The notes under the pieces: generated by a model
What the model was told of the DNA's origin: nothing
Databases searched by the model: none
What the model saw: the letters and a program-made list of their open reading frames with translations, nothing else
Program-made: the position numbers and the translations under genes
Source of the DNA: Chloroflexota bacterium
GTDB lineage: Bacteria; Chloroflexota; Dormibacteria; Dormibacterales; Dormibacteraceae
DNA length: 64,000 bases
Reading direction: 5' to 3'
Assembly (NCBI GenBank): GCA_005882135.1
Contig: VBDR01000030.1
Coordinates: 52,052 to 116,051, forward strand
Shown: positions 1-64,000 of the stretch, in pieces
Layout: every line of letters starts with the position of its first letter
Numbering within the stretch: the first letter of the stretch is position 1

Positions 1-109
1 CGCCGCGGACAACGTATGCGGTCAGCTCGAGCGGCGCGCGCTCGCGGTCCACCGCTTCCAGCAGCTGCTGCAGCTTGGTCTCCAGATCCGCCGCGGCGAC
101 CGTCTCCAC
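1..109 (-). CDS. Possible N-terminus of a divergent gene (partial at left edge)
   Basis: On the minus strand an open frame runs from a GTG at 109 off the left edge and gives about 36 residues (VETVAAADLETKLQQLLEAV...). A stop lies in frame shortly upstream, so this GTG is the only reasonable start. The stretch looks like an amphipathic helix but is too short to assign. It would be transcribed divergently from the sugar-catabolism operon that begins at 150, a position where a regulator is common; that role is only a guess. Confidence 0.3.
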   Translation of the reverse strand, partial: METVAAADLETKLQQLLEAVDRERAPLELTAYVVRG

Positions 110-149
110 GTCTTCGAGAACGTTAGCCTGTCATACGAGCGAGACGCGA

Positions 150-1265
150 GTGAACGATCCAGTACGCGTGGGAATCGTCGGTTGCGGAACGGTCAGCGAG
201 GCCTACCTGACCAACCTCAACGCCTCGCCTCAAGTCGAGGTGGTCGCATGCGCCGATCAGGTTTTGGCGACGGCTGAGAAGAGGGCCGCGCAGTTCGGCG
301 TGCCCCGCGTCTGCACCACCGACGAGCTCCTCGCCGATCCCCGGGTGGAGCTGGTGGTCAACCTGACCATCCCCAGCGCTCATGCCGAGATCAACCTGGC
401 GGCCCTCGCGGCCGGCAAGCACGTGTACTCGGAAAAGCCGCTGGCCATCACCCGCGAGCTTGGGCGCGCCATTCTCGATGCGGCGACAGCAGGCGGCCTG
501 TGTGTGGGCGGCGCACCGGACACGTTCCTGGGAGCAGGCATTCAGACCTGTTTGCGGCTGATGGAGCAGGGTGAGGTCGGAACCGCGCTGGCGGCGTCCG
601 GATTCATGCTCAATCGCGGTCCTGAGAGCTGGCATCTCAACCCCGCCTTCTTCTACCAGCCAGGCGGCGGTCCGCTGCTCGATGTCGGTCCGTACTACGT
701 GACCACCATGGTCTGCTTGCTGGGCCCGGTGCGCCGAGTCACCGGCATGTCCCGCATCCTGTTTCCAGAGCGAACAGCTGTGAGCGGCCCGAGGGCCGGC
801 GAGACGTTCAAGGTCAGCACCGATACATTTGTCGCGGCGCTGATCGAGTTCGAGAGCGGGGCCCAGGCAACCCTTGTCACCAGCTTTGGAATCGCGGGTC
901 ACGACCTTCCCAACCTTCAGGTGTACTGCACGAAGGGCATCCTGGGCGTCCCCGATCCCAATACTTTCGGCGGTCCTGTCAGGTTCCGCGCCAGTGATGG
1001 TGAGTCGGCATGGCGAGAGGTTCCGCTCCAGCACGGTCATGGTGCAAGCGCGAAGAATTTAAGGGGCCTTGGCGTCATCGAGATGGCGGGCGCGCTGCGC
1101 CAGGGAGAGCAACCACGCGCATCGGGCGAGCTCGCCTATCACGTCCTGGATGTGCTGCTGTCGATCCTCGAATCCAGCGCCACCGGGCGGCACATTCAGG
1201 TCACGAGCACATGCGCCCGGCCTTCCTTTCTTCCCCGAAGCGCGGGCCTCGTCGCGGCGCCATGA
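150..1265 (+). CDS. Gfo/Idh/MocA family NAD(P)-dependent oxidoreductase
   Basis: A 371-residue sugar or inositol dehydrogenase-type enzyme. The N-terminus has the Rossmann dinucleotide fingerprint (VGIVGCGTVSEAY, about residues 7-19). The family EKP motif follows at about 95-97, with the lysine expected to be catalytic, and GGGPLLDVGPYY lies near the active site. I take the GTG at 150 rather than the ORF-track start at 75, because homology-like sequence begins at NDPVRVGIVG. The stop overlaps the next ATG (ATGA), so it is translationally coupled to the isomerase. With the two following genes it suggests oxidation and isomerisation of a sugar or cyclitol; the substrate cannot be read from sequence. 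Confidence 0.9.
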   Translation: MNDPVRVGIVGCGTVSEAYLTNLNASPQVEVVACADQVLATAEKRAAQFGVPRVCTTDELLADPRVELVVNLTIPSAHAEINLAALAAGKHVYSEKPLAITRELGRAILDAATAGGLCVGGAPDTFLGAGIQTCLRLMEQGEVGTALAASGFMLNRGPESWHLNPAFFYQPGGGPLLDVGPYYVTTMVCLLGPVRRVTGMSRILFPERTAVSGPRAGETFKVSTDTFVAALIEFESGAQATLVTSFGIAGHDLPNLQVYCTKGILGVPDPNTFGGPVRFRASDGESAWREVPLQHGHGASAKNLRGLGVIEMAGALRQGEQPRASGELAYHVLDVLLSILESSATGRHIQVTSTCARPSFLPRSAGLVAAP

Positions 1266-2029
1266 TCGCGGTCCAGCTCTACACGATCCGGACCCAGCTC
1301 CAGGACCCATCTCGCCTCAGCGGCGTCCTCGGTCGCGTGCGCGAGATCGGATATCGCGCGGTCGAAGTCGCGGGCCTTGGAGCCAAGACCGTGAGCCGGT
1401 TCGGCGAGGAGCTGAGGCGAGCAGACCTTGTCGCCTGCGCGGCCCACGTCCCGCTCAACCGCCTCATGGATGACCTCGACGGCGCCGTGGCCGAGGGCAG
1501 GGACTGGGGCTGCGAGTATGTCGTCGTGCCGAGCCTTCCTGAGGCATACAGGTCGGGCGACGGCTACCGGCGATTCGCGGCGGAGGCGGCTCAGCTGGCC
1601 GCCAGGCTGCGGCCGTCCGGGCTTCAGCTCGTCTACCACAACCACGCCCATGAGCTGCAGCGGTTCGGTCAGCAAACCGGGCTGGAGACGTTGTTTGCGG
1701 CCGCGCCGGCCGATTCGCTCCAGGCGGAGCTGGACACGTACTGGCTGCAGTACGGCGGCGCCAACCCGGCCGCCTGGATACGGCGCTTCAAGGGCAGGGC
1801 TCCGCTGGTGCATCTCAAAGACATGGCCATCGATCGAGGCGATCCGGTCGATGCCGAGATTGGAGAGGGCAACCTGGATTGGGTTGACGTCCTGAGCGCG
1901 TGCCGCGACGCCGGGACCAGATGGCTCGTCGTGGAGCAGGACCAACCGCGGCGCGACCCGATGGAGAGCGTGGCGATCAGCTTTGCCAACCTGGCGAAAC
2001 TCACCGCCGGTGTCGGATTGGAGGCATGA
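1262..2029 (+). CDS. Sugar phosphate isomerase/epimerase (xylose isomerase-like TIM barrel)
   Basis: A 255-residue protein of the AP-endonuclease-2/xylose isomerase-like TIM-barrel family (IolE/IolH-type). Visible landmarks are VEVAGL on an early strand, YHNHAHEL with metal-binding histidines, ELDTYWLQYGG, HLKDM and GEGNLDW, which carry typical divalent-metal ligands. The ATG at 1262 overlaps the stop of the upstream dehydrogenase by 4 nt, and its own stop overlaps the ATG of the aldo/keto reductase, so the three genes form one operon. The ORF-track start at 1010 adds 84 out-of-family residues and is rejected. Confidence 0.9.
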   Translation: MIAVQLYTIRTQLQDPSRLSGVLGRVREIGYRAVEVAGLGAKTVSRFGEELRRADLVACAAHVPLNRLMDDLDGAVAEGRDWGCEYVVVPSLPEAYRSGDGYRRFAAEAAQLAARLRPSGLQLVYHNHAHELQRFGQQTGLETLFAAAPADSLQAELDTYWLQYGGANPAAWIRRFKGRAPLVHLKDMAIDRGDPVDAEIGEGNLDWVDVLSACRDAGTRWLVVEQDQPRRDPMESVAISFANLAKLTAGVGLEA

Positions 2030-3066
2030 CGATGCGCAAGCGCCTGCTTGGCCAAACCGGCGTCCTCGTGTCCGAGTTCGCGCTGGGGACGATGACCTTC
2101 GGGCAGGAAGCCGATGAGTCGGCTGCGGGCGCGGTGCTGGATCACTATGTGGAAAGCGGCGGCAACCTGATCGACACCGCCGATGTGTACCCACCGGTTG
2201 GCCCGCGCGGCGCGTCCGAGGAGATCATCGGGCGGTGGCTCGACCGCCAACCCGGCCGGCGCGACTCCATCATCCTGGCGACCAAGTGCCGCGGCAGGAT
2301 GGATGACTCCGGCAACTCCGAGGGCCTTTCCCGACGCTGGATCATTCGCGCTTGCGAGGGGAGTCTCCGGCGCCTGAAAACCGACTACATCGATCTGTAC
2401 CAGGCGCATCAATGGGACCCCGCGACGCCGATCGAGGAGACGCTTGCCGCCTTCGATTCGCTGGTCCGGGCCGGCAAAGTTCGGTACATCGGCGTGTCGA
2501 ACTTCACCGGATGGCAGCTCGAGCGCACGGTGCTGACGGCGCAAAACCTCGGCCTGTCCGTGCCTGTCTCGCTGCAGCCGCAGTACAACATGCTGGCTCG
2601 GGAGATCGAATGGGAGCTCGTCCCGGTGTGCCTGGAACACAGGCTCAGCATCGTGCCCTGGGGTCCCTTGGGCCAGGGCTGGCTTTCCGGCAAGTACCGT
2701 CGCGACGCCGCCCCGACCGGACCAACCCGGCTGGGAGAGGATCCCAACCGAGGTTTGGAGGCGTACTCGCGCCGCAACATCGAGCGCACCTGGCGGATCG
2801 TGGACGCGGTGCAGGCGGTGGCGTCCGAACTTGGCGTGCCTCCGGCGCGGGTCGCCCTGCGCTGGCTGGCCGACCGGCCCGGGGTCGCCGCCCCGCTGCT
2901 TGGCGCCCGGAACGCCGAACAGCTCCGGGACAACCTCCTGGCGGCCGACCTCACCCTTGACGAACGCCAACGGTCCGAGCTGGACGACGTCAGCGCACCG
3001 ATGACTCCCGACTACCCGTACAGGCTGCTCGCGGAAGGCACGGCCGAACGGCGCCGGCTGCTCTAG
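2026..3066 (+). CDS. Aldo/keto reductase
   Basis: A 346-residue NADPH-dependent aldo/keto reductase. It starts KRLLGQTGVLVSEFALGTM, typical of the family. The catalytic tetrad is visible as Asp and Tyr in IDTADVYPP, Lys in ILATKCR and His in YQAHQWDP. IGVSNFTGWQ and the C-terminal cofactor region GARNAEQLRDNL are also present. It is third in the sugar-catabolism operon and its ATG overlaps the previous stop by 4 nt. The substrate is unknown; the neighbours suggest a sugar-derived carbonyl. Confidence 0.92.
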   Translation: MTMRKRLLGQTGVLVSEFALGTMTFGQEADESAAGAVLDHYVESGGNLIDTADVYPPVGPRGASEEIIGRWLDRQPGRRDSIILATKCRGRMDDSGNSEGLSRRWIIRACEGSLRRLKTDYIDLYQAHQWDPATPIEETLAAFDSLVRAGKVRYIGVSNFTGWQLERTVLTAQNLGLSVPVSLQPQYNMLAREIEWELVPVCLEHRLSIVPWGPLGQGWLSGKYRRDAAPTGPTRLGEDPNRGLEAYSRRNIERTWRIVDAVQAVASELGVPPARVALRWLADRPGVAAPLLGARNAEQLRDNLLAADLTLDERQRSELDDVSAPMTPDYPYRLLAEGTAERRRLL

Positions 3067-3111
3067 CGGCCTCGCCCCAGGCCCTCCGCGAGTTCAGATC
3101 GATCGGCTCAG

Positions 3112-3140
3112 TTGACATCGAGCCGCCGCGGTTCGATATT
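3112..3140 (+). promoter_or_regulatory. Sigma70-type promoter for the sugar ABC transporter genes
   Basis: TTGACA (3112-3117), a 17-nt spacer and GATATT (3135-3140) lie in the 185-nt gap before the substrate-binding protein. This is the best canonical -35/-10 pair I found in the window. Transcription from it would leave a leader of about 105 nt that ends in a strong GGAGGAA ribosome site before the ATG at 3252. Confidence 0.6.
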
Positions 3141-3251
3141 GCTTGGTGGAGTAAACGCGATCCCGCGCCGGCGCGCTCTCGCCCCGGGTCCGCTCTCGAG
3201 GGCCCGGGAAGAAGGCGGGGGGTCCAAGGTCGTAGTGACGGAGGAAGCGCC

Positions 3252-4604
3252 ATGGCACTAGTACCTGGACGAGGGGTTCAGGCGTTGATTCTCTCGTTCC
3301 TCTTGGTCGCCGCGTGCAGCACCGGCGGCGGGACGTCGTCCGCACCACCGCTTGCCGGGTGCAATTCGGGCACGAAAATAGCCCTCTTCTGGACTTCGCA
3401 CACGCCGCCCGATACCGACAGTGAGAAGAACATCGTCGATGCCTTCAACAAGCAAAGCAACACCACCTGCGTGAAGATGGTCGCGGTACCCGGCTCGGAA
3501 ACCGACATCGCCAAGCTCACGACGGCGGTGCGCGGCGGCACGGGTCCGGACGTCTACGAGCTCGACCGGTTCACCGTCGCCGAGCGGGCGGCCGCCGGCG
3601 TGCTCGAGGACCTCACTCCGTACGGCGCCGCCAACATGAGCGGCAATTACCTCGACTTTGCCTGGAAGGAGGCGCTGTTCAAGGGCAAGCCCTATGCGCT
3701 TCCTGACGACACCGACGCACGCGTGCTCTATTACAACAAGGACCTGCTTCAGGCGGCCGGTGTGACCGACCTGAGCGCGCTCGACATGTCGAAAGGCGCG
3801 CCGACCATCGACACGATTCGGGGCATGGCCAACAAGGTCAACAAGAAGGTAAACGGCAAGTACACCGTGGTCGGCTTCGCACCGAGGCTCAACCAGGGGT
3901 GGCACTACACATGGGGATTCGCGTACGGAGGCAGCTTCTTCGACGCGGCTTCTTGCAAGGTCACGCCTGACGACCCCAAGATCGTGCAGGCCTTCAAGGA
4001 CATGTTCTATGACTGGTCCGCGGCCCTTGGAGTCAGCGACCTCCAGACATTCGAGAGCACATACGCCCCGGACACGCCCCCGCTACCGACCGAGCAAGAC
4101 GCCTTCTTGACCGGGCATCTCGGTTTCGTCATCAGCGGCGACTGGGTTCTGGCCTGGCTCCAGAAGTACGCCCCGAACCTGCACTATGGAATCACTTACA
4201 TTCCGGTGCCGCACCAGGGCGACCAGCCCGCGACCTGGGCGGGCGGCTGGTCAGTCGTCATCCCCAAAGGCGCCAAGAACGGGTCGGGAGGCTTCGAGTT
4301 CATGAAGTACTTCGCCGGCGAGCCGGGCCAGAGGACTTACGCGAAGGAAACGACGCACATGCCGACCCTCAAGAGCCTGCTCACCGACAGCACCCTTTTC
4401 CCGGGCGACCACAAGCTTTTCGTAGCTATGCTGCCCGTCGCCCACAGCCGGCCGGCGCTCCCGGTCGGAGCTCTCTACTGGGACCAGCTCACGATTGCGC
4501 AGAGCGCGGCCGAGCATCACAGCAAAGACCCTGCGACTGCGCTGAAAGAGGCCGCGACAGCGGTCAACGCCAAGCTGCAGCAGTACTGTCCGCTTGCCAC
4601 GTGA
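3252..4604 (+). CDS. Sugar ABC transporter substrate-binding lipoprotein
   Basis: A 450-residue extracytoplasmic binding protein of the carbohydrate (family 1) type. The N-terminus is a lipoprotein signal peptide with lipobox LVAAC (Cys at about residue 22). The body shows typical features: ALFWTSHTPP, an early DIAKLTTAVRGGTGPDVYELD, YYNKDLL, and a late WAGGWSVVIPKGAKN. It should be anchored outside the membrane and deliver a sugar to the two permeases downstream. It has its own promoter and a strong ribosome site (GGAGGAA), consistent with the high level usual for binding proteins. Confidence 0.93.
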   Translation: MALVPGRGVQALILSFLLVAACSTGGGTSSAPPLAGCNSGTKIALFWTSHTPPDTDSEKNIVDAFNKQSNTTCVKMVAVPGSETDIAKLTTAVRGGTGPDVYELDRFTVAERAAAGVLEDLTPYGAANMSGNYLDFAWKEALFKGKPYALPDDTDARVLYYNKDLLQAAGVTDLSALDMSKGAPTIDTIRGMANKVNKKVNGKYTVVGFAPRLNQGWHYTWGFAYGGSFFDAASCKVTPDDPKIVQAFKDMFYDWSAALGVSDLQTFESTYAPDTPPLPTEQDAFLTGHLGFVISGDWVLAWLQKYAPNLHYGITYIPVPHQGDQPATWAGGWSVVIPKGAKNGSGGFEFMKYFAGEPGQRTYAKETTHMPTLKSLLTDSTLFPGDHKLFVAMLPVAHSRPALPVGALYWDQLTIAQSAAEHHSKDPATALKEAATAVNAKLQQYCPLAT

Positions 4605-4629
4605 AATAACGTTCGGGCCTAGATCCAAC

Positions 4630-4656
4630 GAGGAGCGGCGGTGATCGCCGCTCCTC
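4630..4656 (+). promoter_or_regulatory. Perfect hairpin enclosing the RBS and start codon of the permease gene
   Basis: GAGGAGCGGCG (4630-4640) pairs perfectly with CGCCGCTCCTC (4646-4656). The 5-nt loop GTGAT contains the GTG start codon of the next gene, and the ribosome site GAGGAG is in the left arm. Folding in the mRNA would hide the Shine-Dalgarno sequence. No U-tract follows, so a terminator is less likely. It may hold permease translation below that of the binding protein. Confidence 0.7.
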
Positions 4657-5576
4657 GTCTCCGCCGCCTGACTGTCGATGAGAGGCGGAGCCTGCGGACG
4701 GCGCTGCCTTTCATCGCGCCCTGGATCGTCGGTTTCATCGCGTTCACCCTCTACCCGATCTTCTACAGCCTCTATCTGAGCTTCACCCGCTACTCCGGGT
4801 TCGGAGATGCAACACCGGTGGGGTTTGAGAACTACACGCACATGGCGTCCGACCCTTTGTTCTGGCAGGCACTTGGCAACACGTTCTACTACACAGCCCT
4901 GGCCGTCCCCGTGGGGGTGGTCGTGGCGATCGCCCTGGCGATGATGATGAACCAGAACGTTCGCGAGGTCGCCTTCTATCGGGCGGCGTTCTATCTGCCG
5001 TCGATCCTCCCCCTGTTCGCCTTGACGTTCATCTTCATCGTCCTCCTCAACCCAGGCTTCGGGCTGGTGGACTACGTGCTCGAGCTGGTGGGATTGCCGG
5101 CGGTCAACTGGTTGGGCGACGCCCATTGGACGAAGATCTCGATCGTGCTCCTGGCACAGCTGGGCGCCGGCGGTCCCGCCCTTATCTTTCTTGCGTCGCT
5201 GCGCGCGGTCCCCAGCGAGCTCTACGAGGCAGCAAAGCTGGAGGGAGCGGGCCCGATTCGCAGCTTCTACAAGATCACCCTGCCCCTGATCACGCCGGTC
5301 ATCCTCTTTGACATCATCTACGGGACCATCCTCGGCATTCAGATCTTCACGCCGGCCTTCGTGCTGACCGGCGGTACAAGTGGTGGCGGCGCCTATACCA
5401 CCGGCCCGGAGAACTCGCTTCTCTTCTACGTCTTTTATCTCTACAAGACCGCCTTCCAGTACAGCGACATGGGCTTCGCGTCGGCGATGGCGTGGGTGCT
5501 CTTTGTGATCAGCGTCGTGCTCGCGGCGGGCATCATGCGCTGGTCCAAGGGCTGGGTTCACTACGAGAGTGGCTGA
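4641..5576 (+). CDS. Carbohydrate ABC transporter permease (MalF/UgpA type)
   Basis: A 311-residue inner-membrane permease with about six transmembrane helices, the first being ALPFIAPWIVGFIAFTLYPI. The EAA loop that docks with the ATPase is visible as YEAAKLEGAGPIRSFYKITLP (about residues 194-214). The start is the GTG at 4641; no other initiation codon lies before the first membrane helix, and this GTG sits in the loop of a perfect hairpin. Its stop overlaps the ATG of the partner permease. It works with the binding protein upstream and the ATPase at 6478. Confidence 0.93.
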   Translation: MIAAPRLRRLTVDERRSLRTALPFIAPWIVGFIAFTLYPIFYSLYLSFTRYSGFGDATPVGFENYTHMASDPLFWQALGNTFYYTALAVPVGVVVAIALAMMMNQNVREVAFYRAAFYLPSILPLFALTFIFIVLLNPGFGLVDYVLELVGLPAVNWLGDAHWTKISIVLLAQLGAGGPALIFLASLRAVPSELYEAAKLEGAGPIRSFYKITLPLITPVILFDIIYGTILGIQIFTPAFVLTGGTSGGGAYTTGPENSLLFYVFYLYKTAFQYSDMGFASAMAWVLFVISVVLAAGIMRWSKGWVHYESG

Positions 5577-6475
5577 TGACAGTCGCCCGTGAGGTAGCCG
5601 AACCCCCGGCGCTGACCGTGGCCCGCCGGCCTGCCCCGGCGCCGCGACCCGAGTTCCGAATTCCGCGCACGCTGATGGTCCGCCTCGGCCTGATCATCGC
5701 CAGCCTGCTCTTCATGCTGCCCTTCTACTGGATGGCCAACTCAGCCCTCAAGGACATCCACGAGCTGTCCAGCATTCCACCCACCCTGTACCCGCACGTT
5801 CCCGCTTTCGACAATTTTGTGCGGGCCGTCACCTACATTCCCTTCGGCACGTTTCTCCGCAACTCGGTTGTGCTAACGGCCGGCGTCACGATCGGGTCGG
5901 CGATCTCCAACCCTTTGATCGCATACGGTTTTTCGCGCATCAAATGGCCCGGGCGTGACTTTGTCTTCGGGATTGTCATGGCATCGATATTCCTTCCGTT
6001 CCCGGTGCTGATCGTCGCGCTGTTCGACATCTTTGCGAAGTTGCAGTGGGTAGACACATTCCTGCCGATCATCGTGCCCGCCTTCTTCGGGAATCCCTTC
6101 TTCATTTTCTTGATGAGGCAGTTCTTCCTCGGACTGCCGATGGAAATCTCGGAGCAGGCTCGGATCGACGGCGCCAACGAGTTCCAGGTCTTTCTCTTCA
6201 TCATCCTGCCGTTGGCCAAGCCGGCCGTGGCCGTCGTGATCATCTTTGCGGCGGTCCAGGCTTGGGGCGAGTTCCTGACGCCGCTGCTGTTCCTGCAGGA
6301 CGAGACGAAATACCCGCTGTCAATCGGTCTGCAGTTCTATCGCCAGTCGCACGACGTCGCCTACAACCTGCTGATGGCGGCCTCGACCTTGATCGTCCTC
6401 CCGATCGTCGCGCTGTTCATCGCCTTCCAGCGCTTTTTTATCGAGGGAGTCACCGCCGGCAGCGTCAAGGGATAG
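5576..6475 (+). CDS. Carbohydrate ABC transporter permease (MalG/UgpE type)
   Basis: A 299-residue permease and partner of the preceding gene (TGATG overlap). After a proline-rich N-terminus (APAPRPEFRIPRTL) come about six membrane helices. The EAA loop reads SEQARIDGANEFQVFLFIILPLAKP, and the C-terminus QRFFIEGVTAGSVKG is typical of this subfamily. The ORF-track start at 5492 belongs to a shadow; I use the ATG at 5576. The gene ends 2 nt before the convergent ATPase gene. Confidence 0.94.
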   Translation: MTVAREVAEPPALTVARRPAPAPRPEFRIPRTLMVRLGLIIASLLFMLPFYWMANSALKDIHELSSIPPTLYPHVPAFDNFVRAVTYIPFGTFLRNSVVLTAGVTIGSAISNPLIAYGFSRIKWPGRDFVFGIVMASIFLPFPVLIVALFDIFAKLQWVDTFLPIIVPAFFGNPFFIFLMRQFFLGLPMEISEQARIDGANEFQVFLFIILPLAKPAVAVVIIFAAVQAWGEFLTPLLFLQDETKYPLSIGLQFYRQSHDVAYNLLMAASTLIVLPIVALFIAFQRFFIEGVTAGSVKG

Positions 6476-6477
6476 CG

Positions 6478-7536
6478 CTACACCACCGCCTGGCCGCTCC
6501 GGCCGTCGAACAGGTGAATGCGCTCCGGGTCGAGGCCCAGGCGCAGCCGCTCGCCGCGCCCTACCTTCACGTGCGAATCGATACGGGCGACTACCGGGTT
6601 GTCGCCGACGGCGCCAACGACGAACTGGTCCCGGCCGAGAATCTCGACCGTGTCCACGTCGAGCTCGAGCGTGGGCTCGCCGGGCGCCGCGTTTTCATGC
6701 AGCGCTTCAGCTCGGATCCCCAGCACCCCCTCGTCCACGCCGGGTGCCCACGGCAGCTCGATCTCCAGCGCCGACCCCGTCGCGATTCTGCCTGCCACTG
6801 CCACCGGTATGAAGCTCATCGCCGGAGTACCGATGAAACCGGCGACGAAGAGGTTCGCGGGATGGTCGTAAACATGCCGAGGAGGCCCGACCTGCTGCAG
6901 CACCCCATCCTTCATGACGGCAATTCGATCCCCCATCGTCATCGCCTCGAGCTGGTCGTGCGTGACATAAAGGAAGGTCGCGCGAAGCAGCCGATGGATC
7001 TTCCGGAGCTCGGCGCGCATGTGCTCACGGAGCTTGGCGTCCAGGCTGGAGAGCGGCTCGTCGAAAAGGAACAGCTGCGGATCCCTGACGATTGCCCGGG
7101 CCAGCGCTACTCGCTGCTGCTGGCCGCCGGACAGCTGGCGAGGCAGGCGGTTCAGCAGGGACCCGAGGCCGACCAGGTCTGCCGCCCGGCTCACGCGCGG
7201 CGCGATGTCGGCCAGGTCGAGTCCCTGCATGCGCATGCCGAACGCGATGTTGTCGAACACCGACATGTGCGGATAGAGCGCGTAGGTCTGAAACACCATC
7301 GCCACGTCGCGATTGCGCGGGGGCACGTGGTTGACCACCGTCTCCCCGATTCTGATGACCCCCTCGGTCACATCCTCGAGCCCGGCGAGCAGCCGGAGGA
7401 CGGTCGACTTTCCGCAGCCTGACGGGCCCAGGACGACCATGAACTCGCCGTCCTTGACGTCCAGGCACAGGTCGTTGACGGCGGTTTCGCCGCCCGGAAA
7501 TCGCTTGGTGACGTGTTCATAGCCGGCAGAAGCCAT
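6478..7536 (-). CDS. Sugar ABC transporter ATP-binding protein (UgpC/MsmK-like)
   Basis: A 352-residue ATPase of the carbohydrate-importer type. Walker A is GPSGCGKST (37-45), the signature LSGGQ is at 135-139, and Walker B FLFDEP (156-161) is followed by the D-loop LSSLDAKLR. The C-terminal third is the regulatory OB-fold (TOBE) region found in MalK-like ATPases ([18 protein letters not shown]). It is encoded convergently to the permeases with only 2 nt between stops, so it must be transcribed separately. Such ATPases often serve several sugar transporters. Confidence 0.93.
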
Positions 7537-7604
7537 CCAGGAGCTACTTGATCGGAATAGTGTCCGCCACTTCGGATTTCAAATGGTTGCAAGGCAGGTG
7601 ATCC

Positions 7605-7610
7605 TAAACT
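7605..7610 (+). promoter_or_regulatory. Putative -10 box of the sigma factor gene
   Basis: TAAACT at 7605-7610 lies 10 nt before the ATG at 7621, implying a leader of only a few nucleotides. No good sigma70 -35 is seen at the right distance. Confidence 0.35.
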
Positions 7611-7620
7611 GGCTCTACTG

Positions 7621-8199
7621 ATGGCGGAACCCGCCGCACAAACTGCCTTCGCGGAAGAGGCGTTGACACATCTAGACACGTTGTACAGGGGGGCTCTCCG
7701 GCTCACCCACGACCCCGATCAGGCCCAGGACCTCGTCCAGGAGGCTTACCTGCGCGCGCTCCGCTACCAGCACAGCTACCAGGCGGGGACGAACATGAAG
7801 GCCTGGCTGTTCGCCATCATGCGCAACCTCTTCTGGGACCGCTTCAAGGGTGTGCGGAAAGAGGACGTCAGCCTGGACGACGTGGGCGAGTTCGTCCTGT
7901 ACGACAAGCTGCGCGACGAGGGTGCGCGGCCCGAGTCAGACGTGCTGGACAAGATCGCCGCCTCCGAGGTGGTCGCGGCGGTCGACACGCTGCCCCCGCT
8001 CCATCGCGAGGTGGTGCTCCTGGTGGACGTGGAAGGCTTTTCCTACAAGGACGCCGCCGAGACGCTTGGCGTTCCCATAGGCACCGTGATGTCGCGGCTT
8101 CACAGGGCCCGCCAGCAGTTACAAAAATCCCTCTATGACTACGCCGTCGAATCGGGTATCGTGCGGCCCAGCGGCATGAGGCAGGTGCCACAGCAATGA
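7621..8199 (+). CDS. ECF RNA polymerase sigma factor (SigR/RpoE-like)
   Basis: A 192-residue group 4 sigma factor. Region 2 is visible as DQAQDLVQEAYLRALRYQHSY...NMKAWLFAIMRNLFWDRFK (about residues 35-78), and region 4 as LPPLHREVVLLVDVEGFSYKDAAETLGVPIGTVMSRLHRAR (about 123-163). Its stop overlaps the start of a small zinc anti-sigma factor (ATGA). That arrangement is typical of SigR-RsrA thiol-stress pairs, so control by redox state is a reasonable inference. Confidence 0.93.
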   Translation: MAEPAAQTAFAEEALTHLDTLYRGALRLTHDPDQAQDLVQEAYLRALRYQHSYQAGTNMKAWLFAIMRNLFWDRFKGVRKEDVSLDDVGEFVLYDKLRDEGARPESDVLDKIAASEVVAAVDTLPPLHREVVLLVDVEGFSYKDAAETLGVPIGTVMSRLHRARQQLQKSLYDYAVESGIVRPSGMRQVPQQ

Positions 8200-8414
8200 G
8201 ATGCGAAGAGTGTTCTGACAAGCTCGACCGGTTCGTTGACCGGGAGCTGAGCGATACGGAGGCCCTGCAGGTCCAGCTCCACCTCGAGGGCTGCCCAGAG
8301 TGCATGGATCACTACGACTTCGAGTCGCACTTGAAGCGCCTGGTCAAGCACTCGTGCGAGTGCGACAAAGCGCCCGAGGCCTTCCGAGAGAAGCTGCGCC
8401 AGATCCTCAGCTGA
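8196..8414 (+). CDS. Zinc-binding anti-sigma factor (RsrA-like)
   Basis: A 72-residue ZAS-family anti-sigma factor. The zinc motif HxxxCxxC is seen as HLEGCPEC (about residues 29-36), with further cysteines at CEEC (3-6) and HSCECD (about 52-57). The short length without a membrane segment fits a cytoplasmic redox sensor that binds the sigma factor until its thiols are oxidised. It overlaps the sigma gene by 4 nt and should be made with it. The number of cysteines is high for so small a protein. Confidence 0.9.
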   Translation: MRCEECSDKLDRFVDRELSDTEALQVQLHLEGCPECMDHYDFESHLKRLVKHSCECDKAPEAFREKLRQILS

Positions 8415-8418
8415 ATCC

Positions 8419-8470
8419 ACCTCCCCGCTTGCCGGGGAGGTCGCCCGGCGACGCCGGGCGGGTGGGGGCG
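8419..8470 (+). repeat. Double-hairpin palindromic repeat, copy 1
   Basis: Stem 1 is ACCTCCCCG/CGGGGAGGT and stem 2 CGCCCGGC/GCCGGGCG, followed by the tail GGTGGGGGCG. It fills the gap between the anti-sigma gene and thiE, and its tail supplies the GTG start used for thiE. Confidence 0.75.
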
Positions 8471-9085
8471 AGCGCCCTGCAGTCAGCGCGCCTCTACATC
8501 ATCACCCCGGACGCGTCACCTGAGCGCGTCGTCGCGGTCGCCACGGCGGCGGCTCGCGGTGGGGCGGACCTGATCCAGCTTCGCCACAAGTCGCTGCCGC
8601 GCGGGGAGCTCCTGGAGCTGGCCCGCGAGCTGCGCCGGGTGGTTGGCGGCGCGCTGTTCATCGTCAACGACCATGTCGACATCGCGCTCCTGAGCGGCGC
8701 CGACGGCGTGCATCTCGGACCGGACGACCTGAGCATCGCGTCGGCGCGCCGGGTCGCCGGCGACCGCCTCCTCATCGGCGCTTCGGCGTCCACCGTGGAC
8801 GCGGCGCGCAGCGCGACCGATGCCGGCGCCGACTACATCGGGTGCGGCCCGGCGTTCGCAACGTCGATCAAGAGCCAAAAGCAGGTCATCGGCCCAGAGG
8901 GCGTGGCCGCGGTCGTCAACGCGCTCCCATCGGTGCCGGTGTTTGCGATCGGCGGCATCGACGAGTCCAACCTCGGCGATCTGACCGCGATTGGCGTCCG
9001 GCGCGCATGCGTCATCCGCGCCGTCGCCGACGCCGCCGACCCCGAGGCGGCCACGCGCCGCCTGCGTGCCATGCTCACCGCATGA
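8462..9085 (+). CDS. thiE: Thiamine phosphate synthase
   Basis: A 207-residue TIM-barrel enzyme joining the hydroxymethylpyrimidine pyrophosphate and thiazole phosphate moieties of thiamine. Family motifs are GADLIQLRHKSL, FIVNDHVDIALLSGADGVHLGPDDLS, IGASAST and GCGPAFATSIK...GGIDESN. The substrate-binding KxxxR-type segment is present as IQLRHK. The start is the GTG at 8462 within the tail of the palindromic repeat; earlier codons in the ORF-track frame are antisense-like to the anti-sigma gene. The stop overlaps thiL (ATGA). Confidence 0.92.
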   Translation: MGASALQSARLYIITPDASPERVVAVATAAARGGADLIQLRHKSLPRGELLELARELRRVVGGALFIVNDHVDIALLSGADGVHLGPDDLSIASARRVAGDRLLIGASASTVDAARSATDAGADYIGCGPAFATSIKSQKQVIGPEGVAAVVNALPSVPVFAIGGIDESNLGDLTAIGVRRACVIRAVADAADPEAATRRLRAMLTA

Positions 9086-9948
9086 GCGTGCGGGGCGTGG
9101 GCGAGCTGGGCCTGCTCGAGCGGATCAAGCCGTACCTGGCCGCGGGCGCAGGCGGCGACGACGCCGCGGTCATCGCCGACGCGACCGGATTTGTCGTCGC
9201 CAGCACCGACATGTTCGTCGAGGGCGTTCATTTCGACCTGGGCTGGATGAGTGCCGAGGACGCCGGTTGGCGGTCGCTGGCACTGGCCCTTGGCGACCTG
9301 GCTGCGAAGGGCGCCGAGCCGTTGTGGGCGCTCGCCGCGGTCGCCATCCCCGAGCAGTGGCCCGTCGATCACCTGACCGGCCTATATGCGGGGATGGCCG
9401 TCCTGGCTCGGCGTTTCCAGCTCGCGATCGCGGGCGGCGACATGAGCTCGATCGAAGGCCCCGCGGTCGTGTCGCTGACTGTGGTCGGGCACACGAACAC
9501 GATGCCGTTGGCGCGGGCGCAGGCCGAGGCAGGTTGGTCGGTGGGCGTCACCGGCGCGCTGGGTGCGGCCGCGGTGGCCTTGCGGGACCGCCGGGTCCAC
9601 CGTCCTGTGCCTCTAATCGAGGAGGGCCGCCGCCTCAACGAGCTGGCCCTGTGCTCCGGCGACATCTCGGACGGGTTGGTGCGGGAGATGGAGAAGTTCG
9701 CGGCGATGGCGGGGGTCGGCTGCGTGCTGTGGGGCGAAGACGTCCCCCGCGCGACGGGAGCCTCGATGCAGGATGCGCTGACCAGCGGCGAGGAGGCTGA
9801 GCTCGTGTGCGCCGGTCCCGACGAGCTCGTCAAGAAGGCGGGACTCCAGGTCGTGGGAACACTGACCGACGACGGCGTCGTGCGGGTGGTTGACGCCCGG
9901 GACGCGCCGATCAAGCTGGCCGCCAGCGGCTACGACCACTTTGCCTGA
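9082..9948 (+). CDS. thiL: Thiamine-monophosphate kinase
   Basis: A 288-residue ATP-dependent kinase converting thiamine monophosphate to the diphosphate cofactor. It shows AGGDDAAVI near the N-terminus, the metal and phosphate-binding ASTDMFVEGVHFDLGWMSAEDAGWRSLALALGDLAAKGAEP, GGDMSS, and CSGDISDGLVREMEKFA. The length is near the usual 300-330. It overlaps thiE by 4 nt and tsaE by 8 nt. The thiL-tsaE-tsaB neighbourhood is common in bacteria. Confidence 0.93.
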   Translation: MSVRGVGELGLLERIKPYLAAGAGGDDAAVIADATGFVVASTDMFVEGVHFDLGWMSAEDAGWRSLALALGDLAAKGAEPLWALAAVAIPEQWPVDHLTGLYAGMAVLARRFQLAIAGGDMSSIEGPAVVSLTVVGHTNTMPLARAQAEAGWSVGVTGALGAAAVALRDRRVHRPVPLIEEGRRLNELALCSGDISDGLVREMEKFAAMAGVGCVLWGEDVPRATGASMQDALTSGEEAELVCAGPDELVKKAGLQVVGTLTDDGVVRVVDARDAPIKLAASGYDHFA

Positions 9949-10354
9949 CGTCACGACGAACACCCCCGCGGAGACCGAGGAGATCGGCCGCCGTCTCGGT
10001 GAGCGGCTCCGCCCGGGTGACGTGGTCCTGCTGACCGGCGAGCTCGGCGCCGGCAAGACCACACTCGTCCGCGGCGTGGCGCAAGGCATAGGCTCGAAGG
10101 CGCCGGTCGCGAGCCCGACCTTCCAGCTCGTTCGTGTGTATCCGGGGCGCGTGCAGCTGGCTCACGTGGACCTCTATCGGATCGAGAACAGCGCGGAGCT
10201 ACGCGACCTGGGCCTGGAAGAGCTGGTGCAGCAGGGCGCGGTCGTCGTCGAGTGGGGCGAGCGCCTTGCCGTCGACTCAGCCGCGCTGATCGAGATCGAT
10301 CACCTCGGCGGCGACCGCCGCCTGATCCGGACGAAACGTGATCTTAGTCATTGA
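9941..10354 (+). CDS. tsaE: tRNA threonylcarbamoyladenosine biosynthesis ATPase TsaE
   Basis: A 137-residue P-loop ATPase that supports t6A37 modification of ANN-decoding tRNAs together with TsaB and TsaD. Walker A is GELGAGKTTLVRG (about residues 32-44); SPTFQLVRVYPG and HVDLYRIE are family motifs, and VVVEWGERL is close to the C-terminus. I choose the TTG at 9941, which overlaps the end of thiL by 8 nt; the ORF-track start at 9890 lies deep in thiL. It overlaps tsaB by 17 nt. Confidence 0.9.
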   Translation: MPDVTTNTPAETEEIGRRLGERLRPGDVVLLTGELGAGKTTLVRGVAQGIGSKAPVASPTFQLVRVYPGRVQLAHVDLYRIENSAELRDLGLEELVQQGAVVVEWGERLAVDSAALIEIDHLGGDRRLIRTKRDLSH

Positions 10355-10916
10355 TACCTCGGCCACCATGAGCGCGCGGGCTGCGCTGTGGGGCGAGGAC
10401 GGTGGCGCCGTCCGCCTGCTCACCGCGTCCCGTAACCAGCAGGCGATCATCTCGGAGCTCAAAGGGATGATCAAAGGCAAGCGGCTGACTGCGGTCGCAG
10501 TGGCTACCGGCCCAGGGTCGTTCACCGGACTCAGGGTCGGAGTGTCGTTCGGGCTCGGCCTTGCGATCGGCCTACGGATTCCGATCATCCCCCTGCCGAG
10601 CCTCGACCTCCAGGCCGCTCGCAGCGACGTTCCCGCGATTGCGGTCATCGAGGCCGGCCGCGGCCGCGTGTACTACAAGCTTCCAGGCGGCAAACCGATG
10701 CTGGGAGATCCCAGCGATATCCCAACAAGCCACCCATTGGTTGGCAACGTGGCGCCAATGACCGAGGCGGCGCTGCTGGCGGCAGGTCACAGCTTCAGAC
10801 AGCTGGATCCATTGAGCTGGGGAATGGCTGTTGGGCGGGTCCTCGAAACGGCACGCGAAGTGGCCTATGGTAGTCTCGAAATCGAATACATGCACTCGTT
10901 CTCCGCGCAGGCGTGA
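10338..10916 (+). CDS. tsaB: tRNA threonylcarbamoyladenosine biosynthesis protein TsaB
   Basis: A 192-residue ASKHA-fold partner of TsaD. It starts ILVIDTSATMSARAALW, followed by the family hallmark VATGPGSFTGLRVGVSFGLGLAIGL (about residues 55-79). The central AVIEAGRGRVYY matches the usual DARRGEVY position. Slightly shorter than most TsaB proteins (about 220-230). It starts at the GTG at 10338 inside tsaE and runs directly into the acetyltransferase gene. Confidence 0.9.
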   Translation: MILVIDTSATMSARAALWGEDGGAVRLLTASRNQQAIISELKGMIKGKRLTAVAVATGPGSFTGLRVGVSFGLGLAIGLRIPIIPLPSLDLQAARSDVPAIAVIEAGRGRVYYKLPGGKPMLGDPSDIPTSHPLVGNVAPMTEAALLAAGHSFRQLDPLSWGMAVGRVLETAREVAYGSLEIEYMHSFSAQA

Positions 10917-11518
10917 TGGTTCAGATCAGGCAGCAGCTCGCCATCGAGCTGATGCGCGAAGCGGACGTCAACACCGTCCAGGAGATCGAACGCGAGATCT
11001 TCGCCACGCCCTGGCCGCGCAACGCCTACTACCGCGAGCTGGCCTCGCGCGCCAGCGCACACTACGTCGTGCTGCGCCAGGAGGGTCCGGCGGAAAGGCC
11101 GGCCGGATATCGCCTGGCCGATTTCGACCCCACGATCATCGGCTACGGCGGCATGTGGCGGATGTATGACGAGGCTCACGTCACCACGATCGGCGTCCGC
11201 CACGACCTCCAGCACCGGGGCTACGGCCGGATCATCTTCGCCGGGCTGGTCCAGGCGGCCTACGACATGGGCGCCAAGTGGGTCACGCTCGAGGTCCGAA
11301 CCACCAACGACAACGCGATGCGGATGTACGAGGCTTTCGGGTTCAAGGTCATCGGCCGGCGCAAGGGTTACTACACGGACAACGGGGAGGACGCGATCGT
11401 GATGTGGTCCGACTCGATCCACTCGCCCCGCTTCCGCAAGGCCTACGAAGCGAACCTCGAACGAATCGACTCAGAAGTCAGAAACCTCCGTCGCGACCTG
11501 CTGACCAAAGGGGACTGA
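10916..11518 (+). CDS. rimI: RimI-like ribosomal-protein-alanine N-acetyltransferase
   Basis: A 200-residue GNAT-fold acetyltransferase. The acetyl-CoA site is seen in IGVRHDLQHRGYGRIIFAGLV (R/QxxGxG/A-type), followed by LEVRTTNDNAMRMYEAFGFKVIGRRKGYYTDNGEDAIVM, typical of RimI. FATPWPRNAYYREL near the N-terminus is also family-like. About 45 extra residues lie at the C-terminus. ATG 10916 (TGATG junction) is chosen, but GTG 10913 is equally possible. Placement between tsaB and tsaD is a classic context for rimI. Confidence 0.88.
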   Translation: MVQIRQQLAIELMREADVNTVQEIEREIFATPWPRNAYYRELASRASAHYVVLRQEGPAERPAGYRLADFDPTIIGYGGMWRMYDEAHVTTIGVRHDLQHRGYGRIIFAGLVQAAYDMGAKWVTLEVRTTNDNAMRMYEAFGFKVIGRRKGYYTDNGEDAIVMWSDSIHSPRFRKAYEANLERIDSEVRNLRRDLLTKGD

Positions 11519-11520
11519 TT

Positions 11521-11562
11521 CCCCTCTCCCCGCAGGGGAGAGGGTCAGGGTGAGGGGCGTGG
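11521..11562 (+). repeat. Palindromic repeat, subtype B, copy 2
   Basis: CCTCTCCCC and GGGGAGAGG form a hairpin with loop GCA, followed by a purine-rich tail (TCAGGGTGAGGGGCGTGG). It lies between rimI and tsaD and overlaps the possible GTG starts of tsaD. A near-identical copy is at 15898. Confidence 0.75.
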
Positions 11563-12617
11563 AAAGCACATCGCTAACGCTGGGCATCGAAACGTCCTGC
11601 GACGAAACTTCTGTCGCGGTCGTCGAGGGCGGTCGCAAGGTCCTCTCCAACATCATCCACTCCCAGGTGGACCTGCACCAGGAGTTTGGGGGCGTGGTCC
11701 CCGAGCTGGCGGCGCGCGACCACCTCGAGCGCCTGCCGGGTCTCCTGGATATGGCGCTGCAAAAGGCGGACGTCAAACCCGCCGACCTCGACCTGGTCGC
11801 GGTCACGCGCGGGCCGGGCCTGGTCGGCTGCCTGCTGGTCGGAGTGGGAGTGGGGGAGGGCCTCGCTGCCGCGTGGTCGAAACCGCTCACCGGCGTCAAC
11901 CACCTGTGGGGTCACATCTACGCCGCAATGCTCACCCGGCCCGACCTCGAACCGCCGCTGCTGGGCCTGGTCGTCAGCGGCGCCCACTCGGACCTTGTCC
12001 GTATGCCCGAGCACGGCCGCTTCGGGGTCATCGGCCGGACCAGGGACGACGCCGCCGGCGAGGCGTTCGACAAGGCCGCCCGGATGCTTGGCCTCGGCTT
12101 CCCTGGCGGACCGGCGCTGGACCATATCGCGCGCACGGGCGATCCGAATCGCCGGCCGCTGCCGAAGCCGTCGCTGCCGGGCCTCGAGTACAGCTTCAGC
12201 GGCCTCAAGACCGCGCTGCTCTACAGGCTCCGGGGTATGGGCGAATCCGTGACCGACCAGGATCGAGCCGACCTCGCGGCGGCGTTTGAGCGGTCGGTCG
12301 TGGAATCGCTGCTCGAGAAGCTCGACCTCGCTCTGGAGCAGCAGCCGGTGCGAGAGGTCGTCGTCGCCGGGGGCGTGGCGGCCAACACGCTGCTCCGACA
12401 GCGGGCGGCGGAGATCGTCGCCGGTCGTGCCCGCCTGACCATGCCGCCGCTCGAGCTCTGCACCGACAACGCAGCAATGATCGCGGCAGCAGCCCATTTC
12501 ACCTCCCCTTCCCTTCCCCGCCCGCCGTGGAAGGTGGCCGGGGTTGCGCAGCGACCCCGGCCGGATGGGGGCGCCCGACCTATCGCTGTCGACCCGTCGT
12601 TAGGCTGGGAGCCGTGA
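11559..12617 (+). CDS. tsaD: tRNA N6-adenosine threonylcarbamoyltransferase TsaD
   Basis: A 352-residue ASKHA-fold enzyme transferring the threonylcarbamoyl group to A37. It has TLGIETSCDETSVAVV at the N-terminus, the metal-binding HLWGHIYA (HxxxH) at about residues 110-117, LVVSGAHSDLV, DDAAGEAFDKAARMLGLGFPGGP, and VAGGVAANTLLR. Starts at GTG 11559 or GTG 11550 both lie in a palindromic repeat. The C-terminus is unusual: after AAAHF it runs into about 40 proline- and arginine-rich residues encoded by another palindromic repeat, in place of a usual short end. Confidence 0.93.
   Translation: MESTSLTLGIETSCDETSVAVVEGGRKVLSNIIHSQVDLHQEFGGVVPELAARDHLERLPGLLDMALQKADVKPADLDLVAVTRGPGLVGCLLVGVGVGEGLAAAWSKPLTGVNHLWGHIYAAMLTRPDLEPPLLGLVVSGAHSDLVRMPEHGRFGVIGRTRDDAAGEAFDKAARMLGLGFPGGPALDHIARTGDPNRRPLPKPSLPGLEYSFSGLKTALLYRLRGMGESVTDQDRADLAAAFERSVVESLLEKLDLALEQQPVREVVVAGGVAANTLLRQRAAEIVAGRARLTMPPLELCTDNAAMIAAAAHFTSPSLPRPPWKVAGVAQRPRPDGGARPIAVDPSLGWEP
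12500..12573 (+). repeat. Palindromic repeat (degenerate) inside the 3' end of tsaD, copy 3
   Basis: CACCTCCCCTTCC... is followed by the stem GGCCGGGGT/ACCCCGGCC and the tail GGATGGGGGCG, matching the order of parts in copy 1. It is translated as the non-conserved tail of TsaD. Confidence 0.55.
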
Positions 12618-12892
12618 GCGTCAAGGGCTGGGTCGTGGTCTTCACAGGCGAGCGGATCCAGGCCGATCTCCTGGCCGCCGTCCTGGAGGCGGACGGCTTG
12701 CGGGTCGAGGTCTTCGGCGACAACGCCTACGGGGTCGGGATCGACCTGACCGCCGCCCGCCTGCTGGTCCCCGAGGACCAGGCGGAGGCCGCCCGGCGCA
12801 TGATCAAGGAGGCCGAAAGCGCGCCCGCCGAGGCCGATGAGGCCTCCGAAGACGAGCCCCATCCCCCGCCTGCGGCGGGTACTTCCCCATAA
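12614..12892 (+). CDS. DUF2007-like putative signal-transducing protein
   Basis: A 92-residue protein. The first 65 residues (VVFTGERIQADLLAAVLEADGLRVEVFGDN...ARLLVPEDQAEAARRMIKEAE) resemble the small DUF2007/PII-like fold, in which an exposed strand pair and two helices carry no obvious catalytic residues. The GTG start at 12614 overlaps the tsaD stop by 4 nt. The last 20 or so residues (PHPPPAAGTSP) are encoded by a palindromic repeat. The function is unknown; it is the last gene of the thiamine/t6A operon. Confidence 0.7.
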   Translation: MSVKGWVVVFTGERIQADLLAAVLEADGLRVEVFGDNAYGVGIDLTAARLLVPEDQAEAARRMIKEAESAPAEADEASEDEPHPPPAAGTSP

Positions 12893-12906
12893 ATGGGGAA
12901 GAGGGT
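12857..12906 (-). repeat. Palindromic repeat, copy 4 (reverse orientation)
   Basis: Its reverse complement has stem TTCCCC/GGGGAA and a second stem of the CCGGC/GCCGG type, followed by GGATGGGG, as in the copies at 37417 and 42840. It spans the stop codon of the DUF2007-like gene. Confidence 0.7.
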
Positions 12907-12934
12907 TTGGCAGCCCGACCCGGCTTGGTACTAG
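12907..12934 (+). promoter_or_regulatory. Putative groESL promoter
   Basis: TTGGCA (12907-12912), a 16-nt spacer and TACTAG (12929-12934) lie immediately before the CIRCE operator, so the operator would overlap the transcription start. Confidence 0.45.
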
Positions 12935-12937
12935 TAT

Positions 12938-12964
12938 TTAGCAGTCAACCTGCCAGAGTGCTAA
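12938..12964 (+). promoter_or_regulatory. CIRCE operator (HrcA-binding site)
   Basis: TTAGCAGTC, 9 nt, then GAGTGCTAA. The consensus is TTAGCACTC-N9-GAGTGCTAA, so only one base of the left arm differs. It is 52 nt upstream of groES and predicts HrcA repression of groESL at normal temperature. hrcA itself is not in the window. Confidence 0.92.
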
Positions 12965-13015
12965 GCGCTCGGGGGTGGGGAGTGCCAATTCACTTTCAGC
13001 TTAGGAGGGCTGCAC

Positions 13016-13315
13016 ATGAACTTGAAACCGTTGGGCGACCGCGTGGTGGTCAAGCCCGTCGAGAAAGAGGAAAAGACCAAGAGCGGGATCGTGCTTCCGG
13101 ACACCGCCAAGGAGAAGCCCCAGGAGGGGATCGTCCAGGCCGTGGGGACCGGAAGGATCCTGGACAACGGAACCAAGATTCCGATGGAGCTCAAGGTCGG
13201 CGACAAGGTGCTCTACGCGAAGTACGCCGGCAACGAGTTCAAGGTGGACGAGATCGAGTACCTGATCGTGTCCGAGAAGGACGTCCTCGCCATCCTGGCG
13301 AACGGCAAGAAGTAA
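13016..13315 (+). CDS. groES: Co-chaperonin GroES
   Basis: A 99-residue heptameric lid of the GroEL chaperonin. It has the standard N-terminus [24 protein letters not shown], a mobile loop around residues 17-34, the roof-loop region, and the end [14 protein letters not shown] strong ribosome site (TTAGGAGG) precedes the ATG. Expression should be heat-inducible through the CIRCE element. groEL follows 27 nt downstream in the same transcript. Confidence 0.98.
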
Positions 13316-13342
13316 TCCACAGATAAAAGAAGAGGGACGCAT

Positions 13343-14980
<1,638 letters not shown>

Positions 14981-14985
14981 CCCGA

Positions 14986-15390
14986 CTAGGTCCGAGTTCT
15001 CAAGGAGCCCCCGCTTCGGCGGGGGCTTCTTTCTTTCCCGGGCGGCTCATCGACAGGGATGATGCCCCCGATGCCGGCCACTCGCCTCGCGGCGACGGAG
15101 ACCGCAAACGGAAGCAAGATCATGAACGTGGCGACGATCACCGAAAGGGCGTCCGGCAGCCGCCTCGGGTCGCCGAGTCCCAGGTAAGTGAGGTAGCCGC
15201 CACCGACCGCGGTCACCAGCACTAGAAACACCGCGGCGCCGATCGCCCACGTGCGGTACTCGCGATAGAGGGGTGGAGCGTTCCGGCTGGCCAGCCGCAG
15301 CAGCCACCAGGCGGTGAGGCCGTTCAGCACCAGCCCGCTCAAAAGCGCGCAGGCGGCGATGCCGATCCGGAAGGCGGCCAGGTGAACCAT
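14986..15390 (-). CDS. Small membrane protein, unknown function
   Basis: A 134-residue hydrophobic protein with about three membrane helices (ACALLSGLVLNGLTAWWLL, WAIGAAVFLVLVTAVGGGYLTYL, VIVATFMILLPFAVSVAARRV). It lies downstream of erpA on the same strand. Its charged tail is encoded across the groEL terminator. Coding-like hydrophobic sequence (ALLALGVITPIGILAVNA) continues in frame upstream of the ATG at 15390 to about 15486 without any ATG, GTG or TTG, so the true start may be a rare codon nearer 15480. No family recognised. Confidence 0.55.
   Translation of the reverse strand: MVHLAAFRIGIAACALLSGLVLNGLTAWWLLRLASRNAPPLYREYRTWAIGAAVFLVLVTAVGGGYLTYLGLGDPRRLPDALSVIVATFMILLPFAVSVAARRVAGIGGIIPVDEPPGKERSPRRSGGSLRTRT
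15006..15036 (+). terminator. Rho-independent terminator of groESL
   Basis: Stem AGCCCCCGC/GCGGGGGCT with TTCG tetraloop, followed by TCTTTCTTT. Confidence 0.92.
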
Positions 15391-15486
15391 GACGAACGCC
15401 GAGGCGTTGACGGCGAGGATGCCGATGGGCGTGATTACGCCCAGGGCGAGAAGCGCGAACTCTCTAAGGCGTCTGGATCGAAGCGT

Positions 15487-15867
15487 CTAGTGGCCGCAGC
15501 CGCAGGCCTGCGCGCCGCCGGCGTCGTCGCCCGTGTCGAACGAGTGGCCGCACGAGCACGAGTGCACCGCGTTCGGGTTGTGCACCGTGAAGCCGGCGCC
15601 CATCAGGCCATCCACGTAATCGATCTCGGAGCCGCGGAGGTAGGAGACGCTGAAGTCGTCAACGACGATCTGCACACCCTCGTTGTCGACCACGACGTCG
15701 TCCTGGCGCCGCTGATCGTCGAAAGCCATGCCGTACTGCATTCCCGAGCAACCGCCGCCGCTGACAAAGACGCGGAGGGCCAGCTGCGGGTTGTCTTCCT
15801 TGGCGAGCAGCTCCTTGAGTCGGGTCTGGGCTTCGGTGGTGAGAGAGACGACAGCTTGTTCGATCAC
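15487..15867 (-). CDS. erpA: Iron-sulfur cluster insertion protein (ErpA/IscA family)
   Basis: A 126-residue A-type carrier that hands Fe-S clusters to apo-proteins. The three conserved cysteines are seen as GGGCSGMQYGMAFD (about residue 41) and HSCSCGHSF (about 105 and 107). An extra C-terminal ACGCGH adds possible metal ligands. The GTG at 15867 is preferred over the TTG at 15873 because a TAGCAT box sits exactly 7 nt upstream of it, matching the leaderless pattern seen elsewhere in the window. Confidence 0.92.
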   Translation of the reverse strand: MIEQAVVSLTTEAQTRLKELLAKEDNPQLALRVFVSGGGCSGMQYGMAFDDQRRQDDVVVDNEGVQIVVDDFSVSYLRGSEIDYVDGLMGAGFTVHNPNAVHSCSCGHSFDTGDDAGGAQACGCGH

Positions 15868-15874
15868 GCCCAAA

Positions 15875-15880
15875 ATGCTA
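15875..15880 (-). promoter_or_regulatory. -10 box for erpA (leaderless)
   Basis: TAGCAT on the minus strand, 7 nt before the GTG start at 15867. Confidence 0.5.
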
Positions 15881-15897
15881 CCACGGCTGTTGCGAGT

Positions 15898-15941
15898 CCC
15901 CTCTCCCCTTCAGGGGAGAGGGTCAGGGAGAGGGGCGTGGA
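15898..15941 (+). repeat. Palindromic repeat, subtype B, copy 5
   Basis: CCCTCTCCCC/GGGGAGAGGG hairpin followed by TCAGGGAGAGGGGCGTGG. It is nearly identical to the copy at 11521 and lies between erpA and the upstream ATPase gene. Confidence 0.75.
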
Positions 15942-15944
15942 GAA

Positions 15945-17222
15945 CTACCGCCTCCCGAGCTTGAACCCCTTCTTTTCCTTGGCCTCGCCGGCGCCGGTGG
16001 TCCCCGCGATCATCTGCGCCAGCACCTCGACCCCGCGCGCGATCGCGCTCTTGGGGTCGGTCAGGACCAGGATCTCGCCTTTGACCGCGGCCTCGTCGGG
16101 CTTGGTCCCGTCGAAGTCGATCTCCACCGCCAGCTCCTGCTTGAGGGTCCGGACCACATCCTCTTTGCTGACGACCGACTTCGGCACCTTGTTGTTGAGG
16201 GCCAGGATGACGCGGCCGGGCACGATGTTGAGGACGTTGGTGAAGATGTTCAGCAGCTCCCCCACGTCCTTCAGGGAGGACAGCTCCGGCGTCACCAGCA
16301 CCAGCACGCGCTGGGAGTGGTCGAGGACGCTGATCACGATGTCGGTGAAAGCGACGCCGAGGTCGAAGACGATGTACCGGAACGCGTTGACCAGGATGCC
16401 CATTGCCCGGTTGACCAGGTCGACGGTGATCAAATCGGCCTGCTCCGCGCGCAGCACCCCGGGCAGAAGCATCATGCCGCCGGGGTGATGGAGGATCGCC
16501 CCCAGCACCGCCTCTTCGAAGTTCTGGGGCGGAACCTGGCTCGCCGCGGCCAGACAACCGGTCGGGGTGAGGTAGGAGATAAGGGCGGCGTGGTTGTAGG
16601 GGAGGGCCAGGTCGACGAGCAGGACCTCGCCCGGGAACCGCTTGGCCAGGGAGGCGGCCAGGTTGACCGCGATGGTCGTGCGGCCGGAGCCGCCCTTGGG
16701 CGAGTAGATGGCGACCGTCGAGGCGGCCTGCTCTGGCGCGACCATGCGAGCGCGGGCGATCAGGTTGGGCAACGTGTCCTTGCGCTGCTCGACCAGCTTG
16801 GTCAGCTCGATGAGCGCGTCCGACTCGGCGGGGATGGTCTCGTAGAGCGTCTTGCGGTCGAGGGTCAGCAGCCGGCAGTCCTCGAGGGCGCGGACGCTGG
16901 CGGTGCGGGTCTCTTCAGAAATCAAGGCCATCTCGCCGAAGAAATCGTCCGGCCCCATCAGGGCGATCGTGATCGTGTGGCCTGGGGACTCCTCGACGTA
17001 CACCTCGCAGCGCCCCGACTCGACGATGAACATCGTGTCGCCGGGGTCGCCCTGGTGCACGATCACCGAACCCCTGGCGGCAGAGGCTGGGGCGAGACGC
17101 CGCGCGAGGGCGTGAAGGGTGTTGTCGGGAAGCGTGAAAAAGATTGCTACCCGCTCCAGGATCTGGAACCGCCTCCGCAGTTCATCCGGCGAGCCTGAAG
17201 TGGGGCGGTCGTTGTCGCTCAC
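15945..17222 (-). CDS. Cyclic nucleotide-binding domain fused to CpaE/ParA-like ATPase
   Basis: A 425-residue fusion. Residues about 15-150 are a CRP-type cNMP-binding domain (IFFTLPDNTLHALARRLAPASAARGSVIVHQGDPGDTMFIVESGRCEVYV...DDFFGEMALISEETRTASVRA). Residues about 175-410 are a MinD/ParA-family ATPase of the CpaE type, with the deviant Walker A YSPKGGSGRTTIAVNLA, VLLVDLALP, and FRYIVFDLG. CpaE-like proteins localise pilus or secretion machines. The GTG at 17222 is chosen because TATAAT lies 9 nt upstream; the ORF-track start at 17369 would run through tRNA-Asp and a palindromic repeat. Confidence 0.85.
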   Translation of the reverse strand: MSDNDRPTSGSPDELRRRFQILERVAIFFTLPDNTLHALARRLAPASAARGSVIVHQGDPGDTMFIVESGRCEVYVEESPGHTITIALMGPDDFFGEMALISEETRTASVRALEDCRLLTLDRKTLYETIPAESDALIELTKLVEQRKDTLPNLIARARMVAPEQAASTVAIYSPKGGSGRTTIAVNLAASLAKRFPGEVLLVDLALPYNHAALISYLTPTGCLAAASQVPPQNFEEAVLGAILHHPGGMMLLPGVLRAEQADLITVDLVNRAMGILVNAFRYIVFDLGVAFTDIVISVLDHSQRVLVLVTPELSSLKDVGELLNIFTNVLNIVPGRVILALNNKVPKSVVSKEDVVRTLKQELAVEIDFDGTKPDEAAVKGEILVLTDPKSAIARGVEVLAQMIAGTTGAGEAKEKKGFKLGRR

Positions 17223-17231
17223 GCCGAGGGA

Positions 17232-17237
17232 ATTATA
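17232..17237 (-). promoter_or_regulatory. -10 box (TATAAT) for the cNMP/CpaE-like gene
   Basis: A perfect TATAAT on the minus strand ends 9 nt before the GTG at 17222, implying a leader of 0-3 nt. Confidence 0.55.
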
Positions 17238-17256
17238 GGTATGGGGTCTCAATCCT

Positions 17257-17300
17257 CCTCCCCATTCATGGGGAGGTGTCGGCGAAGCCGACGGAGGGGC
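17257..17300 (+). repeat. Double-hairpin palindromic repeat, copy 6
   Basis: Stem CCTCCCC/GGGGAGG (loop ATTCAT), then GTCGGC/GCCGAC, then GGAGGGGC. It lies between the divergent ATPase gene and tRNA-Asp. Confidence 0.75.
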
Positions 17301-17341
17301 CTCGGAGTCGGTCATAGCCGTTGGTAGACTTAGCCGCTGCC

Positions 17342-17420
17342 GGTCCCGTGGTGTAGCCTGGCCAAACACGCGGCCCTGTCAAGGCCGAGAGCGCCGGTTC
17401 GAATCCGGTCGGGACCGCCA
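17342..17420 (+). tRNA. tRNA-Asp (GTC)
   Basis: The acceptor stem GGTCCCG/CGGGACC, anticodon stem CGGCC/GGCCG around CTGTCAA (anticodon GTC), T-loop GGTTCGAATCC and an encoded CCA are all visible. Confidence 0.93.
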
Positions 17421-17446
17421 TGAAACCGGAGCAGATGCGGCTCTGT

Positions 17447-17536
17447 GGAGAGGTGGCCGAGTCCGGTTGAAGGCGACGGTCTCGAAAACCGTTATGGGTC
17501 ACTGGCCCATCGAGAGTTCAAATCTCTCCCTCTCCG
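17447..17536 (+). tRNA. tRNA-Ser (CGA)
   Basis: The acceptor stem GGAGAGG/CCTCTCC, anticodon loop CTCGAAA (CGA), a long variable arm TGGGTCACTGGCCCA and T-arm GAGAG TTCAAAT CTCTC are present. CCA is not encoded. Confidence 0.93.
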
Positions 17537-17728
17537 CTCCCTTCCCGCTCCCAACCGTGCGATGGAAGTTTGAGACGGACATCGCACGCTCTGTTCGGCT
17601 GCTCCTGCGAGGCCCCTCAAGCTGTCTCGGATTTGCGGATGCGCGGCTCTCGGGTCTCGCCCGGCCGGGCTGTAGACTGTCGCAAAGGCGGCGATCACCT
17701 CTCCGCCTCAAGATTTGGAGAAGTCCAG

Positions 17729-18256
17729 ATGAGCTGGAACCCCTATGACAACCTTCCCCGGGCGGCCTCCTTCTCACTGACCAGCAGTGACCTCCGGGAA
17801 GGTGAAAAGCTGGCGATGCCGCAGGTCAGCGGCGTATTCGGCGCCGGCGGCCAGGACGTCTCCCCGCAACTCTCCTGGAGCGGCTTCCCCTCAGGGACGA
17901 AGAGCTTCGTGGTCACCATGGTCGACCCCGAAGCGCCCACCGTCCTTGGCTTCTGGCACTGGGCCGTGGTGAACATACCGGGCAGCGTCACCGAGTTGCC
18001 TACGGGTGCCGGCGACGAGTCCGGCTCGAGGCTCCCGCAGGGCGCCTTCCAGCTCCCGAACGACGCCAGATCGATGCGCTACGTTGGCGCCGCGCCGCCG
18101 CCCGGCACTGGAAAGCACCGCTACATCTTCGCGGCCCTCGCCCTCGAGGCCGAGAAGATCGAGATTGACAGGGGAGCGACACCCGCCTGGCTGATGTACA
18201 TGGTCTTCAACGGCACCCTTGGACGCGCCTTTCTCGAGGGCTGGTACGAGAGGTAG
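17729..18256 (+). CDS. YbhB/YbcL-type phosphatidylethanolamine-binding (PEBP) protein
   Basis: A 175-residue protein of the bacterial Raf-kinase-inhibitor-like family, with a small ligand pocket of unclear biochemical role. Family sequence is visible: SPQLSWSGFPSGTKSFVVTMVDPEAPT, FWHWAVVNIPG, then YVGAAPPPGTGKHRYIFAALAL. There is no signal peptide, so it is probably cytoplasmic. The ATG at 17729 is chosen; the ORF-track start at 17570 adds unrelated residues. About 190 nt without a gene separate it from tRNA-Ser. Confidence 0.92.
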   Translation: MSWNPYDNLPRAASFSLTSSDLREGEKLAMPQVSGVFGAGGQDVSPQLSWSGFPSGTKSFVVTMVDPEAPTVLGFWHWAVVNIPGSVTELPTGAGDESGSRLPQGAFQLPNDARSMRYVGAAPPPGTGKHRYIFAALALEAEKIEIDRGATPAWLMYMVFNGTLGRAFLEGWYER

Positions 18257-18371
18257 AGGTCGCCTTCGGCCCACGGCGCAGCCGACGGTTTCGTCAGCTC
18301 CGCCGGAATGAGCGGGATCCTCGCCACGCGCGCAGGATGCCGCGACTAGAGGGTTTCTCCAACCCAGCCGG

Positions 18372-19862
18372 TTAAAGGAAGGCGAACGCCTCGTAGATCG
18401 GGCCGCGGTCGAACCAGTCGCCTGAGAACGCCACGTGCATCGCGTTCTGCTCCCACGGGTCGTTGGTCCAGTAGTCGGACGCGCCGTTCAACCCGGTCAG
18501 GGTCACGAAATGCGTGCCACCCGTTGGCAGGTTCATGCCCACGATCACCGGATGGCCGGCGCCGACCTGAGCCCTGATCCACGCCGGATCCGGACTACGC
18601 ATGACGACCGTCCTGTGTCCTGGAATGTTCAGGGCCGAGTTGAACATCGCGCCGCTGCCGTTGAACCAGCCCGGGTGAGCAGCGATCGTCGCCGGTGTGA
18701 TCGACGTGAACCCGAAGTGGGCGAACACCATCGCGAGGTCCGAGATCAGGCAGCCGATCTTCCACACCGGAAAGGTTGCGGCGCCCACATTCGCCGACGC
18801 CCATCGCGAGTCGCGCTGGTTGTAGTAAGCGCCCCAGCCATCGCTGATGGGTTGGGCGTCGAGGATCACCCGCTCGGTGCTGCCGCCACCGCTTCCGGCC
18901 CCTGCGAGCCCTCGCGCGATGTCCCACGACGGCCAGGTTTCAGAGGCGGCCAGCCGCGGGGCGCTGCCCCAGGCATGGACCTCGCCGTGCCGGTCGAGCA
19001 CCCAGCCGCCGGGCGACGCAGCCGAGGCCGCCGTCCAGGAGACCATCGAGTCGGCCATGTCCTGGCCCGGCCACCGCGCCGACGGCGTCACTGCCGGAGC
19101 GCCACCAAACGGATGGATGCCCCCCGAGTAGTCGAGCGTGTAACCCTGCATGAGCAGTCGGTGCCGCCCCGACGTGAGCACCAGCCCGCGGGCGACGTCG
19201 GTGGTCCAGCGAGCGTTGGCGGTCACGAAGGGCGCCCCGCCGAACGGGTGGATGCCGCCGAAACCATCGAGCGTGTAGCCCATGACACTGGCGGGTGTGC
19301 TGTTCGGCGTCAGCACGAGTCCTCGCGCGATGCCCTGGCCCGGCCAGAGCGAGTTGCCCGTCACCTGCGGCGCACCACCGAACGCATGGATACCGCCGTC
19401 AGCGTCGAGAAGGTAGCCCGCGGGCGCCCTATGAGACGACCAGGGCGCCAGCACGATCTCGCGCGCGCCGATCCAGTGCGGCCAGTACACGCCGCTTTCC
19501 ATGGTGGGTGCGCCGCCAACCGGATGCAGGCCGCCCCATCCATCCATGACGTATCCGCCGGTGCCATCCGGGAAGAGCGCGAGGCTGTAAGCGATGTCCT
19601 TGGTCGGCCACGACGCGGTCGACGCCAGGGCCGGCGACGCGCCGACCGGGTGGATGCCGCCCCATCCATCGAGCACATAGAGATGGTTCCGATTGTCGAT
19701 CGGCGGATGCACGTGCGCGGCTCCGTGGCCGATTGCGCCCAGGGTCACTTCGTCCCGTCCAGCGCTGGCCGTGCCGAGCAAGGCAGCGATGACTGAGAAG
19801 CCGAGGACGTAAGGCAGAAATCTCCGGGCACGCACCCCCACGGCGCCGGGATCGTAGTCCAT
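18372..19862 (-). CDS. Secreted six-repeat protein with C-terminal C39-like cysteine peptidase domain
   Basis: A 496-residue protein with an N-terminal hydrophobic signal or anchor (LPYVLGFSVIAALLGTASA). Residues about 55-335 contain six imperfect repeats of about 45-50 residues built on Y(V/T)LDGxGGIHPFGGAP, likely blades of a propeller-like domain. Residues about 345-496 resemble peptidase C39-like domains: YYNQRDSRWASANVG, then a candidate nucleophile in KIGCLISDLAMVFAHFG, His in GGTHFVTLTG and Asn/Asp in YWTNDPW. Probably extracellular. The substrate is unknown, and the repeat family is one I cannot name with certainty. Confidence 0.75.
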   Translation of the reverse strand: MDYDPGAVGVRARRFLPYVLGFSVIAALLGTASAGRDEVTLGAIGHGAAHVHPPIDNRNHLYVLDGWGGIHPVGASPALASTASWPTKDIAYSLALFPDGTGGYVMDGWGGLHPVGGAPTMESGVYWPHWIGAREIVLAPWSSHRAPAGYLLDADGGIHAFGGAPQVTGNSLWPGQGIARGLVLTPNSTPASVMGYTLDGFGGIHPFGGAPFVTANARWTTDVARGLVLTSGRHRLLMQGYTLDYSGGIHPFGGAPAVTPSARWPGQDMADSMVSWTAASAASPGGWVLDRHGEVHAWGSAPRLAASETWPSWDIARGLAGAGSGGGSTERVILDAQPISDGWGAYYNQRDSRWASANVGAATFPVWKIGCLISDLAMVFAHFGFTSITPATIAAHPGWFNGSGAMFNSALNIPGHRTVVMRSPDPAWIRAQVGAGHPVIVGMNLPTGGTHFVTLTGLNGASDYWTNDPWEQNAMHVAFSGDWFDRGPIYEAFAFL

Positions 19863-19924
19863 TTCCGAGCCCCAACCTGGCCTTGCACCGGAATCGACCG
19901 CCCAACAGGCGGGTTGCTCCAGTT

Positions 19925-20305
19925 ATGACGGGATTTGAGCCATGGGTCTTCGATGCGGCTGGGCGTGAGCGCGAGGTAAGGCTCACGACGATCGGGCGCA
20001 GGACCGGCAAGCCAAGACGCGTCACGATCTGGATCTCCACCGATGGCGAGCACATCTACATCCGTTCCGGCGAGGGATTGAGCCGCGATTGGCCGCAGAA
20101 CTTTCTCGCCAAGGGCGAGGCCACTCTGCTTCTCGGCGGCAAGTCCATCCACGTGAAGCCGCGACACGTTGCAGATGTCGATGAAGCGCGAGCCACGTCC
20201 CATCTGGTACGCAAGAAGTACGGCGACTACGTCAAGCCATCCAGGCCCGGCGAGCCACCTACCAAAGGAGAGCAGGCGACCTTCGAATTGATCCCGGCTT
20301 CTTGA
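19925..20305 (+). CDS. Deazaflavin (F420)-dependent nitroreductase-family protein (Ddn-like)
   Basis: A 126-residue split-beta-barrel protein. The hallmark RLTTIGRRTGKPRRVTIW (about residues 19-36) is followed by EGLSRDWPQNFLAKGEATLLLGGKSI and a helical C-terminus, as in the F420-dependent nitroreductase/quinone reductase family. The ATG at 19925 is chosen. Its stop overlaps the TTG start of the MFS gene. F420 use is inferred from the family. Confidence 0.8.
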   Translation: MTGFEPWVFDAAGREREVRLTTIGRRTGKPRRVTIWISTDGEHIYIRSGEGLSRDWPQNFLAKGEATLLLGGKSIHVKPRHVADVDEARATSHLVRKKYGDYVKPSRPGEPPTKGEQATFELIPAS

Positions 20306-21462
20306 TCAAAAGCCAGCGAATCGCCGTCTCCGTCGCGTTCCTTGCGTTTGGCGCCGCATGCACAACCTGGGTCCCCCGACTCCCTGCGCTGAAAGACCAC
20401 CTGCATCTGACCGATGGCCAGGTCGGCCTGGCGTTGCTCGCCTACGCCGTCGGCGCGGTGGTGGGGGCGGCTGCGGCGCGACTTGTCCTGGCCCGCGGCG
20501 CGCGAGCTTTCGTTCAAGCGGGCACGGTTGCGCTGTGCGTCGCGCTGATCGGTCCCGGCCTGGCCGCAGACTTCACGCAGCTCTTCGCGTCCTTGCTTCT
20601 GATCGGCGCGACGGCCGGCTTCATCGATGTCCTGGAGAATGCGCAAGCCGCCGAGCTCGAGCGCAAGGCGGGCCGGCCGCTGATCAACGGCTTTCACGGT
20701 TTCTGGAGCCTGGGCGCCATCATCGGCTCGGTCAGCGCCGGGGCGGCGGCTTATGCCGGCGTGACGCCGCTGGTCCAGTTCATTGCCGTCGGAGGCATCG
20801 TTGTCGTGGCGACGGCCTGGATCCTGCGCGACCTACCCGACACCCGCTCCGGAGCCGCGCGCGTCATGCCCGTCGATGCCGGCCGCCTCTGGCTGACCGG
20901 ATCGATCCTTGCCGTGGCGGCGATCTCTCTGGGCTCGTACCTGGTCGAGGGCGGGACAGCTGACTGGAGCGCGCTCTTCCTCAGCGAGCTGAGCCACGCC
21001 AATCCGGGCATCGCGGCCGCCGGGTTCGCCGGTTTCTCGACCGCCGCGGCGGTGGTTCGGTTCCGCGCCGACATACTGACGGCCCACACGAGCCCCACCG
21101 TCGTCGCCCGGCTTGGAGCGTCGATCGCGGTGGTGGGCCTGGCGCTCGCGATCGCGGTCCCCGCGCTGCCCGGAGCCGTCACCGGCTTTGCCCTCGTCGG
21201 AATCGGCACGGCCGTGCTGGTCCCGCTGGCGTTCAGCGCCGCGGCCAATCTCGGACACAGCGGCACCGCGCTGGCACTTGCGCTGGCGTCAGGTTACGCC
21301 GGCTCGATCGTGGGCCCCGTGCTGATCGGCAGCGTCGCCGACCACTTCGGCTTGCGGGCGGCGATGACGGTGCCCCTCGTGAGCGCGCTGGTGATAGTCG
21401 TCCTCGCCGGCAGCCTGACCGTGTCGCGGGCGGCGGTCAGCCCTCAGCCAGCCCGCAGATGA
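20302..21462 (+). CDS. MFS transporter
   Basis: A 386-residue membrane protein with about 12 helices. The N-terminus VAFLAFGAACTTWVPRLPALKDHLHLTDGQVGLALLAYAVGAVVGAAAARLVLARGAR shows the conserved first helix and the loop 2-3 region, and HGFWSLGAIIGSVSA lies mid-protein. It resembles the YbjJ-like sugar/drug MFS branch. It starts at a TTG overlapping the upstream stop, so translation is probably coupled to the Ddn-like gene. It overlaps the convergent M20 peptidase gene by 26 nt. Confidence 0.88.
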   Translation: MIKSQRIAVSVAFLAFGAACTTWVPRLPALKDHLHLTDGQVGLALLAYAVGAVVGAAAARLVLARGARAFVQAGTVALCVALIGPGLAADFTQLFASLLLIGATAGFIDVLENAQAAELERKAGRPLINGFHGFWSLGAIIGSVSAGAAAYAGVTPLVQFIAVGGIVVVATAWILRDLPDTRSGAARVMPVDAGRLWLTGSILAVAAISLGSYLVEGGTADWSALFLSELSHANPGIAAAGFAGFSTAAAVVRFRADILTAHTSPTVVARLGASIAVVGLALAIAVPALPGAVTGFALVGIGTAVLVPLAFSAAANLGHSGTALALALASGYAGSIVGPVLIGSVADHFGLRAAMTVPLVSALVIVVLAGSLTVSRAAVSPQPARR

Positions 21463-22825
21463 AGCGAATGACCGCCTCGATGCCGCGGTGGTAGTTGTCG
21501 ATCACCAGGTGCTCGTTGGGCGAATGGATCGCGGAGTCAGCCTGCGCGATGCCGCTGATCACGAGCGGGGCTCCGACCGCTTCCTGGAAATCGACCGCGA
21601 CCGGGATTGAGCCTCCGACCCGGATCAGCGCCGTCTCCTTGCCAAAAGCCTGCCTGTAAGCCTCGCGCAGGGCCCGCGCCGCATCGTTGTCGACATCGCA
21701 GGTAACCGGTGGCGCAGAGCCGAGCACCTCAACGCTGATCTCCACACCTGGGGTCGTGAGCTCGCGCACGTGTTTCTCGAATGCCGCCTGGATCGCCTGC
21801 GGGTCCTGGTCCGGCACCAGGCGCATGCTGACCTTGGCCGAGGCCGCAGCGGGGATGACGGTCTTGGCGCCCTGGCCTGTGAAGCCGCCGATGAAGCCGT
21901 TGGCGTCGAGGGTGGGGCGGCTTCCGGCGCGCTCCAGGGCCAGAAACCCGTCTTCGCCTTCTAGCGTTTTGGCCCCAATCATGCCCTTGACCGTCTCCAC
22001 GTACCTCGCGTCCTTTTGCTTCCAGGCCGCCAGCTCTTCCGGGCTCGGGGCTCGAACCGCGTCGTAGAAACCCGGGATGGTGATGTGTCCGTGGCGGTCT
22101 TTCAGCTCGCCGATGACTCGGGCCAGCGTGTTGATCGGATTTGGCGCCACGCCGCCGTAGGTCCCGGAATGAAGGTCGACCGCCGCGCCCTTCGCGCGCA
22201 GCTGCGTGTAAAAAAGGCCCCGGAGCGCCGTGGCCAGGGTGGGGTGACCGTCCTCGTCCATGCCGCCGTCCCAGATCAGGACGGCATCCGTCTCCAGATC
22301 GCCGCCGTGGGTGCGAAGGAAACGAGGTAGCGCTATCCCGGTGGTCTCCTCCTCGCCCTCGATCACGAACCGAAGGTTGATCGGCGGTCCGCCCGCCGCA
22401 AATAGATGCTCGACCGCCTTGACGGTGGCCATGTGGTTCCCCTTGTTGTCAGCGGCGCCGCGGGCCCAAACCTCGCCGTCACGCACCGCGGGCTCGAACG
22501 GCGGCGATCTCCACTCTTCGAGGGGATCGACGGGCTGAACGTCGTAGTGGCCGTAGATCGTGAGGTGGGACTTGCCGGGGTGCTCGTTCCAGTCAGCTAT
22601 CACAATCGGGTTGCCGCCGTCCACATCCACGATCTGCGACTTCATGCCCATCGTCTCGAAGCGGTCACCTAGCCAATGCGCGTTGCGCACGCAGTCGGCC
22701 CGCCGTTCGGCGAGAGCGCTGATCGACGGTATGCGCAGCTCCTCTATGAGGTCGTCGAGGTCGGCCTTACGCCGGGTCTGGGAGAGGGCGATCGCGGCCT
22801 CGAGCATTGACTGCGTCGTCGCCAC
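21437..22825 (-). CDS. M20 family dipeptidase
   Basis: A 462-residue zinc metallopeptidase of the M20 (CNDP-like) family. Metal ligands and catalytic residues are visible: YGHYDVQP (His, Asp), RGAADNKGNHMA (Asp), VIEGEEETTG (Glu-Glu), and a C-terminal SPNEH. The lid or dimerisation insert covers about residues 190-330. The GTG at 22825 is just 2 nt after the DinB stop. The ORF-track start at 23176 is antisense-frame material over the DinB gene. It likely cleaves dipeptides or related amides in the cytoplasm. Confidence 0.93.
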   Translation of the reverse strand: MATTQSMLEAAIALSQTRRKADLDDLIEELRIPSISALAERRADCVRNAHWLGDRFETMGMKSQIVDVDGGNPIVIADWNEHPGKSHLTIYGHYDVQPVDPLEEWRSPPFEPAVRDGEVWARGAADNKGNHMATVKAVEHLFAAGGPPINLRFVIEGEEETTGIALPRFLRTHGGDLETDAVLIWDGGMDEDGHPTLATALRGLFYTQLRAKGAAVDLHSGTYGGVAPNPINTLARVIGELKDRHGHITIPGFYDAVRAPSPEELAAWKQKDARYVETVKGMIGAKTLEGEDGFLALERAGSRPTLDANGFIGGFTGQGAKTVIPAAASAKVSMRLVPDQDPQAIQAAFEKHVRELTTPGVEISVEVLGSAPPVTCDVDNDAARALREAYRQAFGKETALIRVGGSIPVAVDFQEAVGAPLVISGIAQADSAIHSPNEHLVIDNYHRGIEAVIRFICGLAEG

Positions 22826-22827
22826 GC

Positions 22828-23292
22828 TTACGCTTTGCGCCTCGCGCGCTTGATCTGGTCGGCGTGGTCGTGCGCGTGAGCGGCGTAGATCTTCAGCCAG
22901 TCCTCGGTCCCATAGGGGCCACTCTCGGTGTGCGTGCCCACGATGCGCCAGTCGTCCTCCGTCATGCGGTCGAGCAGCTGGGAGCAGGTTTCGCGGGCCC
23001 ACCGCATCGCCTCGAGGGAGGGTCGGATCGGCCGGTCGCCGGTGAGGCGCTCGGCGAAGCCCTTCTCGTCGTAGCCATAGATCACCGGTTCGGGCTCGGC
23101 CAGGAGCCGGCGGATGCGGATGGCGGACATCATCTCGCTGTCGGCGAGATGATGCGCGATCTGGCGCGGGGTCCACTCGCCGGTGGCGGAATGATCCAGC
23201 TCATCATCGGTCACGCCGTCAAGCGCTTTCACCACGACCCGGTAGCCGTCCCGATACTGACGAATCAAACGCTTCCTTTCATTCGCGTCCAT
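22828..23292 (-). CDS. DinB-family protein
   Basis: A 154-residue four-helix-bundle protein of the DinB/YfiT superfamily. Metal-binding histidines are seen in RQIAHHLADSEMM (about residues 42-54) and AHAHDHADQIKRARR (near the C-terminus). Such proteins act as thiol-dependent transferases or remain unassigned. A good ribosome site (CAGGAGGGCAC) precedes ATG 23292. It shares an operon with the M20 dipeptidase. Confidence 0.85.
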   Translation of the reverse strand: MDANERKRLIRQYRDGYRVVVKALDGVTDDELDHSATGEWTPRQIAHHLADSEMMSAIRIRRLLAEPEPVIYGYDEKGFAERLTGDRPIRPSLEAMRWARETCSQLLDRMTEDDWRIVGTHTESGPYGTEDWLKIYAAHAHDHADQIKRARRKA

Positions 23293-23333
23293 GTGCCCTC
23301 CTGGCGACGAGCGTAGCCCTTCTGGTGCCGGAC

Positions 23334-23339
23334 TATGAT
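23334..23339 (+). promoter_or_regulatory. -10 box of the 97-residue hypothetical gene
   Basis: TATGAT, 7 nt before the ATG at 23347 (leaderless spacing). This favours the second ATG over the one at 23335. Confidence 0.5.
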
Positions 23340-23346
23340 CGAGACG

Positions 23347-23640
23347 ATGATCGCCAGGATCGCCGACATTCCGGCCAATCAAGAGTCGACATGGGGTGCG
23401 GTCCTGTCGGTGCTCCGGTTCGATCATCGCGACGACATGAAATTCCACTGGCGGGCTGAGCGCCCGCGAGACGGCGACCCCTTCACGTTTGTGGAGGTGG
23501 AGATGCCCGGCGAAGACGTGGCGGCGCTGCGCGCGGAGATCGAAGAGATCGTCGTCCTGGTCAATCAGATCGCCGATCGCGACCCGCTGAAGGTCATGGC
23601 TCGCGCAGATCCGGGACTCGTTGAAGTCCTCGTCAGCTAG
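23347..23640 (+). CDS. Hypothetical protein
   Basis: A 97-residue acidic soluble protein (MIARIADIPANQESTWGAVLSVLRFDHRDDMKFHWRAERPR...EEIVVLVNQIADRDPLKVM) with no recognised family. The strand-helix alternation looks well folded and codon use matches the neighbours. It is transcribed divergently from the DinB gene. A TATGAT box 7 nt before ATG 23347 decides the start. Confidence 0.6.
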   Translation: MIARIADIPANQESTWGAVLSVLRFDHRDDMKFHWRAERPRDGDPFTFVEVEMPGEDVAALRAEIEEIVVLVNQIADRDPLKVMARADPGLVEVLVS

Positions 23641-23683
23641 TCGAGCGTCCTGCTTTTGGATTGAATAAGGAGGACTGAGTCCT

Positions 23684-24640
23684 ATGCGAGTCAATGGGCT
23701 TACTGCGGCCTGGCTCGTAACGATCGCATCGATGATCGCGCTGTCCGCGCCGGAAACTGCCGAGGCGGCAGCCGCGCCAGCAGGACGGATTGTCTTCTCG
23801 TCATTCGACAATGCCTCAACGAGCGACATTTACTCGATCAGTCCTGATGGCTCCGGCCTCAGGAATCTCACGTCCACGCCGGGCGATTACGAGCAGGTGC
23901 CAAGCATTTCCCGAGATGGGACGAAGATCGTGTTCCGTCGCGGCTTCGACCCGGTGTCGGCCATGGAGCTCTACACGATGAATGCCGACGGCTCAGGTGT
24001 GGCGCGGGTCACGAACAACGCGTTTGCTGAAGACTTCGAGTCGTGGACGCCGGATGGCAGGCAGATCATCTTTTCCGGAAATCAGCACAACGCGGATACG
24101 AACTGCCTGTATCCGCCTTGCAATTGGGACCTCTTCATCGTGCGGGCAGACGGCACGCATCTGCGACAACTAACTTTCAGTCCCGACCAGGAGCTCTTCG
24201 CGAAGGTCTCTCCTGATGGCCGAAAAGTACTCTTCACAAGGATCTCCGGGTTGGCGGATAGCGCTCTTTACACCATGAACCTTGATGGATCGCAGGTCGA
24301 GCTCGTCAACACGCCGGCACAGCTTCTCGCAGGCGTAGGCGATTGGTCACCGGATGGGTCGAGGATCGTCTTCTCGGACAACAGTTGCCTTGGTAATTGC
24401 GGTAGCTCCAATCTCTGGACGGCGAATCCAGACGGCTCGGCTCTCACGCGGGTTACCAACGACAACTTCAACAATCTCTTCGCCACCTGGTCGCCCGATG
24501 GTCAGTGGATCGTGTATACGCGACGAGCCTTCGGCGCCAACCCTGACGTCGTGCGAGTTCGCCCGGACGGGACCGGCGCCGTTGTTGTGACCCAGCAGGT
24601 TCACGGCGGAGGATTCGAGCCGAGCTGGGGGCCGGGTTAG
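23684..24640 (+). CDS. Secreted TolB-like beta-propeller protein (PD40 repeats)
   Basis: A 318-residue protein with a signal peptide (MRVNGLTAAWLVTIASMIALSAPETAEA). About six WD40-like PD40 repeats follow, each with the SPDGxxIVF/DGSGxxxLT pattern (SISRDGTKIVF, WTPDGRQIIFSG, VSPDGRKVLFTR, WSPDGSRIVFSD, WSPDGQWIVYTR). It is the propeller half of TolB without the N-terminal TolB domain. Probably exported; the binding partner is unknown. A good ribosome site (AAGGAGGACTG) precedes the ATG. Confidence 0.88.
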   Translation: MRVNGLTAAWLVTIASMIALSAPETAEAAAAPAGRIVFSSFDNASTSDIYSISPDGSGLRNLTSTPGDYEQVPSISRDGTKIVFRRGFDPVSAMELYTMNADGSGVARVTNNAFAEDFESWTPDGRQIIFSGNQHNADTNCLYPPCNWDLFIVRADGTHLRQLTFSPDQELFAKVSPDGRKVLFTRISGLADSALYTMNLDGSQVELVNTPAQLLAGVGDWSPDGSRIVFSDNSCLGNCGSSNLWTANPDGSALTRVTNDNFNNLFATWSPDGQWIVYTRRAFGANPDVVRVRPDGTGAVVVTQQVHGGGFEPSWGPG

Positions 24641-24672
24641 CACCGAACGCGAAGTCACCGCCGCCGTAGAGC

Positions 24673-24707
24673 CCCCGGCCAGAGCCGCCGACAGGAATCG
24701 AAGCCGT
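24673..24707 (-). repeat. Duplicate of the tRNA-Thr 3' end (att-like)
   Basis: 34 of 35 nt match 25996-26030, which contains the T-arm and 3' acceptor strand of tRNA-Thr plus 10 nt beyond its 3' end. The orientation is the same as the tRNA. Lies in the 272-nt gap between the TolB-like gene and the phosphotransferase gene; nothing else is seen there. Confidence 0.8.
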
Positions 24708-24912
24708 CCGACCCTTGACCTCCTCCGGGCACCAGGCTCCCAGCCGCCGGATCTCGGCCGGCCGTTCGGCATCTCCCATGCCCTCGGTCAGGAGCCTCTC
24801 AATGGCCCTGCGGTTTGAAGCTTTGCGCTGCCCTCTTGTTCACGGCGTAGTCCTCCAACTCGGTGATTGGTCTCGCCGCGGAAAGCCATCAGTGCTGCGC
24901 TAAGGTCGGCGC

Positions 24913-25824
24913 ATGGGTCCGACCGTTCCCGGCATCGACGCGGGAACCCGGCAGCGTCTCACCGCTCGCTTCGGCCACGAAGTGGAGATATGGTTCGACG
25001 CGCTGCCAGGCGTGCTGACCGCTCTTGCAGATCGGTGGCAGTTCAAGCTCGGCTCCCCGATCCCGCGCGGGAGCGTGTCGGCCGTCTTCCGTTGCCGGAT
25101 GGCTGACGGGCGGCGCGCTGTACTGAAGGCCAGCCCCGACCGCGCGCGCTTGGCATTCGAGGGGGCCGCGCTCGACGCCTGGCACACCGTTCATACCCCC
25201 GCGGTAATCGCGCTCGACGAACAGCTCGGGGCGCTTTTGATCGAGGCAATCGAACCTGGCACGCCGCTCGTCGTCTCCTCGATCTACCCTGCCGCGGAGA
25301 GCGTCGCCGAGCTTCTGACCTCCCTGCACGAGAGCGGTGTTTCCAACCCGTCCTATCCGACGGTCGAGCAGCGCGTCGCCTACCTGTTCGACTCCTCGGC
25401 GAAGCTTTACGAACGTCACCCCGAGCTCACGGCGCTGATCCCGCTGGACCTCTACGAGCGCGGGCGCCGGCTCGCGACGCGGCTCGCGCAGCAGGGCTCC
25501 CCGATCGTCCTGCTTCACGGTGACCTAACGCCCAGCAACATCCTCGACGGCGGAGCCGAACGCGGCCTCGTCGCGATCGACCCCGCACCTTGCCTCGGCG
25601 ATGCCGCTTTCGACGCGGTCGACCTGCTCCTCTGGCAGGCGGATGATCTGGAGACGATCGCGGCGCGCATCGAGCGGCTCGCCGTGGCTACCAACATGGA
25701 CGCAGGGCGGCTCGTGGGCTGGTGTGTGGCATTCGCAGGCATGAGCGCCCTGGAGCTCGCGAGCCAAGGAAACGGCGCCGGCGCAGGCATGGATGCTCTC
25801 CTGGAACTCGCTTCGCAGGCGTAA
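24913..25824 (+). CDS. Aminoglycoside phosphotransferase-family kinase (APH(6)-like)
   Basis: A 303-residue kinase-fold protein. The catalytic loop HGDLTPSNIL (about residues 199-208) and the metal-binding AIDPAPCLGDAAFDAVDLLLW (about 217-237) are typical of the streptomycin/hydroxyurea-type phosphotransferases. N-terminal GSPIPRGSVSAVFRCRMADGRRAVLKAS forms the nucleotide loop and lysine. It stands alone between two copies of the tRNA-Thr 3' end, so it may have arrived as a cassette. TAAGGT lies 6 nt before the ATG. Whether it modifies a drug is unknown. Confidence 0.85.
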   Translation: MGPTVPGIDAGTRQRLTARFGHEVEIWFDALPGVLTALADRWQFKLGSPIPRGSVSAVFRCRMADGRRAVLKASPDRARLAFEGAALDAWHTVHTPAVIALDEQLGALLIEAIEPGTPLVVSSIYPAAESVAELLTSLHESGVSNPSYPTVEQRVAYLFDSSAKLYERHPELTALIPLDLYERGRRLATRLAQQGSPIVLLHGDLTPSNILDGGAERGLVAIDPAPCLGDAAFDAVDLLLWQADDLETIAARIERLAVATNMDAGRLVGWCVAFAGMSALELASQGNGAGAGMDALLELASQA

Positions 25825-25995
25825 ACGGCCTAGCGGCAGAGATGCCGCGTCGCGTCCGGTTCCTGTTGGAAAAGTAACGGCACCCTCGCGCTAGCGAGGA
25901 GTGTCGCGTAGGTATGGAAGTAGCTGTAGCGAACCAGCCGAAGGTCTGTCGCGCAGGAGCCGAAGGTGTTTTGTCGCCTAGGAGGCGAACTTGCA

Positions 25996-26030
25996 CACCC
26001 CGGCCAGAGCCGCCGACAGGAATCGAACCC
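25996..26030 (-). repeat. tRNA-Thr 3' end copy of the att-like direct repeat
   Basis: Matches 24673-24707 with one mismatch. This copy is part of the intact tRNA, as expected for the tRNA-proximal boundary of an integrated segment of about 1.3 kb. Confidence 0.75.
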
Positions 26031-26078
26031 GTAACCTGCTGTTTACAAAACAGCTGCTCTGCCAATTGAGCTACGGCG
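26006..26078 (-). tRNA. tRNA-Thr (TGT)
   Basis: On the minus strand: acceptor stem GCCGCCG/CGGCGGC, D-arm GCTCAATTGGCAGAGC, anticodon loop TTTGTAA (TGT) closed by CTGTT/AACAG, and T-arm CGGGTTCGATTCCTG. CCA is not encoded. Confidence 0.93.
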
Positions 26079-26133
26079 GCGCGTCAAAAGAGCGTAACGG
26101 AAGCCCTAGAGACGGGCCGGTCACAACCGCGCC

Positions 26134-26153
26134 GTTAAGCCAATTGACTTAAC
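26134..26153. promoter_or_regulatory. 20-bp near-perfect palindrome (operator-like)
   Basis: GTTAAG-C-CAATTG-A-CTTAAC is self-complementary except for one pair. It lies in the 240-nt gap between tRNA-Thr and the secreted protein gene at 26320, suggesting a regulator site. The rest of the gap holds the hairpin at 26260 and no ORF. Confidence 0.45.
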
Positions 26154-26259
26154 AAACTTCCATGGCTTCCTTTTTACAAATGCGGGCCCGAAGTCTTGGT
26201 TTGGACGAAATTTTTCGCTAATTCGTGGAGACGGTTCTGGGTCTCGCTACTATCGCAAC

Positions 26260-26283
26260 AGCCCGCCACCTAGGCGGGCTTTG
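26260..26283 (+). terminator. Terminator-like hairpin in the leader of the secreted protein gene
   Basis: AGCCCGCC/GGCGGGCT with loop ACCTA, followed by only TT. It is upstream of, and in the same direction as, the gene at 26320, so it could attenuate that gene. It does not end any plus-strand gene nearby. Confidence 0.5.
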
Positions 26284-26319
26284 CCGTCAGAAGGGGTTTT
26301 GAAGAGGGTTCGTTTTCGC

Positions 26320-27567
26320 ATGTCTCGGACGCGTCGCGTCTCAGTCGCGGCTTTCGCAGCCGCAATTTGCGCCCTGGTTTTCACGTCGCTAGGCGCCGCC
26401 GCCGACTCGCCAAATCAGGTCGCCGATTCAGACCTGCAGCCGACGTCGACAAAGTTCGGCCACCCGCAAACGCCGCACGCCGAGGCGCGCACCATCCAGC
26501 ACTGGGCGGGCGAGACGACGAACCCGGTGGACGGCGCGACCTACAGCTACAGCATGGTCGGAGCCAATCCCGCCACCGTGAGCGCCGCGACCATCGATGT
26601 GGACATCGTCCCGATTAACGTGACAGTCGCCGGTACGGCCTTCAACGGCTCCGACGTCGTGCCGACCGTCCTTGCTTCACCCCTCTTTCAGAAAGGCGAC
26701 TACTCGTCTACGAGCGCGGCCAGCACCGCGACGGGGGGCAGAGGTGCGGGCGGCGAGCTTTCCGCCGGCAACGTCGACGTCCAGCTCCTGGACGCCACGA
26801 TGCGATCACAGTTCAACAAGATCGGCACCGGTTACCACCTCTTCCTGTCGGCCACCGTTCGCCGCCCGGTGACGATCGAGGTCCCCGCGGAATTCGGCGT
26901 CCTGATGACGAGCCGCGGCGGGACAACCTTCGCCGACATCGACCAAACGTGGTTTCAGCCGCAGGTGGAGGGCCTGACCGCGAGCCTTCATTACCTCCAG
27001 CCGCACCGCCTGGCCCTTTTCCTCACCAACGACGTGATGCTCTACGGCAACCACAACCCAATGGCCTGCTGCGTTTTCGGCGCGCACGGCACCACTGACA
27101 CGACCGCCGAAGGCAACGGCAGCGAGGGCCGGCAGGGCCTCCAGACCTTCGTCTGGGCTTCCTGGATAAAGGCAGGTACATTCAGCCCGACCAAGTCGTG
27201 GGCCAAGCAGGACATCAGCGGCCTGAGCCACGAGATCGCCGAGTGGGCCGCGGATCCATTCGCGAACAACACCGTCCAGCCCTGGTACTCGCCAGTAGCG
27301 ATGCAGTACGGGTGCAACAACATGCTCGAGATCGGGGATCCGCTCGTGGGGTTCGGGTTCACACAGGGCAGCAACAGCTTTGACCAGACCAACCCATACA
27401 CGGACGGCGCCTTTCACCCGCAGGACGAAGTTTTCCTGCCGTGGTTCATGCGGACTTCACCCAACGACGTCTCGCAGCCCACTCAAGGGGCTGCGACGGG
27501 CCGCTACACGTTCATGGGTAACCTCAACCGCGTCTCCGCCTTCCAACAGGCCGCCGGCGGCTGCTGA
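26320..27567 (+). CDS. Secreted protein with HEIAEW motif, possible metalloprotease-like
   Basis: A 415-residue exported protein. The signal peptide is MSRTRRVSVAAFAAAICALVFTSLGAAA. The mature part has a beta-rich N-terminal half, then CCVFGAHGTTDTT and LSHEIAEWAADPFANNTVQPW (about residues 308-328), where HExxxW recalls a zinc-site helix, followed by CNNMLEIGDPL. I cannot assign a known family firmly. The ATG at 26320 starts the signal peptide; the ORF-track TTG at 26281 lies in the upstream hairpin. It is followed by a terminator. Confidence 0.75.
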   Translation: MSRTRRVSVAAFAAAICALVFTSLGAAADSPNQVADSDLQPTSTKFGHPQTPHAEARTIQHWAGETTNPVDGATYSYSMVGANPATVSAATIDVDIVPINVTVAGTAFNGSDVVPTVLASPLFQKGDYSSTSAASTATGGRGAGGELSAGNVDVQLLDATMRSQFNKIGTGYHLFLSATVRRPVTIEVPAEFGVLMTSRGGTTFADIDQTWFQPQVEGLTASLHYLQPHRLALFLTNDVMLYGNHNPMACCVFGAHGTTDTTAEGNGSEGRQGLQTFVWASWIKAGTFSPTKSWAKQDISGLSHEIAEWAADPFANNTVQPWYSPVAMQYGCNNMLEIGDPLVGFGFTQGSNSFDQTNPYTDGAFHPQDEVFLPWFMRTSPNDVSQPTQGAATGRYTFMGNLNRVSAFQQAAGGC

Positions 27568-27604
27568 CCAGCGGAATCAGGGGTAGGGGCGAAAGTCCCG
27601 TGCG

Positions 27605-27634
27605 GAGAGGCCCGGGCGACCGGGCCTCTCTTTA
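27605..27634 (+). terminator. Rho-independent terminator
   Basis: GAGAGGCCCG/CGGGCCTCTC with loop GGCGAC, followed by TTTATT. It ends the secreted protein gene. Confidence 0.88.
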
Positions 27635-27647
27635 TTCTTGGCGGGCG

Positions 27648-27980
27648 TTGATCGAGCCCAAAGACGTCGTCATCGCCATCCTCGGCTCGTCCGCCGCGCT
27701 CGCGGGGTTCGAGCTCGTGTTCCTAGGCATCATCATCGCCGCCTATCAGTCGTACCCGGGCAGCGTTCCCGAGCAGGTGGTCCAGCCCTATCGTCTGACC
27801 GGCACCGCTCTGCTGGGAACCTTCGCCGTCAGCCTCGTCACGGTTGCGATCAGCCTTCTCTGGCTCAGCAGCGGGGGCCCGACTGGCCTCTATGGATGGA
27901 CCATCGGACTGTTTGCGGTGCAGCTCGTGGTGGTGTTCGTGTCTGCCACCTGGGCGACGCGCATGGTGCTCTGGCGGTAG
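27648..27980 (+). CDS. Small membrane protein, unknown
   Basis: A 110-residue protein with three predicted helices (IAILGSSAALAGFELVFLGIIIAAY, TGTALLGTFAVSLVTVAISLLWL, GWTIGLFAVQLVVVFVSATWATRMV). The ORF-track start at 27600 would overlap the terminator hairpin; the TTG at 27648 (IEPKDVVIAIL) is preferred, with TATTCT 9 nt upstream. It is followed 2 nt later by a small soluble gene and then another, suggesting a three-gene unit of unknown role. Confidence 0.65.
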   Translation: MIEPKDVVIAILGSSAALAGFELVFLGIIIAAYQSYPGSVPEQVVQPYRLTGTALLGTFAVSLVTVAISLLWLSSGGPTGLYGWTIGLFAVQLVVVFVSATWATRMVLWR

Positions 27981-27982
27981 CG

Positions 27983-28276
27983 ATGGCGCTGACCCAGAAG
28001 AAGCTGCAGGACCTGAAGGACGCGAGCCTGACGTCGCTGCTCCACGACGACGCGCCGGCCTGGAAAGCCAAGGCGAAGCACTCCTACACCGCGACGCGTG
28101 GCTTCATCAAGGAGATCCGGCCCGACGACGTGGTGCCGCTGCTTATCGCCGAGCTCGAGGTGACGCCCGAGTTCAGAAATTACCTGGCCAAAAAGAAGCT
28201 GAAACAGAAATACTGGTCGGAGTGGTTTGCTGAGTTGATCATCGACCGATTCTGGTCGGAGTTGAAGGGAGGATGA
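27983..28276 (+). CDS. Hypothetical small basic protein
   Basis: A 97-residue lysine- and tryptophan-rich protein (MALTQKKLQDLKDASLTSLLHDDAPAWKAKAKHSYTATRGFIKEI...KQKYWSEWFAELIIDRFWSELKGG), predicted helical, without cysteines. No family is recognised. It sits 2 nt after a membrane protein gene and overlaps the next small gene by 4 nt (ATGA), which supports both as real. Confidence 0.65.
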   Translation: MALTQKKLQDLKDASLTSLLHDDAPAWKAKAKHSYTATRGFIKEIRPDDVVPLLIAELEVTPEFRNYLAKKKLKQKYWSEWFAELIIDRFWSELKGG

Positions 28277-28446
28277 CGTTGGCAAAGGACCCCTCGGAGC
28301 AGGCCAAGAGGTTCATCGATGCGTCGCTGCGGGGACGATCCCGGCCTCCGAGCAAGGCTGCCTACGACCGGGCGATCAAGCTGGCGCGCCAAGCGATCGA
28401 GGAGCTGGCCCACGTAGCTCGGCGGTCTGGAGAGCCAAGCCGCTAG
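28273..28446 (+). CDS. Hypothetical 57-residue protein (below ORF-track limit)
   Basis: MTLAKDPSEQAKRFIDASLRGR... ending HVARRSGEPSR, 57 residues, helical and basic. It begins at an ATG overlapping the upstream stop (GGAGGATGA, with a GGAGG ribosome site) and keeps high third-position GC. The translational coupling is the main evidence that it is a gene. Function unknown. Confidence 0.55.
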   Translation: MTLAKDPSEQAKRFIDASLRGRSRPPSKAAYDRAIKLARQAIEELAHVARRSGEPSR

Positions 28447-28517
28447 AACTACCGCAATTGAGGGATGACCCCAGCCGCCAGGAGTGATATCTCCTTAGGG
28501 CAGAAAGTAGGCGGATA

Positions 28518-28540
28518 GCGCCGGCCTGGCACGCCGGCGC
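28518..28540 (+). promoter_or_regulatory. Leader hairpin before the sialidase-fold gene
   Basis: GCGCCGGC/GCCGGCGC with loop CTGGCAC, no U-tract, 12 nt before the start codon. It may affect mRNA stability or translation. Confidence 0.4.
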
Positions 28541-28552
28541 CGAAAGGGGGGT

Positions 28553-30745
28553 ATGGCCATGACTCGTTCGCGCGTCGCCATTTGGGCGCTGGTAGCTCTC
28601 GTCGCCGGCTCCGTCGCGCTGGCACATTCACCGCGAGGGACTGTCGACGCCGCCTCCAGCGCGATCACCTTCGAGACCCCGACGATCGTCGACCCGATCC
28701 ACACCAACGGCGAACCCGATATCGCGATCGATCCACAAGGCCGCGTCTTCAACAGCGGACCGACAGGTACCGGCACCCAGCGGAGCACCTGGTTCGGCTC
28801 GGTTGACGGCGGCCATTCCTTCCGGGTCATGGCGCAGAAAGCGGTGCCGACCGCGATCATGGGCATTCCCGCACCCGGACCCGGCGGCGGCGACACCGAC
28901 ATTGCGTTCGACCGCAGCGGCAAGCAGTATTTCGCCGACCTGTGGGCGCTCGCCTGCCAGCGGGTGGCGGTCACCGGGCCCACCAACTCGGGCGCCTCGG
29001 ACCAGGAGAACTTCCTCGGCTGCTCTGGCAGCGGCCCCGGCTCTGACCGCCAGTGGTTCGCCGTCTATGATCCCGCGCCCGGGACCCCCAACCAATCGAA
29101 ATATGTCGGTCCGCGTCCGCTCGTCTACCTGGAATGGAACAACATCGTCGGTCCGGGCCCCAACGGGGGAGCCCAATGGAACATGAGCACGGACGGCCTG
29201 AACTACATCAACGCCACCGCAGGCGTGACCCCTGCTAACAGCACGAGCTATTCGCCGTTTGGCCCCGACGGCTATCCGGCCATCGACCAGGTCACGGGCA
29301 AGGTGTTTCAGGCTGCCGGCTGCACCACCAACAACGGATGCAAGTCGAGCGGACTGTGGATGAACATCGGTACTCCAGACGCGAGCGGCTCGCTGCACTT
29401 CCTGGACGACAACGGAAACGGTGGCCAGGACCTCACGCAGCTTATCCCCATCGCTGCCACCAACGGGTCTCCAGACGTGCTCTTCTCGGTCCTCTCCATG
29501 GATACCGCCCGCAACCTGTTCGCCGTTTGGGCGGTGAGTAGCACCGATCCTGGCCAGCGCCAGATCTTCGTCAGCGCCTCGAGCGCGGCCAGCGGATGGA
29601 CCACCTGGACGGCGCCCGTCCAGGTCAGTGACGGCTCCACCGCGACCGGCGATGCGACCAACGTCTTCCCCTGGCTCAAGGCGGGCGGGCCTGGTCGCGC
29701 CGACGCCGTCTGGTACGGCTCGGACAAGAAGGTCGACCCGAGCAGCCACAACAACCAGTCCTGGAACGTCTTCATGTCCCAGGTCGTCTTCCCGACCAAC
29801 ACCACCGGCGGGATCACTGGCGCGGCGCCCTCGAAACAGCTAACCAAGGTCACGCCGCATCCGATGCACTACGACGACGTCTGTCTTGCGGGCACCGGAT
29901 GCATAGCCCAGACCGGCAACCGCAACCTGGCCGACTTCTTCGTCGTCACCATCGACTCGAGCGGCGCGGCCGAGATCGTGTACGACGACACGTCGAACAA
30001 GCTGGTGCAGCAGCCAAGCCCCTGCAGCGCCCAGGTGGCCGACCACTGTGGCGCCGGCGTGATCACGATCGCCCGCCAGGCATCGGGCCCAGGTCTTTTC
30101 GGGACCAAGGTCAGCGGGCCCTCGAACACGCCGATCAGCGGGCTGAGCGATCCGGCAGGCGACGGTCTCTATCCCGTCATTGGCGGCCCCACCAAACTGT
30201 CGGGCATGGACATCCGATCGAGCCGGCTCAGCTTCTCGCCCGACGGAACGACTCTCAATGTCACCATGCAGGTCACCGACCTGGCGAACCCTGCCACGGC
30301 GATCACGGCCGTCCCCGGCGCCACCAACGTCCAGTACGTCACGCGGTGGCAGATGGGCAACACCGTCTACTACGCCGCGATGGAGAACACGGTGACCAAC
30401 CAGCCGATCTTCTACGCCGGGGCGATGCAGACCATCGACCTGTGCTCAGTGTCCGCGTGCTTCCCGCACGTGCTCACATATCCGGAGCCGGGCGCCGGTC
30501 CGACGTTCACCGGCAAGGCGGAGACAGGTTCGATCAGCTGCACTGAAACTCCGTGCACGCTGACCATCTCGGTCAAGGTCGGCGACGTGGGCAACCCGAC
30601 GACGGCCAGCCTTCTCGAGTCGGTCGGCGCTTACTCGCTGGCCGCCGCCCTGCAGGAGGGCGCAGAAGACAACGCAACAGCGGAGAGCGACACCGTTCCG
30701 CTCGAGATCGACGGCGTCTGCTGCTTCAACTTCAGGCGCAAATAG
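28553..30745 (+). CDS. Large secreted sialidase/BNR-fold protein
   Basis: A 730-residue exported protein with signal peptide (MAMTRSRVAIWALVALVAGSVALA). The first two thirds resemble the BNR/sialidase-like propeller: NGEPDIAIDPQGRVFNSGP, STWFGSVDGGHSF, GGGDTDIAFDRSGKQYFADL, and repeated VFSVLSMDTARNLFAVWAV-type strands. The C-terminal part (about 545-720) is a beta-sandwich-like module beginning SDPAGDGLYPVIGG. Sialidase activity is not implied; the arginine triad cannot be confirmed by eye. A hairpin (28518-28540) and GGGGGG ribosome site precede it. Confidence 0.78.
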   Translation: MAMTRSRVAIWALVALVAGSVALAHSPRGTVDAASSAITFETPTIVDPIHTNGEPDIAIDPQGRVFNSGPTGTGTQRSTWFGSVDGGHSFRVMAQKAVPTAIMGIPAPGPGGGDTDIAFDRSGKQYFADLWALACQRVAVTGPTNSGASDQENFLGCSGSGPGSDRQWFAVYDPAPGTPNQSKYVGPRPLVYLEWNNIVGPGPNGGAQWNMSTDGLNYINATAGVTPANSTSYSPFGPDGYPAIDQVTGKVFQAAGCTTNNGCKSSGLWMNIGTPDASGSLHFLDDNGNGGQDLTQLIPIAATNGSPDVLFSVLSMDTARNLFAVWAVSSTDPGQRQIFVSASSAASGWTTWTAPVQVSDGSTATGDATNVFPWLKAGGPGRADAVWYGSDKKVDPSSHNNQSWNVFMSQVVFPTNTTGGITGAAPSKQLTKVTPHPMHYDDVCLAGTGCIAQTGNRNLADFFVVTIDSSGAAEIVYDDTSNKLVQQPSPCSAQVADHCGAGVITIARQASGPGLFGTKVSGPSNTPISGLSDPAGDGLYPVIGGPTKLSGMDIRSSRLSFSPDGTTLNVTMQVTDLANPATAITAVPGATNVQYVTRWQMGNTVYYAAMENTVTNQPIFYAGAMQTIDLCSVSACFPHVLTYPEPGAGPTFTGKAETGSISCTETPCTLTISVKVGDVGNPTTASLLESVGAYSLAAALQEGAEDNATAESDTVPLEIDGVCCFNFRRK

Positions 30746-30752
30746 CTTCCCG

Positions 30753-30776
30753 GGGCGGAGCTCTAGAGCTCCGCCC
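30753..30776. terminator. 24-bp perfect palindrome between convergent genes
   Basis: GGGCGGAGCTCT and its exact complement meet with no spacer, overlapping the stop codon of the minus-strand gene. Its position between convergent genes suggests a two-way terminator, although the U-tracts are poor (TCACTTTCTC on the plus side). Confidence 0.5.
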
Positions 30777-31791
30777 TCACTTTCTCTGCCGCTTTCGCCA
30801 GCGCGCTCAGCTTGCCGAACGCCTTCTCGCGCGGCAGGTATTTCATGCCGCAGTCGGGGGCGAGGATCAGCCGGTCGGCGTCGACGAACCGCAACGCATT
30901 TCTGATCCGCGCCACGACCGTGTCGACGTCCTCCACCGGGCTCTCGTCGGAGAGGTCGATGACTCCGACGATCAATTTCTTGCGGCCGAGCGATTTCAGC
31001 ACGCCCAGGTCGACTTTCTGCTGCGCCGACTCGAGTGAGATTTGCTGCACGCTCGTGTCTGCGAGGTCCTCGAGAAACGGATAGCCCTGGGGCCGGTTGT
31101 GGACGATGTGCGCGTAACCGAAGCACGTGTGCAGGGCGGTGGTCCCGGTGATCCCGTCCAGCGCGCGGTTGATCGCTTTGACCGCAAAACGCGCCGCCTT
31201 CTCAGCGCGTGCCTGAAGGTAAGGCTCGTCGAGCTGCACCACGTCCGCGCCCGCCGCAAATAGGTCGCGCACTTCCTCGTTCACGGCCTCGGCGAGCGCC
31301 ATCGCCAGCGCCTCTTCGTCGTGGTAGAAGTCGTCCTGCGCCTGCTGCGACATGGTAAAAGGTCCGGGCAGCGTGGCCTTGATGGCGCGGTCGGTGCTGG
31401 CGCGCAAAAACTCGACGTCGCGCTTTTCGACGGGCCTGGTCCGCCGGATGGCGCCCACCACCCGCGGTACGGGATTGGCATGACCCGTGCGGTCCAGCGC
31501 CGTGCCCGGATTGTCGAGGTCCATTCCCTCTAGCGCAGTGGCGAAACGGTTGGAGTAGCTCTCGCGCCGGACCTCGCCGTCGGTGATGATGTCGATCCCT
31601 GCGCGCTCCATGTCCCGAATCGCGACAAGCGTCGCGTCGTCCTGCGCATGCTCAAGAAAATCCGGCGCCACGCGCCATATCTCTCGAGCGCGAACGCGAG
31701 GCGGCAGGCGGCTGCCGAGCATCGTGCGATCGACCAGCCAATCCGGCTGCGGATAGCTGCCGACCACGGTGGTCGGCAAGAGTCCCACCAC
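30763..31791 (-). CDS. Cobalamin-independent methionine synthase family protein (MetE C-terminal-like)
   Basis: A 342-residue single-domain homologue of the MetE catalytic domain. It starts LLPTTVVGSYPQPDWLVDR, has ITDGEVRRESY, QLDEPYL, and the zinc ligands HTC in TALHTCFGYAH and Cys in LILAPDCGMKYLP. The N-terminal MetE half is absent, as in short methyltransferases that use other methyl donors. The first GTG at 31791 is chosen because TACCCT lies 7 nt upstream; the ORF-track start at 32544 is antisense to the PaaK-like gene. Confidence 0.88.
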   Translation of the reverse strand: MVGLLPTTVVGSYPQPDWLVDRTMLGSRLPPRVRAREIWRVAPDFLEHAQDDATLVAIRDMERAGIDIITDGEVRRESYSNRFATALEGMDLDNPGTALDRTGHANPVPRVVGAIRRTRPVEKRDVEFLRASTDRAIKATLPGPFTMSQQAQDDFYHDEEALAMALAEAVNEEVRDLFAAGADVVQLDEPYLQARAEKAARFAVKAINRALDGITGTTALHTCFGYAHIVHNRPQGYPFLEDLADTSVQQISLESAQQKVDLGVLKSLGRKKLIVGVIDLSDESPVEDVDTVVARIRNALRFVDADRLILAPDCGMKYLPREKAFGKLSALAKAAEKVRAEL

Positions 31792-31798
31792 GCCAGCA

Positions 31799-31808
31799 AG
31801 GGTAATCT
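31799..31808. promoter_or_regulatory. Overlapping divergent -10 boxes
   Basis: In AGGGTAATCT the plus strand reads TAATCT (31803-31808) for the PaaK-like gene, and the minus strand reads TACCCT (31804-31799) for the MetE-like gene. The two boxes share the central TA. Confidence 0.45.
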
Positions 31809-31818
31809 GTGCCTCGAC

Positions 31819-33168
31819 ATGGCAACGACTGCAAGCCGCCTGCGTGGCGATAACTGCGAGCGGGACTGGATCTGGGAGCGCGAGGTCGAGGCGGCGCCGT
31901 GGGAGGAAACGAGGCGGCTCTCGGTCGCGGCATGGGAACGCCAGTACCGGCGGATTCGCGAATCGTCGCCCTTCTATGCGCGCAAGTTTCGCGAGGCGGG
32001 GGTGGGCAACTCGTTCGTCAGCCTCGCCGACCTGAGCAACCTTCCGTTCACGACCAAAGAGGAGCTGAGGCAGGCGCTCGAGGAGGACCCGCCGTTCGGC
32101 AGCAACCTGTGCGTCACGCCCGACCAGGTCAAACGCGTCTATCAGACCAGCGGCACCACGGGCTCGCCGAGCGTGCTTGCGCTGACGCGAGGCGACATGG
32201 AGACGTGGACGATCATGGGCACGCGGACCTACTACGCGACCGGCATCCATGAGCACTCGAGCGTGCTCACGACTTTCGGCGCGGGTCCCTTTGTCGCCGG
32301 CCACACACACTTCGTGCTGCTGCGGATCGGCTCGCGGTCGGTGCCCGTCGCCCCGGGTGATACCGAACGCGTCATCTTCGGGCTGCGCGCCGGCCTGGCC
32401 GACACGCTGCTCTCGACGGCCTCGTTTGCCCAGTACCTCGCCAACCGTCTGGAGAAGAGCGACACGGAGCCGAGCGGGATCCCTCTGACGCACGTCGTGA
32501 CCGGCGGCGAACCCGGCGGCGGCATACCCGCCATCCGCGATCACATCCAGCGCGTTCTGGGCGTCACGGTGACCGAGGTCATGGGCATCGGCGACATCGC
32601 GCCTTCATTGTTCGGCGAGTGCCCGCACCAGCAGGGCATGCACTTCTGCGGCGCTGGCCACGTATGGGTGGAGCTCATCGATCCCGACACGCGCGAGCCG
32701 ATGGAGATCGAGACGGGCGCGGTGGGCGAGCTGGTCTACACCGCGCTCACCCGCGAAGCGATGCCGGTGGTGCGTTTCCTCGGCGGTGACATCGCGCGCA
32801 TCGAAGGCACGACGTGCGAGTGCGGCCGGACGAGCTTCCGCCAGCGCGTGCTGGGGCGCCGCGACGACATGTTCATCGTCCGCGGCGTCAACGTGTACCC
32901 GACGGCGATCCTGGCCGTGGTGGGAGATTTCCGCCCCAAGGTGACCGGCCGCGCGCGCGTGATCCGGAAAAGCGACGAGACCTCGATCGAGCCCCCGATC
33001 CCGGTCGAGGTCGAGGTCACCGAGCGGCACGAGTCGGATGGCGCGCTGGTGACGGAGATCGAAAACGCGATCCACTCGAGGCTGATGTTTCGGAGCAAGG
33101 TCGAGCTGGTGCTGGAATCGGATTTTGGCGAATCGGGATACAAAACGAGGTTGACCGTTCGCAAGTGA
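31819..33168 (+). CDS. Phenylacetate-CoA ligase-like AMP-forming enzyme
   Basis: A 449-residue adenylate-forming ligase of the PaaK family. The P-loop is YQTSGTTGSPSVLALT (about residues 109-124). Other motifs are VTGGEPGGGIPAIRDHI, GIGDIAPSLFGECPHQQGMHF, GELVYTALTREAMPVVRFLGGDIA, and the C-terminal lid RRDDMFIVRGVNVYPTAIL. A zinc-like CECGRTSFR is also typical. It activates a carboxylic acid (likely aromatic) to its CoA thioester. The next gene starts within its stop codon (GTGA), so the pair probably acts together on CoA-linked acids. Confidence 0.88.
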   Translation: MATTASRLRGDNCERDWIWEREVEAAPWEETRRLSVAAWERQYRRIRESSPFYARKFREAGVGNSFVSLADLSNLPFTTKEELRQALEEDPPFGSNLCVTPDQVKRVYQTSGTTGSPSVLALTRGDMETWTIMGTRTYYATGIHEHSSVLTTFGAGPFVAGHTHFVLLRIGSRSVPVAPGDTERVIFGLRAGLADTLLSTASFAQYLANRLEKSDTEPSGIPLTHVVTGGEPGGGIPAIRDHIQRVLGVTVTEVMGIGDIAPSLFGECPHQQGMHFCGAGHVWVELIDPDTREPMEIETGAVGELVYTALTREAMPVVRFLGGDIARIEGTTCECGRTSFRQRVLGRRDDMFIVRGVNVYPTAILAVVGDFRPKVTGRARVIRKSDETSIEPPIPVEVEVTERHESDGALVTEIENAIHSRLMFRSKVELVLESDFGESGYKTRLTVRK

Positions 33169-33932
33169 GCCGCAAGCTCAAGTCCCGGCTCGGGCGCAGC
33201 ACGACCGACCAGATCTTCGTCCGCGACCACGACCTGGCCGCGGACCTGATCGGAAGGGTCTCGCTCGGCGACGTCGCGTTCCTCGAGCTCAAGGGACGGC
33301 TTCCCTCGAAGCAGGAGTCGGTGATGTTCAACGCCCTGGTGGTGACGCTGGTCGAGCATGGGCTGACCCCGAGCACGATCGCCGCCCGGCTGACCTACTT
33401 CGGCGCCCCCGAGGCGCTCCAGGCGGCGGTGGCCGCGGGCCTGCTCGGCATGGGCGATCGCTTTGGCGGCTCGATCGAGCAGGCGGCGCGAACGCTCCAG
33501 GAAGCGCCGCCCGACGGCGACCCGCGTGCGGTCGCTCGCCGGATCGTGGAAGGCCACCGGGCGGGCAAGCAGGTGATCCCCGGCATCGGCCATCCCGTCC
33601 ACAAGCCCGCCGACCCGCGGGCCACCAGGCTGTTCGAGCTGGCCGCCGAGAACGATTTTTCCGGCCGTCATGTGGCGCTCATGGAGCTCATCGCAAAGGA
33701 GGCCACGGCTGCCTACGGCCGCGACCTCCCGGTCAACGCGACCGGCGCGATCGCGGCCATCGCCACCGAGATGGAGTTTCCCTGGCGCATCACCCGCGGC
33801 CTCGCGGTGATGGCCCGGGCCATCGGTCTCGTCGCCCATCTGCAGGAGGAGATGGACGAGCCGATGGCGGCCGAAATCTGGTCGCGTTCGGAGGCGGAGG
33901 CGTCGAATGACACCGCTTCAGGCCGGGACTAA
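33165..33932 (+). CDS. Citrate synthase-family protein, citryl-CoA lyase-like
   Basis: A 255-residue protein, shorter than citrate synthase (about 370-430) and close to the citryl-CoA lyase-like branch. Active-site region IPGIGHPVHKPADPRATRLFELA contains the conserved GxGHPVxK...DPR segment. VTLVEHGLTPSTIAARLTYFGAPEALQAAVAAGLLGMGDRFGGSIEQAARTL is the helical core. The GTG at 33165 overlaps the ligase stop by 4 nt. It probably cleaves or forms an acyl-CoA; the substrate is unknown. Confidence 0.82.
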   Translation: MSRKLKSRLGRSTTDQIFVRDHDLAADLIGRVSLGDVAFLELKGRLPSKQESVMFNALVVTLVEHGLTPSTIAARLTYFGAPEALQAAVAAGLLGMGDRFGGSIEQAARTLQEAPPDGDPRAVARRIVEGHRAGKQVIPGIGHPVHKPADPRATRLFELAAENDFSGRHVALMELIAKEATAAYGRDLPVNATGAIAAIATEMEFPWRITRGLAVMARAIGLVAHLQEEMDEPMAAEIWSRSEAEASNDTASGRD

Positions 33933-33968
33933 TATGGGGGTGCACGGAATAAGTTAGTCGGAGGGAAC

Positions 33969-34940
33969 GTGGCCGCCAGCGTCGCCAGCATTCCTGGCAT
34001 TCACCACGTGACGTGCATCACCGGCGACGTTCAGAAATGCGTCGATTTCTATGTGGGCGTCCTCGGACTGCGCTTCATCAAGAAGAGCATCAACCAGGAC
34101 CTTCCTGACACCTACCACATCTATTTCGGCGACAACCTTGGGACGCCTGGCACCGCGATGACTTTCTTTGGGTGGCCGACGTGGCCGAAGCAGCGGGCGG
34201 GCAGCGGCCAGATCACGAGCGTGTCGTTCCAGGTTCCGCCCGGGTCTCTTGGCTTCTGGAGCAACCGGCTCAACCAGCTCGATGTCGATCACAGGATGGT
34301 CAGCAGGTTGGACGCCGACGCCCTCGTCCTGCACGACCCCGACGGCATCGAGCTCGACCTTGTCGCGCAGGCATCAAACGATCGCTGGACGCCGTGGCGC
34401 GATTCGCCGGTTGAGGACGAGCACGCGATCCGCGGCTTTCACTCGGTGACGATGACGCTGGCCGAGATGGCCGCGACATTCAACCTGCTGACCACGGTCA
34501 TGGGCTTCCGGATGGTGACGCAAGAGGGCAGCAGGACCCGGTTCGAGACCGGGGCGGGCGGACCGCACGCGATCGTCGACGTGGTCGAGGCGCCGGAAGG
34601 GCCGGTCGGTGAGGAGTCGATCGGCACCGTGCACCATGTCGCCTGGCGGACGCCGGACCCCGACACCCAGGTGGCGTGGCGCGACACGCTGCTGACCGCC
34701 GGTCGCAACGTGACGCCGGTGATCGATCGCTGGTATTTCAAGTCGATCTATTACCGGGAGCCGGGAGGCGTCCTGTTCGAGATCGCGACCGACGGTCCGG
34801 GCTTCACCATCGACGAGCCACCGGAGAAGCTCGGCACCGCCCTGAGCCTGCCGCCCTGGTTTCAGGTGCGGCGCGATCAGCTCGGCGAGATCTTGCCGCC
34901 GATTGTCGTGCCGACCACGGCGACGACCGGCGCTCATTAG
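33969..34940 (+). CDS. VOC-family ring-cleaving dioxygenase
   Basis: A 323-residue protein made of two vicinal-oxygen-chelate halves. The first begins GIHHVTCITGDVQKCVDFYVGVLGLRFIKKSINQD, the second IRGFHSVTMTLAEMAATFNLLTTVMGFR. Metal ligands are probably His in GIHHVT, His in GTVHHVAW and Glu in GGVLFEIATDGPGF. It resembles the hydroquinone-type dioxygenases (MhqO/LinE-like). Good ribosome site GGAGGGAAC before GTG 33969. It lies next to a maleylpyruvate-isomerase-like gene, suggesting aromatic compound breakdown. Confidence 0.88.
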   Translation: MAASVASIPGIHHVTCITGDVQKCVDFYVGVLGLRFIKKSINQDLPDTYHIYFGDNLGTPGTAMTFFGWPTWPKQRAGSGQITSVSFQVPPGSLGFWSNRLNQLDVDHRMVSRLDADALVLHDPDGIELDLVAQASNDRWTPWRDSPVEDEHAIRGFHSVTMTLAEMAATFNLLTTVMGFRMVTQEGSRTRFETGAGGPHAIVDVVEAPEGPVGEESIGTVHHVAWRTPDPDTQVAWRDTLLTAGRNVTPVIDRWYFKSIYYREPGGVLFEIATDGPGFTIDEPPEKLGTALSLPPWFQVRRDQLGEILPPIVVPTTATTGAH

Positions 34941-34976
34941 CGTGGTCAACGCATGAGACCTCTGGGAGGAAGCTGA

Positions 34977-35819
34977 ATGAGCACCGCAGTTATCGCGCCG
35001 GTCAACCCGTTCGCGGCGGAAAGCAAGGACACCGTCATGAGCGTCATGCGCCGGGACCGTGACAAGTTCACGCGCATGGTCTCGGATCCCAAGAACTGGA
35101 ACGTCGACACACGCTGCACCGGATGGGAGACCCGCGACCTGGTCGGTCACATGATCGATGTCATGGAGGGTTATTTCAAGAACTGGGAGGCGGCCAAGAA
35201 AGGCGAGACGCCAACTCCATTAGGCATGGCGGCGATGGGCGGGACCCTCAACGACCACGCGCTCGACTTCCGCAAGCTGTCGCGTGAGGAGGCGCTCGAC
35301 CGGTTCAAGAAGGACGCCCAGAAGCTTGATGGGATGCTCGATGCATTGAAGCCGGACGAGTGGACCGGATTCATGGTCTCGCACCCGTTTGCCGGACCGG
35401 TCCCTGCGGGCGCCTATGCCACATTCCAGATCATGGACTACGGGATCCACCCGTACGACATCGAGTACGGGCTGGGCAACAAGCTCGCCACCATCGACGA
35501 GGCAAGCGCCGGCCTGATCCTGCCCTTCACGTTCATCTTCTGGCAGAACACCGTCGACCAGAAGGCGGCAGAAGGGGTCGACATCACCTACGGCATCGAG
35601 GTGGCGGGGCCGTGGGGCGGCAAGTGGCGGTGCACAGTCAAGGATGGCAAGTTCGCCTACGAACCCGAGAAGGGCAACTTTGAAGGCTGCGCGGCGCTCT
35701 TCAGCTTTGCCTCGCCGCAGGAGGAGGTGCTGACGCACTTCGGCCGGTACCCGGGCGGTTCCGCGAGCGGCGACCCTGAGGTGATTGAAAAGGTGCGTCA
35801 CCTCTTCTTCCCCTTCTGA
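34977..35819 (+). CDS. Maleylpyruvate isomerase-like (DinB-fold) protein
   Basis: A 280-residue protein. The N-terminal part is a DinB/maleylpyruvate isomerase metal-binding bundle: DTRCTGWETRDLVGHMIDVMEGYFKNW with His at about 60, and MDYGIHPYDIEYGLG with His at about 159. The C-terminal part (VAGPWGGKWRCTVKDGKFAYEPEKGNFEGCAALFSF) resembles SCP2-like domains. Known relatives use mycothiol or similar thiols. Strong ribosome site GGGAGGAAGCTG. A terminator follows. Confidence 0.82.
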   Translation: MSTAVIAPVNPFAAESKDTVMSVMRRDRDKFTRMVSDPKNWNVDTRCTGWETRDLVGHMIDVMEGYFKNWEAAKKGETPTPLGMAAMGGTLNDHALDFRKLSREEALDRFKKDAQKLDGMLDALKPDEWTGFMVSHPFAGPVPAGAYATFQIMDYGIHPYDIEYGLGNKLATIDEASAGLILPFTFIFWQNTVDQKAAEGVDITYGIEVAGPWGGKWRCTVKDGKFAYEPEKGNFEGCAALFSFASPQEEVLTHFGRYPGGSASGDPEVIEKVRHLFFPF

Positions 35820-35836
35820 TCCAAAGCACGCTCTGG

Positions 35837-35872
35837 GCGGCGGACCTGACGCCTTCGGGTCCGCCGCTTTTT
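35837..35872 (+). terminator. Rho-independent terminator
   Basis: GCGGCGGACC/GGTCCGCCGC, 10-bp perfect stem with an 11-nt loop, followed by TTTTTG. Confidence 0.9.
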
Positions 35873-35905
35873 GCTGTTGAGGAGGTCGACCCAACCCGCG
35901 CGCAA

Positions 35906-36397
35906 TTGATCGCGGCCACGATGGGTCCGGAAGGCGACCTGGTCGCGGCACGGCTGGCCCGCGGGTGTCGCTGCTTCGCTGTGTGGATGGACGGTCAGGT
36001 CGCCGGTTATGGCTGGCTTTCGACGGGGCCCGAATGGATCGGCGAGCTGCAGCTCGAGATCACGCCCGGGTCAGCCGAGGGTTATATCTGGAACTGCGTC
36101 ACCGTCGACGCGCATCGCCGCAAGGGGATCTTTCGCTCCCTGCTGATCGGCATCTCAGAGATTGCTCGTCGGGACGGGCTCAAGCGGCTGTGGATCGGCA
36201 GCGTCGCCATCCCGGCCGAGAAGGCGGTGGGATCGTCGGGTTTCCAACCTGCGTTGCACTTCACGACGGTCACCGTCGGAGGCCTGCACGCGATGCGGAT
36301 GACGGCACGCGATCCAAAGCTCAGCCAGGACGCCGGCCGGGTGCTCCGGGTTCAGCCCGGCTGGTACATGCGGCGATCGCGCCGCCGCCGTCACTAG
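35906..36397 (+). CDS. GNAT-family acetyltransferase
   Basis: A 163-residue protein. CFAVWMDGQVAGYGWLS is an early strand pair, and IWNCVTVDAHRRKGIFRSLLIGISEIARRDG is the acetyl-CoA binding motif A in slightly altered form (RRKGIF). The TTG at 35906 is the first start in this frame. Coding-like sequence in the same frame continues upstream across the terminator without a start codon, so the N-terminus is uncertain. It overlaps the convergent dehydrogenase gene by 4 nt. Substrate unknown. Confidence 0.7.
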   Translation: MIAATMGPEGDLVAARLARGCRCFAVWMDGQVAGYGWLSTGPEWIGELQLEITPGSAEGYIWNCVTVDAHRRKGIFRSLLIGISEIARRDGLKRLWIGSVAIPAEKAVGSSGFQPALHFTTVTVGGLHAMRMTARDPKLSQDAGRVLRVQPGWYMRRSRRRRH

Positions 36398-37476
36398 ACC
36401 GCGGCCAGGTAGATCGCCAGCAGGTCTTCCGCTGGATACTTGCCGGCCAGCTCGCCGGCCGCGCGGCGCAGCTCGGACTCGCCGATCCCATAAGTCGCGA
36501 TGTGTTGGGGCAGACCCAACGAACCGATCAGCTCCCGGACCCGGTCGGGCGCGTCGCCTCCCATCGCCTCCGAGAGAATCGCCATTCGGTCCGGCATTTG
36601 CCTCGCCATATAGCGCATGACATGCGGCAGCAGCAGGCACGATGTCACGCCGTGCGGGATGCCATATCGGGCGCCGATCTGCTTGCCCATCATGTGGCTG
36701 AGCCCAGATGCCGATGCGCCAGGCAGCGTGAACGAGAACCACGCCGCCAGCTGGTTTTCGGTCCGCACCGCGACGTCATCGGGCACGGCCTTCGCACGCG
36801 GCAGCGACGAGAAGAGGCGGCGGATCGCCTCCAGCGCCATCACATCATTGAAGGGATGCTCGCCAACGGCCAGGTATCCCTCGACCGCATGGTCGAGGGC
36901 GCGGATGCCCGTCGAGAGCCACAGCTGCATCGGCGTCGCCAGGGTCAGCTCGGCGTCGTAGATCACCGTTTCCACCAGCAGGCGCGCGTCGCGCATGCCG
37001 GCTTTATCGCCGGCCTCAGTCGTGTATCCGGCCCCAGCGGCCAGCTCGGCAGCCGAGAGCGTGGTGGGAATGGCAATGTGGGGGAGGGCGCGGCCACCGC
37101 CATCCGCGAGCCTGACCGAGATGATCTTGGCCGCGTCGATGGCGCTGCCTCCGCCAAAGCTGACTATTCCGTCGGCGCGTGCGCTCGACGTCTCCTCGAC
37201 ACCGGCGTCGATCTGCGACATGGGGGCGTGTTGCGAGATGAGGATGGTCGCAACCGGTTTCGCCGGCAGCCGGTCCAGCGCAGACAACAATGACCGCGTC
37301 GTCACAACGGCGATCCTTGTGGTCTCGAGCCGCTGCAGCTCAGCGCCGAGCTGCGCCACGGACCCCGCTCCCCAGTGAATGACACGTGGATTCGAATACG
37401 TGAAGGCGCCGGTTGTCTTCCCCGCTTGCGGGGAAGTACCCGGCGAAGCCGGGGGATGGGGCCGTGGGGTTGACAT
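36394..37476 (-). CDS. Iron-containing alcohol dehydrogenase (maleylacetate reductase-like)
   Basis: A 360-residue NAD(P)-dependent group III dehydrogenase. The cofactor motif is GIVSFGGGSAIDAAK (about residues 103-117), IPTTLSAAELAAGAGYTTEAG follows, and metal ligands lie in GIRALDHAVEGYLA and LSHMMGKQIGARYGIPHGVTSCLLLPHVM. Closest in look to maleylacetate reductases, which fits nearby aromatic-degradation genes. Its first 19 or so residues (STPRPHPPASPGTSPQAGK) are encoded by a palindromic repeat, with the ATG at 37476 only 11 nt from the divergent esterase start. Confidence 0.85.
   Translation of the reverse strand: MSTPRPHPPASPGTSPQAGKTTGAFTYSNPRVIHWGAGSVAQLGAELQRLETTRIAVVTTRSLLSALDRLPAKPVATILISQHAPMSQIDAGVEETSSARADGIVSFGGGSAIDAAKIISVRLADGGGRALPHIAIPTTLSAAELAAGAGYTTEAGDKAGMRDARLLVETVIYDAELTLATPMQLWLSTGIRALDHAVEGYLAVGEHPFNDVMALEAIRRLFSSLPRAKAVPDDVAVRTENQLAAWFSFTLPGASASGLSHMMGKQIGARYGIPHGVTSCLLLPHVMRYMARQMPDRMAILSEAMGGDAPDRVRELIGSLGLPQHIATYGIGESELRRAAGELAGKYPAEDLLAIYLAAV
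37417..37463 (+). repeat. Double-hairpin palindromic repeat, copy 7
   Basis: Stem CTTCCCCGC/GCGGGGAAG, then CCCGGC/GCCGGG, then GGATGGGGC. It covers the 5' end of the minus-strand dehydrogenase. The plus-strand reading gives the peptide SPLAGKYPAKPGDGAV, also found in the ABC exporter. Confidence 0.8.
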
Positions 37477-37487
37477 ACTTTGAAAGC

Positions 37488-38114
37488 ATGAGCATTGCCC
37501 ACGGTCAACGCGTCCTCGCGGCCGGCGAGCCAATCGCCTCCGCGCGCGCGGCGATGATCCTGCTTCACGGGCGCGGCGCCACGGCCGAGGACATCATGAC
37601 CATCGCCTCCGAGGTCCAGCAGCCGGGTTGGGCCTACCTCGCCCCGCAGGCTGCCGGCAACACCTGGTATCCGAATCCGTTCACCGCACCGCTGGAGAGC
37701 AACGAGCCGTACCTGAGCGCCGCGCTGGACATGGTCTCGAAGCTCGTCGAGCGGGTCGAACCACGGGTGCCCGCGCAGCGGCTCATGCTGCTCGGCTTCT
37801 CGCAGGGTGCGTGTCTCACGCTCGAATGGGCGGCCCGGCACGCACGAAGGTACGGCGCCGTGGTCGGCCTCAGCGGCGGACTGATCGGCCCCGACGGCAC
37901 GCCGCGCGATTATCCGGGCGGCTTCGATGAGACGCCCGTCTTTCTCGGCTGCAGCGACGTCGATCCGCACATCCCGAAAGAGCGCGTGGTGGAAACCGGG
38001 GACGTATTCAAGCGGATGGGGGCCGTGGTGACGGCTCGCCTCTATCCGGGCATGGCGCACATGGTCAGCGGCGAAGAGATCGCGGTCGTCCGCGAGCTGG
38101 TCGAGTTGATCTAG
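37488..38114 (+). CDS. Phospholipase/carboxylesterase family alpha/beta hydrolase
   Basis: A 208-residue serine hydrolase. The nucleophile elbow is GFSQGA (about residues 104-109), the acid is in GCSDVDPHIP, and the His is in GMAHMVSGEE. MILLHGRGATAEDI carries the oxyanion-hole HG. The ATG at 37488 is chosen; the ORF-track start at 37413 would add the peptide encoded by the palindromic repeat. It overlaps the convergent EncFtn gene by 4 nt. Confidence 0.9.
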   Translation: MSIAHGQRVLAAGEPIASARAAMILLHGRGATAEDIMTIASEVQQPGWAYLAPQAAGNTWYPNPFTAPLESNEPYLSAALDMVSKLVERVEPRVPAQRLMLLGFSQGACLTLEWAARHARRYGAVVGLSGGLIGPDGTPRDYPGGFDETPVFLGCSDVDPHIPKERVVETGDVFKRMGAVVTARLYPGMAHMVSGEEIAVVRELVELI

Positions 38115-38431
38115 CTTTTCTTCTCGGCCTCTTCGCCCATCTCGCCGTGCTCGACGATGTCGCCCGGCTTGAAGAGCACCGCCTGGAGTACCGCGCGCCA
38201 CTTGGGCTTGCGCCGGGACAGGAACTCGAGCGCCATCGCGAAGTGCTTGAACTCCTCCTCCTGCGCCTCCTCCATGATCGCCCGGGCTTCAGGGTCGCGC
38301 TCGAGCGACAGGCGCTGCTCGTACCAGCCGATTGCCTCCGCCTCTTCTTGGAGCGACGCCGCGACACGGGCGAAGGTCCGGACGTCGGCGCTGAGATCGC
38401 CGGGCGGCTCGTGGTACTGGTCGGTCGGCAC
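38111..38431 (-). CDS. Encapsulated-ferritin-like (EncFtn) protein
   Basis: A 106-residue ferroxidase-type two-helix protein. EEAEAIGWYEQRLSLERDPEARAIMEEAQEEEFKHFAMALEFLSRRKPKWRAVLQAVLF matches the EncFtn layout, with metal-binding Glu in EAEAIGWY and Glu/His in EEEFKHFA. EncFtn forms an annular decamer and normally works inside encapsulin nanocompartments. Here the tail (GDIVEHGEMGEEAEKKS) lacks an obvious encapsulin-loading peptide, and no encapsulin gene is in the window. The GTG start follows GAGGAG. Confidence 0.85.
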   Translation of the reverse strand: MPTDQYHEPPGDLSADVRTFARVAASLQEEAEAIGWYEQRLSLERDPEARAIMEEAQEEEFKHFAMALEFLSRRKPKWRAVLQAVLFKPGDIVEHGEMGEEAEKKS

Positions 38432-38495
38432 CTCCTCATTCTCCCTGATGTGAAGAGCAGCAAGGAATCGGGTCCGGCGCGCTTAAATACCAGCA

Positions 38496-38762
38496 GTGAC
38501 GCTCGAGAACATCGTCGTCTTCATCGTGGTGGGCCTGGTCGCCGGCTTCCTGGCGAGCCGCGTCGTCCTCGGCCACGGCCGCGGCTTGCTCTGGGACATC
38601 ATCATCGGCATCCTCGGCGCGATCATTGGCGGCTGGCTCGCCGGCCTCCTCCACATCTCAGTCAACGTTGGGCCGTCGATCCTGAACCAGATCATCATCG
38701 CCTTCGCCGGCGCCGTGATCCTGCTCCTGATCTGGCGGCTCGTCTTCCGGCGCGGGAAGTAA
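38496..38762 (+). CDS. GlsB/YeaQ/YmgE family membrane protein
   Basis: An 88-residue protein with three membrane helices (IVVFIVVGLVAGFLASRVV, LLWDIIIGILGAIIGGWLAGLL, ILNQIIIAFAGAVILLLIWRLV). The pattern GxxxGxxAS...DIIxGxxGAxxGGWL is characteristic of the transglycosylase-associated/GlsB family, usually linked with stress. The GTG start at 38496 has TTAAAT 7 nt upstream. Divergent from EncFtn. Confidence 0.9.
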   Translation: MTLENIVVFIVVGLVAGFLASRVVLGHGRGLLWDIIIGILGAIIGGWLAGLLHISVNVGPSILNQIIIAFAGAVILLLIWRLVFRRGK

Positions 38763-38844
38763 GGTCCGAACGCTCCTCGTAGGTGGGCACGCTCGGCGTC
38801 AGTGCGCCGCCATATCGACGTCGCCCAAGTAAGCGCTCGACCGG

Positions 38845-38873
38845 AGAGAGGGCCCGCTGCGGGCCCTCTCTTT
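38845..38873 (+). terminator. Rho-independent terminator
   Basis: AGAGAGGGCCC/GGGCCCTCTCT, 11-bp perfect stem with loop GCTGC, then TT. It lies in the 150-nt gap after the GlsB-like gene. Confidence 0.85.
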
Positions 38874-38913
38874 ACGGAATACCTCGCGGAGCGGCCGCCA
38901 TTCTTGCTTCTGG

Positions 38914-39753
38914 ATGGACTACGGGCAGCCGGTCAGGTTCGGAGTCTTCGTCACCCCCGTGGCGACCGAGGACCCGATGCGACAGGCGATCGCGGCGGAC
39001 GAGCTCGGGTTCGACGTCATCGGCATCCAGGACCACCCGTATCAACGCCGCTTCTTCGACACCTGGACGCTCCTGACCGCGATCGCGATGCGGACCGCGC
39101 GCATCAGTCTCTTTCCCGACGTCGCGAACGTGCCGCTGCGCCCGCCGGCCATGCTCGCCAAGGCCGCCGCAACGCTCGACATCCTGAGCGACGGGCGCCT
39201 GGAGCTGGGCTTGGGCGCGGGAGGCTTCTGGAAGGGGATCGAGGCCTACGACGGGCCGGTGCGGACGCCCGGAGAGTCCGTGTCGGCGGTCGAGGAGGCG
39301 ATCCAGGTGATCCGCCTTTTGTGGAGCGGGCAGCACGGCATCCGCTTCGAGGGCAAGTTCTACCGGCTCGCCGGCGCGCATTCCGGGCCTATGCCGAAGC
39401 ACCCGATCGGCATCTGGCTCGGCGCCTACAAGCCCAGGATGCTTTCGATCATCGGCCGGCTGGGTGACGGTTGGGTGCCGTCGTACGGCTACGTCAAAGA
39501 GGCCGACCTCCTGGAGGGCAACCGGCGCATCGATGAAGCTGCGATCGCGGCGGGTCGCGACCCGCGTTCGATCCGGCGCGTGTTGAACGCGGGACAGGTC
39601 GACGCCCCAACGCTTGTCTCGCTCGTGGTCGACTACGGGATGGACACGTTCCTCGTCACCGACGACCCCGACGAGATGCGGAGCTTCATGTCGGACGTCG
39701 CGCCGAGAGTTCGGGAAGAAGTTGAGACACGCCGATCTCGTAGCACTCATTAG
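38914..39753 (+). CDS. LLM-class (F420/flavin-dependent) oxidoreductase
   Basis: A 279-residue TIM-barrel protein of the luciferase-like monooxygenase family. RFGVFVTPVATEDPMRQAIAADELGFDVIGIQDHPYQRRFFDTWTLLTAIAMRTARISLFPDVANVPLRPPAMLAKAAATLDILSDGRLELGLGAG carries the typical strand and helix order and the SxGRLxLGLG site. Late IWLGAYKPRMLSIIGRLGDGWVPS is the cofactor-binding end. F420 as cofactor is likely but not proven. It overlaps the methyltransferase start by about 32 nt. Confidence 0.9.
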   Translation: MDYGQPVRFGVFVTPVATEDPMRQAIAADELGFDVIGIQDHPYQRRFFDTWTLLTAIAMRTARISLFPDVANVPLRPPAMLAKAAATLDILSDGRLELGLGAGGFWKGIEAYDGPVRTPGESVSAVEEAIQVIRLLWSGQHGIRFEGKFYRLAGAHSGPMPKHPIGIWLGAYKPRMLSIIGRLGDGWVPSYGYVKEADLLEGNRRIDEAAIAAGRDPRSIRRVLNAGQVDAPTLVSLVVDYGMDTFLVTDDPDEMRSFMSDVAPRVREEVETRRSRSTH

Positions 39754-40222
39754 GGATGGGGTAGGGGGGCGGGGCGGCCGCTGGGCCGACCTGGGTGCGG
39801 GAGAAGGCGCCTTCACCTCCGCGCTCGCCGATCTACTTGGGCCCGATGCCCACATCACCGCCATCGACAAGGACGCAAGCGCCGTGCGTTCGATCCAGGG
39901 CCCGATCGACGTGCGCGTCGCCGACTTCACCAGGCCGTTGGATCTTCAAGACCTGGACGGAGTTCTGATGGCGAACTCTTTGCACTTCGTCCTGGACAAG
40001 GGGCCGGTCTTGAGGGCCGTGCACGCCATGCTTCGCCCGGGCGGCAGGTTGATCATCGTCGAGTACGGAACCGACCGCGGCAACCCGTGGGTGCCGCATC
40101 CCTTCACCTACGAGCAGTGGGAGGGGATGGCGGCTCAGGCCGGCTTCAAGAACACAAAGCTCCTGCGCACCGTCCCGAGCCGCTGGCTCGGCAGCATGTA
40201 TTCAGCCGCGAGCGAGGCCTAA
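39722..40222 (+). CDS. Class I SAM-dependent methyltransferase
   Basis: A 166-residue methyltransferase. Motif I is WADLGAGEGAFTSALADLLG (about residues 19-38), ITAIDKDASAV is motif II, and LDGVLMANSLHFV and LRPGGRLIIVEYG are motifs IV and V. The C-terminal FTYEQWEGMAAQAGFKNTKLL is common to small-molecule methyltransferases. The start is the TTG at 39722 inside the LLM gene, preceded by GGAAGAAG. Substrate unknown. Confidence 0.85.
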   Translation: MRHADLVALIRDGVGGRGGRWADLGAGEGAFTSALADLLGPDAHITAIDKDASAVRSIQGPIDVRVADFTRPLDLQDLDGVLMANSLHFVLDKGPVLRAVHAMLRPGGRLIIVEYGTDRGNPWVPHPFTYEQWEGMAAQAGFKNTKLLRTVPSRWLGSMYSAASEA

Positions 40223-40635
40223 AAGACTTGCGACTGCCTCTCGGCTCGCTGCTCGCGCCGTCCGCGGTGCCGACGCATCCAGCGCCGGATCATCACGCTC
40301 CGCCGGTCATCGCCGCCGCGACCGCCGCCTCCGGGGTTGAAGCGCTTGGTCACGCCGTCGAGCTTGGCGCCCCACGTGATGTATTTCTTGAAGCGCTCCT
40401 CGGCCTCCTGGGCGATGCCGATCCGCTGGCCGCGCGTCTCCTCACGGAAACGAGCGATGCGTCCGGCGGCGGCGCCTTCCTTCTCCTCGGGCGTCGAGCC
40501 GAGATTGGTCTCGGGCAGCGTGCCGATGACCACGATCTGGTCGTCTTCGACGGCGACCTCCACCCCCGCGAACCAGCCGTCCGGGAGCCTTCCGGCAAAC
40601 CAACCCTTGATCGAACCGAGCTCTTTCTCATCCAT
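40219..40635 (-). CDS. Hypothetical protein
   Basis: A 138-residue protein. The first half (MDEKELGSIKGWFAGRLPDGWFAGVEVAVEDDQIVVIGTLPETNLGSTPEEKEGAAAGRIARFREETR) looks like a small alpha/beta domain, conserved in my memory among actinobacterial-type hypothetical proteins. The C-terminal third is glycine- and arginine-rich and may bind nucleic acid. A perfect TTACA-C-TGTAA palindrome is 12 nt before its ATG, suggesting repressor control. It overlaps the methyltransferase gene by 4 nt (convergent). Confidence 0.7.
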   Translation of the reverse strand: MDEKELGSIKGWFAGRLPDGWFAGVEVAVEDDQIVVIGTLPETNLGSTPEEKEGAAAGRIARFREETRGQRIGIAQEAEERFKKYITWGAKLDGVTKRFNPGGGGRGGDDRRSVMIRRWMRRHRGRREQRAERQSQVF

Positions 40636-40646
40636 CCATTACATGA

Positions 40647-40657
40647 TTACACTGTAA
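40647..40657. promoter_or_regulatory. TTACA-C-TGTAA palindrome (operator-like)
   Basis: A perfect 5-1-5 inverted repeat lies 12 nt upstream of the hypothetical gene at 40635 and about 110 nt upstream of the ABC exporter. Its position fits a repressor site near the minus-strand promoter. Confidence 0.45.
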
Positions 40658-40678
40658 GAGATGGTCTGTCAAGCACTT

Positions 40679-40731
40679 CACCTCCCCGCTAGCCGGGGAG
40701 GTCGGCGGCGCAGCCGCCGGGTGGGGGCGTG
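40679..40731 (+). repeat. Double-hairpin palindromic repeat, copy 8
   Basis: Stem ACCTCCCCG-type CCTCCCC/GGGGAGG, then GGCGGC/GCCGCC, then GGGTGGGGGCGTGG. Same order as copy 1, located upstream of the ABC exporter. Confidence 0.8.
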
Positions 40732-40766
40732 GCCTTGCCAATAGCCTCACGTAAGCTCCCTTTCAC

Positions 40767-42896
40767 ATGGGAATGATGCCGCCCGGCTCGCATGGGCCGG
40801 TGATCTGGTGGGGAGGTTGGGGCCGGGGCCGGCGCAAGCCTGAGAGCGGCCCTGCCAACAGCGGCCTGACCGGCGATCCGACGCTCGAGCCGCCGCAGCA
40901 GCCCGAAGGGCCCAAAGACCTCCGGGGACGGTGGGAAAGCCTCAAACAGTCGGTCACCGGCACGACCGCGGCGCTGCCTCAGGTGCTCCGACTGGTCTGG
41001 GAGGCGAGTCGCCCCATCACGATCGGCCTGTTTGCCACCACGGCCATCGCGGGTGTCATCCCCACCATTTCCGTCGGGATCACGCTGATGCTGACCAACG
41101 CGGTCGTGGCGGGTATCGCCATCCATCAGTTCCACCAGCCCGACCGGGTCGTCTTTTCCAGCCTCGGCGTGCCGTGGCTCCCCGGCCCGACCTTGACCGC
41201 GGTGCAGATGATCGTTTTCCTGGCCGCGCTGCAGTTCGTGGTGTTCGTTGTAAGCGCGCTGCTCAACACCCTGCGCAACATCACGCAGCAGCTGCTCCAG
41301 AACTCGGTGTCCATGCGCATCCAGCTCATGGTCATGGAGAAAGCCGCGTCGCTCGACCTTCCTTTTTACGAAGACCCCGCCTCGTACGACCTGCTGCGGC
41401 GAGCGCAAAACGATTCCATCAACCGGCCGGTGCTGATGATCGCCACGGCATTCGGCCTCCTCCAGACCATCCTCACGCTGGCGACCATGATCGTCCTGCT
41501 GTTCGGAGTCAGCTGGGTCCTGGCCGTGGTCGTTCTGATCTCACCGATTCCGGCCTTCATCGCCGACACCCGTTACGGCTGGCGCGGTTACAACATTGCG
41601 CGCTGGGGATCCCGGCTCCTTCGCCGCATGCAGTACATGGTCTCGCTCGTCACCACGGATTCGTTCGCCAAGGAGGTCAAGCTCTTCGGCCTCGGCGAGT
41701 ACTTCATCGAGCGCTATCGCCTGATCGCCAACGCCTTCTACGAAAGCCAGCGATCGCAGCTGGTCCGGCGCTATATGACCGGTTTCGTGTTGGGCAACCT
41801 GAGCACCATCGTCACGTCGATCACCTACCTCTACATCGCGGTGCAAGCGATCGCGGGCCGGATGTCGCTGGGGAGCCTGACTGCTTACACGCAGGCGGCG
41901 GTGCAGGTACAGAACTCCATCCAGAGCGTTCTGAGCGGATTCTCGGGCATGTACGAGCACAACCTCTACCTCAACAATCTCGTCGAGCTGATGGCGAAGC
42001 AGCCGTCGATGCCAGTGGCCGCGGAACCAGAGCCGGTGCCGCAGCCGCTGCGCGGCGAGATCCGCTTCGAGAACGTCAGCTTCGCGTACCCGGGATCCGA
42101 GAACCAGGCGCTCACCGAGCTCTCGTTCACGGTCGAGGCAGGCGAGACGCTGGCGGTCGTCGGCCGCAACGGAGCGGGGAAGACCACCTTGTTCAAGCTC
42201 ATCTGCCGCCTCTACGACCCGCTCGAGGGCAGGATCCTGATCGACGGGGTCGACATCCGCGACTTCGAGCCTGCCCAGCTCCGCCGCCAGATCGGCGCCA
42301 TGTTCCAGGACTACGTCGATTACCAGGCCACCGCCTCCGAGAACATCGGCCTGGGCAACGTGCCCGAGATCGCCGACCGCGATGCGGTCGTCAGCGCCAG
42401 CAAGCAGGCCGGCTCCGACGAGCTCATCGCGAACCTTCCCGCCGGCTACGACACCGCGCTCGGCAAGTGGTTTGACGCCGGCGTGAACCTGTCGGGAGGC
42501 GAGTGGCAGAAGGTCGCGCTGGCGCGTGCGTTCATGCGCGAGGACGCTCGCATCCTCCTGCTCGACGAGCCGACGTCAGCCCTCGACGCGCAGGCCGAGT
42601 ACGACCTGTTCGAGCGGCTCCGTTCGCTGACGCATGGCCGCACTGCCGTCTACATCTCGCACCGCTTCTCGACCGTGCGCCGCGCCGACCGGATCATCTT
42701 CCTCGACCACGGTCGCCTCGTCGAAGAAGGCACGCACGAAGAGCTGATGCGTCTCGGTGGCCGCTATGCGAGGCTCTTCCGCATGCAGGCCGCCGCCTAC
42801 ACGGGGGAAGACGTCGAAATGTTGCCGGAAGAAGCCATGTCTTCCCCGCTTGCGGGGAAGTACCCGGCGAAGCCGGGGGATGGGGCCGTCGTCTAA
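40767..42896 (+). CDS. ABC exporter (fused permease-ATPase)
   Basis: A 709-residue half-transporter. Residues about 1-75 are a Gly/Pro-rich cytoplasmic lead. Residues about 85-390 hold six membrane helices. The nucleotide-binding domain covers about 430-680: Walker A GRNGAGKTTLF, signature LSGGEWQKVALARAF, Walker B ILLLDEPTSALD and switch His ISHRFST. It probably dimerises and exports a lipid, peptide or drug. The last 17 residues (SSPLAGKYPAKPGDGAV) come from a palindromic repeat, and the next gene starts inside its 3' end. Confidence 0.92.
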   Translation: MGMMPPGSHGPVIWWGGWGRGRRKPESGPANSGLTGDPTLEPPQQPEGPKDLRGRWESLKQSVTGTTAALPQVLRLVWEASRPITIGLFATTAIAGVIPTISVGITLMLTNAVVAGIAIHQFHQPDRVVFSSLGVPWLPGPTLTAVQMIVFLAALQFVVFVVSALLNTLRNITQQLLQNSVSMRIQLMVMEKAASLDLPFYEDPASYDLLRRAQNDSINRPVLMIATAFGLLQTILTLATMIVLLFGVSWVLAVVVLISPIPAFIADTRYGWRGYNIARWGSRLLRRMQYMVSLVTTDSFAKEVKLFGLGEYFIERYRLIANAFYESQRSQLVRRYMTGFVLGNLSTIVTSITYLYIAVQAIAGRMSLGSLTAYTQAAVQVQNSIQSVLSGFSGMYEHNLYLNNLVELMAKQPSMPVAAEPEPVPQPLRGEIRFENVSFAYPGSENQALTELSFTVEAGETLAVVGRNGAGKTTLFKLICRLYDPLEGRILIDGVDIRDFEPAQLRRQIGAMFQDYVDYQATASENIGLGNVPEIADRDAVVSASKQAGSDELIANLPAGYDTALGKWFDAGVNLSGGEWQKVALARAFMREDARILLLDEPTSALDAQAEYDLFERLRSLTHGRTAVYISHRFSTVRRADRIIFLDHGRLVEEGTHEELMRLGGRYARLFRMQAAAYTGEDVEMLPEEAMSSPLAGKYPAKPGDGAVV
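42840..42890 (+). repeat. Double-hairpin palindromic repeat inside the ABC exporter 3' end, copy 9
   Basis: Almost identical to 37417-37463 over 46 nt. It encodes the exporter C-terminus and contains the ATGGGG start codon of the next gene. Confidence 0.85.
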
Positions 42897-44238
42897 CCGG
42901 GCCGCACTCGCCGGCACCCTTCTCGGCGTCGCCACCTTCGCCGTCTACATGATCGGATCCAACCGCTCCTTCGGTTACGACGCCGCGGCAAGCTTCGCCA
43001 ACTTCATCGCCACGCCATCGCTGTGGGATGCGTTCGCCTATCGTTCCGTGATCCCAACCATCCCGGTGACGCAGGTCGCGACCAACGACCACGTCCTGGT
43101 GTCGTTCATCAGCCACGTCATCTTTTCGGCGACCGGCACGCGCAGCGAGGCGGTGTACAGGCTGGTCCCGGCCCTGGCCGCGGGCGCAACCGTCGGGGTC
43201 GCCACGGCGGCGCTGGCACGCCGCTTCGGGCTGCTGGCGGGATTCTGCGCCGGGCTCTACATCGCCACCGATCCGCTTTTCGTCGACAACAGCCGCGACC
43301 TCCGCGGCTACAGCCTGGCGGCGCTGGGCTCAGTCGTGGCGACGTTGCTCCTCCCCATTCATGGGGAGGTGGCCCGGAGGGCCGGAGGGGCCGCGCCGGA
43401 GGGGCTCCGCCTTGTTGCGTATGCCCTGGTCATGGGCCTGGCCATCGCCGCCCAGCTCTTCGCCGGGGTGGTGCTGCTCTGCCACATCGCATGGATGCTC
43501 ACGCGCCGGTCGCGAGCCGAGCTCTTGCAGCTTGCTCCCGCGTGGATCGGCGCCGCCCTGGTCGGTGTCGCGGCCAACGCCACGATCCAGGTCACCGAGT
43601 TCACCCAGCACGGCCTGCCGGCACCGCTGTTCTACCCGACCTTCCCCCGCGACTTGGTCTTGTTCCTGGTCGGCGCGCCGGTGCTGCTGCCGGTGGGGCT
43701 GTGGCTGTCAAGCGCCGGGCTCGGCCTGTGGCTTCAGCGCCGTCAAGCCTGGCTGTGGGCGACCCTGGCAGTGCTTGCGGCGGTGGTGCTGGTCCTCTGG
43801 CTCGTCCTCCGGCCGGCGTTCCTGTACCCGCGCTTCTTCGTCTTCCTGGTCCCGGCCTGCGCCTACCTGATGGCGGCCGCGATCGCCCGCTGGTGGGTGC
43901 TGGGCCCGGTGGTGGCGCTGGGAGCGGCCGCGGCCGTACTCAGTCAGGCGTCTGGTTACACCCAGGACCCACTGGCTTTGCCTCAGGCCGCAGCCGCGGT
44001 GGAGCGCATCCACGCCTCGGGCCAGCGCGCGTGCGTGATCCACAGCGACGAGCAGGTGCTGTCGGGGTACACGAGCGAGTTCACCGTGGTCACCCGGCCG
44101 GAACAGCTGAAGGACTGCGACGCGGTCGTGGTCGTGAGCTGGGGGGTCGACCTCGCCCTGCGCGACCAGGCGGCGCAGGAGTTTCCGCGGCTGACGACGC
44201 TGGAGGCGTACTACCCGGCGGTGGTTCTAGAGAGGTGA
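42880..44238 (+). CDS. Polytopic membrane protein, glycosyltransferase-39-like
   Basis: A 452-residue protein with about ten membrane helices. Early FGYDAAASFANFIATPSLWDAFAYRSVIP with an acidic residue after the first helix, and the YIATDPLFVDNSRDLRGYSLAALGS loop, resemble the GT-C/PMT-like (glycosyltransferase 39) fold; a soluble C-terminal domain begins near residue 370. The start ATG 42880 lies in a palindromic repeat and overlaps the ABC exporter by 17 nt. A second palindromic repeat (43350) is translated in frame as PIHGEVARRAGGAAPEG inside the membrane region. Confidence 0.75.
   Translation: MGPSSNRAALAGTLLGVATFAVYMIGSNRSFGYDAAASFANFIATPSLWDAFAYRSVIPTIPVTQVATNDHVLVSFISHVIFSATGTRSEAVYRLVPALAAGATVGVATAALARRFGLLAGFCAGLYIATDPLFVDNSRDLRGYSLAALGSVVATLLLPIHGEVARRAGGAAPEGLRLVAYALVMGLAIAAQLFAGVVLLCHIAWMLTRRSRAELLQLAPAWIGAALVGVAANATIQVTEFTQHGLPAPLFYPTFPRDLVLFLVGAPVLLPVGLWLSSAGLGLWLQRRQAWLWATLAVLAAVVLVLWLVLRPAFLYPRFFVFLVPACAYLMAAAIARWWVLGPVVALGAAAAVLSQASGYTQDPLALPQAAAAVERIHASGQRACVIHSDEQVLSGYTSEFTVVTRPEQLKDCDAVVVVSWGVDLALRDQAAQEFPRLTTLEAYYPAVVLER
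43350..43390 (+). repeat. Double-hairpin palindromic repeat inside a membrane protein gene, copy 10
   Basis: CCTCCCC/GGGGAGG with loop ATTCAT, identical to copy 6 over 23 nt, then GGCCC/GGGCC. The reading frame passes through it without a stop. Confidence 0.75.
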
Positions 44239-44415
44239 GTGGGCGCTGCAGGCGTGGAGGCCCTGAGGTGTCATCTGGAGGACTCGGACCGCCCGTCCGC
44301 GCATGCGGTCGCAACGCCAGCAGAACACGACCGCGTCGATCCCCCAGGGGAGGATCCCCCTCAGCAGCACCTCGCGCTCCTTTTGGTGGAGCGCCCAGCA
44401 AATGATGAAGTGCAT
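44227..44415 (-). CDS. Possible small Cys-containing protein
   Basis: A 62-residue frame (MHFIICWALHQKEREVLLRGILPWGIDAVVFCWRCDRM...HACSAHSPL) on the minus strand fills the 264-nt gap between two genes. CWRC and a late HACSAH could bind metal. A TACAGT box lies 11 nt before the ATG at 44415. No family recognised; could be chance. Confidence 0.35.
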   Translation of the reverse strand: MHFIICWALHQKEREVLLRGILPWGIDAVVFCWRCDRMRGRAVRVLQMTPQGLHACSAHSPL

Positions 44416-44502
44416 CAAGCCGGAAGACTGTATCCGGAAACTGCCGACAAACCGACGGAAGCCCAGTTAAGAACCTGTGAAACGCGCCCAGGATTGCTCG
44501 GT

Positions 44503-44850
44503 CTAGTCGATCTGGTCGATCTGGTCGATCTTGGCCGCCAGCACGAAGTCGTTTTCGGTCAGCCCTCCCGCGGCGTGGGTCCAGAGCTCGACCTTCAGCG
44601 AGCCATAGCTGAGGTGCAGGTCGGGGTGGTGGCCCTCGGCCTCGGCGATGGGCGCGATCCGGTTGATCAGGTCGACGCCGGGCATGAAGCCCTTGAACCT
44701 GAAGGTCTTGGTGAGCACGAGGTGACCGTCGGGCTCGACGACGCTCCAGCCCGACAGCTGCTGGAGGAGGCGGTCGATTTCGGCGGGCGGGAGGGTGGGG
44801 GTGCCGGGGGTGCAGACGATGCAGTGGCGCTCAGTAAGAGGCGTTTCCAT
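44503..44850 (-). CDS. 4a-hydroxytetrahydrobiopterin dehydratase (PCD/DCoH family)
   Basis: A 115-residue pterin-4a-carbinolamine dehydratase. The active-site segment EGHHPDLHLSYGSLKVELWTHAAGGLTENDFVLAAKID has the conserved histidines and the T-x-x-A-G-L-T-xx-D-x-x-L-A end. The ATG at 44850 is chosen (METPLTERHC); TACGAT lies 10 nt upstream. The C-terminus ends in a DQI repeat (KIDQIDQIDQID) encoded by a 9-nt tandem repeat, probably slippage. It recycles pterin cofactor, or acts as an accessory protein. Confidence 0.9.
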   Translation of the reverse strand: METPLTERHCIVCTPGTPTLPPAEIDRLLQQLSGWSVVEPDGHLVLTKTFRFKGFMPGVDLINRIAPIAEAEGHHPDLHLSYGSLKVELWTHAAGGLTENDFVLAAKIDQIDQID

Positions 44851-44894
44851 CCCGGTGAGCATCGTACGAGGGTGGGTAGAATGAAGCCTCCCAT

Positions 44895-44969
44895 GGGCGG
44901 CTAGCTCAGTGGGAGAGCGCTTGCCTCACACGCAAGAGGTCGTTGGTTCAACCCCAACGCCGCCCACCA
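44895..44969 (+). tRNA. tRNA-Val (CAC)
   Basis: The acceptor GGGCGGC/GCCGCCC, D-arm GCTCAGTGGGAGAGC, anticodon loop CTCACAC (CAC) closed by CTTGC/GCAAG, T-arm GTTGGTTCAACCCCAAC, and an encoded CCA are visible. Confidence 0.94.
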
Positions 44970-44974
44970 ATAGC

Positions 44975-45051
44975 GGCCCCGTCGTCTAGTGGCCTAGGAC
45001 GCAGCCCTCTCAAGGCTGAGATCGCGGGTTCGAATCCCGCCGGGGCTACCA
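44975..45051 (+). tRNA. tRNA-Glu (CTC)
   Basis: The acceptor GGCCCCG/CGGGGCT (G-U first pair), anticodon stem CAGCC/GGCTG around CTCTCAA (CTC), T-arm GCGGGTTCGAATCCCGC and encoded CCA are visible. Its 3' half is repeated downstream. Confidence 0.93.
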
Positions 45052-45207
45052 ACTTCATGGCCCCTGAATGTGCGCCCTGCGCGCGCCCGGCGAGGCTGAG
45101 ATCGCGGGTTCGAATCCCGCCGGGGCTACCAACTTCATGGCCCCTGAATGTGCGCCCTGCGCGCGCCCGGCGAGGCTGAGATCGCGGGTTCGAATCCCGC
45201 CGGGGCT
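45014..45207 (+). repeat. Tandem 80-bp repeats of the tRNA-Glu 3' half
   Basis: An 80-nt unit beginning in the 3' strand of the anticodon stem (GGCTGAGATCGCGGG...) and running through the T-arm, acceptor, CCA and 42 nt of flank occurs at 45014-45093 and 45094-45173 without a difference. A partial third copy ends at 45207. The extra copies lack the 5' half, so they are not tRNA genes. The gap to 45333 holds nothing else that I recognise. Confidence 0.9.
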
Positions 45208-45332
45208 ATTTCGTCACCATGACTAACATCCAGCACCCAGTGCGAGCGCAGTGGCGACGGCAATGATTGTTCGGCTGCGGGTCGCCGCAATTGATCGGAG
45301 CGGCTCTCACACTGGTCGACGCGTGACGGGTC

Positions 45333-46307
45333 TCAGGCTGGGCTCATCTGAGACTTCGTCCCCAGCAGGATAGCCTCTGCGCCCTCGACCAGCTCGTGGA
45401 CGATCTTCGCTGCCGGCTCGACCTTCTTGACGTCGCCCACTGACTGGCCCGCGTAGCACGCCATCGCGGCGATGGTTCCCACGAAGCTGCGATTGGGCGG
45501 CGCGCCCGCGAAGCGGGGAATTGGCCGCACTCCCGGCCAATCGCCTGCGGTCTCGGTCTGCAAGGCCTCAGCCCTCTCGATCGCCGATCGCAGTACGCCG
45601 TGTGTGGAAGGGCAGAGTGGGCAGTCGACGTGGAACCGGTTCGTGCGGACGCTGTCCTCTGCGCGTGCCGCGATTAGCGCCTTCACGTAATCCGGATGCG
45701 CATTGGTTTCCTCGGCAGCGAGGAACCGCGTCCCGATCCGTGCCCCCGCGGCGCCCGCGGCGATCACGCCCGCCAGCGCCCGTGCGTTGCCGATCCCGCC
45801 TGCCGCCAGCACCGGAACTTTCACAGCTTCTACAACCTCGGTCAGAAGCTGGAGCACACCCAGCTGGCCGCGGATATGGCCGCCGGCCTCGATGCCTTGG
45901 GCGATGAGGAAATCGCAGCCGGCGGCCTCGGCCGCGACCGCCTCTTCGAGCGACCCCGTCTGCCAGCTGGCCAGAGCACCCCCGGCATGTGCGATACGCA
46001 CCAGCTCGGCGTCGGGCCGGCCCCAGAAGAAATCGACCACCCGGCAGGCTCGGGCGGCAGCCTTGACGGCCTCCGTATCGACGACCGGGATCAGGAAGTT
46101 AAGGGCGAAGGGCTTCTTGGTCTGGGTGCGGATGAGGTCCACGCGTGCCTCCACCTCGTTAGGAGTCAGCCCGGCGACCGTGTTCGTGCCCAGGCCGCCA
46201 GCCTGCGACACTGCTGCTGCCAGTTCGGGCCCGCCAACCGAGCCCATGCCTGACATCTGAATCGGCGCCTCGACGCCGACTAGCTCAGTGAAGGTTGTTC
46301 TCAGCAT
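45333..46307 (-). CDS. Nitronate monooxygenase family protein (NPD/FabK-like)
   Basis: A 324-residue FMN-binding TIM-barrel protein. It starts LRTTFTELVGVEAPIQMSGMGSVGGPELAAAVSQAGGLGTN, has a catalytic-type His in AQGIEAGGHIRGQ and the phosphate-binding VPVLAAGGIGNARALAGVIAAGAAGARIGTRFLAAEE. It oxidises nitronates or acts as an enoyl-type reductase relative. ATG 46307 has a GGAGGG site; the ORF-track start at 46367 is upstream. It lies alone between copies of the tRNA-Glu 3' end. Confidence 0.88.
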   Translation of the reverse strand: MLRTTFTELVGVEAPIQMSGMGSVGGPELAAAVSQAGGLGTNTVAGLTPNEVEARVDLIRTQTKKPFALNFLIPVVDTEAVKAAARACRVVDFFWGRPDAELVRIAHAGGALASWQTGSLEEAVAAEAAGCDFLIAQGIEAGGHIRGQLGVLQLLTEVVEAVKVPVLAAGGIGNARALAGVIAAGAAGARIGTRFLAAEETNAHPDYVKALIAARAEDSVRTNRFHVDCPLCPSTHGVLRSAIERAEALQTETAGDWPGVRPIPRFAGAPPNRSFVGTIAAMACYAGQSVGDVKKVEPAAKIVHELVEGAEAILLGTKSQMSPA

Positions 46308-46455
46308 GGCTTTAGCCCTCCTTCCGCTGCCATAGGCTCGCTCCTTGATGAGAGTCTGCGCCTCCACAAAGCATTGGGAATCGCGCGATCGCGCTATTTG
46401 TAGGACTGGCGGCCGGAGATCGAAGTCAGCAGAAGACGATCCGAGGTTTCTTAGG

Positions 46456-46490
46456 TGTCGCCCCGAATCCCGCCGGGGCTATACCAACCT
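46456..46490 (+). repeat. Scattered copy of the tRNA-Glu 3' end (att-like)
   Basis: CGAATCCCGCCGGGGCTA at 46464-46481 equals the T-loop/acceptor end of tRNA-Glu; TACCAAC follows. The preceding GTGTCGCCC is shared with the copy at 55285. It lies in the 347-nt gap 46308-46654, which otherwise holds only the hairpin at 46616. Confidence 0.8.
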
Positions 46491-46615
46491 GACGCACTTC
46501 AACCCGTGAATCCGCACGCCTGGCGAGCGTCTCGTCCAACACATATAGGCTCGTTTCTCGCCAGGAAGGCCGAATTTTCGAGCGCGGCTCAATGGAGTTG
46601 CGCGCCGTCGGTGGT

Positions 46616-46641
46616 GACCCCAGGGCCGAGGCCCTGGGGTC
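46616..46641. terminator. 11-bp hairpin after the DUF3224-like gene
   Basis: GACCCCAGGGC/GCCCTGGGGTC with loop CGAG, 14 nt beyond the stop of the minus-strand gene. No U-tract follows, so termination is uncertain. Confidence 0.5.
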
Positions 46642-46654
46642 GACGGTGGATCTA

Positions 46655-47146
46655 TTAGCCGAACGAGTACTGCGCCGTGTAGACGCCGAACGGGCCCTGC
46701 GGTGTTGGGGAGACGATGGCTGTCCCCTGACCGTGCAAGTCAGCCAGCCCGCCCGACCCAGAGAGGACGAAATGCGCTTCCGACACTCCCGAGGTGTTAG
46801 TCGTTCCGGCGATGTTGTCGAAGACGAGAGTTCCCGTTCGACCGCCTACGGCACATGTGCAAGTGGCATTCCCCTGGAGGTTCTGGGAGCCGTCGGGATG
46901 GGTCACGATGTGGAGCTGTTCGGTGAAGTTGCCGGTGATATCACCTGTCACCACTCCCGCCGGGAAAGAGAGGGTGACGAACGCGTTGCCATCGGCCATG
47001 CGGAAACCAGACGGCACCGGCGCCGCCACGAAGAAGAACGTGCCGGCCACTGATATGGGGCTCGACGCCGCGACCGGCTGGACCGCTACGAGGGCGGCTC
47101 CAGCCGCCAGCACCAAGGTCAGCAATCTCGTCCTAAATCGGATCAT
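46655..47146 (-). CDS. Secreted DUF3224-like beta-barrel protein
   Basis: A 163-residue exported protein. The signal peptide is MIRFRTRLLTLVLAAGAALVAVQPVAAS. The mature part (GDITGNFTEQLHIVTHPDGSQNLQGNATCTCAVGGRTGTLVFDNIAGTTNTSGVSEAHFVLSGSGGLADLHGQGTAIV) follows the pattern of DUF3224 proteins, small barrels of unknown function. A strong ribosome site (CGAGGAGGGCC) lies in the 13-nt gap after the frameshifted SnoaL gene, so the two are one transcription unit. Confidence 0.75.
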   Translation of the reverse strand: MIRFRTRLLTLVLAAGAALVAVQPVAASSPISVAGTFFFVAAPVPSGFRMADGNAFVTLSFPAGVVTGDITGNFTEQLHIVTHPDGSQNLQGNATCTCAVGGRTGTLVFDNIAGTTNTSGVSEAHFVLSGSGGLADLHGQGTAIVSPTPQGPFGVYTAQYSFG

Positions 47147-47159
47147 GGGGCCCTCCTCG

Positions 47160-47596
47160 TTAGCTGATAGCGGGATGCGGCGTGAGCCCGAGCTGGGCCA
47201 GGATTTCGGCTTGGTCGAAGTATTCGCGCTGCGTCTTGATCCGCCCATCGCGGTCGACGATCCCGACACTAGCGCCTGCACGTCGACATGCTTGTTAGTT
47301 GCGGGCAGCAGCTCGCCGGTCGGAAGCGGGAGTGGCCCGCCGTTGGTTCCTGCCGATGCGTACTCCACCGCGACGGCATCGCCCTGCTCGACGATGCGCC
47401 TGAGCGTCACCTGCACATCCGGGAACGCGCCAAACATCTGCGCATAGAACGCGACCACCGCTTGACGTCCTTTGAACGTCGGCATCCCTGGCCACGTGAG
47501 CTCAGCATCGTCCGCGTACATGTCTCCAATCGGGTTCAGGTCGTGCGCATTGACCGCCGCATTGAGTCGCCGCACACGATCCGCTATCGCTTTCAT
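47160..47596 (-). pseudogene. Frameshifted SnoaL-like (NTF2-fold) protein
   Basis: The N-terminal part MKAIADRVRRLNAAVNAHDLNPIGDMYADDAELTWPGMPTFKGRQAVVAFYAQMFGAFPDVQVTL is about 70% identical by eye to the intact paralogue at 52687. Near 47288 one base is missing (after VDVQA). The rest continues in another frame as SVGIVDRDGRIKTQREYFDQAEILAQLG and stops at 47160. It could be a true pseudogene or a sequencing error. Strong ribosome site AGGAGGAGTTGC. Divergent from the LuxR-type gene. Confidence 0.8.
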
Positions 47597-47650
47597 TGCA
47601 ACTCCTCCTATCCGTTGTTGGCGACATCGTCAGGGTCCGGCGGCACGGCT

Positions 47651-47670
47651 CGAATCAGGGAAACCCCTAT
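47651..47670 (+). promoter_or_regulatory. GGGAAACCCC motif, site 1
   Basis: CGAATCAGGGAAACCCCTAT in the divergent gap between the SnoaL pseudogene and the LuxR-type gene. Two close relatives lie at 52555 and 52615. Confidence 0.6.
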
Positions 47671-47695
47671 GTCTTAAATCCATCGACGGCAGGCA

Positions 47696-47701
47696 TAAGA
47701 T
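47696..47701 (+). promoter_or_regulatory. -10 box of the LuxR-type regulator
   Basis: TAAGAT, 7 nt before ATG 47709, the same leaderless spacing as the antitoxin genes. It decides the start against ATG 47700 and the ORF-track start at 47472. Confidence 0.5.
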
Positions 47702-47708
47702 GGGCCGG

Positions 47709-50501
47709 ATGTTCCTGGGGAGGGACGCGGAGCAAGCCCGGATCGATGCACTCCTGGAGCACGCTCGCTCAGGTGTAAGCGGAGCCCTCATCGTCAGCGG
47801 CGAGCCGGGAATCGGTAAGAGCGCCTTGCTGAGCTACGCGGCCGACATGGCCCTCGATATGACGATGTTGTCAGCCACAGGGGTCAAGGCTGAATCCGAG
47901 CTCGCCTTTTCTGGACTTGCTCAGCTCCTGCATCCCATCCTCGACCTGATCGACGAAATTCCGAAGCCACAGGCGGCGGCGCTCGCCAGTGCGCTGGCCT
48001 TCGGTCCACCTGTGATGTCCGATCCATTCGCTGTCTCGGCGGCAACGCTCAGTCTCATCGCAGCAGCGGCCGAGAACAGCCCGCTGTTGGCGGCTGTCGA
48101 CGATGCTCACTGGCTCGACGCAGCCTCGCGGGGGGCGCTGGCGTTCGCGGTTCGTCGCCTGCATGCCGATCGAGTCGCATTCATCTTCGTGATCCGCGAA
48201 GGTGAGAAGACCGATCTCCAGTTCGCGGACTTCCCCCGAATGACCCTGCAGGGCGTCGGCTTCGAGACGTGCCGCGAACTGCTCGCACGGGGCGCTGGGT
48301 CGCCGGTGGCCGCCAGGGTCGCCCAGCGCATATGGGAAGAGACGCAGGGCAATCCTCTTGCGATCCTCGAAACCCCACGTCTGCTGACAGCAGCCCAGCT
48401 ATTGGGAACCGAGCCGCTGCCTGAGCTACTTCCAGCTGGACCTGGAATTCAGATGTCGTTCGAGCGCCGCGTCGCCAGCCTTCCGAAAAGGACCCAGATG
48501 GCTCTCCTCGTCGCGGCCGCATCACAATCCGGCTCCATCAAAGAGATGGCGCGAGCGTATGCCAGCAGTGAGGTAGCTCTGGTCGACCTGGACTCCGCCG
48601 AAGCGGCCGGACTGATCTCGAACGACGGTCTCACGATCCAGTTTCGACATCCCTTGGTGCGCGCGGCTGTCTATCAGGCGGCCGCGCCCGCGGACCGGCG
48701 TGCCGCTCATCGGGCGCTCGCAAGCTCTGCTGAGGTCGATGGTTCACCGAGTGAGCGCGCCTGGCATCTCGCGGCTGCGGCGCAAGGAGAAGACGAGGAG
48801 GTGGCGGCGGCCCTCGAAGCGGTCGCCAACGATGCTCGCCGGCGTAGCGGCCCCGCTGCAGCATGGCGCGCCTTTGAAAGGGCGGCGCGATTGACGCCGG
48901 ACCCCGAGCAACGCGCGCGACGGCTGCACGAGGCAGGCAGCGATGCTTACGTTGCGGGCCAGTCAGAGCGATCGAGGGCCTTGTTAGACGAGGCGCATGT
49001 CCTGGCGCGAGAAATGAGCCTGCGCGCCGACATAGAGCACACGCGCGGGCGCATCGAGATGTGGACACGGTCCCCGGCTGCCGCCCGCACGATTCTGCTC
49101 AAGGCGGCCGAGCAGATCGAAGCTCACGACCCAGCCAAGGCCACTCTCATGCTGGTGGACGCAGCTACCACCACCACCCAAGAAGTCGATCCCGACGAGA
49201 GCATGGTGCAGCAGTCGCTGCGAGTCTCTCAACGCGCGTATGAGCTGGGCTGCCAGGTCGGAGGCATCACCCAGGCGGCAGCCGAAGGCGCATATGGCAA
49301 GGCGCTACTCATCCTCGGACAGAACGCCGACGGACATCGTCTACTCCTTCGCTCGCTAGAAGCGATTGACGCGAGAGAATCGCCCTGGCTGGCGATCCAG
49401 CTGATCCAGTACGCCCACTGCTTCCTCTATTTCGAAGAGTTCGATCGGATGCGTGCCCCCCTGGAACGTCTGATTGCCGAGGCCCGCGAGTCTAGCGCGC
49501 CCGGGGCTCTTCCCTATGCGCTCGGTCACTTGTCCGAACTGGACTTCCGAACCGGACGCTGGTCGGCGGCTCACACTGAGGCAGCCGAGGCCGTCGAGCT
49601 CGCCACCGAGCTTGGCCACAGGTTCTCCTTGATATATGCGCTCGCCTGCCTTTCCTGGATCGAGGCGGCCCGCGGATTGGAAGCGGATTGCGAAGCTCAC
49701 CTTGCAAGGCTATGGGATGTCTCCGAGCACGCCCGGGACGCTGTCGGCGGCTATGTTGCTCGTATCAGCGGGCTTTTGGACCTGGGGATGGGGCGGAATG
49801 AGCAGGCCGTCAAACATCTCCTGCGGGTGGTCGAGGCCTTGGCGCGGTTAGGACTGGTTATGCCATATCTATTTCAGGAAGTCCCGGACTTGATCGAAGC
49901 GTATGTCTACACGGGGCAGCGCTCGCAGGCGCAGGCGGCGCTCATGGTCTTGCAGGAGCAGGCGGCGACTGCTCCCGGATTGTGGCCTCGTGCCGCTGCT
50001 GCTCGATCCCGCGGGCTTCTGGAGGAGGATTTCCAGTCGGCATTCGAGGAGGCCTTGCATCTGCATGATCGGGTGCAGATGCCATTCGAGCGGGCGCGAA
50101 CCGAGCTCTGTTACGGAGAGCGACTACGGAGGGCTCGTCGCCGTGCCGAGGCTCGCGACCAGCTGCACGCGGCACTTCAAACTTTCGAACGCTTGGGCGC
50201 TGAGCCGTGGGCCGATCGCGCGCGCAATGAGCTGCGAGCTACGGGAGAAACCGTGCGCCGCGACCGATCGGCTTCAGATGAGCTGACTCTTCAAGAAGTG
50301 CAGGTCGCGTTGAAGGTGGCCGAGGGTGCCACTAACCGGGAGGCTGCCGCCGCCCTCTTCCTCAGCCCGAAGACGATCGAAGCGCATCTCAGCCGCATCT
50401 ACAGCAAGCTCAGAATCCGTTCACGTACCGAACTGGCTCACCGGTTTGCTCAAGAGAGCTCGATGGGGCCTGCAGCCGGTACGCCGACCTCCAGGCGGTA
50501 G
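47709..50501 (+). CDS. Large LuxR-type (LAL/MalT-like) ATPase regulator
   Basis: A 930-residue signal-transducing ATPase. It has MFLGRDAEQARIDALLEHARSG, Walker A GEPGIGKS (31-38), a Walker B-like LLAAVDDAHWLD (about 119-130), helical repeat-like sequence from about 400 to 850, and a C-terminal LuxR helix-turn-helix (LTLQEVQVALKVAEGATNREAAAALFLSPKTIEAHLSRIYSKLRIRSRTEL). It should bind DNA on sensing an unknown ligand; the GGGAAACCCC motif in its own promoter is a candidate site. A truncated second copy of its 3' end lies at 51105. Confidence 0.9.
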   Translation: MFLGRDAEQARIDALLEHARSGVSGALIVSGEPGIGKSALLSYAADMALDMTMLSATGVKAESELAFSGLAQLLHPILDLIDEIPKPQAAALASALAFGPPVMSDPFAVSAATLSLIAAAAENSPLLAAVDDAHWLDAASRGALAFAVRRLHADRVAFIFVIREGEKTDLQFADFPRMTLQGVGFETCRELLARGAGSPVAARVAQRIWEETQGNPLAILETPRLLTAAQLLGTEPLPELLPAGPGIQMSFERRVASLPKRTQMALLVAAASQSGSIKEMARAYASSEVALVDLDSAEAAGLISNDGLTIQFRHPLVRAAVYQAAAPADRRAAHRALASSAEVDGSPSERAWHLAAAAQGEDEEVAAALEAVANDARRRSGPAAAWRAFERAARLTPDPEQRARRLHEAGSDAYVAGQSERSRALLDEAHVLAREMSLRADIEHTRGRIEMWTRSPAAARTILLKAAEQIEAHDPAKATLMLVDAATTTTQEVDPDESMVQQSLRVSQRAYELGCQVGGITQAAAEGAYGKALLILGQNADGHRLLLRSLEAIDARESPWLAIQLIQYAHCFLYFEEFDRMRAPLERLIAEARESSAPGALPYALGHLSELDFRTGRWSAAHTEAAEAVELATELGHRFSLIYALACLSWIEAARGLEADCEAHLARLWDVSEHARDAVGGYVARISGLLDLGMGRNEQAVKHLLRVVEALARLGLVMPYLFQEVPDLIEAYVYTGQRSQAQAALMVLQEQAATAPGLWPRAAAARSRGLLEEDFQSAFEEALHLHDRVQMPFERARTELCYGERLRRARRRAEARDQLHAALQTFERLGAEPWADRARNELRATGETVRRDRSASDELTLQEVQVALKVAEGATNREAAAALFLSPKTIEAHLSRIYSKLRIRSRTELAHRFAQESSMGPAAGTPTSRR

Positions 50502-50957
50502 CGCCGCAGGTGTTGCACTGGTACTCCGACTGATTCTCGGAGTTCTTTCGGCCGGTCGCCTTCCAGATCAGACGTGAACGCTTGATCACACTGCATACAC
50601 ACGGTTTCGACGTCGCGTGGGTTCAATCGGGTTTGTCGGACATGTTGTTTGTCGGACATGTCTACACCTCCAAAGGTTTGGCTTGCCGTCGGCTCGCCGC
50701 GATACCTGCGAAGACGTATTCGGCATCTCTTCGGACGCCAATCGATTAGCGCAGAGTTGTGTCCGAACTGGGACGGCAGGCTCATGAAGTAAAGGCCTGG
50801 CTCCGACAGCACCACGCCTCGCTCGTGAGCCGGGAAGTGGCTGCCGGCAGCCGCCGGCAGTTGGATCCAGCCGCGGCTCAGCTCGATGTCCGCTCGCAGA
50901 TCAACGTCGTTTGTGACGTGCAGTCCTTCAAGAAGCAGCGGGCGAGACACCGCTGAT
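50478..50957 (-). pseudogene. Remnant of a flavin monooxygenase with zinc-ribbon tail
   Basis: The minus strand matches the last third of the intact monooxygenase at 51278. GWIQLPAAAGSHFPAHERGVVLSEPGLYFMSLPSQFGHNSALID parallels its SWIQLPSTTGGHLPAHRRGVVLAERGLYFMGLPFMYGHNSALID. The zinc-ribbon tail is preserved as CVCSVIKRSRLIWKATGR...YQCNTCGATAWR but is cut by a TGA, and a short tandem duplication (ATGTCCGACAAAC twice) precedes it. The 5' two thirds are missing. Confidence 0.85.
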
Positions 50958-51104
50958 ACTCCGGCCGCATATGGACGACGACCTTCGAGGCGCGGCTTGC
51001 CAGTTTGCCCGCGTCAAAGAGGCGGCGTGCACGCTTTTCCGAATCGGGCGTAAGGCGGGCGGATCGAATTTCGCCGTCGCGGGCATCATGCGCGTGCCGA
51101 GGGT

Positions 51105-51299
51105 CGAAGGTGTCGAGTAGCCTGCGGCGCGACCAATCGCGAGGCGGGCGCGGCCTATTCCTGTGTCCTAAGACGATCGTAGCGCACCTCAGTCGCATCT
51201 ACAGCAAGCTCGGCATCAGGTCGCGAACGGAGCTCGCCTACCGGTTCGCGAAGGAAGGCTGGTCCATCGCACGGGGGTCATGCAGGCCTCCACGCGGTA
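51105..51299 (+). pseudogene. Remnant of a LuxR-type regulator 3' end
   Basis: Decayed copy of the C-terminal helix-turn-helix of the gene at 47709: GATNREAG, then after a 1-nt shift PKTIVAHLSRIYSKLGIRSRTELAYRFAKE. Everything upstream is absent. It converges on the intact monooxygenase exactly as the intact regulator converges on the monooxygenase remnant. Confidence 0.85.
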
Positions 51300-52513
51300 G
51301 CCCCGCAGATCTTGCACTGATACTCGAGCTTTCCATCGTCTTTCCGCCCGGTCGACTTCCAGACGAGTCCAGATCGCTTGATCACACTACACACGCATGG
51401 CTTGGACCCGGTGTGGGTGGAATCGGGCTTTTTGGACATTGTCTGCACCTCCACTGGTTTAGTGTTGGATCGCGCCGCAGCGATCCTCGCGACGATGTAT
51501 TCAGCGTCTCTACCTGCCCCGTCGATGAGCGCCGAATTGTGCCCGTACATGAAGGGCAGGCCCATGAAGTAAAGGCCACGCTCCGCCAGCACAACGCCTC
51601 GCCGATGGGCTGGTAGGTGGCCGCCAGTTGTTGATGGCAGTTGGATCCAGCTGAAGTCGTGCTTGAATCCGGTACACCAGACCACGGTTCCGACGTCGAG
51701 GACGCGACCGTCTTCCAGGCGCGGCTTGCCACCCTCGACGCCGGCTACTCGCGGAGCGCGGGTAACCCCAGCCGCGATCAGGTCCTTTTCACGGATGCGG
51801 ACAAGCGGAGTGCCCTTGCGGCCAAGCTGGCGACCGAGCCTTCGGCCGATTTGCGTATCTACAGTCAGCAAGCGCGTGGCCAGCCACCATGTGGGGCGCG
51901 AATAAAAGCTGGCGGAGACGGTGCCCGTCGGTCGGCCGGATAGCCAGACCCTATGGAATTGAACGCTGTCCAGCGCAATCTCCGCCCCCGAGTTGCCGGC
52001 GCCGACGACCAACACATCGCCTTCGGCGAGTTGTGATGGTTGGCGATAGGCGGAGGAATGCAGCTGCTTGATGTCTTTGTCGAGCTGGACAGCGAACGCG
52101 GGCAAGTTCGGGTCTGGGTAACCTCCGGTGGCCACCACCACCTGGTTCGCGTTGAGCCGCAGGGCACCGGCGCAAAGTTCGTATCCCTGCTCAAGGCGCC
52201 TCAGCGAATCGACGCGAATTCCGAGTCGAATCGGGACTTCGAAACGCTGAGCGTAGCTCTCCAGGTACGCAGCCATCTCGTCTTTGGTCGGCAGCGCCGA
52301 CGCTCGAGCCGGAAAAGGCATGCCAGGAAGCGCGTCCAGCCGGGCTGGGGTGAACAGGCGCAGTGAGTCCCAGCGCCTCCGCCAGGCGTCGCCGACCCGT
52401 TCATGGGCATCAACGATGGTGAAGTCAATGCCTCGCCTTGAAAGGTGGTAGCCGGTTGCCAGGCCGGCCTGGCCTCCTCCGACGACCACGACTTCGAAAT
52501 GACCTGAACGCAT
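51278..52513 (-). CDS. Flavin-containing monooxygenase fused to a zinc-ribbon tail
   Basis: A 411-residue protein. Residues 1-350 are an FAD/NADPH-dependent monooxygenase (CzcO/FMO-like): FEVVVVGGGQAGLATGYHL at 7-25, second nucleotide motif VLVVGAGNSGAEIAL at about 168-182, and VVWCTGFKHDFSWI. From MSKKPDST (about 359) a 53-residue zinc-ribbon follows with CVC...CKICG. The tail has its own ATG (51439) with GGAGG upstream, so it may also be made alone. The gene is divergent from SnoaL and shares two GGGAAACCCC motifs with it. Confidence 0.88.
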   Translation of the reverse strand: MRSGHFEVVVVGGGQAGLATGYHLSRRGIDFTIVDAHERVGDAWRRRWDSLRLFTPARLDALPGMPFPARASALPTKDEMAAYLESYAQRFEVPIRLGIRVDSLRRLEQGYELCAGALRLNANQVVVATGGYPDPNLPAFAVQLDKDIKQLHSSAYRQPSQLAEGDVLVVGAGNSGAEIALDSVQFHRVWLSGRPTGTVSASFYSRPTWWLATRLLTVDTQIGRRLGRQLGRKGTPLVRIREKDLIAAGVTRAPRVAGVEGGKPRLEDGRVLDVGTVVWCTGFKHDFSWIQLPSTTGGHLPAHRRGVVLAERGLYFMGLPFMYGHNSALIDGAGRDAEYIVARIAAARSNTKPVEVQTMSKKPDSTHTGSKPCVCSVIKRSGLVWKSTGRKDDGKLEYQCKICGATAWRPA

Positions 52514-52554
52514 CTCTGGCTGTGCGCGTCAGCCTACCGCCGCTGGGCTGGATT

Positions 52555-52574
52555 TGAATCGGGGAAACCCCCAT
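52555..52574 (+). promoter_or_regulatory. GGGAAACCCC motif, site 2
   Basis: TGAATCGGGGAAACCCCCAT, 42 nt from the monooxygenase start, in the divergent gap with the SnoaL gene. Confidence 0.6.
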
Positions 52575-52614
52575 ACATGGCATTGAAGGGGTCGGCGATT
52601 CCGAGTCGCAAGAA

Positions 52615-52634
52615 CGAGGGGTTTCCCTGATTCG
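52615..52634 (-). promoter_or_regulatory. GGGAAACCCC motif, site 3 (inverted)
   Basis: On the minus strand CGAATCAGGGAAACCCCTCG, 53 nt before the SnoaL start and facing site 2. The first 18 nt are identical to site 1. Confidence 0.6.
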
Positions 52635-52686
52635 TGGAATTGCTGCAGCCACCACGATGTCTACGAAAACTCCAAGGAGGACAGCG

Positions 52687-53124
52687 ATGCGAGACATGAC
52701 GGACCGTGTAAGACGACTGAACTCAGCGGTGAACGCTCACGACCTTAATCCGATTGGCGACATGTATGCCAACGATGCCGAGCTGAAGTGGCCAGGTCTG
52801 CCGGCGATGAAGGGACGTCAGGCAGTGGTCGAGTTTTACGCCCAGATGTTCGGCGCCTTCCCAGACCTCCACGTGACGCTCGAACGCATAGCCGAGCAGG
52901 ACGGCGTCGTTGCCGCCGAATATGAGGCAGGCGCGACCAACAGCGGACCGCTGCCAATGCCCGGCGGGCAGTTCCTACCGCCAACGCAAAGGCGGATCGC
53001 AGTTCACGCGACCAGCGTCGGGACCGTCGATCACGAAGGCCGGATCAAAGTCCAGCATGAGTACTTTGATCAACTCGATGTGCTGACTCAGCTCGGCATC
53101 CTGGCTGTACCCACTGCGCGTTGA
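52687..53124 (+). CDS. SnoaL-like polyketide cyclase/NTF2-fold protein
   Basis: A 145-residue protein of the ester-cyclase/SnoaL-like group: DRVRRLNSAVNAHDLNPIGDMYANDAELKWPGLPAMKGRQAVVEFYAQMFGAFPDLHVTLERIAEQ, ending VQHEYFDQLDVLTQLGI. It is the intact paralogue of the frameshifted gene at 47160. ATG 52687 follows AAGGAGGACAGC. Relatives bind small hydrophobic molecules; with the adjacent monooxygenase it may act on the same compound. Confidence 0.85.
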   Translation: MRDMTDRVRRLNSAVNAHDLNPIGDMYANDAELKWPGLPAMKGRQAVVEFYAQMFGAFPDLHVTLERIAEQDGVVAAEYEAGATNSGPLPMPGGQFLPPTQRRIAVHATSVGTVDHEGRIKVQHEYFDQLDVLTQLGILAVPTAR

Positions 53125-53220
53125 CGGAGCAGAGGGGACTTGGCGATGAGTCGGTTTACTGCTCTCTTCGTCCCTGGATGGGTCCACGACACCGTCATCG
53201 TCGGGATTGAGGACAGATAA

Positions 53221-53382
53221 ATGAGCGAAAACTATCGGTTCTACAAGCTGAAGATGGCCGAGCTGCGCGCCTGCCTAGCGGGTTCGGCCGAACTGCGCCG
53301 CCAGATGAAGGAGCTTCTCGCCGCTGTTGCGCGATGCGAGGCGATGTGGACGCTCGAAGACCGCATCGAGAAGAATCGTTGA
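53221..53382 (+). CDS. Possible small helical protein
   Basis: A 53-residue frame (MSENYRFYKLKMAELRACLAGSAELRRQMKELLAAVARCEAMWTLEDRIEKNR), strongly helical and charged. Its ATG directly follows the stop of a 24-codon frame that begins at 53147. Below the ORF-track limit. No family recognised; it sits in a decaying region. Confidence 0.35.
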   Translation: MSENYRFYKLKMAELRACLAGSAELRRQMKELLAAVARCEAMWTLEDRIEKNR

Positions 53383-53428
53383 GCGAGCTGCTGCCGGCTG
53401 AGAAGATCCGGTCTGCAGCTGCGGTGTC

Positions 53429-53659
53429 CCGCACACGTTCTGGAACCCGACCGATCAGCCTGCCAGGCTGCTGGAAATCATCTGCAAGGCGGGCTTTGAG
53501 AATTATTTCGTCGAGATTTCCGAGCTATTCGCGACAGGCGCCAAGCCGGGCGGTACGGAGCACGAGGCGATCGCGGCCCGGTACAACGAGAGTCACTTCA
53601 TGGACTGGGTGCCTGAGCTCAAAGCGCGGTATGGGTTGAAACTTCTGGGCGAGTTCTAA
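53429..53659 (+). pseudogene. C-terminal fragment of a cupin-domain protein
   Basis: PHTFWNPTDQPARLLEIICKAGFENYFVEISELFATG...HFMDWVPELKARYGLKLLGEF is the typical end of a cupin protein (the HTFWN strand carries the last metal ligand). The N-terminal half is absent and no start codon exists in frame. The 53383-53768 gap otherwise holds only the att-like repeat at 53706. Confidence 0.75.
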
Positions 53660-53705
53660 TCGGGTTCATGAGCCACAAACGGCGAAGGGCGAGTCGGTCC
53701 AAAAA

Positions 53706-53733
53706 GTTCGAATAGCGTCCCGCTTTGTGCTAC
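53706..53733 (+). repeat. Att-like direct repeat, left copy
   Basis: GTTCGAATAGCGTCCCG followed by CTTTGTGCTAC. The copy at 57350 matches with one indel and one substitution. Both resemble a tRNA T-loop and 3' acceptor. Confidence 0.65.
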
Positions 53734-53750
53734 TTCATCTGATGCGCGGC

Positions 53751-53768
53751 GTGATAGCATCACGCATC
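53751..53768 (+). promoter_or_regulatory. Promoter/operator of antitoxin pair 1
   Basis: GTGAT-AGC-ATCAC (53751-53763) is a perfect 5-3-5 inverted repeat and overlaps the -10 TAGCAT (53755-53760), which is 8 nt before the ATG. Confidence 0.6.
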
Positions 53769-54008
53769 ATGCGAACCACGATCGACCTCGATCCGACGGT
53801 CGTGAAAGAGCTCAAGCGGCGCAGCCGGGGCGCCGGCAAGAGCATGGGCCAACTGGCCTCAGAGCTGCTGGCGACGTCGCTCCGAGAGCAGGGGAGCCGT
53901 CAGAAGCATCCCGCCGTGTTGGAGTGGATCGCGAAGGATCTCGGCCGGCCGCTGGTTGACCTAGAAGACAAGGAAGCGGTTAGGGCGGCGCTAGACGGGC
54001 CTCGATGA
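53769..54008 (+). CDS. Antitoxin, ribbon-helix-helix type (VapB-like), pair 1
   Basis: A 79-residue protein: MRTTIDLDPTVVKELKRRSRGAGKSMGQLASELLATSL is an Arc/CopG-type ribbon-helix-helix, and the rest is the toxin-neutralising tail. It should bind the inverted repeat over its own -10 box. The stop overlaps the toxin ATG (ATGA). First of five such pairs here. Confidence 0.88.
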   Translation: MRTTIDLDPTVVKELKRRSRGAGKSMGQLASELLATSLREQGSRQKHPAVLEWIAKDLGRPLVDLEDKEAVRAALDGPR

Positions 54009-54469
54009 GCGCCACCATCGACGCGAACATCCTCGTCTATGCGAGCAATCAGGCCGACCCGGTCCACGCGCAGGCCGGACGGCTGCTTCAGGTCCTGGCC
54101 GCCGGCCCGGACCTTCTATACCTGTTCTGGCCCGTCGTAGTGGGATATCTACGCATCGTTAGCCACTCGGCGATTCTTTCGAGGCCGCTAAGCCCTCGTG
54201 ACGCTGCTGGCAACGTCGAATCTCTACTTAGCCGGGGACACGTCCGCGCGCTGGGCGAGGGGGAGGGATTCTGGGAATTGTTCCGAGCTACGAGCCGCGA
54301 TCAGGCGCGCGGCAACGACGTCCCGGACGCACACCTTGTGACTCTGATGAGGCAGCATGGTGTGCGGCGAATCTACAGCCGGGACGCCGGGCTACGCCGG
54401 TTTGCTGACATCGAAGTCGTCGATCCCTTCGCGTCTGCACCGGGCGGCGGACGTCGGTCTCGCGCTTAG
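54005..54469 (+). CDS. PIN-domain ribonuclease toxin (VapC-like), pair 1
   Basis: A 154-residue PIN-fold toxin. Acidic residues are seen in IDANILVYASN (Asp), the middle DLLYLFWPVVVGYLRIV region, ARGNDVPDAHLVTL (Asp) and IYSRDAGLRRF (Asp). Of the type common in VapBC pairs where the toxin ends with RRF. Expected to cut RNA when antitoxin is lost. Overlaps the antitoxin by 4 nt. Confidence 0.88.
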   Translation: MSATIDANILVYASNQADPVHAQAGRLLQVLAAGPDLLYLFWPVVVGYLRIVSHSAILSRPLSPRDAAGNVESLLSRGHVRALGEGEGFWELFRATSRDQARGNDVPDAHLVTLMRQHGVRRIYSRDAGLRRFADIEVVDPFASAPGGGRRSRA

Positions 54470-54615
54470 GTCGGGCTATTTCCGCACGATTAGGTCGGCG
54501 GCGCCATTGTTGCGCCGCGCCAGCGTCGGCTTTGGTGTCGTGGGCGTGGCTCTGACCTACAAGCGCACCAAGCGCCGAAAGGCTCGGTTTGACGCGGCAT
54601 ATATCTAGGCTTACG

Positions 54616-54635
54616 GGCAGGATATACTGCCTGAG
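54616..54635 (+). promoter_or_regulatory. Promoter/operator of antitoxin pair 2
   Basis: GGCAG-GATATA-CTGCC is a perfect inverted repeat (54616-54631). It encloses the -10 TATACT (54623-54628), which is 7 nt before the ATG. Confidence 0.65.
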
Positions 54636-54830
54636 ATGAGCAAGAGGTTGGTTGACATCGATGATCGCCTGCTGGCCGCTGCCCGGGCCGAACTCGGAAC
54701 CGACACCATCAAGGCGACCGTGAATGAAGCCTTGCGGCGGGCGGCGCGGGCCCGAGCGCAGGAGATCCGCAAGGCGCTGGACGGGCTCGCGGAGAGGTCG
54801 TTCTCAGATCGCGGCGAAGCTTGGCGCTGA
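54636..54830 (+). CDS. VapB-type antitoxin, pair 2
   Basis: A 64-residue antitoxin: MSKRLVDIDDRLLAAARAELGTDTIKATVNEALRRAARARAQEIRKALDGLAER follows the VapB pattern common in mycobacteria-like VapBC (DIDDELL...T..T..EALR). The gap 54470-54635 before it holds no gene that I can support. Confidence 0.88.
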   Translation: MSKRLVDIDDRLLAAARAELGTDTIKATVNEALRRAARARAQEIRKALDGLAERSFSDRGEAWR

Positions 54831-55234
54831 CGCATCTCGCTGACACCAGTGTTCTGACTCGCGTTCGCCATGCCGACATCTACGGAAGGCTCGCGAATCT
54901 GCTTGAGGCGGCGGCGCTGGCGCGCGCCGACATCTCGGATCTCGAGTTGGGCTTTACGGCCCGCAACGCTCGCGAGTGGGACAAGATTCAGCACGACCTA
55001 CGGCCGTTTTCCGTCCTCGAAACCTCGCCGGCGCACGTGCATAGGGCGCTTCGGGTGCAGCGTGCCCTCGCGGAAAACGGACTCCGCGGACGGAAGGTGC
55101 CGGATCTCCTTGTCGCAGCAGCAGCTGAAGAAGGAGGATTGGTGCTACTCCACTACGACACCGACTTCGACCTGATCGCCAAGGTGACGCATCAGCCTTG
55201 CGAATGGATCGTGCCCCGCGGGAGCATCGATTAG
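54821..55234 (+). CDS. PIN-domain toxin (VapC), pair 2
   Basis: A 137-residue VapC. Catalytic acids: LADTSVLTR (Asp), ISDLELGF (Glu), GRKVPDLLVAAAAEE (Asp) and HYDTDFDLIAKVT (Asp). The usual start (M..LxDTS) is replaced by TTG 54821, which overlaps the antitoxin by 10 nt; a CTG at 54827 would give the common 4-nt overlap. Confidence 0.9.
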   Translation: MALTHLADTSVLTRVRHADIYGRLANLLEAAALARADISDLELGFTARNAREWDKIQHDLRPFSVLETSPAHVHRALRVQRALAENGLRGRKVPDLLVAAAAEEGGLVLLHYDTDFDLIAKVTHQPCEWIVPRGSID

Positions 55235-55285
55235 CTCTAGAGGTCGACCTCCTCGAACCGGCATCGGAGAATCGGTGTAGGACTT

Positions 55286-55313
55286 GTCGCCCGAATCCCG
55301 CCGGTGCTACCAC
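55286..55313 (+). repeat. Scattered copy of the tRNA-Glu 3' end (att-like)
   Basis: TGTCGCCCGAATCCCGCCGG-TGCTACCA; one substitution from the tRNA-Glu end, and it shares the upstream TGTCGCCC with the copy at 46456. It lies in the gap 55235-55353, which holds nothing else. Confidence 0.75.
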
Positions 55314-55353
55314 TATCGCCATCATAGAATGTGATAGTAAAGTGCCGATATAA

Positions 55354-55839
55354 TCATTCGGGCGGAGGACCGACGATCTCAATCCCGAACCGGTGAGCCA
55401 CCTCCGCCAGCCGCTGCTGGTCGACGGGCGCGCGGGGCGGGATTGTAAGCTCAGCCGCGGGCTCGCCCGCCGCGGCCACGAAGTCAGCGAAGGTCGACGG
55501 AAAGGAAAAAGTGAGTGCGCGCGCCCCATCTTCACCGACCTCGAAGGTGTGCACGACACCCCGAGGCGCGAAGACCCATGTCCGTTCCACAGCCACAATG
55601 ACGCGCTTGCCGCAGTAGAAGGTCATCGAGCCCTCGAGCACGTACCAGGCCTCGTCCTCCTCGACATGGATGTGACGCGGGACGGCGTAGTCGGGCGGCA
55701 TGGTCTGATCGAGCATGGCGAACCGCCCCTCGGTCTCGGCGCCGCCGGCCTTGCGTTGAAGGAGCGCGCCGACAAACCAGTAAGCCTGTCCCTCCCCGTC
55801 GGCGAGGGAGTAAATACGATCGGCGGTTCTGGTCTGCAT
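55354..55839 (-). CDS. Cupin-domain protein
   Basis: A 161-residue single cupin. Motif 1 is PRHIHVEEDEAWYVLEGSMTFYCG (His, His, Glu ligands, about residues 54-77) and motif 2 is PRGVVHTFEVG (His, about 101). Such proteins are small dioxygenases, isomerases or binding proteins. It follows the TetR gene by 5 nt on the same strand, so it is probably the regulated target. Confidence 0.88.
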   Translation of the reverse strand: MQTRTADRIYSLADGEGQAYWFVGALLQRKAGGAETEGRFAMLDQTMPPDYAVPRHIHVEEDEAWYVLEGSMTFYCGKRVIVAVERTWVFAPRGVVHTFEVGEDGARALTFSFPSTFADFVAAAGEPAAELTIPPRAPVDQQRLAEVAHRFGIEIVGPPPE

Positions 55840-55844
55840 GGTGT

Positions 55845-56462
55845 CTACCTCCCTGGCCGCTCGACCACGCGCAAGGCGAGGTCGCTGATAATCGCGGGCG
55901 CGTCGCGCCCCGGAACCCCGGCGTCGACCAACGACTTCCAGAATGGGAAATCGAGCAGGGCCTTCAGCGCGGCTCGGCGCTTCCGTCCGATTCCAGCCCC
56001 GAGCGCTGCACTAATGAGCGCGTCGAGCGCGCGATCTTGCATCCGCGCCGCGACGGCGAGGGCCGGCACGCTGCGGGCCTCCCGCCTGCACGCATCAAGC
56101 CACTCCTCCCCGCGCTCGTAGCACCGGCAGGATTCGACGATGACCTTTTCGAGCTTCTCAGTCGGATTTGCCATTCCGGAGAACAAGGACGCCAGCTCAC
56201 CCGCAGCCGGCAGGCGGGCACCGGCGGCAAAGGCGGCCTGGGCGCAGGCTGGAATGAGGTCGTCCAGCGTCGGGAAGTGCCGATAGACCGTGGCCGTGGA
56301 CACATGCGATGCCACGCCAATCTCGGCCCAGCTGGTTTGAGTGATGCCCTGCCGGCCGTGGAGCCGAACGGCAGCATCGATGATGCGCTCGCGCGTGCCA
56401 CTGATCAGCTCGGCCCGCCGCGCCATCCGGTAGCGACGAGTGGCTATTTGGTGCGAAACCAT
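55845..56462 (-). CDS. TetR-family transcriptional regulator
   Basis: A 205-residue repressor. The helix-turn-helix is RERIIDAAVRLHGRQGITQTSWAEIGVASHVSTATVYRHFPTLDDLIPAC (about residues 23-72), and the ligand domain follows. The ATG at 56462 is chosen because a perfect TATAAT lies 9 nt upstream. It forms an operon with the cupin gene and probably represses itself and the cupin. Confidence 0.9.
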   Translation of the reverse strand: MVSHQIATRRYRMARRAELISGTRERIIDAAVRLHGRQGITQTSWAEIGVASHVSTATVYRHFPTLDDLIPACAQAAFAAGARLPAAGELASLFSGMANPTEKLEKVIVESCRCYERGEEWLDACRREARSVPALAVAARMQDRALDALISAALGAGIGRKRRAALKALLDFPFWKSLVDAGVPGRDAPAIISDLALRVVERPGR

Positions 56463-56471
56463 TTCTCGCGA

Positions 56472-56477
56472 ATTATA
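56472..56477 (-). promoter_or_regulatory. -10 box (TATAAT) of the TetR-cupin operon
   Basis: Perfect TATAAT on the minus strand, 9 nt before the ATG at 56462. Confidence 0.55.
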
Positions 56478-56553
56478 TAGCGGCGCCACGTAGCGCCATC
56501 GATCTCTCTCTCGATCATTGGCTCTCTAGCCTCGAGTCGCGTTCGGACTACTC

Positions 56554-56586
56554 CTACAACACTGACCCGACATGTTGTAGTAGCGT
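56554..56586 (+). promoter_or_regulatory. Promoter/operator of antitoxin pair 3
   Basis: CTACAACA (56554-56561), 11 nt, TGTTGTAG (56573-56580) is a perfect 8-bp inverted repeat. It abuts TAGCGT (56581-56586), a weak -10 8 nt before the GTG at 56595. Confidence 0.55.
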
Positions 56587-56594
56587 GTCTTTTC

Positions 56595-56900
56595 GTGACG
56601 AAGAAGGTCGCGGACGAGATTGACGTACTCGCAGCTGCATCGATCGCTGGTCGGTCGGCGGAGACGGTGCGCCGCTGGGTATGGTCTGGCCGCCTGCGGG
56701 CGCACAAGCGCGGAAACAAGCTCTTGATCGATCGTTCGGATCTCGAGCGTCTCCTCAAGTCGAGCGCCGCGCGGAAGAGCCTGACGCTGGCGGAATGGCT
56801 CGAGTCTCTGGAGCGCTCGGCTCTGAAATCCGGAGCCAAAGCCCGATCGGCCGCCGATCTCGTCCTCGCCGATCGTCGCGCGAGGTCCGACGAGCTGTAG
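56595..56900 (+). CDS. Excisionase-type DNA-binding antitoxin, pair 3
   Basis: A 101-residue protein with a MerR/excisionase-like winged helix: LAAASIAGRSAETVRRWVWSGRLRAHKRGNKLLIDRSDLERLL (about residues 12-54), then a helical tail. Placed 4 nt before a PIN toxin gene it is best read as the antitoxin of the pair, an arrangement known for some VapBC systems. Confidence 0.8.
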   Translation: MTKKVADEIDVLAAASIAGRSAETVRRWVWSGRLRAHKRGNKLLIDRSDLERLLKSSAARKSLTLAEWLESLERSALKSGAKARSAADLVLADRRARSDEL

Positions 56901-56904
56901 TTCG

Positions 56905-57324
56905 ATGCCCGTACTGGATGCCAGTGTCGTCATCGACTGCATCGCGCCTGACGTCTCTCTTTCGTCTCGTGCCGTCCGCACCCTGGCGCGACTGGCGGCC
57001 GAAGGAGCTGAGCTGGTTGCGCCTGCCTTGCTCGTCCAGGAATGTGCAAACGCACTGCTGACGGGCATCCGGAAGGGTCGATGGTCTGGGGCTGCCGGCG
57101 ACCAGGCCTATGGGTTCCTCGTCGGCCTACCTCTGAAGCTCACCGACGACGCGCGCCACGTCGACCGCGCCTGGGAGCTGTCGCGGCGATTTGACAATCA
57201 CCCGATCTACGGCATGCTTTACGTCGCGGTCGCCGAGGCCGCCGGCATCGACCTGATCACTGCAGACGAAACTCTTCGGTCGCGCCTGCGGCATTTGGCG
57301 TGGATCAAGGCTCCCGATCCCTGA
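56905..57324 (+). CDS. PIN-domain toxin (VapC-like), pair 3
   Basis: A 139-residue PIN protein: MPVLDASVVIDCIAPD (Asp), LLVQECANAL (Glu), NHPIYGMLYVAVAEAAGIDLITADETLRSRL (Asp). The usual Asp before the third helix is replaced by Tyr (HPIYGMLYVA), which is common in one VapC subgroup. Starts 4 nt after the antitoxin stop. Confidence 0.85.
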   Translation: MPVLDASVVIDCIAPDVSLSSRAVRTLARLAAEGAELVAPALLVQECANALLTGIRKGRWSGAAGDQAYGFLVGLPLKLTDDARHVDRAWELSRRFDNHPIYGMLYVAVAEAAGIDLITADETLRSRLRHLAWIKAPDP

Positions 57325-57349
57325 GGCACAGTAGAAGGTCGTCCAGGCG

Positions 57350-57377
57350 GTTCGAATAGCGTCCCGTTTGGGCTACC
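57350..57377 (+). repeat. Att-like direct repeat, right copy
   Basis: GTTCGAATAGCGTCCCG then TTTGGGCTACC; pairs with 53706-53733 and delimits 3.6 kb holding three toxin-antitoxin pairs and the TetR-cupin operon. Confidence 0.65.
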
Positions 57378-57449
57378 GCTTTTGGTGCCCTTGTCCTCCG
57401 CAGGTGACGTGCCGCGAGAAAGGAAATTGTGTGGAGTTACACTCCGGCC

Positions 57450-60400
57450 GTGGTGTGCAAGCGCTGTGGGCAGGAAAATCCACTCGGCGCTCGCTTCTGC
57501 CTGGCCTGCGGTGCACCGTTGGAAGCAGAGCCGGCGAAGCAAGAACGCAAATTGGTTTCAGTGCTCTTCGTCGACCTGGTCGGCTTCACCGGGCAGTCGG
57601 AACGAGCGGACCCGGAGGACGTCAGGGACACGCTGAATGCGTACCGGGCGGCTGCGCAAGAAAGCATTCAGGTCTTCGGCGGGAACATGGAGAAGTTCAT
57701 CGGCGACGCCGTGATGGCCGTATTCGGGGCGCCGGTGTCCCATGGGGACGATGCAGAGCGCGCCGTAAGAGCTGGCCTCGGAGTGCTCGAGGCTGTCGCG
57801 CGGCTGAAGCTCATAGCCCGGGGCGGTGTCAACACAGGTGAGGCTGTCGTGACCGTCGCATCGGGTCCCGCCACAGGAGAGGCGCTGGCCATGGGCGACG
57901 TCGTCAACACCGCTTCGAGGTTGCAGACGTCAGCGCCTCCGGGCGGTCTCGTCGTGGGGGAGGAGACCTACCGACTGACACGAAACGCGATCAAATACCA
58001 GGCTCTGCCATCCGTCGACGCAAAGGGAAAGGAAGCTCCGATCCCGGCGTGGCTTGCGGTCGCTCCTGCTCTCGCCGGTCCAGCCCGACCCGAGGCGCCG
58101 ATGGTGGGACGCGACCGCGAACTGGCGCTTGTGACCTCGATCTGGGATGGCGCCGTGGGCGACCGGCATCCGCATCTCATAACCGTGGTTGGCCCCCCTG
58201 GCATCGGTAAGTCGAGGCTGCAGCGTGAGTTCTCTCGCCGCATCCAGGCGCGCGGCGCCGCAGTCGCGCGGGGGCGGTGCCTGCCCTACGGCGAGCGCGC
58301 GGCGTACGGCGCATTCACGCAACTGGTGCGAGGCATCGCCGAGATTTACGAGAACGATCCGCCGGAATCGGCCAGGGCGAAGCTTTCAGCTGCAGTCGAG
58401 AAGGTGCTGCCGGCGACGGAGGTTGAAGAGACGACTCGCTACATCTCCCTCCTCACCGGTCTGGGCGTCGACGAACCGGCCCGCGACCGCGATTACCTTT
58501 TCTTCGCCGCACGCCGATTGCTCGAGGGTTTTGCTTCGAGCCAGCCGCTGCTCGTCATCGTCGAGGACCTGCACTGGGCGGACGCCGGCCTTCTGGATCT
58601 GATCGAGTACCTGGCGACTCACGTTAGGGATGTGCCGCTGGTTATCGTGGGCCTCACCAGGCCGGAGTTCATCGACCGCAGACCAGGCTGGGGAAGTGGC
58701 TTGTTCGCTCACACCACAATCGGACTGGAGCCATTGTCAAGCCTGGACTCATTCGTCCTGGCGGAACGACTCCTTGCCAACTCGGCTGGCTTAAAAGAGG
58801 CTATCGACCGGCTGGCCGAAGCATCCGGGGGAAACCCTCTATTCATAGAGGAACTGACCTCAGCGCTGACCGAGGGGCATGAGTTGGGCTCCGACCTCCC
58901 GACCACAGTCAGGGCCGCGATCGCCGCTCGTCTGGATGCGCTGCCAGGCAATGCACGGGCAGCCCTCTTGGATGCATCGGTGATCGGCCGGACTTTTTGG
59001 CGGGGTGTTCTGGTTGCGCTTGGCGGGCATCGCGAGCTCGACGAGGCACTGGCTGCACTCGAGGTTCGAGACTTCATCCGTCGTGTGCCATCGAGCAGGG
59101 TCCGCGGCGATGTCGAGTACGTGTTCAAGCACATCCTCATCCGAGAGGTCGCGTACGCGACCCTTCCCCGTTCACTCCGCCGCGAACGCCATGCGGCCGT
59201 CGCCAGATACATCGAATCGGCAGCTGGTCAGGCGAAGGACCTGGCCGCATTCCTGGCACACCACTGGCGAGAGGCAGGGGAGCCCAACAAGGCCATCGAT
59301 TATTTGATGCTCGCTGCCGAGCAGGCGGTCGACGGCTGGGCGCTCGAGGAGGCGGTCTCTCACTACAACGCCGCGCTCGAGCTGGCGCCTGACGACGCCA
59401 CCCGCCGCCGGATTCGGCTGGCGCGCGGGCTCGCCCGATCAACGCTCGACGACTATCAGGCGGCGGTCGACGATCTGGGTGAGTTGCTGCCGGAGCTGAG
59501 CGGCCGTGAGCGAGTCGAAGGACTGCTGGGATGGATTTGGGGGACCGAGTGGACTGAGCGCAGCGAGGAGACGATCGCCGGAGCCCAGGAGGCACTCGAG
59601 CTCGCGCAAGCAATTGGAGATGCGGAGCTTGTGGCAGTGACCACGGGCCGCCTGAGCCAGGGTCTCGCCATGAGGGGACATCCGGGTGACCTGGACCGCG
59701 CCAAGGAGCTGGGCCAGAAGGCTCTCGACACCTGGATCCCGGGCAGCCGGCCCTGGGATCTGATCAACCATCAACACATGTTTGGCGAACAGCTCTACTG
59801 GATGGGGCGCCTGGCCGAGGCCGGCGATCTGATGACTGCGGTGACGGAGTCGGAATCGGATCCGCTGAGTCTCCAGGCGCGCCTCAGAAGCGCGTCGCTG
59901 AGGGCCATGGTTCTCACCTCGACGGGGCGCTATGAAGAAGGCCTTGCATTGTTCGATCAGACGCTCGACCTGGCGCGAAAGCTCGGCCGGTCCACCCGGA
60001 TCGTCCAGAACTACTCGACGCTTCCGCTGCGTGAACTGTTTGACCTGGGTGAAGCAAGGCGCCGCACTGAGGAGGCCTTGGTCGGTGCCGAGTCGCTGTC
60101 CGGATTCACCATGCCCAGGGCGATGGCGATGGCCGACCTCGTACAAACCGCCATGTTGCAGGGTGACATCGGGACCGCGGAGAGCACATGGCGGACCCAA
60201 TGGGAGGACTCGATCAACACCAAGGGCTGGGCCCGCTGGCTGGTCAGCTGTCGCCTGGCTGCCGCGAAAGCAGAGCTGGAGCTCTTGATGGGTCGGACCG
60301 AGGATGCGGTCGAGTGGGCACGAAAAACAATCGAGCTATGCGTACCGGTGCACCGCTTGAAATATGAGATCGCCGGCCGGATGCTGCTCGGGCGGGCACT

Positions 60401-60680
60401 GGTCAGCTTAGGAAACGGTGCAGAAGCGATTCCCGAGCTGCGGCTCGCGGTCGAGCTGGCAGATCGGCTTGGGAGCCCCTCACTGCGCTGGCCAGCTCAG
60501 GCGGCGCTTGGCAGAGCTCTTTATGCGACTGGCGATGACAAGGGAGCTGAGCACGCCTTCGCTGAGGCAAAGAGCGTCATTCACGGGATAACCGCTGCAC
60601 TTGCGCCCGAGCGGGCGACCAGGTTCCTCGCCGCCGAGCCTATCCGCGAAGTTGTGGCAGGCTCAACAAAGCCGGTCTGA
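57450..60680 (+). CDS. Class III adenylate/guanylate cyclase-ATPase-TPR regulator
   Basis: A 1076-residue multidomain protein. A zinc-ribbon (CKRC...CLAC, residues 3-20) leads into a class III cyclase domain (LVSVLFVDLVGFTGQ...GGNMEKFIGDAVMAVFGAP, about 35-190) with both metal-binding aspartates. An AAA-type ATPase follows (VVGPPGIGKSRL; VIVEDLHWADAGLL), then TPR-like helices to the end. Such proteins may signal through cAMP. The GTG at 57450 has TACACT 6 nt upstream; GTG 57453 is also possible. The ORF-track start at 57429 lies before that box. Confidence 0.88.
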   Translation: MVCKRCGQENPLGARFCLACGAPLEAEPAKQERKLVSVLFVDLVGFTGQSERADPEDVRDTLNAYRAAAQESIQVFGGNMEKFIGDAVMAVFGAPVSHGDDAERAVRAGLGVLEAVARLKLIARGGVNTGEAVVTVASGPATGEALAMGDVVNTASRLQTSAPPGGLVVGEETYRLTRNAIKYQALPSVDAKGKEAPIPAWLAVAPALAGPARPEAPMVGRDRELALVTSIWDGAVGDRHPHLITVVGPPGIGKSRLQREFSRRIQARGAAVARGRCLPYGERAAYGAFTQLVRGIAEIYENDPPESARAKLSAAVEKVLPATEVEETTRYISLLTGLGVDEPARDRDYLFFAARRLLEGFASSQPLLVIVEDLHWADAGLLDLIEYLATHVRDVPLVIVGLTRPEFIDRRPGWGSGLFAHTTIGLEPLSSLDSFVLAERLLANSAGLKEAIDRLAEASGGNPLFIEELTSALTEGHELGSDLPTTVRAAIAARLDALPGNARAALLDASVIGRTFWRGVLVALGGHRELDEALAALEVRDFIRRVPSSRVRGDVEYVFKHILIREVAYATLPRSLRRERHAAVARYIESAAGQAKDLAAFLAHHWREAGEPNKAIDYLMLAAEQAVDGWALEEAVSHYNAALELAPDDATRRRIRLARGLARSTLDDYQAAVDDLGELLPELSGRERVEGLLGWIWGTEWTERSEETIAGAQEALELAQAIGDAELVAVTTGRLSQGLAMRGHPGDLDRAKELGQKALDTWIPGSRPWDLINHQHMFGEQLYWMGRLAEAGDLMTAVTESESDPLSLQARLRSASLRAMVLTSTGRYEEGLALFDQTLDLARKLGRSTRIVQNYSTLPLRELFDLGEARRRTEEALVGAESLSGFTMPRAMAMADLVQTAMLQGDIGTAESTWRTQWEDSINTKGWARWLVSCRLAAAKAELELLMGRTEDAVEWARKTIELCVPVHRLKYEIAGRMLLGRALVSLGNGAEAIPELRLAVELADRLGSPSLRWPAQAALGRALYATGDDKGAEHAFAEAKSVIHGITAALAPERATRFLAAEPIREVVAGSTKPV

Positions 60681-60808
60681 CCCAGGCCGCAAATCTGGTC
60701 TGGCCATGCCAAGCCTGATTACGAACCTCTGGCGTCAACGATGCGTGTCGCGTTCATCTGAAACGCCCCGGTGGCACCAACGGCGCGGAATCCCTCAAGA
60801 AAGCATCC

Positions 60809-60847
60809 TACACATCTTACGCGTTGGTGGTGTGTATACTGGCGCAG
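60809..60847 (+). promoter_or_regulatory. Promoter/operator of antitoxin pair 4
   Basis: TACACA (60809-60814) and TGTGTA (60831-60836) form an inverted repeat overlapping the -10 TATACT (60835-60840), which is 7 nt before the ATG. Confidence 0.55.
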
Positions 60848-61072
60848 ATGAGGCGAATCCAGATTCACATCGATGAGGCACTGGACGACGCGGCTGAAGC
60901 CGAGGCGGCGCGACGAGGATTGTCGAAGGCGGCTCTGATCCGCGCTTCGCTGGCGCACGAGTTGGCGGTCGATGAACGCCCGGCCACGGATCCGTGGGAG
61001 GCGATCACCGGATGGCTGGACGACGGTCCGGTTGACGACCTCGATGCCGTCATTTACGAGCGCGGTCGGTGA
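60848..61072 (+). CDS. Ribbon-helix-helix antitoxin (VapB-like), pair 4
   Basis: A 74-residue protein: MRRIQIHIDEALDDAAEAEAARRGLSKAALIRASLAHEL is a CopG/Arc-type fold, and PWEAITGWLDDGPVDDLDAVIYERGR is the toxin-binding tail common to one VapB group. GTGA overlap with the toxin. Confidence 0.88.
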   Translation: MRRIQIHIDEALDDAAEAEAARRGLSKAALIRASLAHELAVDERPATDPWEAITGWLDDGPVDDLDAVIYERGR

Positions 61073-61464
61073 GGTTCGCTGACACCAGTTTCTGGTTCGG
61101 ACTGCAGGAGCGGCGGGACGGCCGGCACCAACACGCACGGGCTCTGGTGGTACGCGGGGTCGGTCGCGTGGTTACCACCAATCACGTTGTCGGTGAAACA
61201 TGGACCCTTCTTCGTCGGCGGTCCGGGCACGCCGCCGCCGTCGGCTTCCTCGACCGACTGGGCGCGCTGACGGATGTGACCGTTGTCCACGTCGACGACG
61301 CGACCGAAGTGGAGGCATGGCGTTGGCTTCGAGCGCGGTCGGAGCGCGAATACTCATTCGTTGATGCCACCAGCTTCGCTGTGATGCGACGACGCCGGAT
61401 CCGCGAGGCCTTGGCATTCGACGGTGACTTCAACGCGGCCGGTTTCGTCGAAGTCAGACCGTAA
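61069..61464 (+). CDS. PIN-domain toxin (VapC-like), pair 4
   Basis: A 131-residue PIN protein: RFADTSFWFGL (Asp), TTNHVVGETWTLLRRR (Glu), EYSFVDATSFAVMRRRRIREALAFDGDFNAAGF (Asp, Asp). The motif order fits the VapC branch in which FVDxxSF and AFDxDF are conserved. GTG start overlaps the antitoxin stop by 4 nt. Confidence 0.9.
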   Translation: MRFADTSFWFGLQERRDGRHQHARALVVRGVGRVVTTNHVVGETWTLLRRRSGHAAAVGFLDRLGALTDVTVVHVDDATEVEAWRWLRARSEREYSFVDATSFAVMRRRRIREALAFDGDFNAAGFVEVRP

Positions 61465-61540
61465 TCGTCCGCCATCCGACCAGCGTTCGTTGACATGTTC
61501 AGCGACGAGCCAGGCAGCATGAGGCACATTCGAGCTGATA

Positions 61541-61558
61541 AGTGCTACAATGTGCTAC
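61541..61558 (+). promoter_or_regulatory. Promoter of antitoxin pair 5
   Basis: -10 TACAAT (61546-61551) is 7 nt before the ATG. The 9-nt direct repeat GTGCTACAA/GTGCTACAT overlaps the box and the start codon. Confidence 0.55.
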
Positions 61559-61831
61559 ATGGGACGGGTAGGAATTAGAGAGCTTCGGCAGAATGCAACT
61601 GCCGTGTTGCGTCGCGTCGCGGCGGGCGAGATCGTTGAGGTAACCGACCGAGGCCGAGCCGTAGCGCGCATCGTGCCCATGCATGAGGCGAGCAGGCTTG
61701 AACAGCTACTGGCCGAGGGGCGAGCGAGCGCCGCAACGGGAGATCTGCTCGACGTGAAGCCGGTGCCGCGGATGGCTGGGAAGCCACTTCTGTCAAAGAT
61801 CCTGGCTGACATGAGGGCAGATGAGCGCTGA
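61559..61831 (+). CDS. Phd/YefM-type antitoxin, pair 5
   Basis: A 90-residue antitoxin: MGRVGIRELRQNATAVLRRVAAGEIVEVTDRGRAVARIVP is the Phd/YefM N-terminal DNA-binding fold, and the rest (LLSKILADMRADER) is the toxin-binding helix. Overlaps its PIN toxin by 11 nt. Confidence 0.92.
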   Translation: MGRVGIRELRQNATAVLRRVAAGEIVEVTDRGRAVARIVPMHEASRLEQLLAEGRASAATGDLLDVKPVPRMAGKPLLSKILADMRADER

Positions 61832-62222
61832 GGTGGCTTACCTCGATACCTCAGCGGCGGTGAAGCTCCTCATGAATGAGCGGGAGTCACGTGCGTTGCG
61901 AAGGTGGCTTCGTCGGCGGCCGGAGCGCGCTTCGGCGGCCCTGCTGAGGGTCGAGCTCGTGCGAGTCGTGCGGCGCGCCGGTTTCCCGCGCTTGATTCCT
62001 GAAGCCCGCAAGCTATTGGCCGGCGTCCATCTGATCCGACTCGACGACGCGCTGCTCGACCGAGCCGCGGACCTCGACCCGACCGACCTCCGATCGTTGG
62101 ACTCGATCCACCTGGCGGCTGCTGCGAGTCTCGGAGATGATCTGGCAGCGGTGGTTTCCTACGACGATCGCTTGCTGGCCGCAGCTGCGTCTGTCGGGTT
62201 GCCGATAGCAACGCCTTCCTAA
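61821..62222 (+). CDS. PIN-domain toxin (VapC), pair 5
   Basis: A 133-residue VapC: AYLDTSAAVKLLMNE (Asp), SAALLRVELVRVVRR (Glu), LRSLDSIHLAAAASLG (Asp) and VVSYDDRLLAAA (Asp), which are the four expected acids. Paired with a Phd-type antitoxin, a common VapBC variant. Confidence 0.93.
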   Translation: MSAEVAYLDTSAAVKLLMNERESRALRRWLRRRPERASAALLRVELVRVVRRAGFPRLIPEARKLLAGVHLIRLDDALLDRAADLDPTDLRSLDSIHLAAAASLGDDLAAVVSYDDRLLAAAASVGLPIATPS

Positions 62223-62254
62223 GCGCGCGGCTCACTAAGAATTAGCCTTGCGGC

Positions 62255-62770
62255 ATGAACACCACCGAGATCAGCGATGCAATGTCCCAGGCGGTCGAAT
62301 ACCTCCGCGATCATCCGAGCGAGGCTAAATACACCGACAGCGCTGCCACGGCACTCCTCGAGGGCAGCCTTCGGGTGACAGTGACCGGACCCGACGGCGC
62401 AAAGCTCACGACCGATATGCCGAAATCGATTGGGGGCCGAGGTGAGTCGCCTTCGCCTGGATGGTTTCTCCGCGCGGCCGAGGCGAGTTGTTTGGCCAGC
62501 CTGATCGGAATGGAAGCAGCTCGAGCCGGCGTGGTCCTGGAGCGAGTCGAGGTCGTGGTCGACAGCGAATCCGACGACTATGGGATCCTGGGCATCGACG
62601 ATTCCGTTCCCGCCGGCCCGCTCAGGTCGAAAGCCAGAGTTCGCATTGAAGCCGGCACGCGAACGGATCTAGCGGCCCTCGTGGCCAGGGCCGATCTTCA
62701 CTGCCCCGTGACGGATGCCCTCCGCCGGGCGGTGCCTTGGGCCACCGAGCTTTCTGATTCCGCGCGCTAG
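62255..62770 (+). CDS. OsmC-family protein
   Basis: A 171-residue OsmC/Ohr-fold protein, probably a thiol peroxidase. The two conserved cysteines are in AEASCLASLIGMEAARAGV (about residue 78) and RADLHCPVTDALRRAVP (about 149). The strand-helix order (VTGPDGAKLTTDMPKSIGGRGESPSPGWFLRA) is as expected. TAGCCT lies 6 nt before the ATG. It does not belong to a toxin-antitoxin pair. Confidence 0.85.
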   Translation: MNTTEISDAMSQAVEYLRDHPSEAKYTDSAATALLEGSLRVTVTGPDGAKLTTDMPKSIGGRGESPSPGWFLRAAEASCLASLIGMEAARAGVVLERVEVVVDSESDDYGILGIDDSVPAGPLRSKARVRIEAGTRTDLAALVARADLHCPVTDALRRAVPWATELSDSAR

Positions 62771-62785
62771 GTCGACGAGCCGGCC

Positions 62786-63598
62786 TCAGGCCGATCTGAT
62801 GCGCGATTTGTCGAAGTCACGGATGGCCGAGAGGAGCAGCTGCGGAGTTTCGATCTGCGGGACGTGACCGGTTCCCGTCAGCAGCTGGAACCGCGCGGTC
62901 GGGATCGCCTCCGCGTATGCGCGGCCGTAGTCAGGGTCGGCGATCCGATCGCTTTCTCCCCACAGCACCAAGGCCGGCACGCTGACGGCCCCGAGGCGCT
63001 GGCGCAACGCCGGATCGACCATGGATGGCGTTCCGCCGTAGACGGCCAGCGCGGCTCGGTTGCCGGCCATGGCCGCCTGTTGCGCCGGCGGCATCTTGGA
63101 CACGTCGATCCGGAACGGATCCGGGTGGTGGTAGCTGAGCTCGGCGACCTGGTCCATCGTGAGGCTGAAGAAGTCCGCGACCGGGTGGCCAGGCACCTCG
63201 ATGCCGACGGCGTCGACGAGGATGATGCGGCCGATCCGAGGCGACCCCAGCAGGGCCATCTCGGCGCAGATCCAGCCGCCGATTGAGTTGCCGATCACGG
63301 TGACGTCGGTCAGGTCGAGCTGGTCGAGCAGCGCGACGTAGACCAAAGCCAGCCGGCGAATAGTGTCGAGTGCGTCCGAGCGGGGGGTGCCGCTGAAGCC
63401 GGGGTGCGTGGGAGTGATGACGCGGACCTTCTCGGTTTCGGCCAGCAGGTCGGCGAAGCCGCTGACCGACGGCGGCCCGGCGCCGCCGTGAAGCATCAAG
63501 AACGGGCGGCCCGCGCCACGTTCGGTGAAGCTGACGTCGACAGGTCCGACTCCATCAACGGTCAGAGATTGCGTCGCCGTGGTGGTGGCAATGGTCAT
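62786..63598 (-). CDS. Alpha/beta hydrolase
   Basis: A 270-residue hydrolase. The oxyanion-hole FLMLHGGAGP, nucleophile elbow VIGNSIGGW (Ser about 110), acid in LVLWGESDRIADP and His in TGTGHVPQIE are all present. The lid is the helical region about 140-195. Good ribosome site AAGGAGAACCCGC. Converges on the OsmC-like gene; substrate unknown. Confidence 0.92.
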   Translation of the reverse strand: MTIATTTATQSLTVDGVGPVDVSFTERGAGRPFLMLHGGAGPPSVSGFADLLAETEKVRVITPTHPGFSGTPRSDALDTIRRLALVYVALLDQLDLTDVTVIGNSIGGWICAEMALLGSPRIGRIILVDAVGIEVPGHPVADFFSLTMDQVAELSYHHPDPFRIDVSKMPPAQQAAMAGNRAALAVYGGTPSMVDPALRQRLGAVSVPALVLWGESDRIADPDYGRAYAEAIPTARFQLLTGTGHVPQIETPQLLLSAIRDFDKSRIRSA

Positions 63599-63636
63599 GC
63601 GGGTTCTCCTTTTTTGACGTCGGCCATCATAGGCGG

Positions 63637-64000
63637 ATGGGGAAAGTCACCTGCCAGATCTCGATCTCTCTGGACGGGTTTGTCGCCGGGCCCAATCAGA
63701 GCCTTGAAAATCCCATCGGCGAGGGCGGCATGCGACTTCACGATTGGCTCATCGCAACGGCCGGCTGGCGCCGCCGGCATGGGGAAGAGGGAGGCGAAGA
63801 CGGTCCCGACTCAGAGGTCTTCGACGAGTTGGTCGAGGGCGTCGGCGCCTACATCATGGGTCGGAAGATGTTCGGTGGCGGAGCCGGGCCCTGGGACGAG
63901 GAATGGAAGGGTTGGTGGGGCGACGAGCCGCCGTACCACACGCAGGTTTTCGTGCTCACTCACCAGCCGCGCCAACCACTGTCGATGCTGGGCGGCACCA
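63637..64000 (+). CDS. Dihydrofolate reductase-family (RibD C-terminal) protein, partial
   Basis: At least 121 residues, cut by the right edge. MGKVTCQISISLDGFVAGPNQSLENPIGEGGMRLHDWLI is the typical start of RibD-C-type reductases, and VGAYIMGRKMFGGGAGPW carries the cofactor-binding motif. It is absent from the ORF track because no stop is reached. Divergent from the hydrolase. Confidence 0.88.
   Translation, partial: MGKVTCQISISLDGFVAGPNQSLENPIGEGGMRLHDWLIATAGWRRRHGEEGGEDGPDSEVFDELVEGVGAYIMGRKMFGGGAGPWDEEWKGWWGDEPPYHTQVFVLTHQPRQPLSMLGGT

Follow-up and report, generated by a model that had tools for sequence, protein, structure and literature searches.

A predicted WGG propeller joined to a C39_2-like peptidase domain in a probable cell-wall enzyme of Chloroflexota

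Results

Gene, start codon and coding evidence

The window analyzed here is a stretch of 64,000 nucleotides from contig VBDR01000030.1 of a Chloroflexota bacterium (Dormibacteraceae), and its minus strand carries a reading frame of 496 codons (18372..19862) that is open throughout. The gene is real and under purifying selection, since comparison of the window gene with four orthologs gives a dN/dS of approximately 0.2 and the differences fall mostly at third codon positions of the minus-strand frame. An antisense open reading frame on the plus strand (18435..19796) was rejected because selection operates on the minus-strand frame. The product probably starts at the GTG at 19841, since each of the seven orthologous upstream regions that were compared has ATG or GTG at residue 8, and the ATG of residue 1 is unconserved among them. 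Upstream of the GTG, TACGATCC is invariant in 7/7 of these regions and lies at a fixed distance from the start, and it therefore resembles a promoter -10 box; TACGAT may be this box, in which case the transcript would be nearly leaderless. Read from its sequence by itself, the N-terminus is compatible with a signal peptide or a membrane anchor, which agrees with a preliminary description in which the protein was said to be exported.

Table 1. Features of the locus, with positions in the window and residues numbered from the listed ORF
Feature	Position	Strand	Remarks
WGG-propeller/C39_2 protein	18375..19841	-	probable 489-aa product; GTG start is codon 8 of the listed ORF
TACGAT, possible promoter -10 box	19851..19856	-	9 nt before the start; TACGATCC invariant in 7/7; putative function
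Predicted signal peptide or membrane anchor	19761..19841	-	MGVRARRFLPYVLGFSVIAALLGTASA; sequence reading; hydrophobic N-terminus also in orthologs
Predicted six-bladed WGG propeller	18885..19694	-	residues about 57-326; self-alignment, AF2, Foldseek
Blade motif 1, LDGWGGIHPVG	19641..19673	-	residues 64-74; self-alignment
Blade motif 2, MDGWGGLHPVG	19518..19550	-	residues 105-115; ORF sequence; strands in AF2 models
Blade motif 3, LDADGGIHAFG	19377..19409	-	residues 152-162; self-alignment
Blade motif 4, LDGFGGIHPFG	19239..19271	-	residues 198-208; self-alignment
Blade motif 5, LDYSGGIHPFG	19104..19136	-	residues 243-253; self-alignment
Blade motif 6, LDRHGEVHAWG	18966..18998	-	residues 289-299; self-alignment
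C39_2-like papain-fold domain	18375..18845	-	residues 340-496; Pfam PF13529, Foldseek 3erv
Gln349, predicted oxyanion-hole residue	18816..18818	-	YNQRD; invariant in relatives to 26% identity
Cys371, predicted nucleophile	18750..18752	-	IGCLISD; kept in all covering relatives; helix start in model
His451, predicted catalytic His	18510..18512	-	GGTHFV; invariant; strand start in model
Asp468, predicted third triad residue	18459..18461	-	TNDPW; invariant

Orthologs and gene neighborhood

A search with the full-length protein returned long orthologs at 70-78% identity in 11 other genomes, ten of the same genus and one from a different family within the class; contig ends interrupt several of these orthologs. 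The window's own genome has a single copy, public records related to it are MAGs that bear the name Chloroflexi, and searches of plasmid and phage records with the window protein gave no match. Genes for DinB, M20, MFS, an F420-type protein, PEBP, cNMP/ParA, a HesB-like protein and GroEL are conserved neighbors, in subsets that partly vary, and the gene is vertically inherited. The window protein is 78% identical to its ortholog L021, as compared to 95% for the neighboring PEBP and 93% for GroEL. One ortholog (L026/L012:144-1358) is short by approximately two blades, leaving approximately four, which may reflect either assembly collapse or a shortened propeller. Elsewhere in the window, 26281-27567 on the plus strand encodes a protein that looks secreted, has a metallopeptidase-like HEIAEW motif and matches no Pfam family, and this gene is kept near several of the orthologous loci.

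Repeat array and predicted propeller

The best 40-residue self-diagonal of the protein scores 130 at an offset of 45, as compared to 29 ± 6 with a maximum of 51 for 300 shuffles, and additional self-alignment peaks lie at offsets of 88-92, 134-137, 179-183 and 225. These peaks at multiples of approximately 45 out to 225 indicate six repeat copies, each an imperfect version of a unit of approximately 45 residues. The preliminary description had reported six WGGIHPFGGAP repeats; the number stands, but that exact string occurs in none of the copies, and the consensus is nearer to GY.LDG.GGIHPFGGAP....W...DIARGLVL. Six copies are also present in divergent homologs.

We modeled residues 52-331 with AF2 using five orthologs and three distant viral arrays. 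The resulting model has a pLDDT of 78.9, a pTM of 0.83 and 18 strands (6 x 3), and the strand order, read without inspection of the coordinates, corresponds to six three-stranded blades with the last strand closing the ring. Three of the five models are similarly confident (pLDDT 75-79) and two are poor (pLDDT 41). A Foldseek search of the PDB with this model returned mainly propellers, with a best E-value of 6.4e-4 and TM-scores of at most 0.50 among the listed hits. The structure prediction is thus consistent with the earlier impression that the repeats look like propeller blades. A full-length AF2 run with eight close sequences, which gave a pLDDT of 39 and no ring, was set aside for the propeller, the repeats-only run with viral arrays having given the confident model. 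No Pfam family, including NHL, WD40, Kelch, PQQ and RCC1, matched residues 1-330 at E <= 10, and sequence searches of the PDB with the repeat or C39 profiles returned nothing meaningful.

The C39_2 peptidase domain

Searched alone, the C-terminal domain matches PF13529 (Peptidase_C39_2) with 23.2 bits (E = 1.2e-4) over profile positions 5-143 of 143, against a gathering cut-off of 24 bits; PF13529 was not returned when the whole protein was searched against Pfam. In the poor full-length model (overall pLDDT 39), residues 371-450 mostly have values of 52-81, and residues 461-480, which include Asp468, have values of approximately 34. A Foldseek search with that model placed 3erv, a C39-like peptidase, first (E = 8.9e-3, probability 1.00), and other matches were staphopain, the ComA peptidase domain, AvrRpt2 and the Tse1/Tae1 amidase. 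The near-full profile match and the Foldseek result from this mixed-confidence model both point to a papain-like, C39-type fold, as had been proposed.

The order of Cys, His and Asn/Asp that the preliminary description read as that of C39 peptidases is confirmed by Cys371, His451 and Asp468, which together with Gln349 are retained by all relatives whose sequences span these positions. Phage relatives with an identity of only about 26% still have Gln, His and NDPW without exception; their Cys is misaligned by MAFFT and fits upon manual alignment (TCFSSSCAM versus GCLISDLAM). A joint two-domain alignment with partial viral sequences was misaligned and was left out. Many C39_2 enzymes have a GCGPTS pattern around the Cys, and the departure of CLISD from it is what speaks for a papain-fold domain that lacks catalytic activity and is limited to binding wall peptides, a reading made very improbable by the retention of Gln, Cys, His and Asp in every covering relative.

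The preliminary description also set the protein against C39 domains in general, which it said usually process leader peptides beside ABC transporters. Adjacency to ABC transporters is a trait of PF03412, whereas PF13529 is common in secreted proteins. That premise does not apply here, as the domain is of the C39_2 branch and PF03412 (bacteriocin exporter peptidase) was not returned for it at E <= 10. The description was right that the protein stands alone: PEBP, an F420-type protein, MFS, M20 and DinB lie nearby, and there is no ABC exporter beside the gene. It is scarcely credible that the protein is a leader-peptide-cutting exporter peptidase now separated from its ABC transporter, as C39 exporter peptidases are cytoplasmic and the window protein looks exported; the Cys-His-Asp order, common to C39 peptidases, and the ComA peptidase domain among the Foldseek matches are the points in favor of such an origin.

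Relatives of the peptidase domain

Two further genera of the family have proteins in which this C39 domain (49-52% identity) lies C-terminal to a PcsB-like coiled coil (L015 and L018), with CC_PcsB matches of E = 1.3e-4 and 5.5e-5 that fall below the cut-off. In these two proteins (loci L113 and L114) the C39 domain unusually takes the place that a CHAP/NlpC enzyme has in the PcsB family. By-eye reading found no ftsEX beside the PcsB-C39 genes of L113, L114 and L115, where heme-biosynthesis and DUF3048-like genes lie; the gene at L115:4930-5594 has seemingly decayed by internal deletion, and an intact copy is present in the related genome (L114). Among phage relatives, L084 matches an endolysin PHROG (7.9e-54), and the mycobacteriophage endolysin domain N5 (Bxz2 gp11) has been matched to a C39-like peptidase of B. 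anthracis (PMC3314691, Table 1).

Proteins carrying WGG and DGG repeats

Strong WGG matches occur in 19 of the 301 genomes of the phylum that were searched, every one of them in the window's class. The partner domains are CHAP (L065, L066), GH18 (L067, L076), CAP (L073, L078), C39_2 (L019/L063, L081), an Rv2525c-like glycoside hydrolase (L013/L062), a PQQ-type propeller (L061) and, weakly and below the cut-off, M23 (L082); one array occurs in a viral-contig protein (L083) that has no domain besides it. The PQQ-type partner shows that the module is not confined to wall enzymes. One locus (L116, G044:C95:36000-55886) holds at least five WGG-array proteins within approximately 17 kb, with PQQ-type and CAP domains among their partners, which suggests local gene duplication.

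A sister repeat, DGGIFAFG (GYWLVASDGGIFAFGDAPFYGS), is abundant in one genome of the class. Its copy number is six in 7 of the 9 proteins counted, and it is carried by CAP, GH18, YkuD and Vgb-type proteins. On viral contigs, two to three DGG copies lie at the C-termini of proteins, GH25 and Amidase_2 endolysins among them. Eight endolysin-like proteins ending in two to three DGGIFAFG copies were noted (L130, L131, L132, L135, L136, L139, L141 and L145), five of them with GH25 or Amidase_2 by Pfam. If these repeats are propeller blades, two to three per endolysin chain would mean that the ring must form between chains. Six DGG-type repeats were also seen inside large phage proteins (L137:2998-3714 and L140:2719-3474, the former also with PG_binding_1), as if a propeller had been plugged into a tail protein. 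A beta-trefoil was considered for the three-repeat endolysin forms; we favor a propeller because six recurs as the copy number and because six copies lie inside L137 and L140.

Alignment of the WGG and DGG profiles with hhalign gave a probability of 59% (E = 9.2e-5), a moderate link between the two that is supported by their common partners and six-fold copy number. Because the link is moderate, the argument for wall binding from the DGG endolysins is indirect. Tentatively, and at slightly less than even odds, WGG and DGG repeats may be the two arms of a wall-binding propeller superfamily, as yet undescribed, common to Chloroflexota wall enzymes and phage endolysins, in which the endolysin rings, with two to three blades per chain, would form between subunits. 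The propeller module, its fusions to wall enzymes and its endolysin counterparts were found neither in Pfam, nor in NCBIfam (for the proteins scanned), nor in the open-licence papers searched. We know of no member of the WGG family that has been characterized, nor of an established ligand or substrate.

Discussion

Relatives of both halves of the protein occur in bacterial wall enzymes and in phage endolysins, and a cell-wall-cutting enzyme is therefore probable. We infer, with a probability of roughly 0.6, an exported and probably membrane-anchored peptidoglycan peptidase with a wall-binding propeller; its export, binding, activity and substrate are all part of that inference. The surface recognition proposed in the preliminary description can thereby probably be narrowed to cell-wall binding. 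Given that both halves point independently to the cell wall, the likeliest mechanism would be that the propeller binds the wall and that the C39_2 domain, outside the membrane, cleaves a peptide bond. The N-terminal segment would take the protein across the membrane, and the six three-stranded blades would form a closed propeller whose ligand would be the cell wall or a glycan attached to it. The papain-like C39_2 domain, held by a Gly/Ser linker, would cleave a wall-peptide bond, with Cys371, His451 and Asp468 in catalysis and Gln349 in the oxyanion hole.

An unlikely alternative is a secreted protease with protein substrates, either on its own cell's surface or in the soil, whose propeller would bind proteins or a non-wall glycan. 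In its favor, the papain fold is also that of true proteases, such as staphopain among the Foldseek matches, and WGG arrays are carried by PQQ-type proteins as well, for which no wall role is known; yet the partners of WGG and DGG repeats are mostly wall or chitin enzymes, and the phage relatives of the C39 domain belong to endolysin families.

If the protein is a wall peptidase, its likeliest role would be remodeling of the cell's own wall, given its vertical inheritance and conserved neighbors. The chance that the same enzyme is released against competitors, lysing neighboring bacteria whose foreign walls the propeller recognizes, is slim. The predicted export, an architecture like that of endolysins and bacteriolysins, and an evolution faster than that of PEBP and GroEL would suit such a role, but faster evolution is frequent in secreted proteins generally. 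Self-remodeling is favored by the conserved locus, by purifying selection and by the lack of an obvious adjacent immunity gene, and retention throughout the genus is likewise as expected for a housekeeping function.

C39_2 peptidases in secreted proteins are already known, and the domains by which autolysins and endolysins are known to bind the wall, such as LysM, SH3b, PG_binding_1 and choline-binding repeats, are small. The propeller is probably a previously uncatalogued kind of wall-gripping domain. If so, a propeller swapped among enzyme types and common to phages would represent a new class of wall-targeting module, would show one way of directing a cysteine peptidase to the wall, and would aid the annotation of unlabelled secreted proteins in little-studied soil Chloroflexota. 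The endolysins with two to three blades would then be natural fragment-assembled propellers, of a kind already made in the laboratory (PMC6805158).

As compared to the C39-like peptidases of PF13529 (e.g., PDB 3erv), the window domain has a near-full profile match, the same Gln, Cys, His and Asp, and its best Foldseek hit in common with them. It differs in scoring just under the curated cut-off, in a propeller fusion that is outside Pfam, and in having GCLISD at the Cys in place of the usual GCGPTS. PcsB-type hydrolases have a coiled coil and, in known PcsB, a CHAP enzyme domain; in the relatives from other genera, a PcsB-like coiled coil precedes this C39 domain, whereas the protein of the window's genus has a propeller in place of the coiled coil. 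Six-bladed propellers of the NHL and YWTD types resemble the predicted array in their closed ring and blades of approximately 42-45 residues, and propellers dominate the Foldseek list, but the array is without a Pfam or PDB sequence match and has three strands per modeled blade. The endolysin domain N5 of Bxz2 gp11 is likewise a C39-like cysteine peptidase domain within a wall-cutting enzyme, but it belongs to a phage lysis enzyme for which a six-blade propeller is not described (PMC3314691). Finally, the receptor-binding propeller of phage phi11, which has a putative GlcNAc-binding cavity (PMC6115969), is also used on the bacterial surface, a likeness by description of the fold and not by sequence comparison, and has five blades in a phage tail as compared to the six predicted here.
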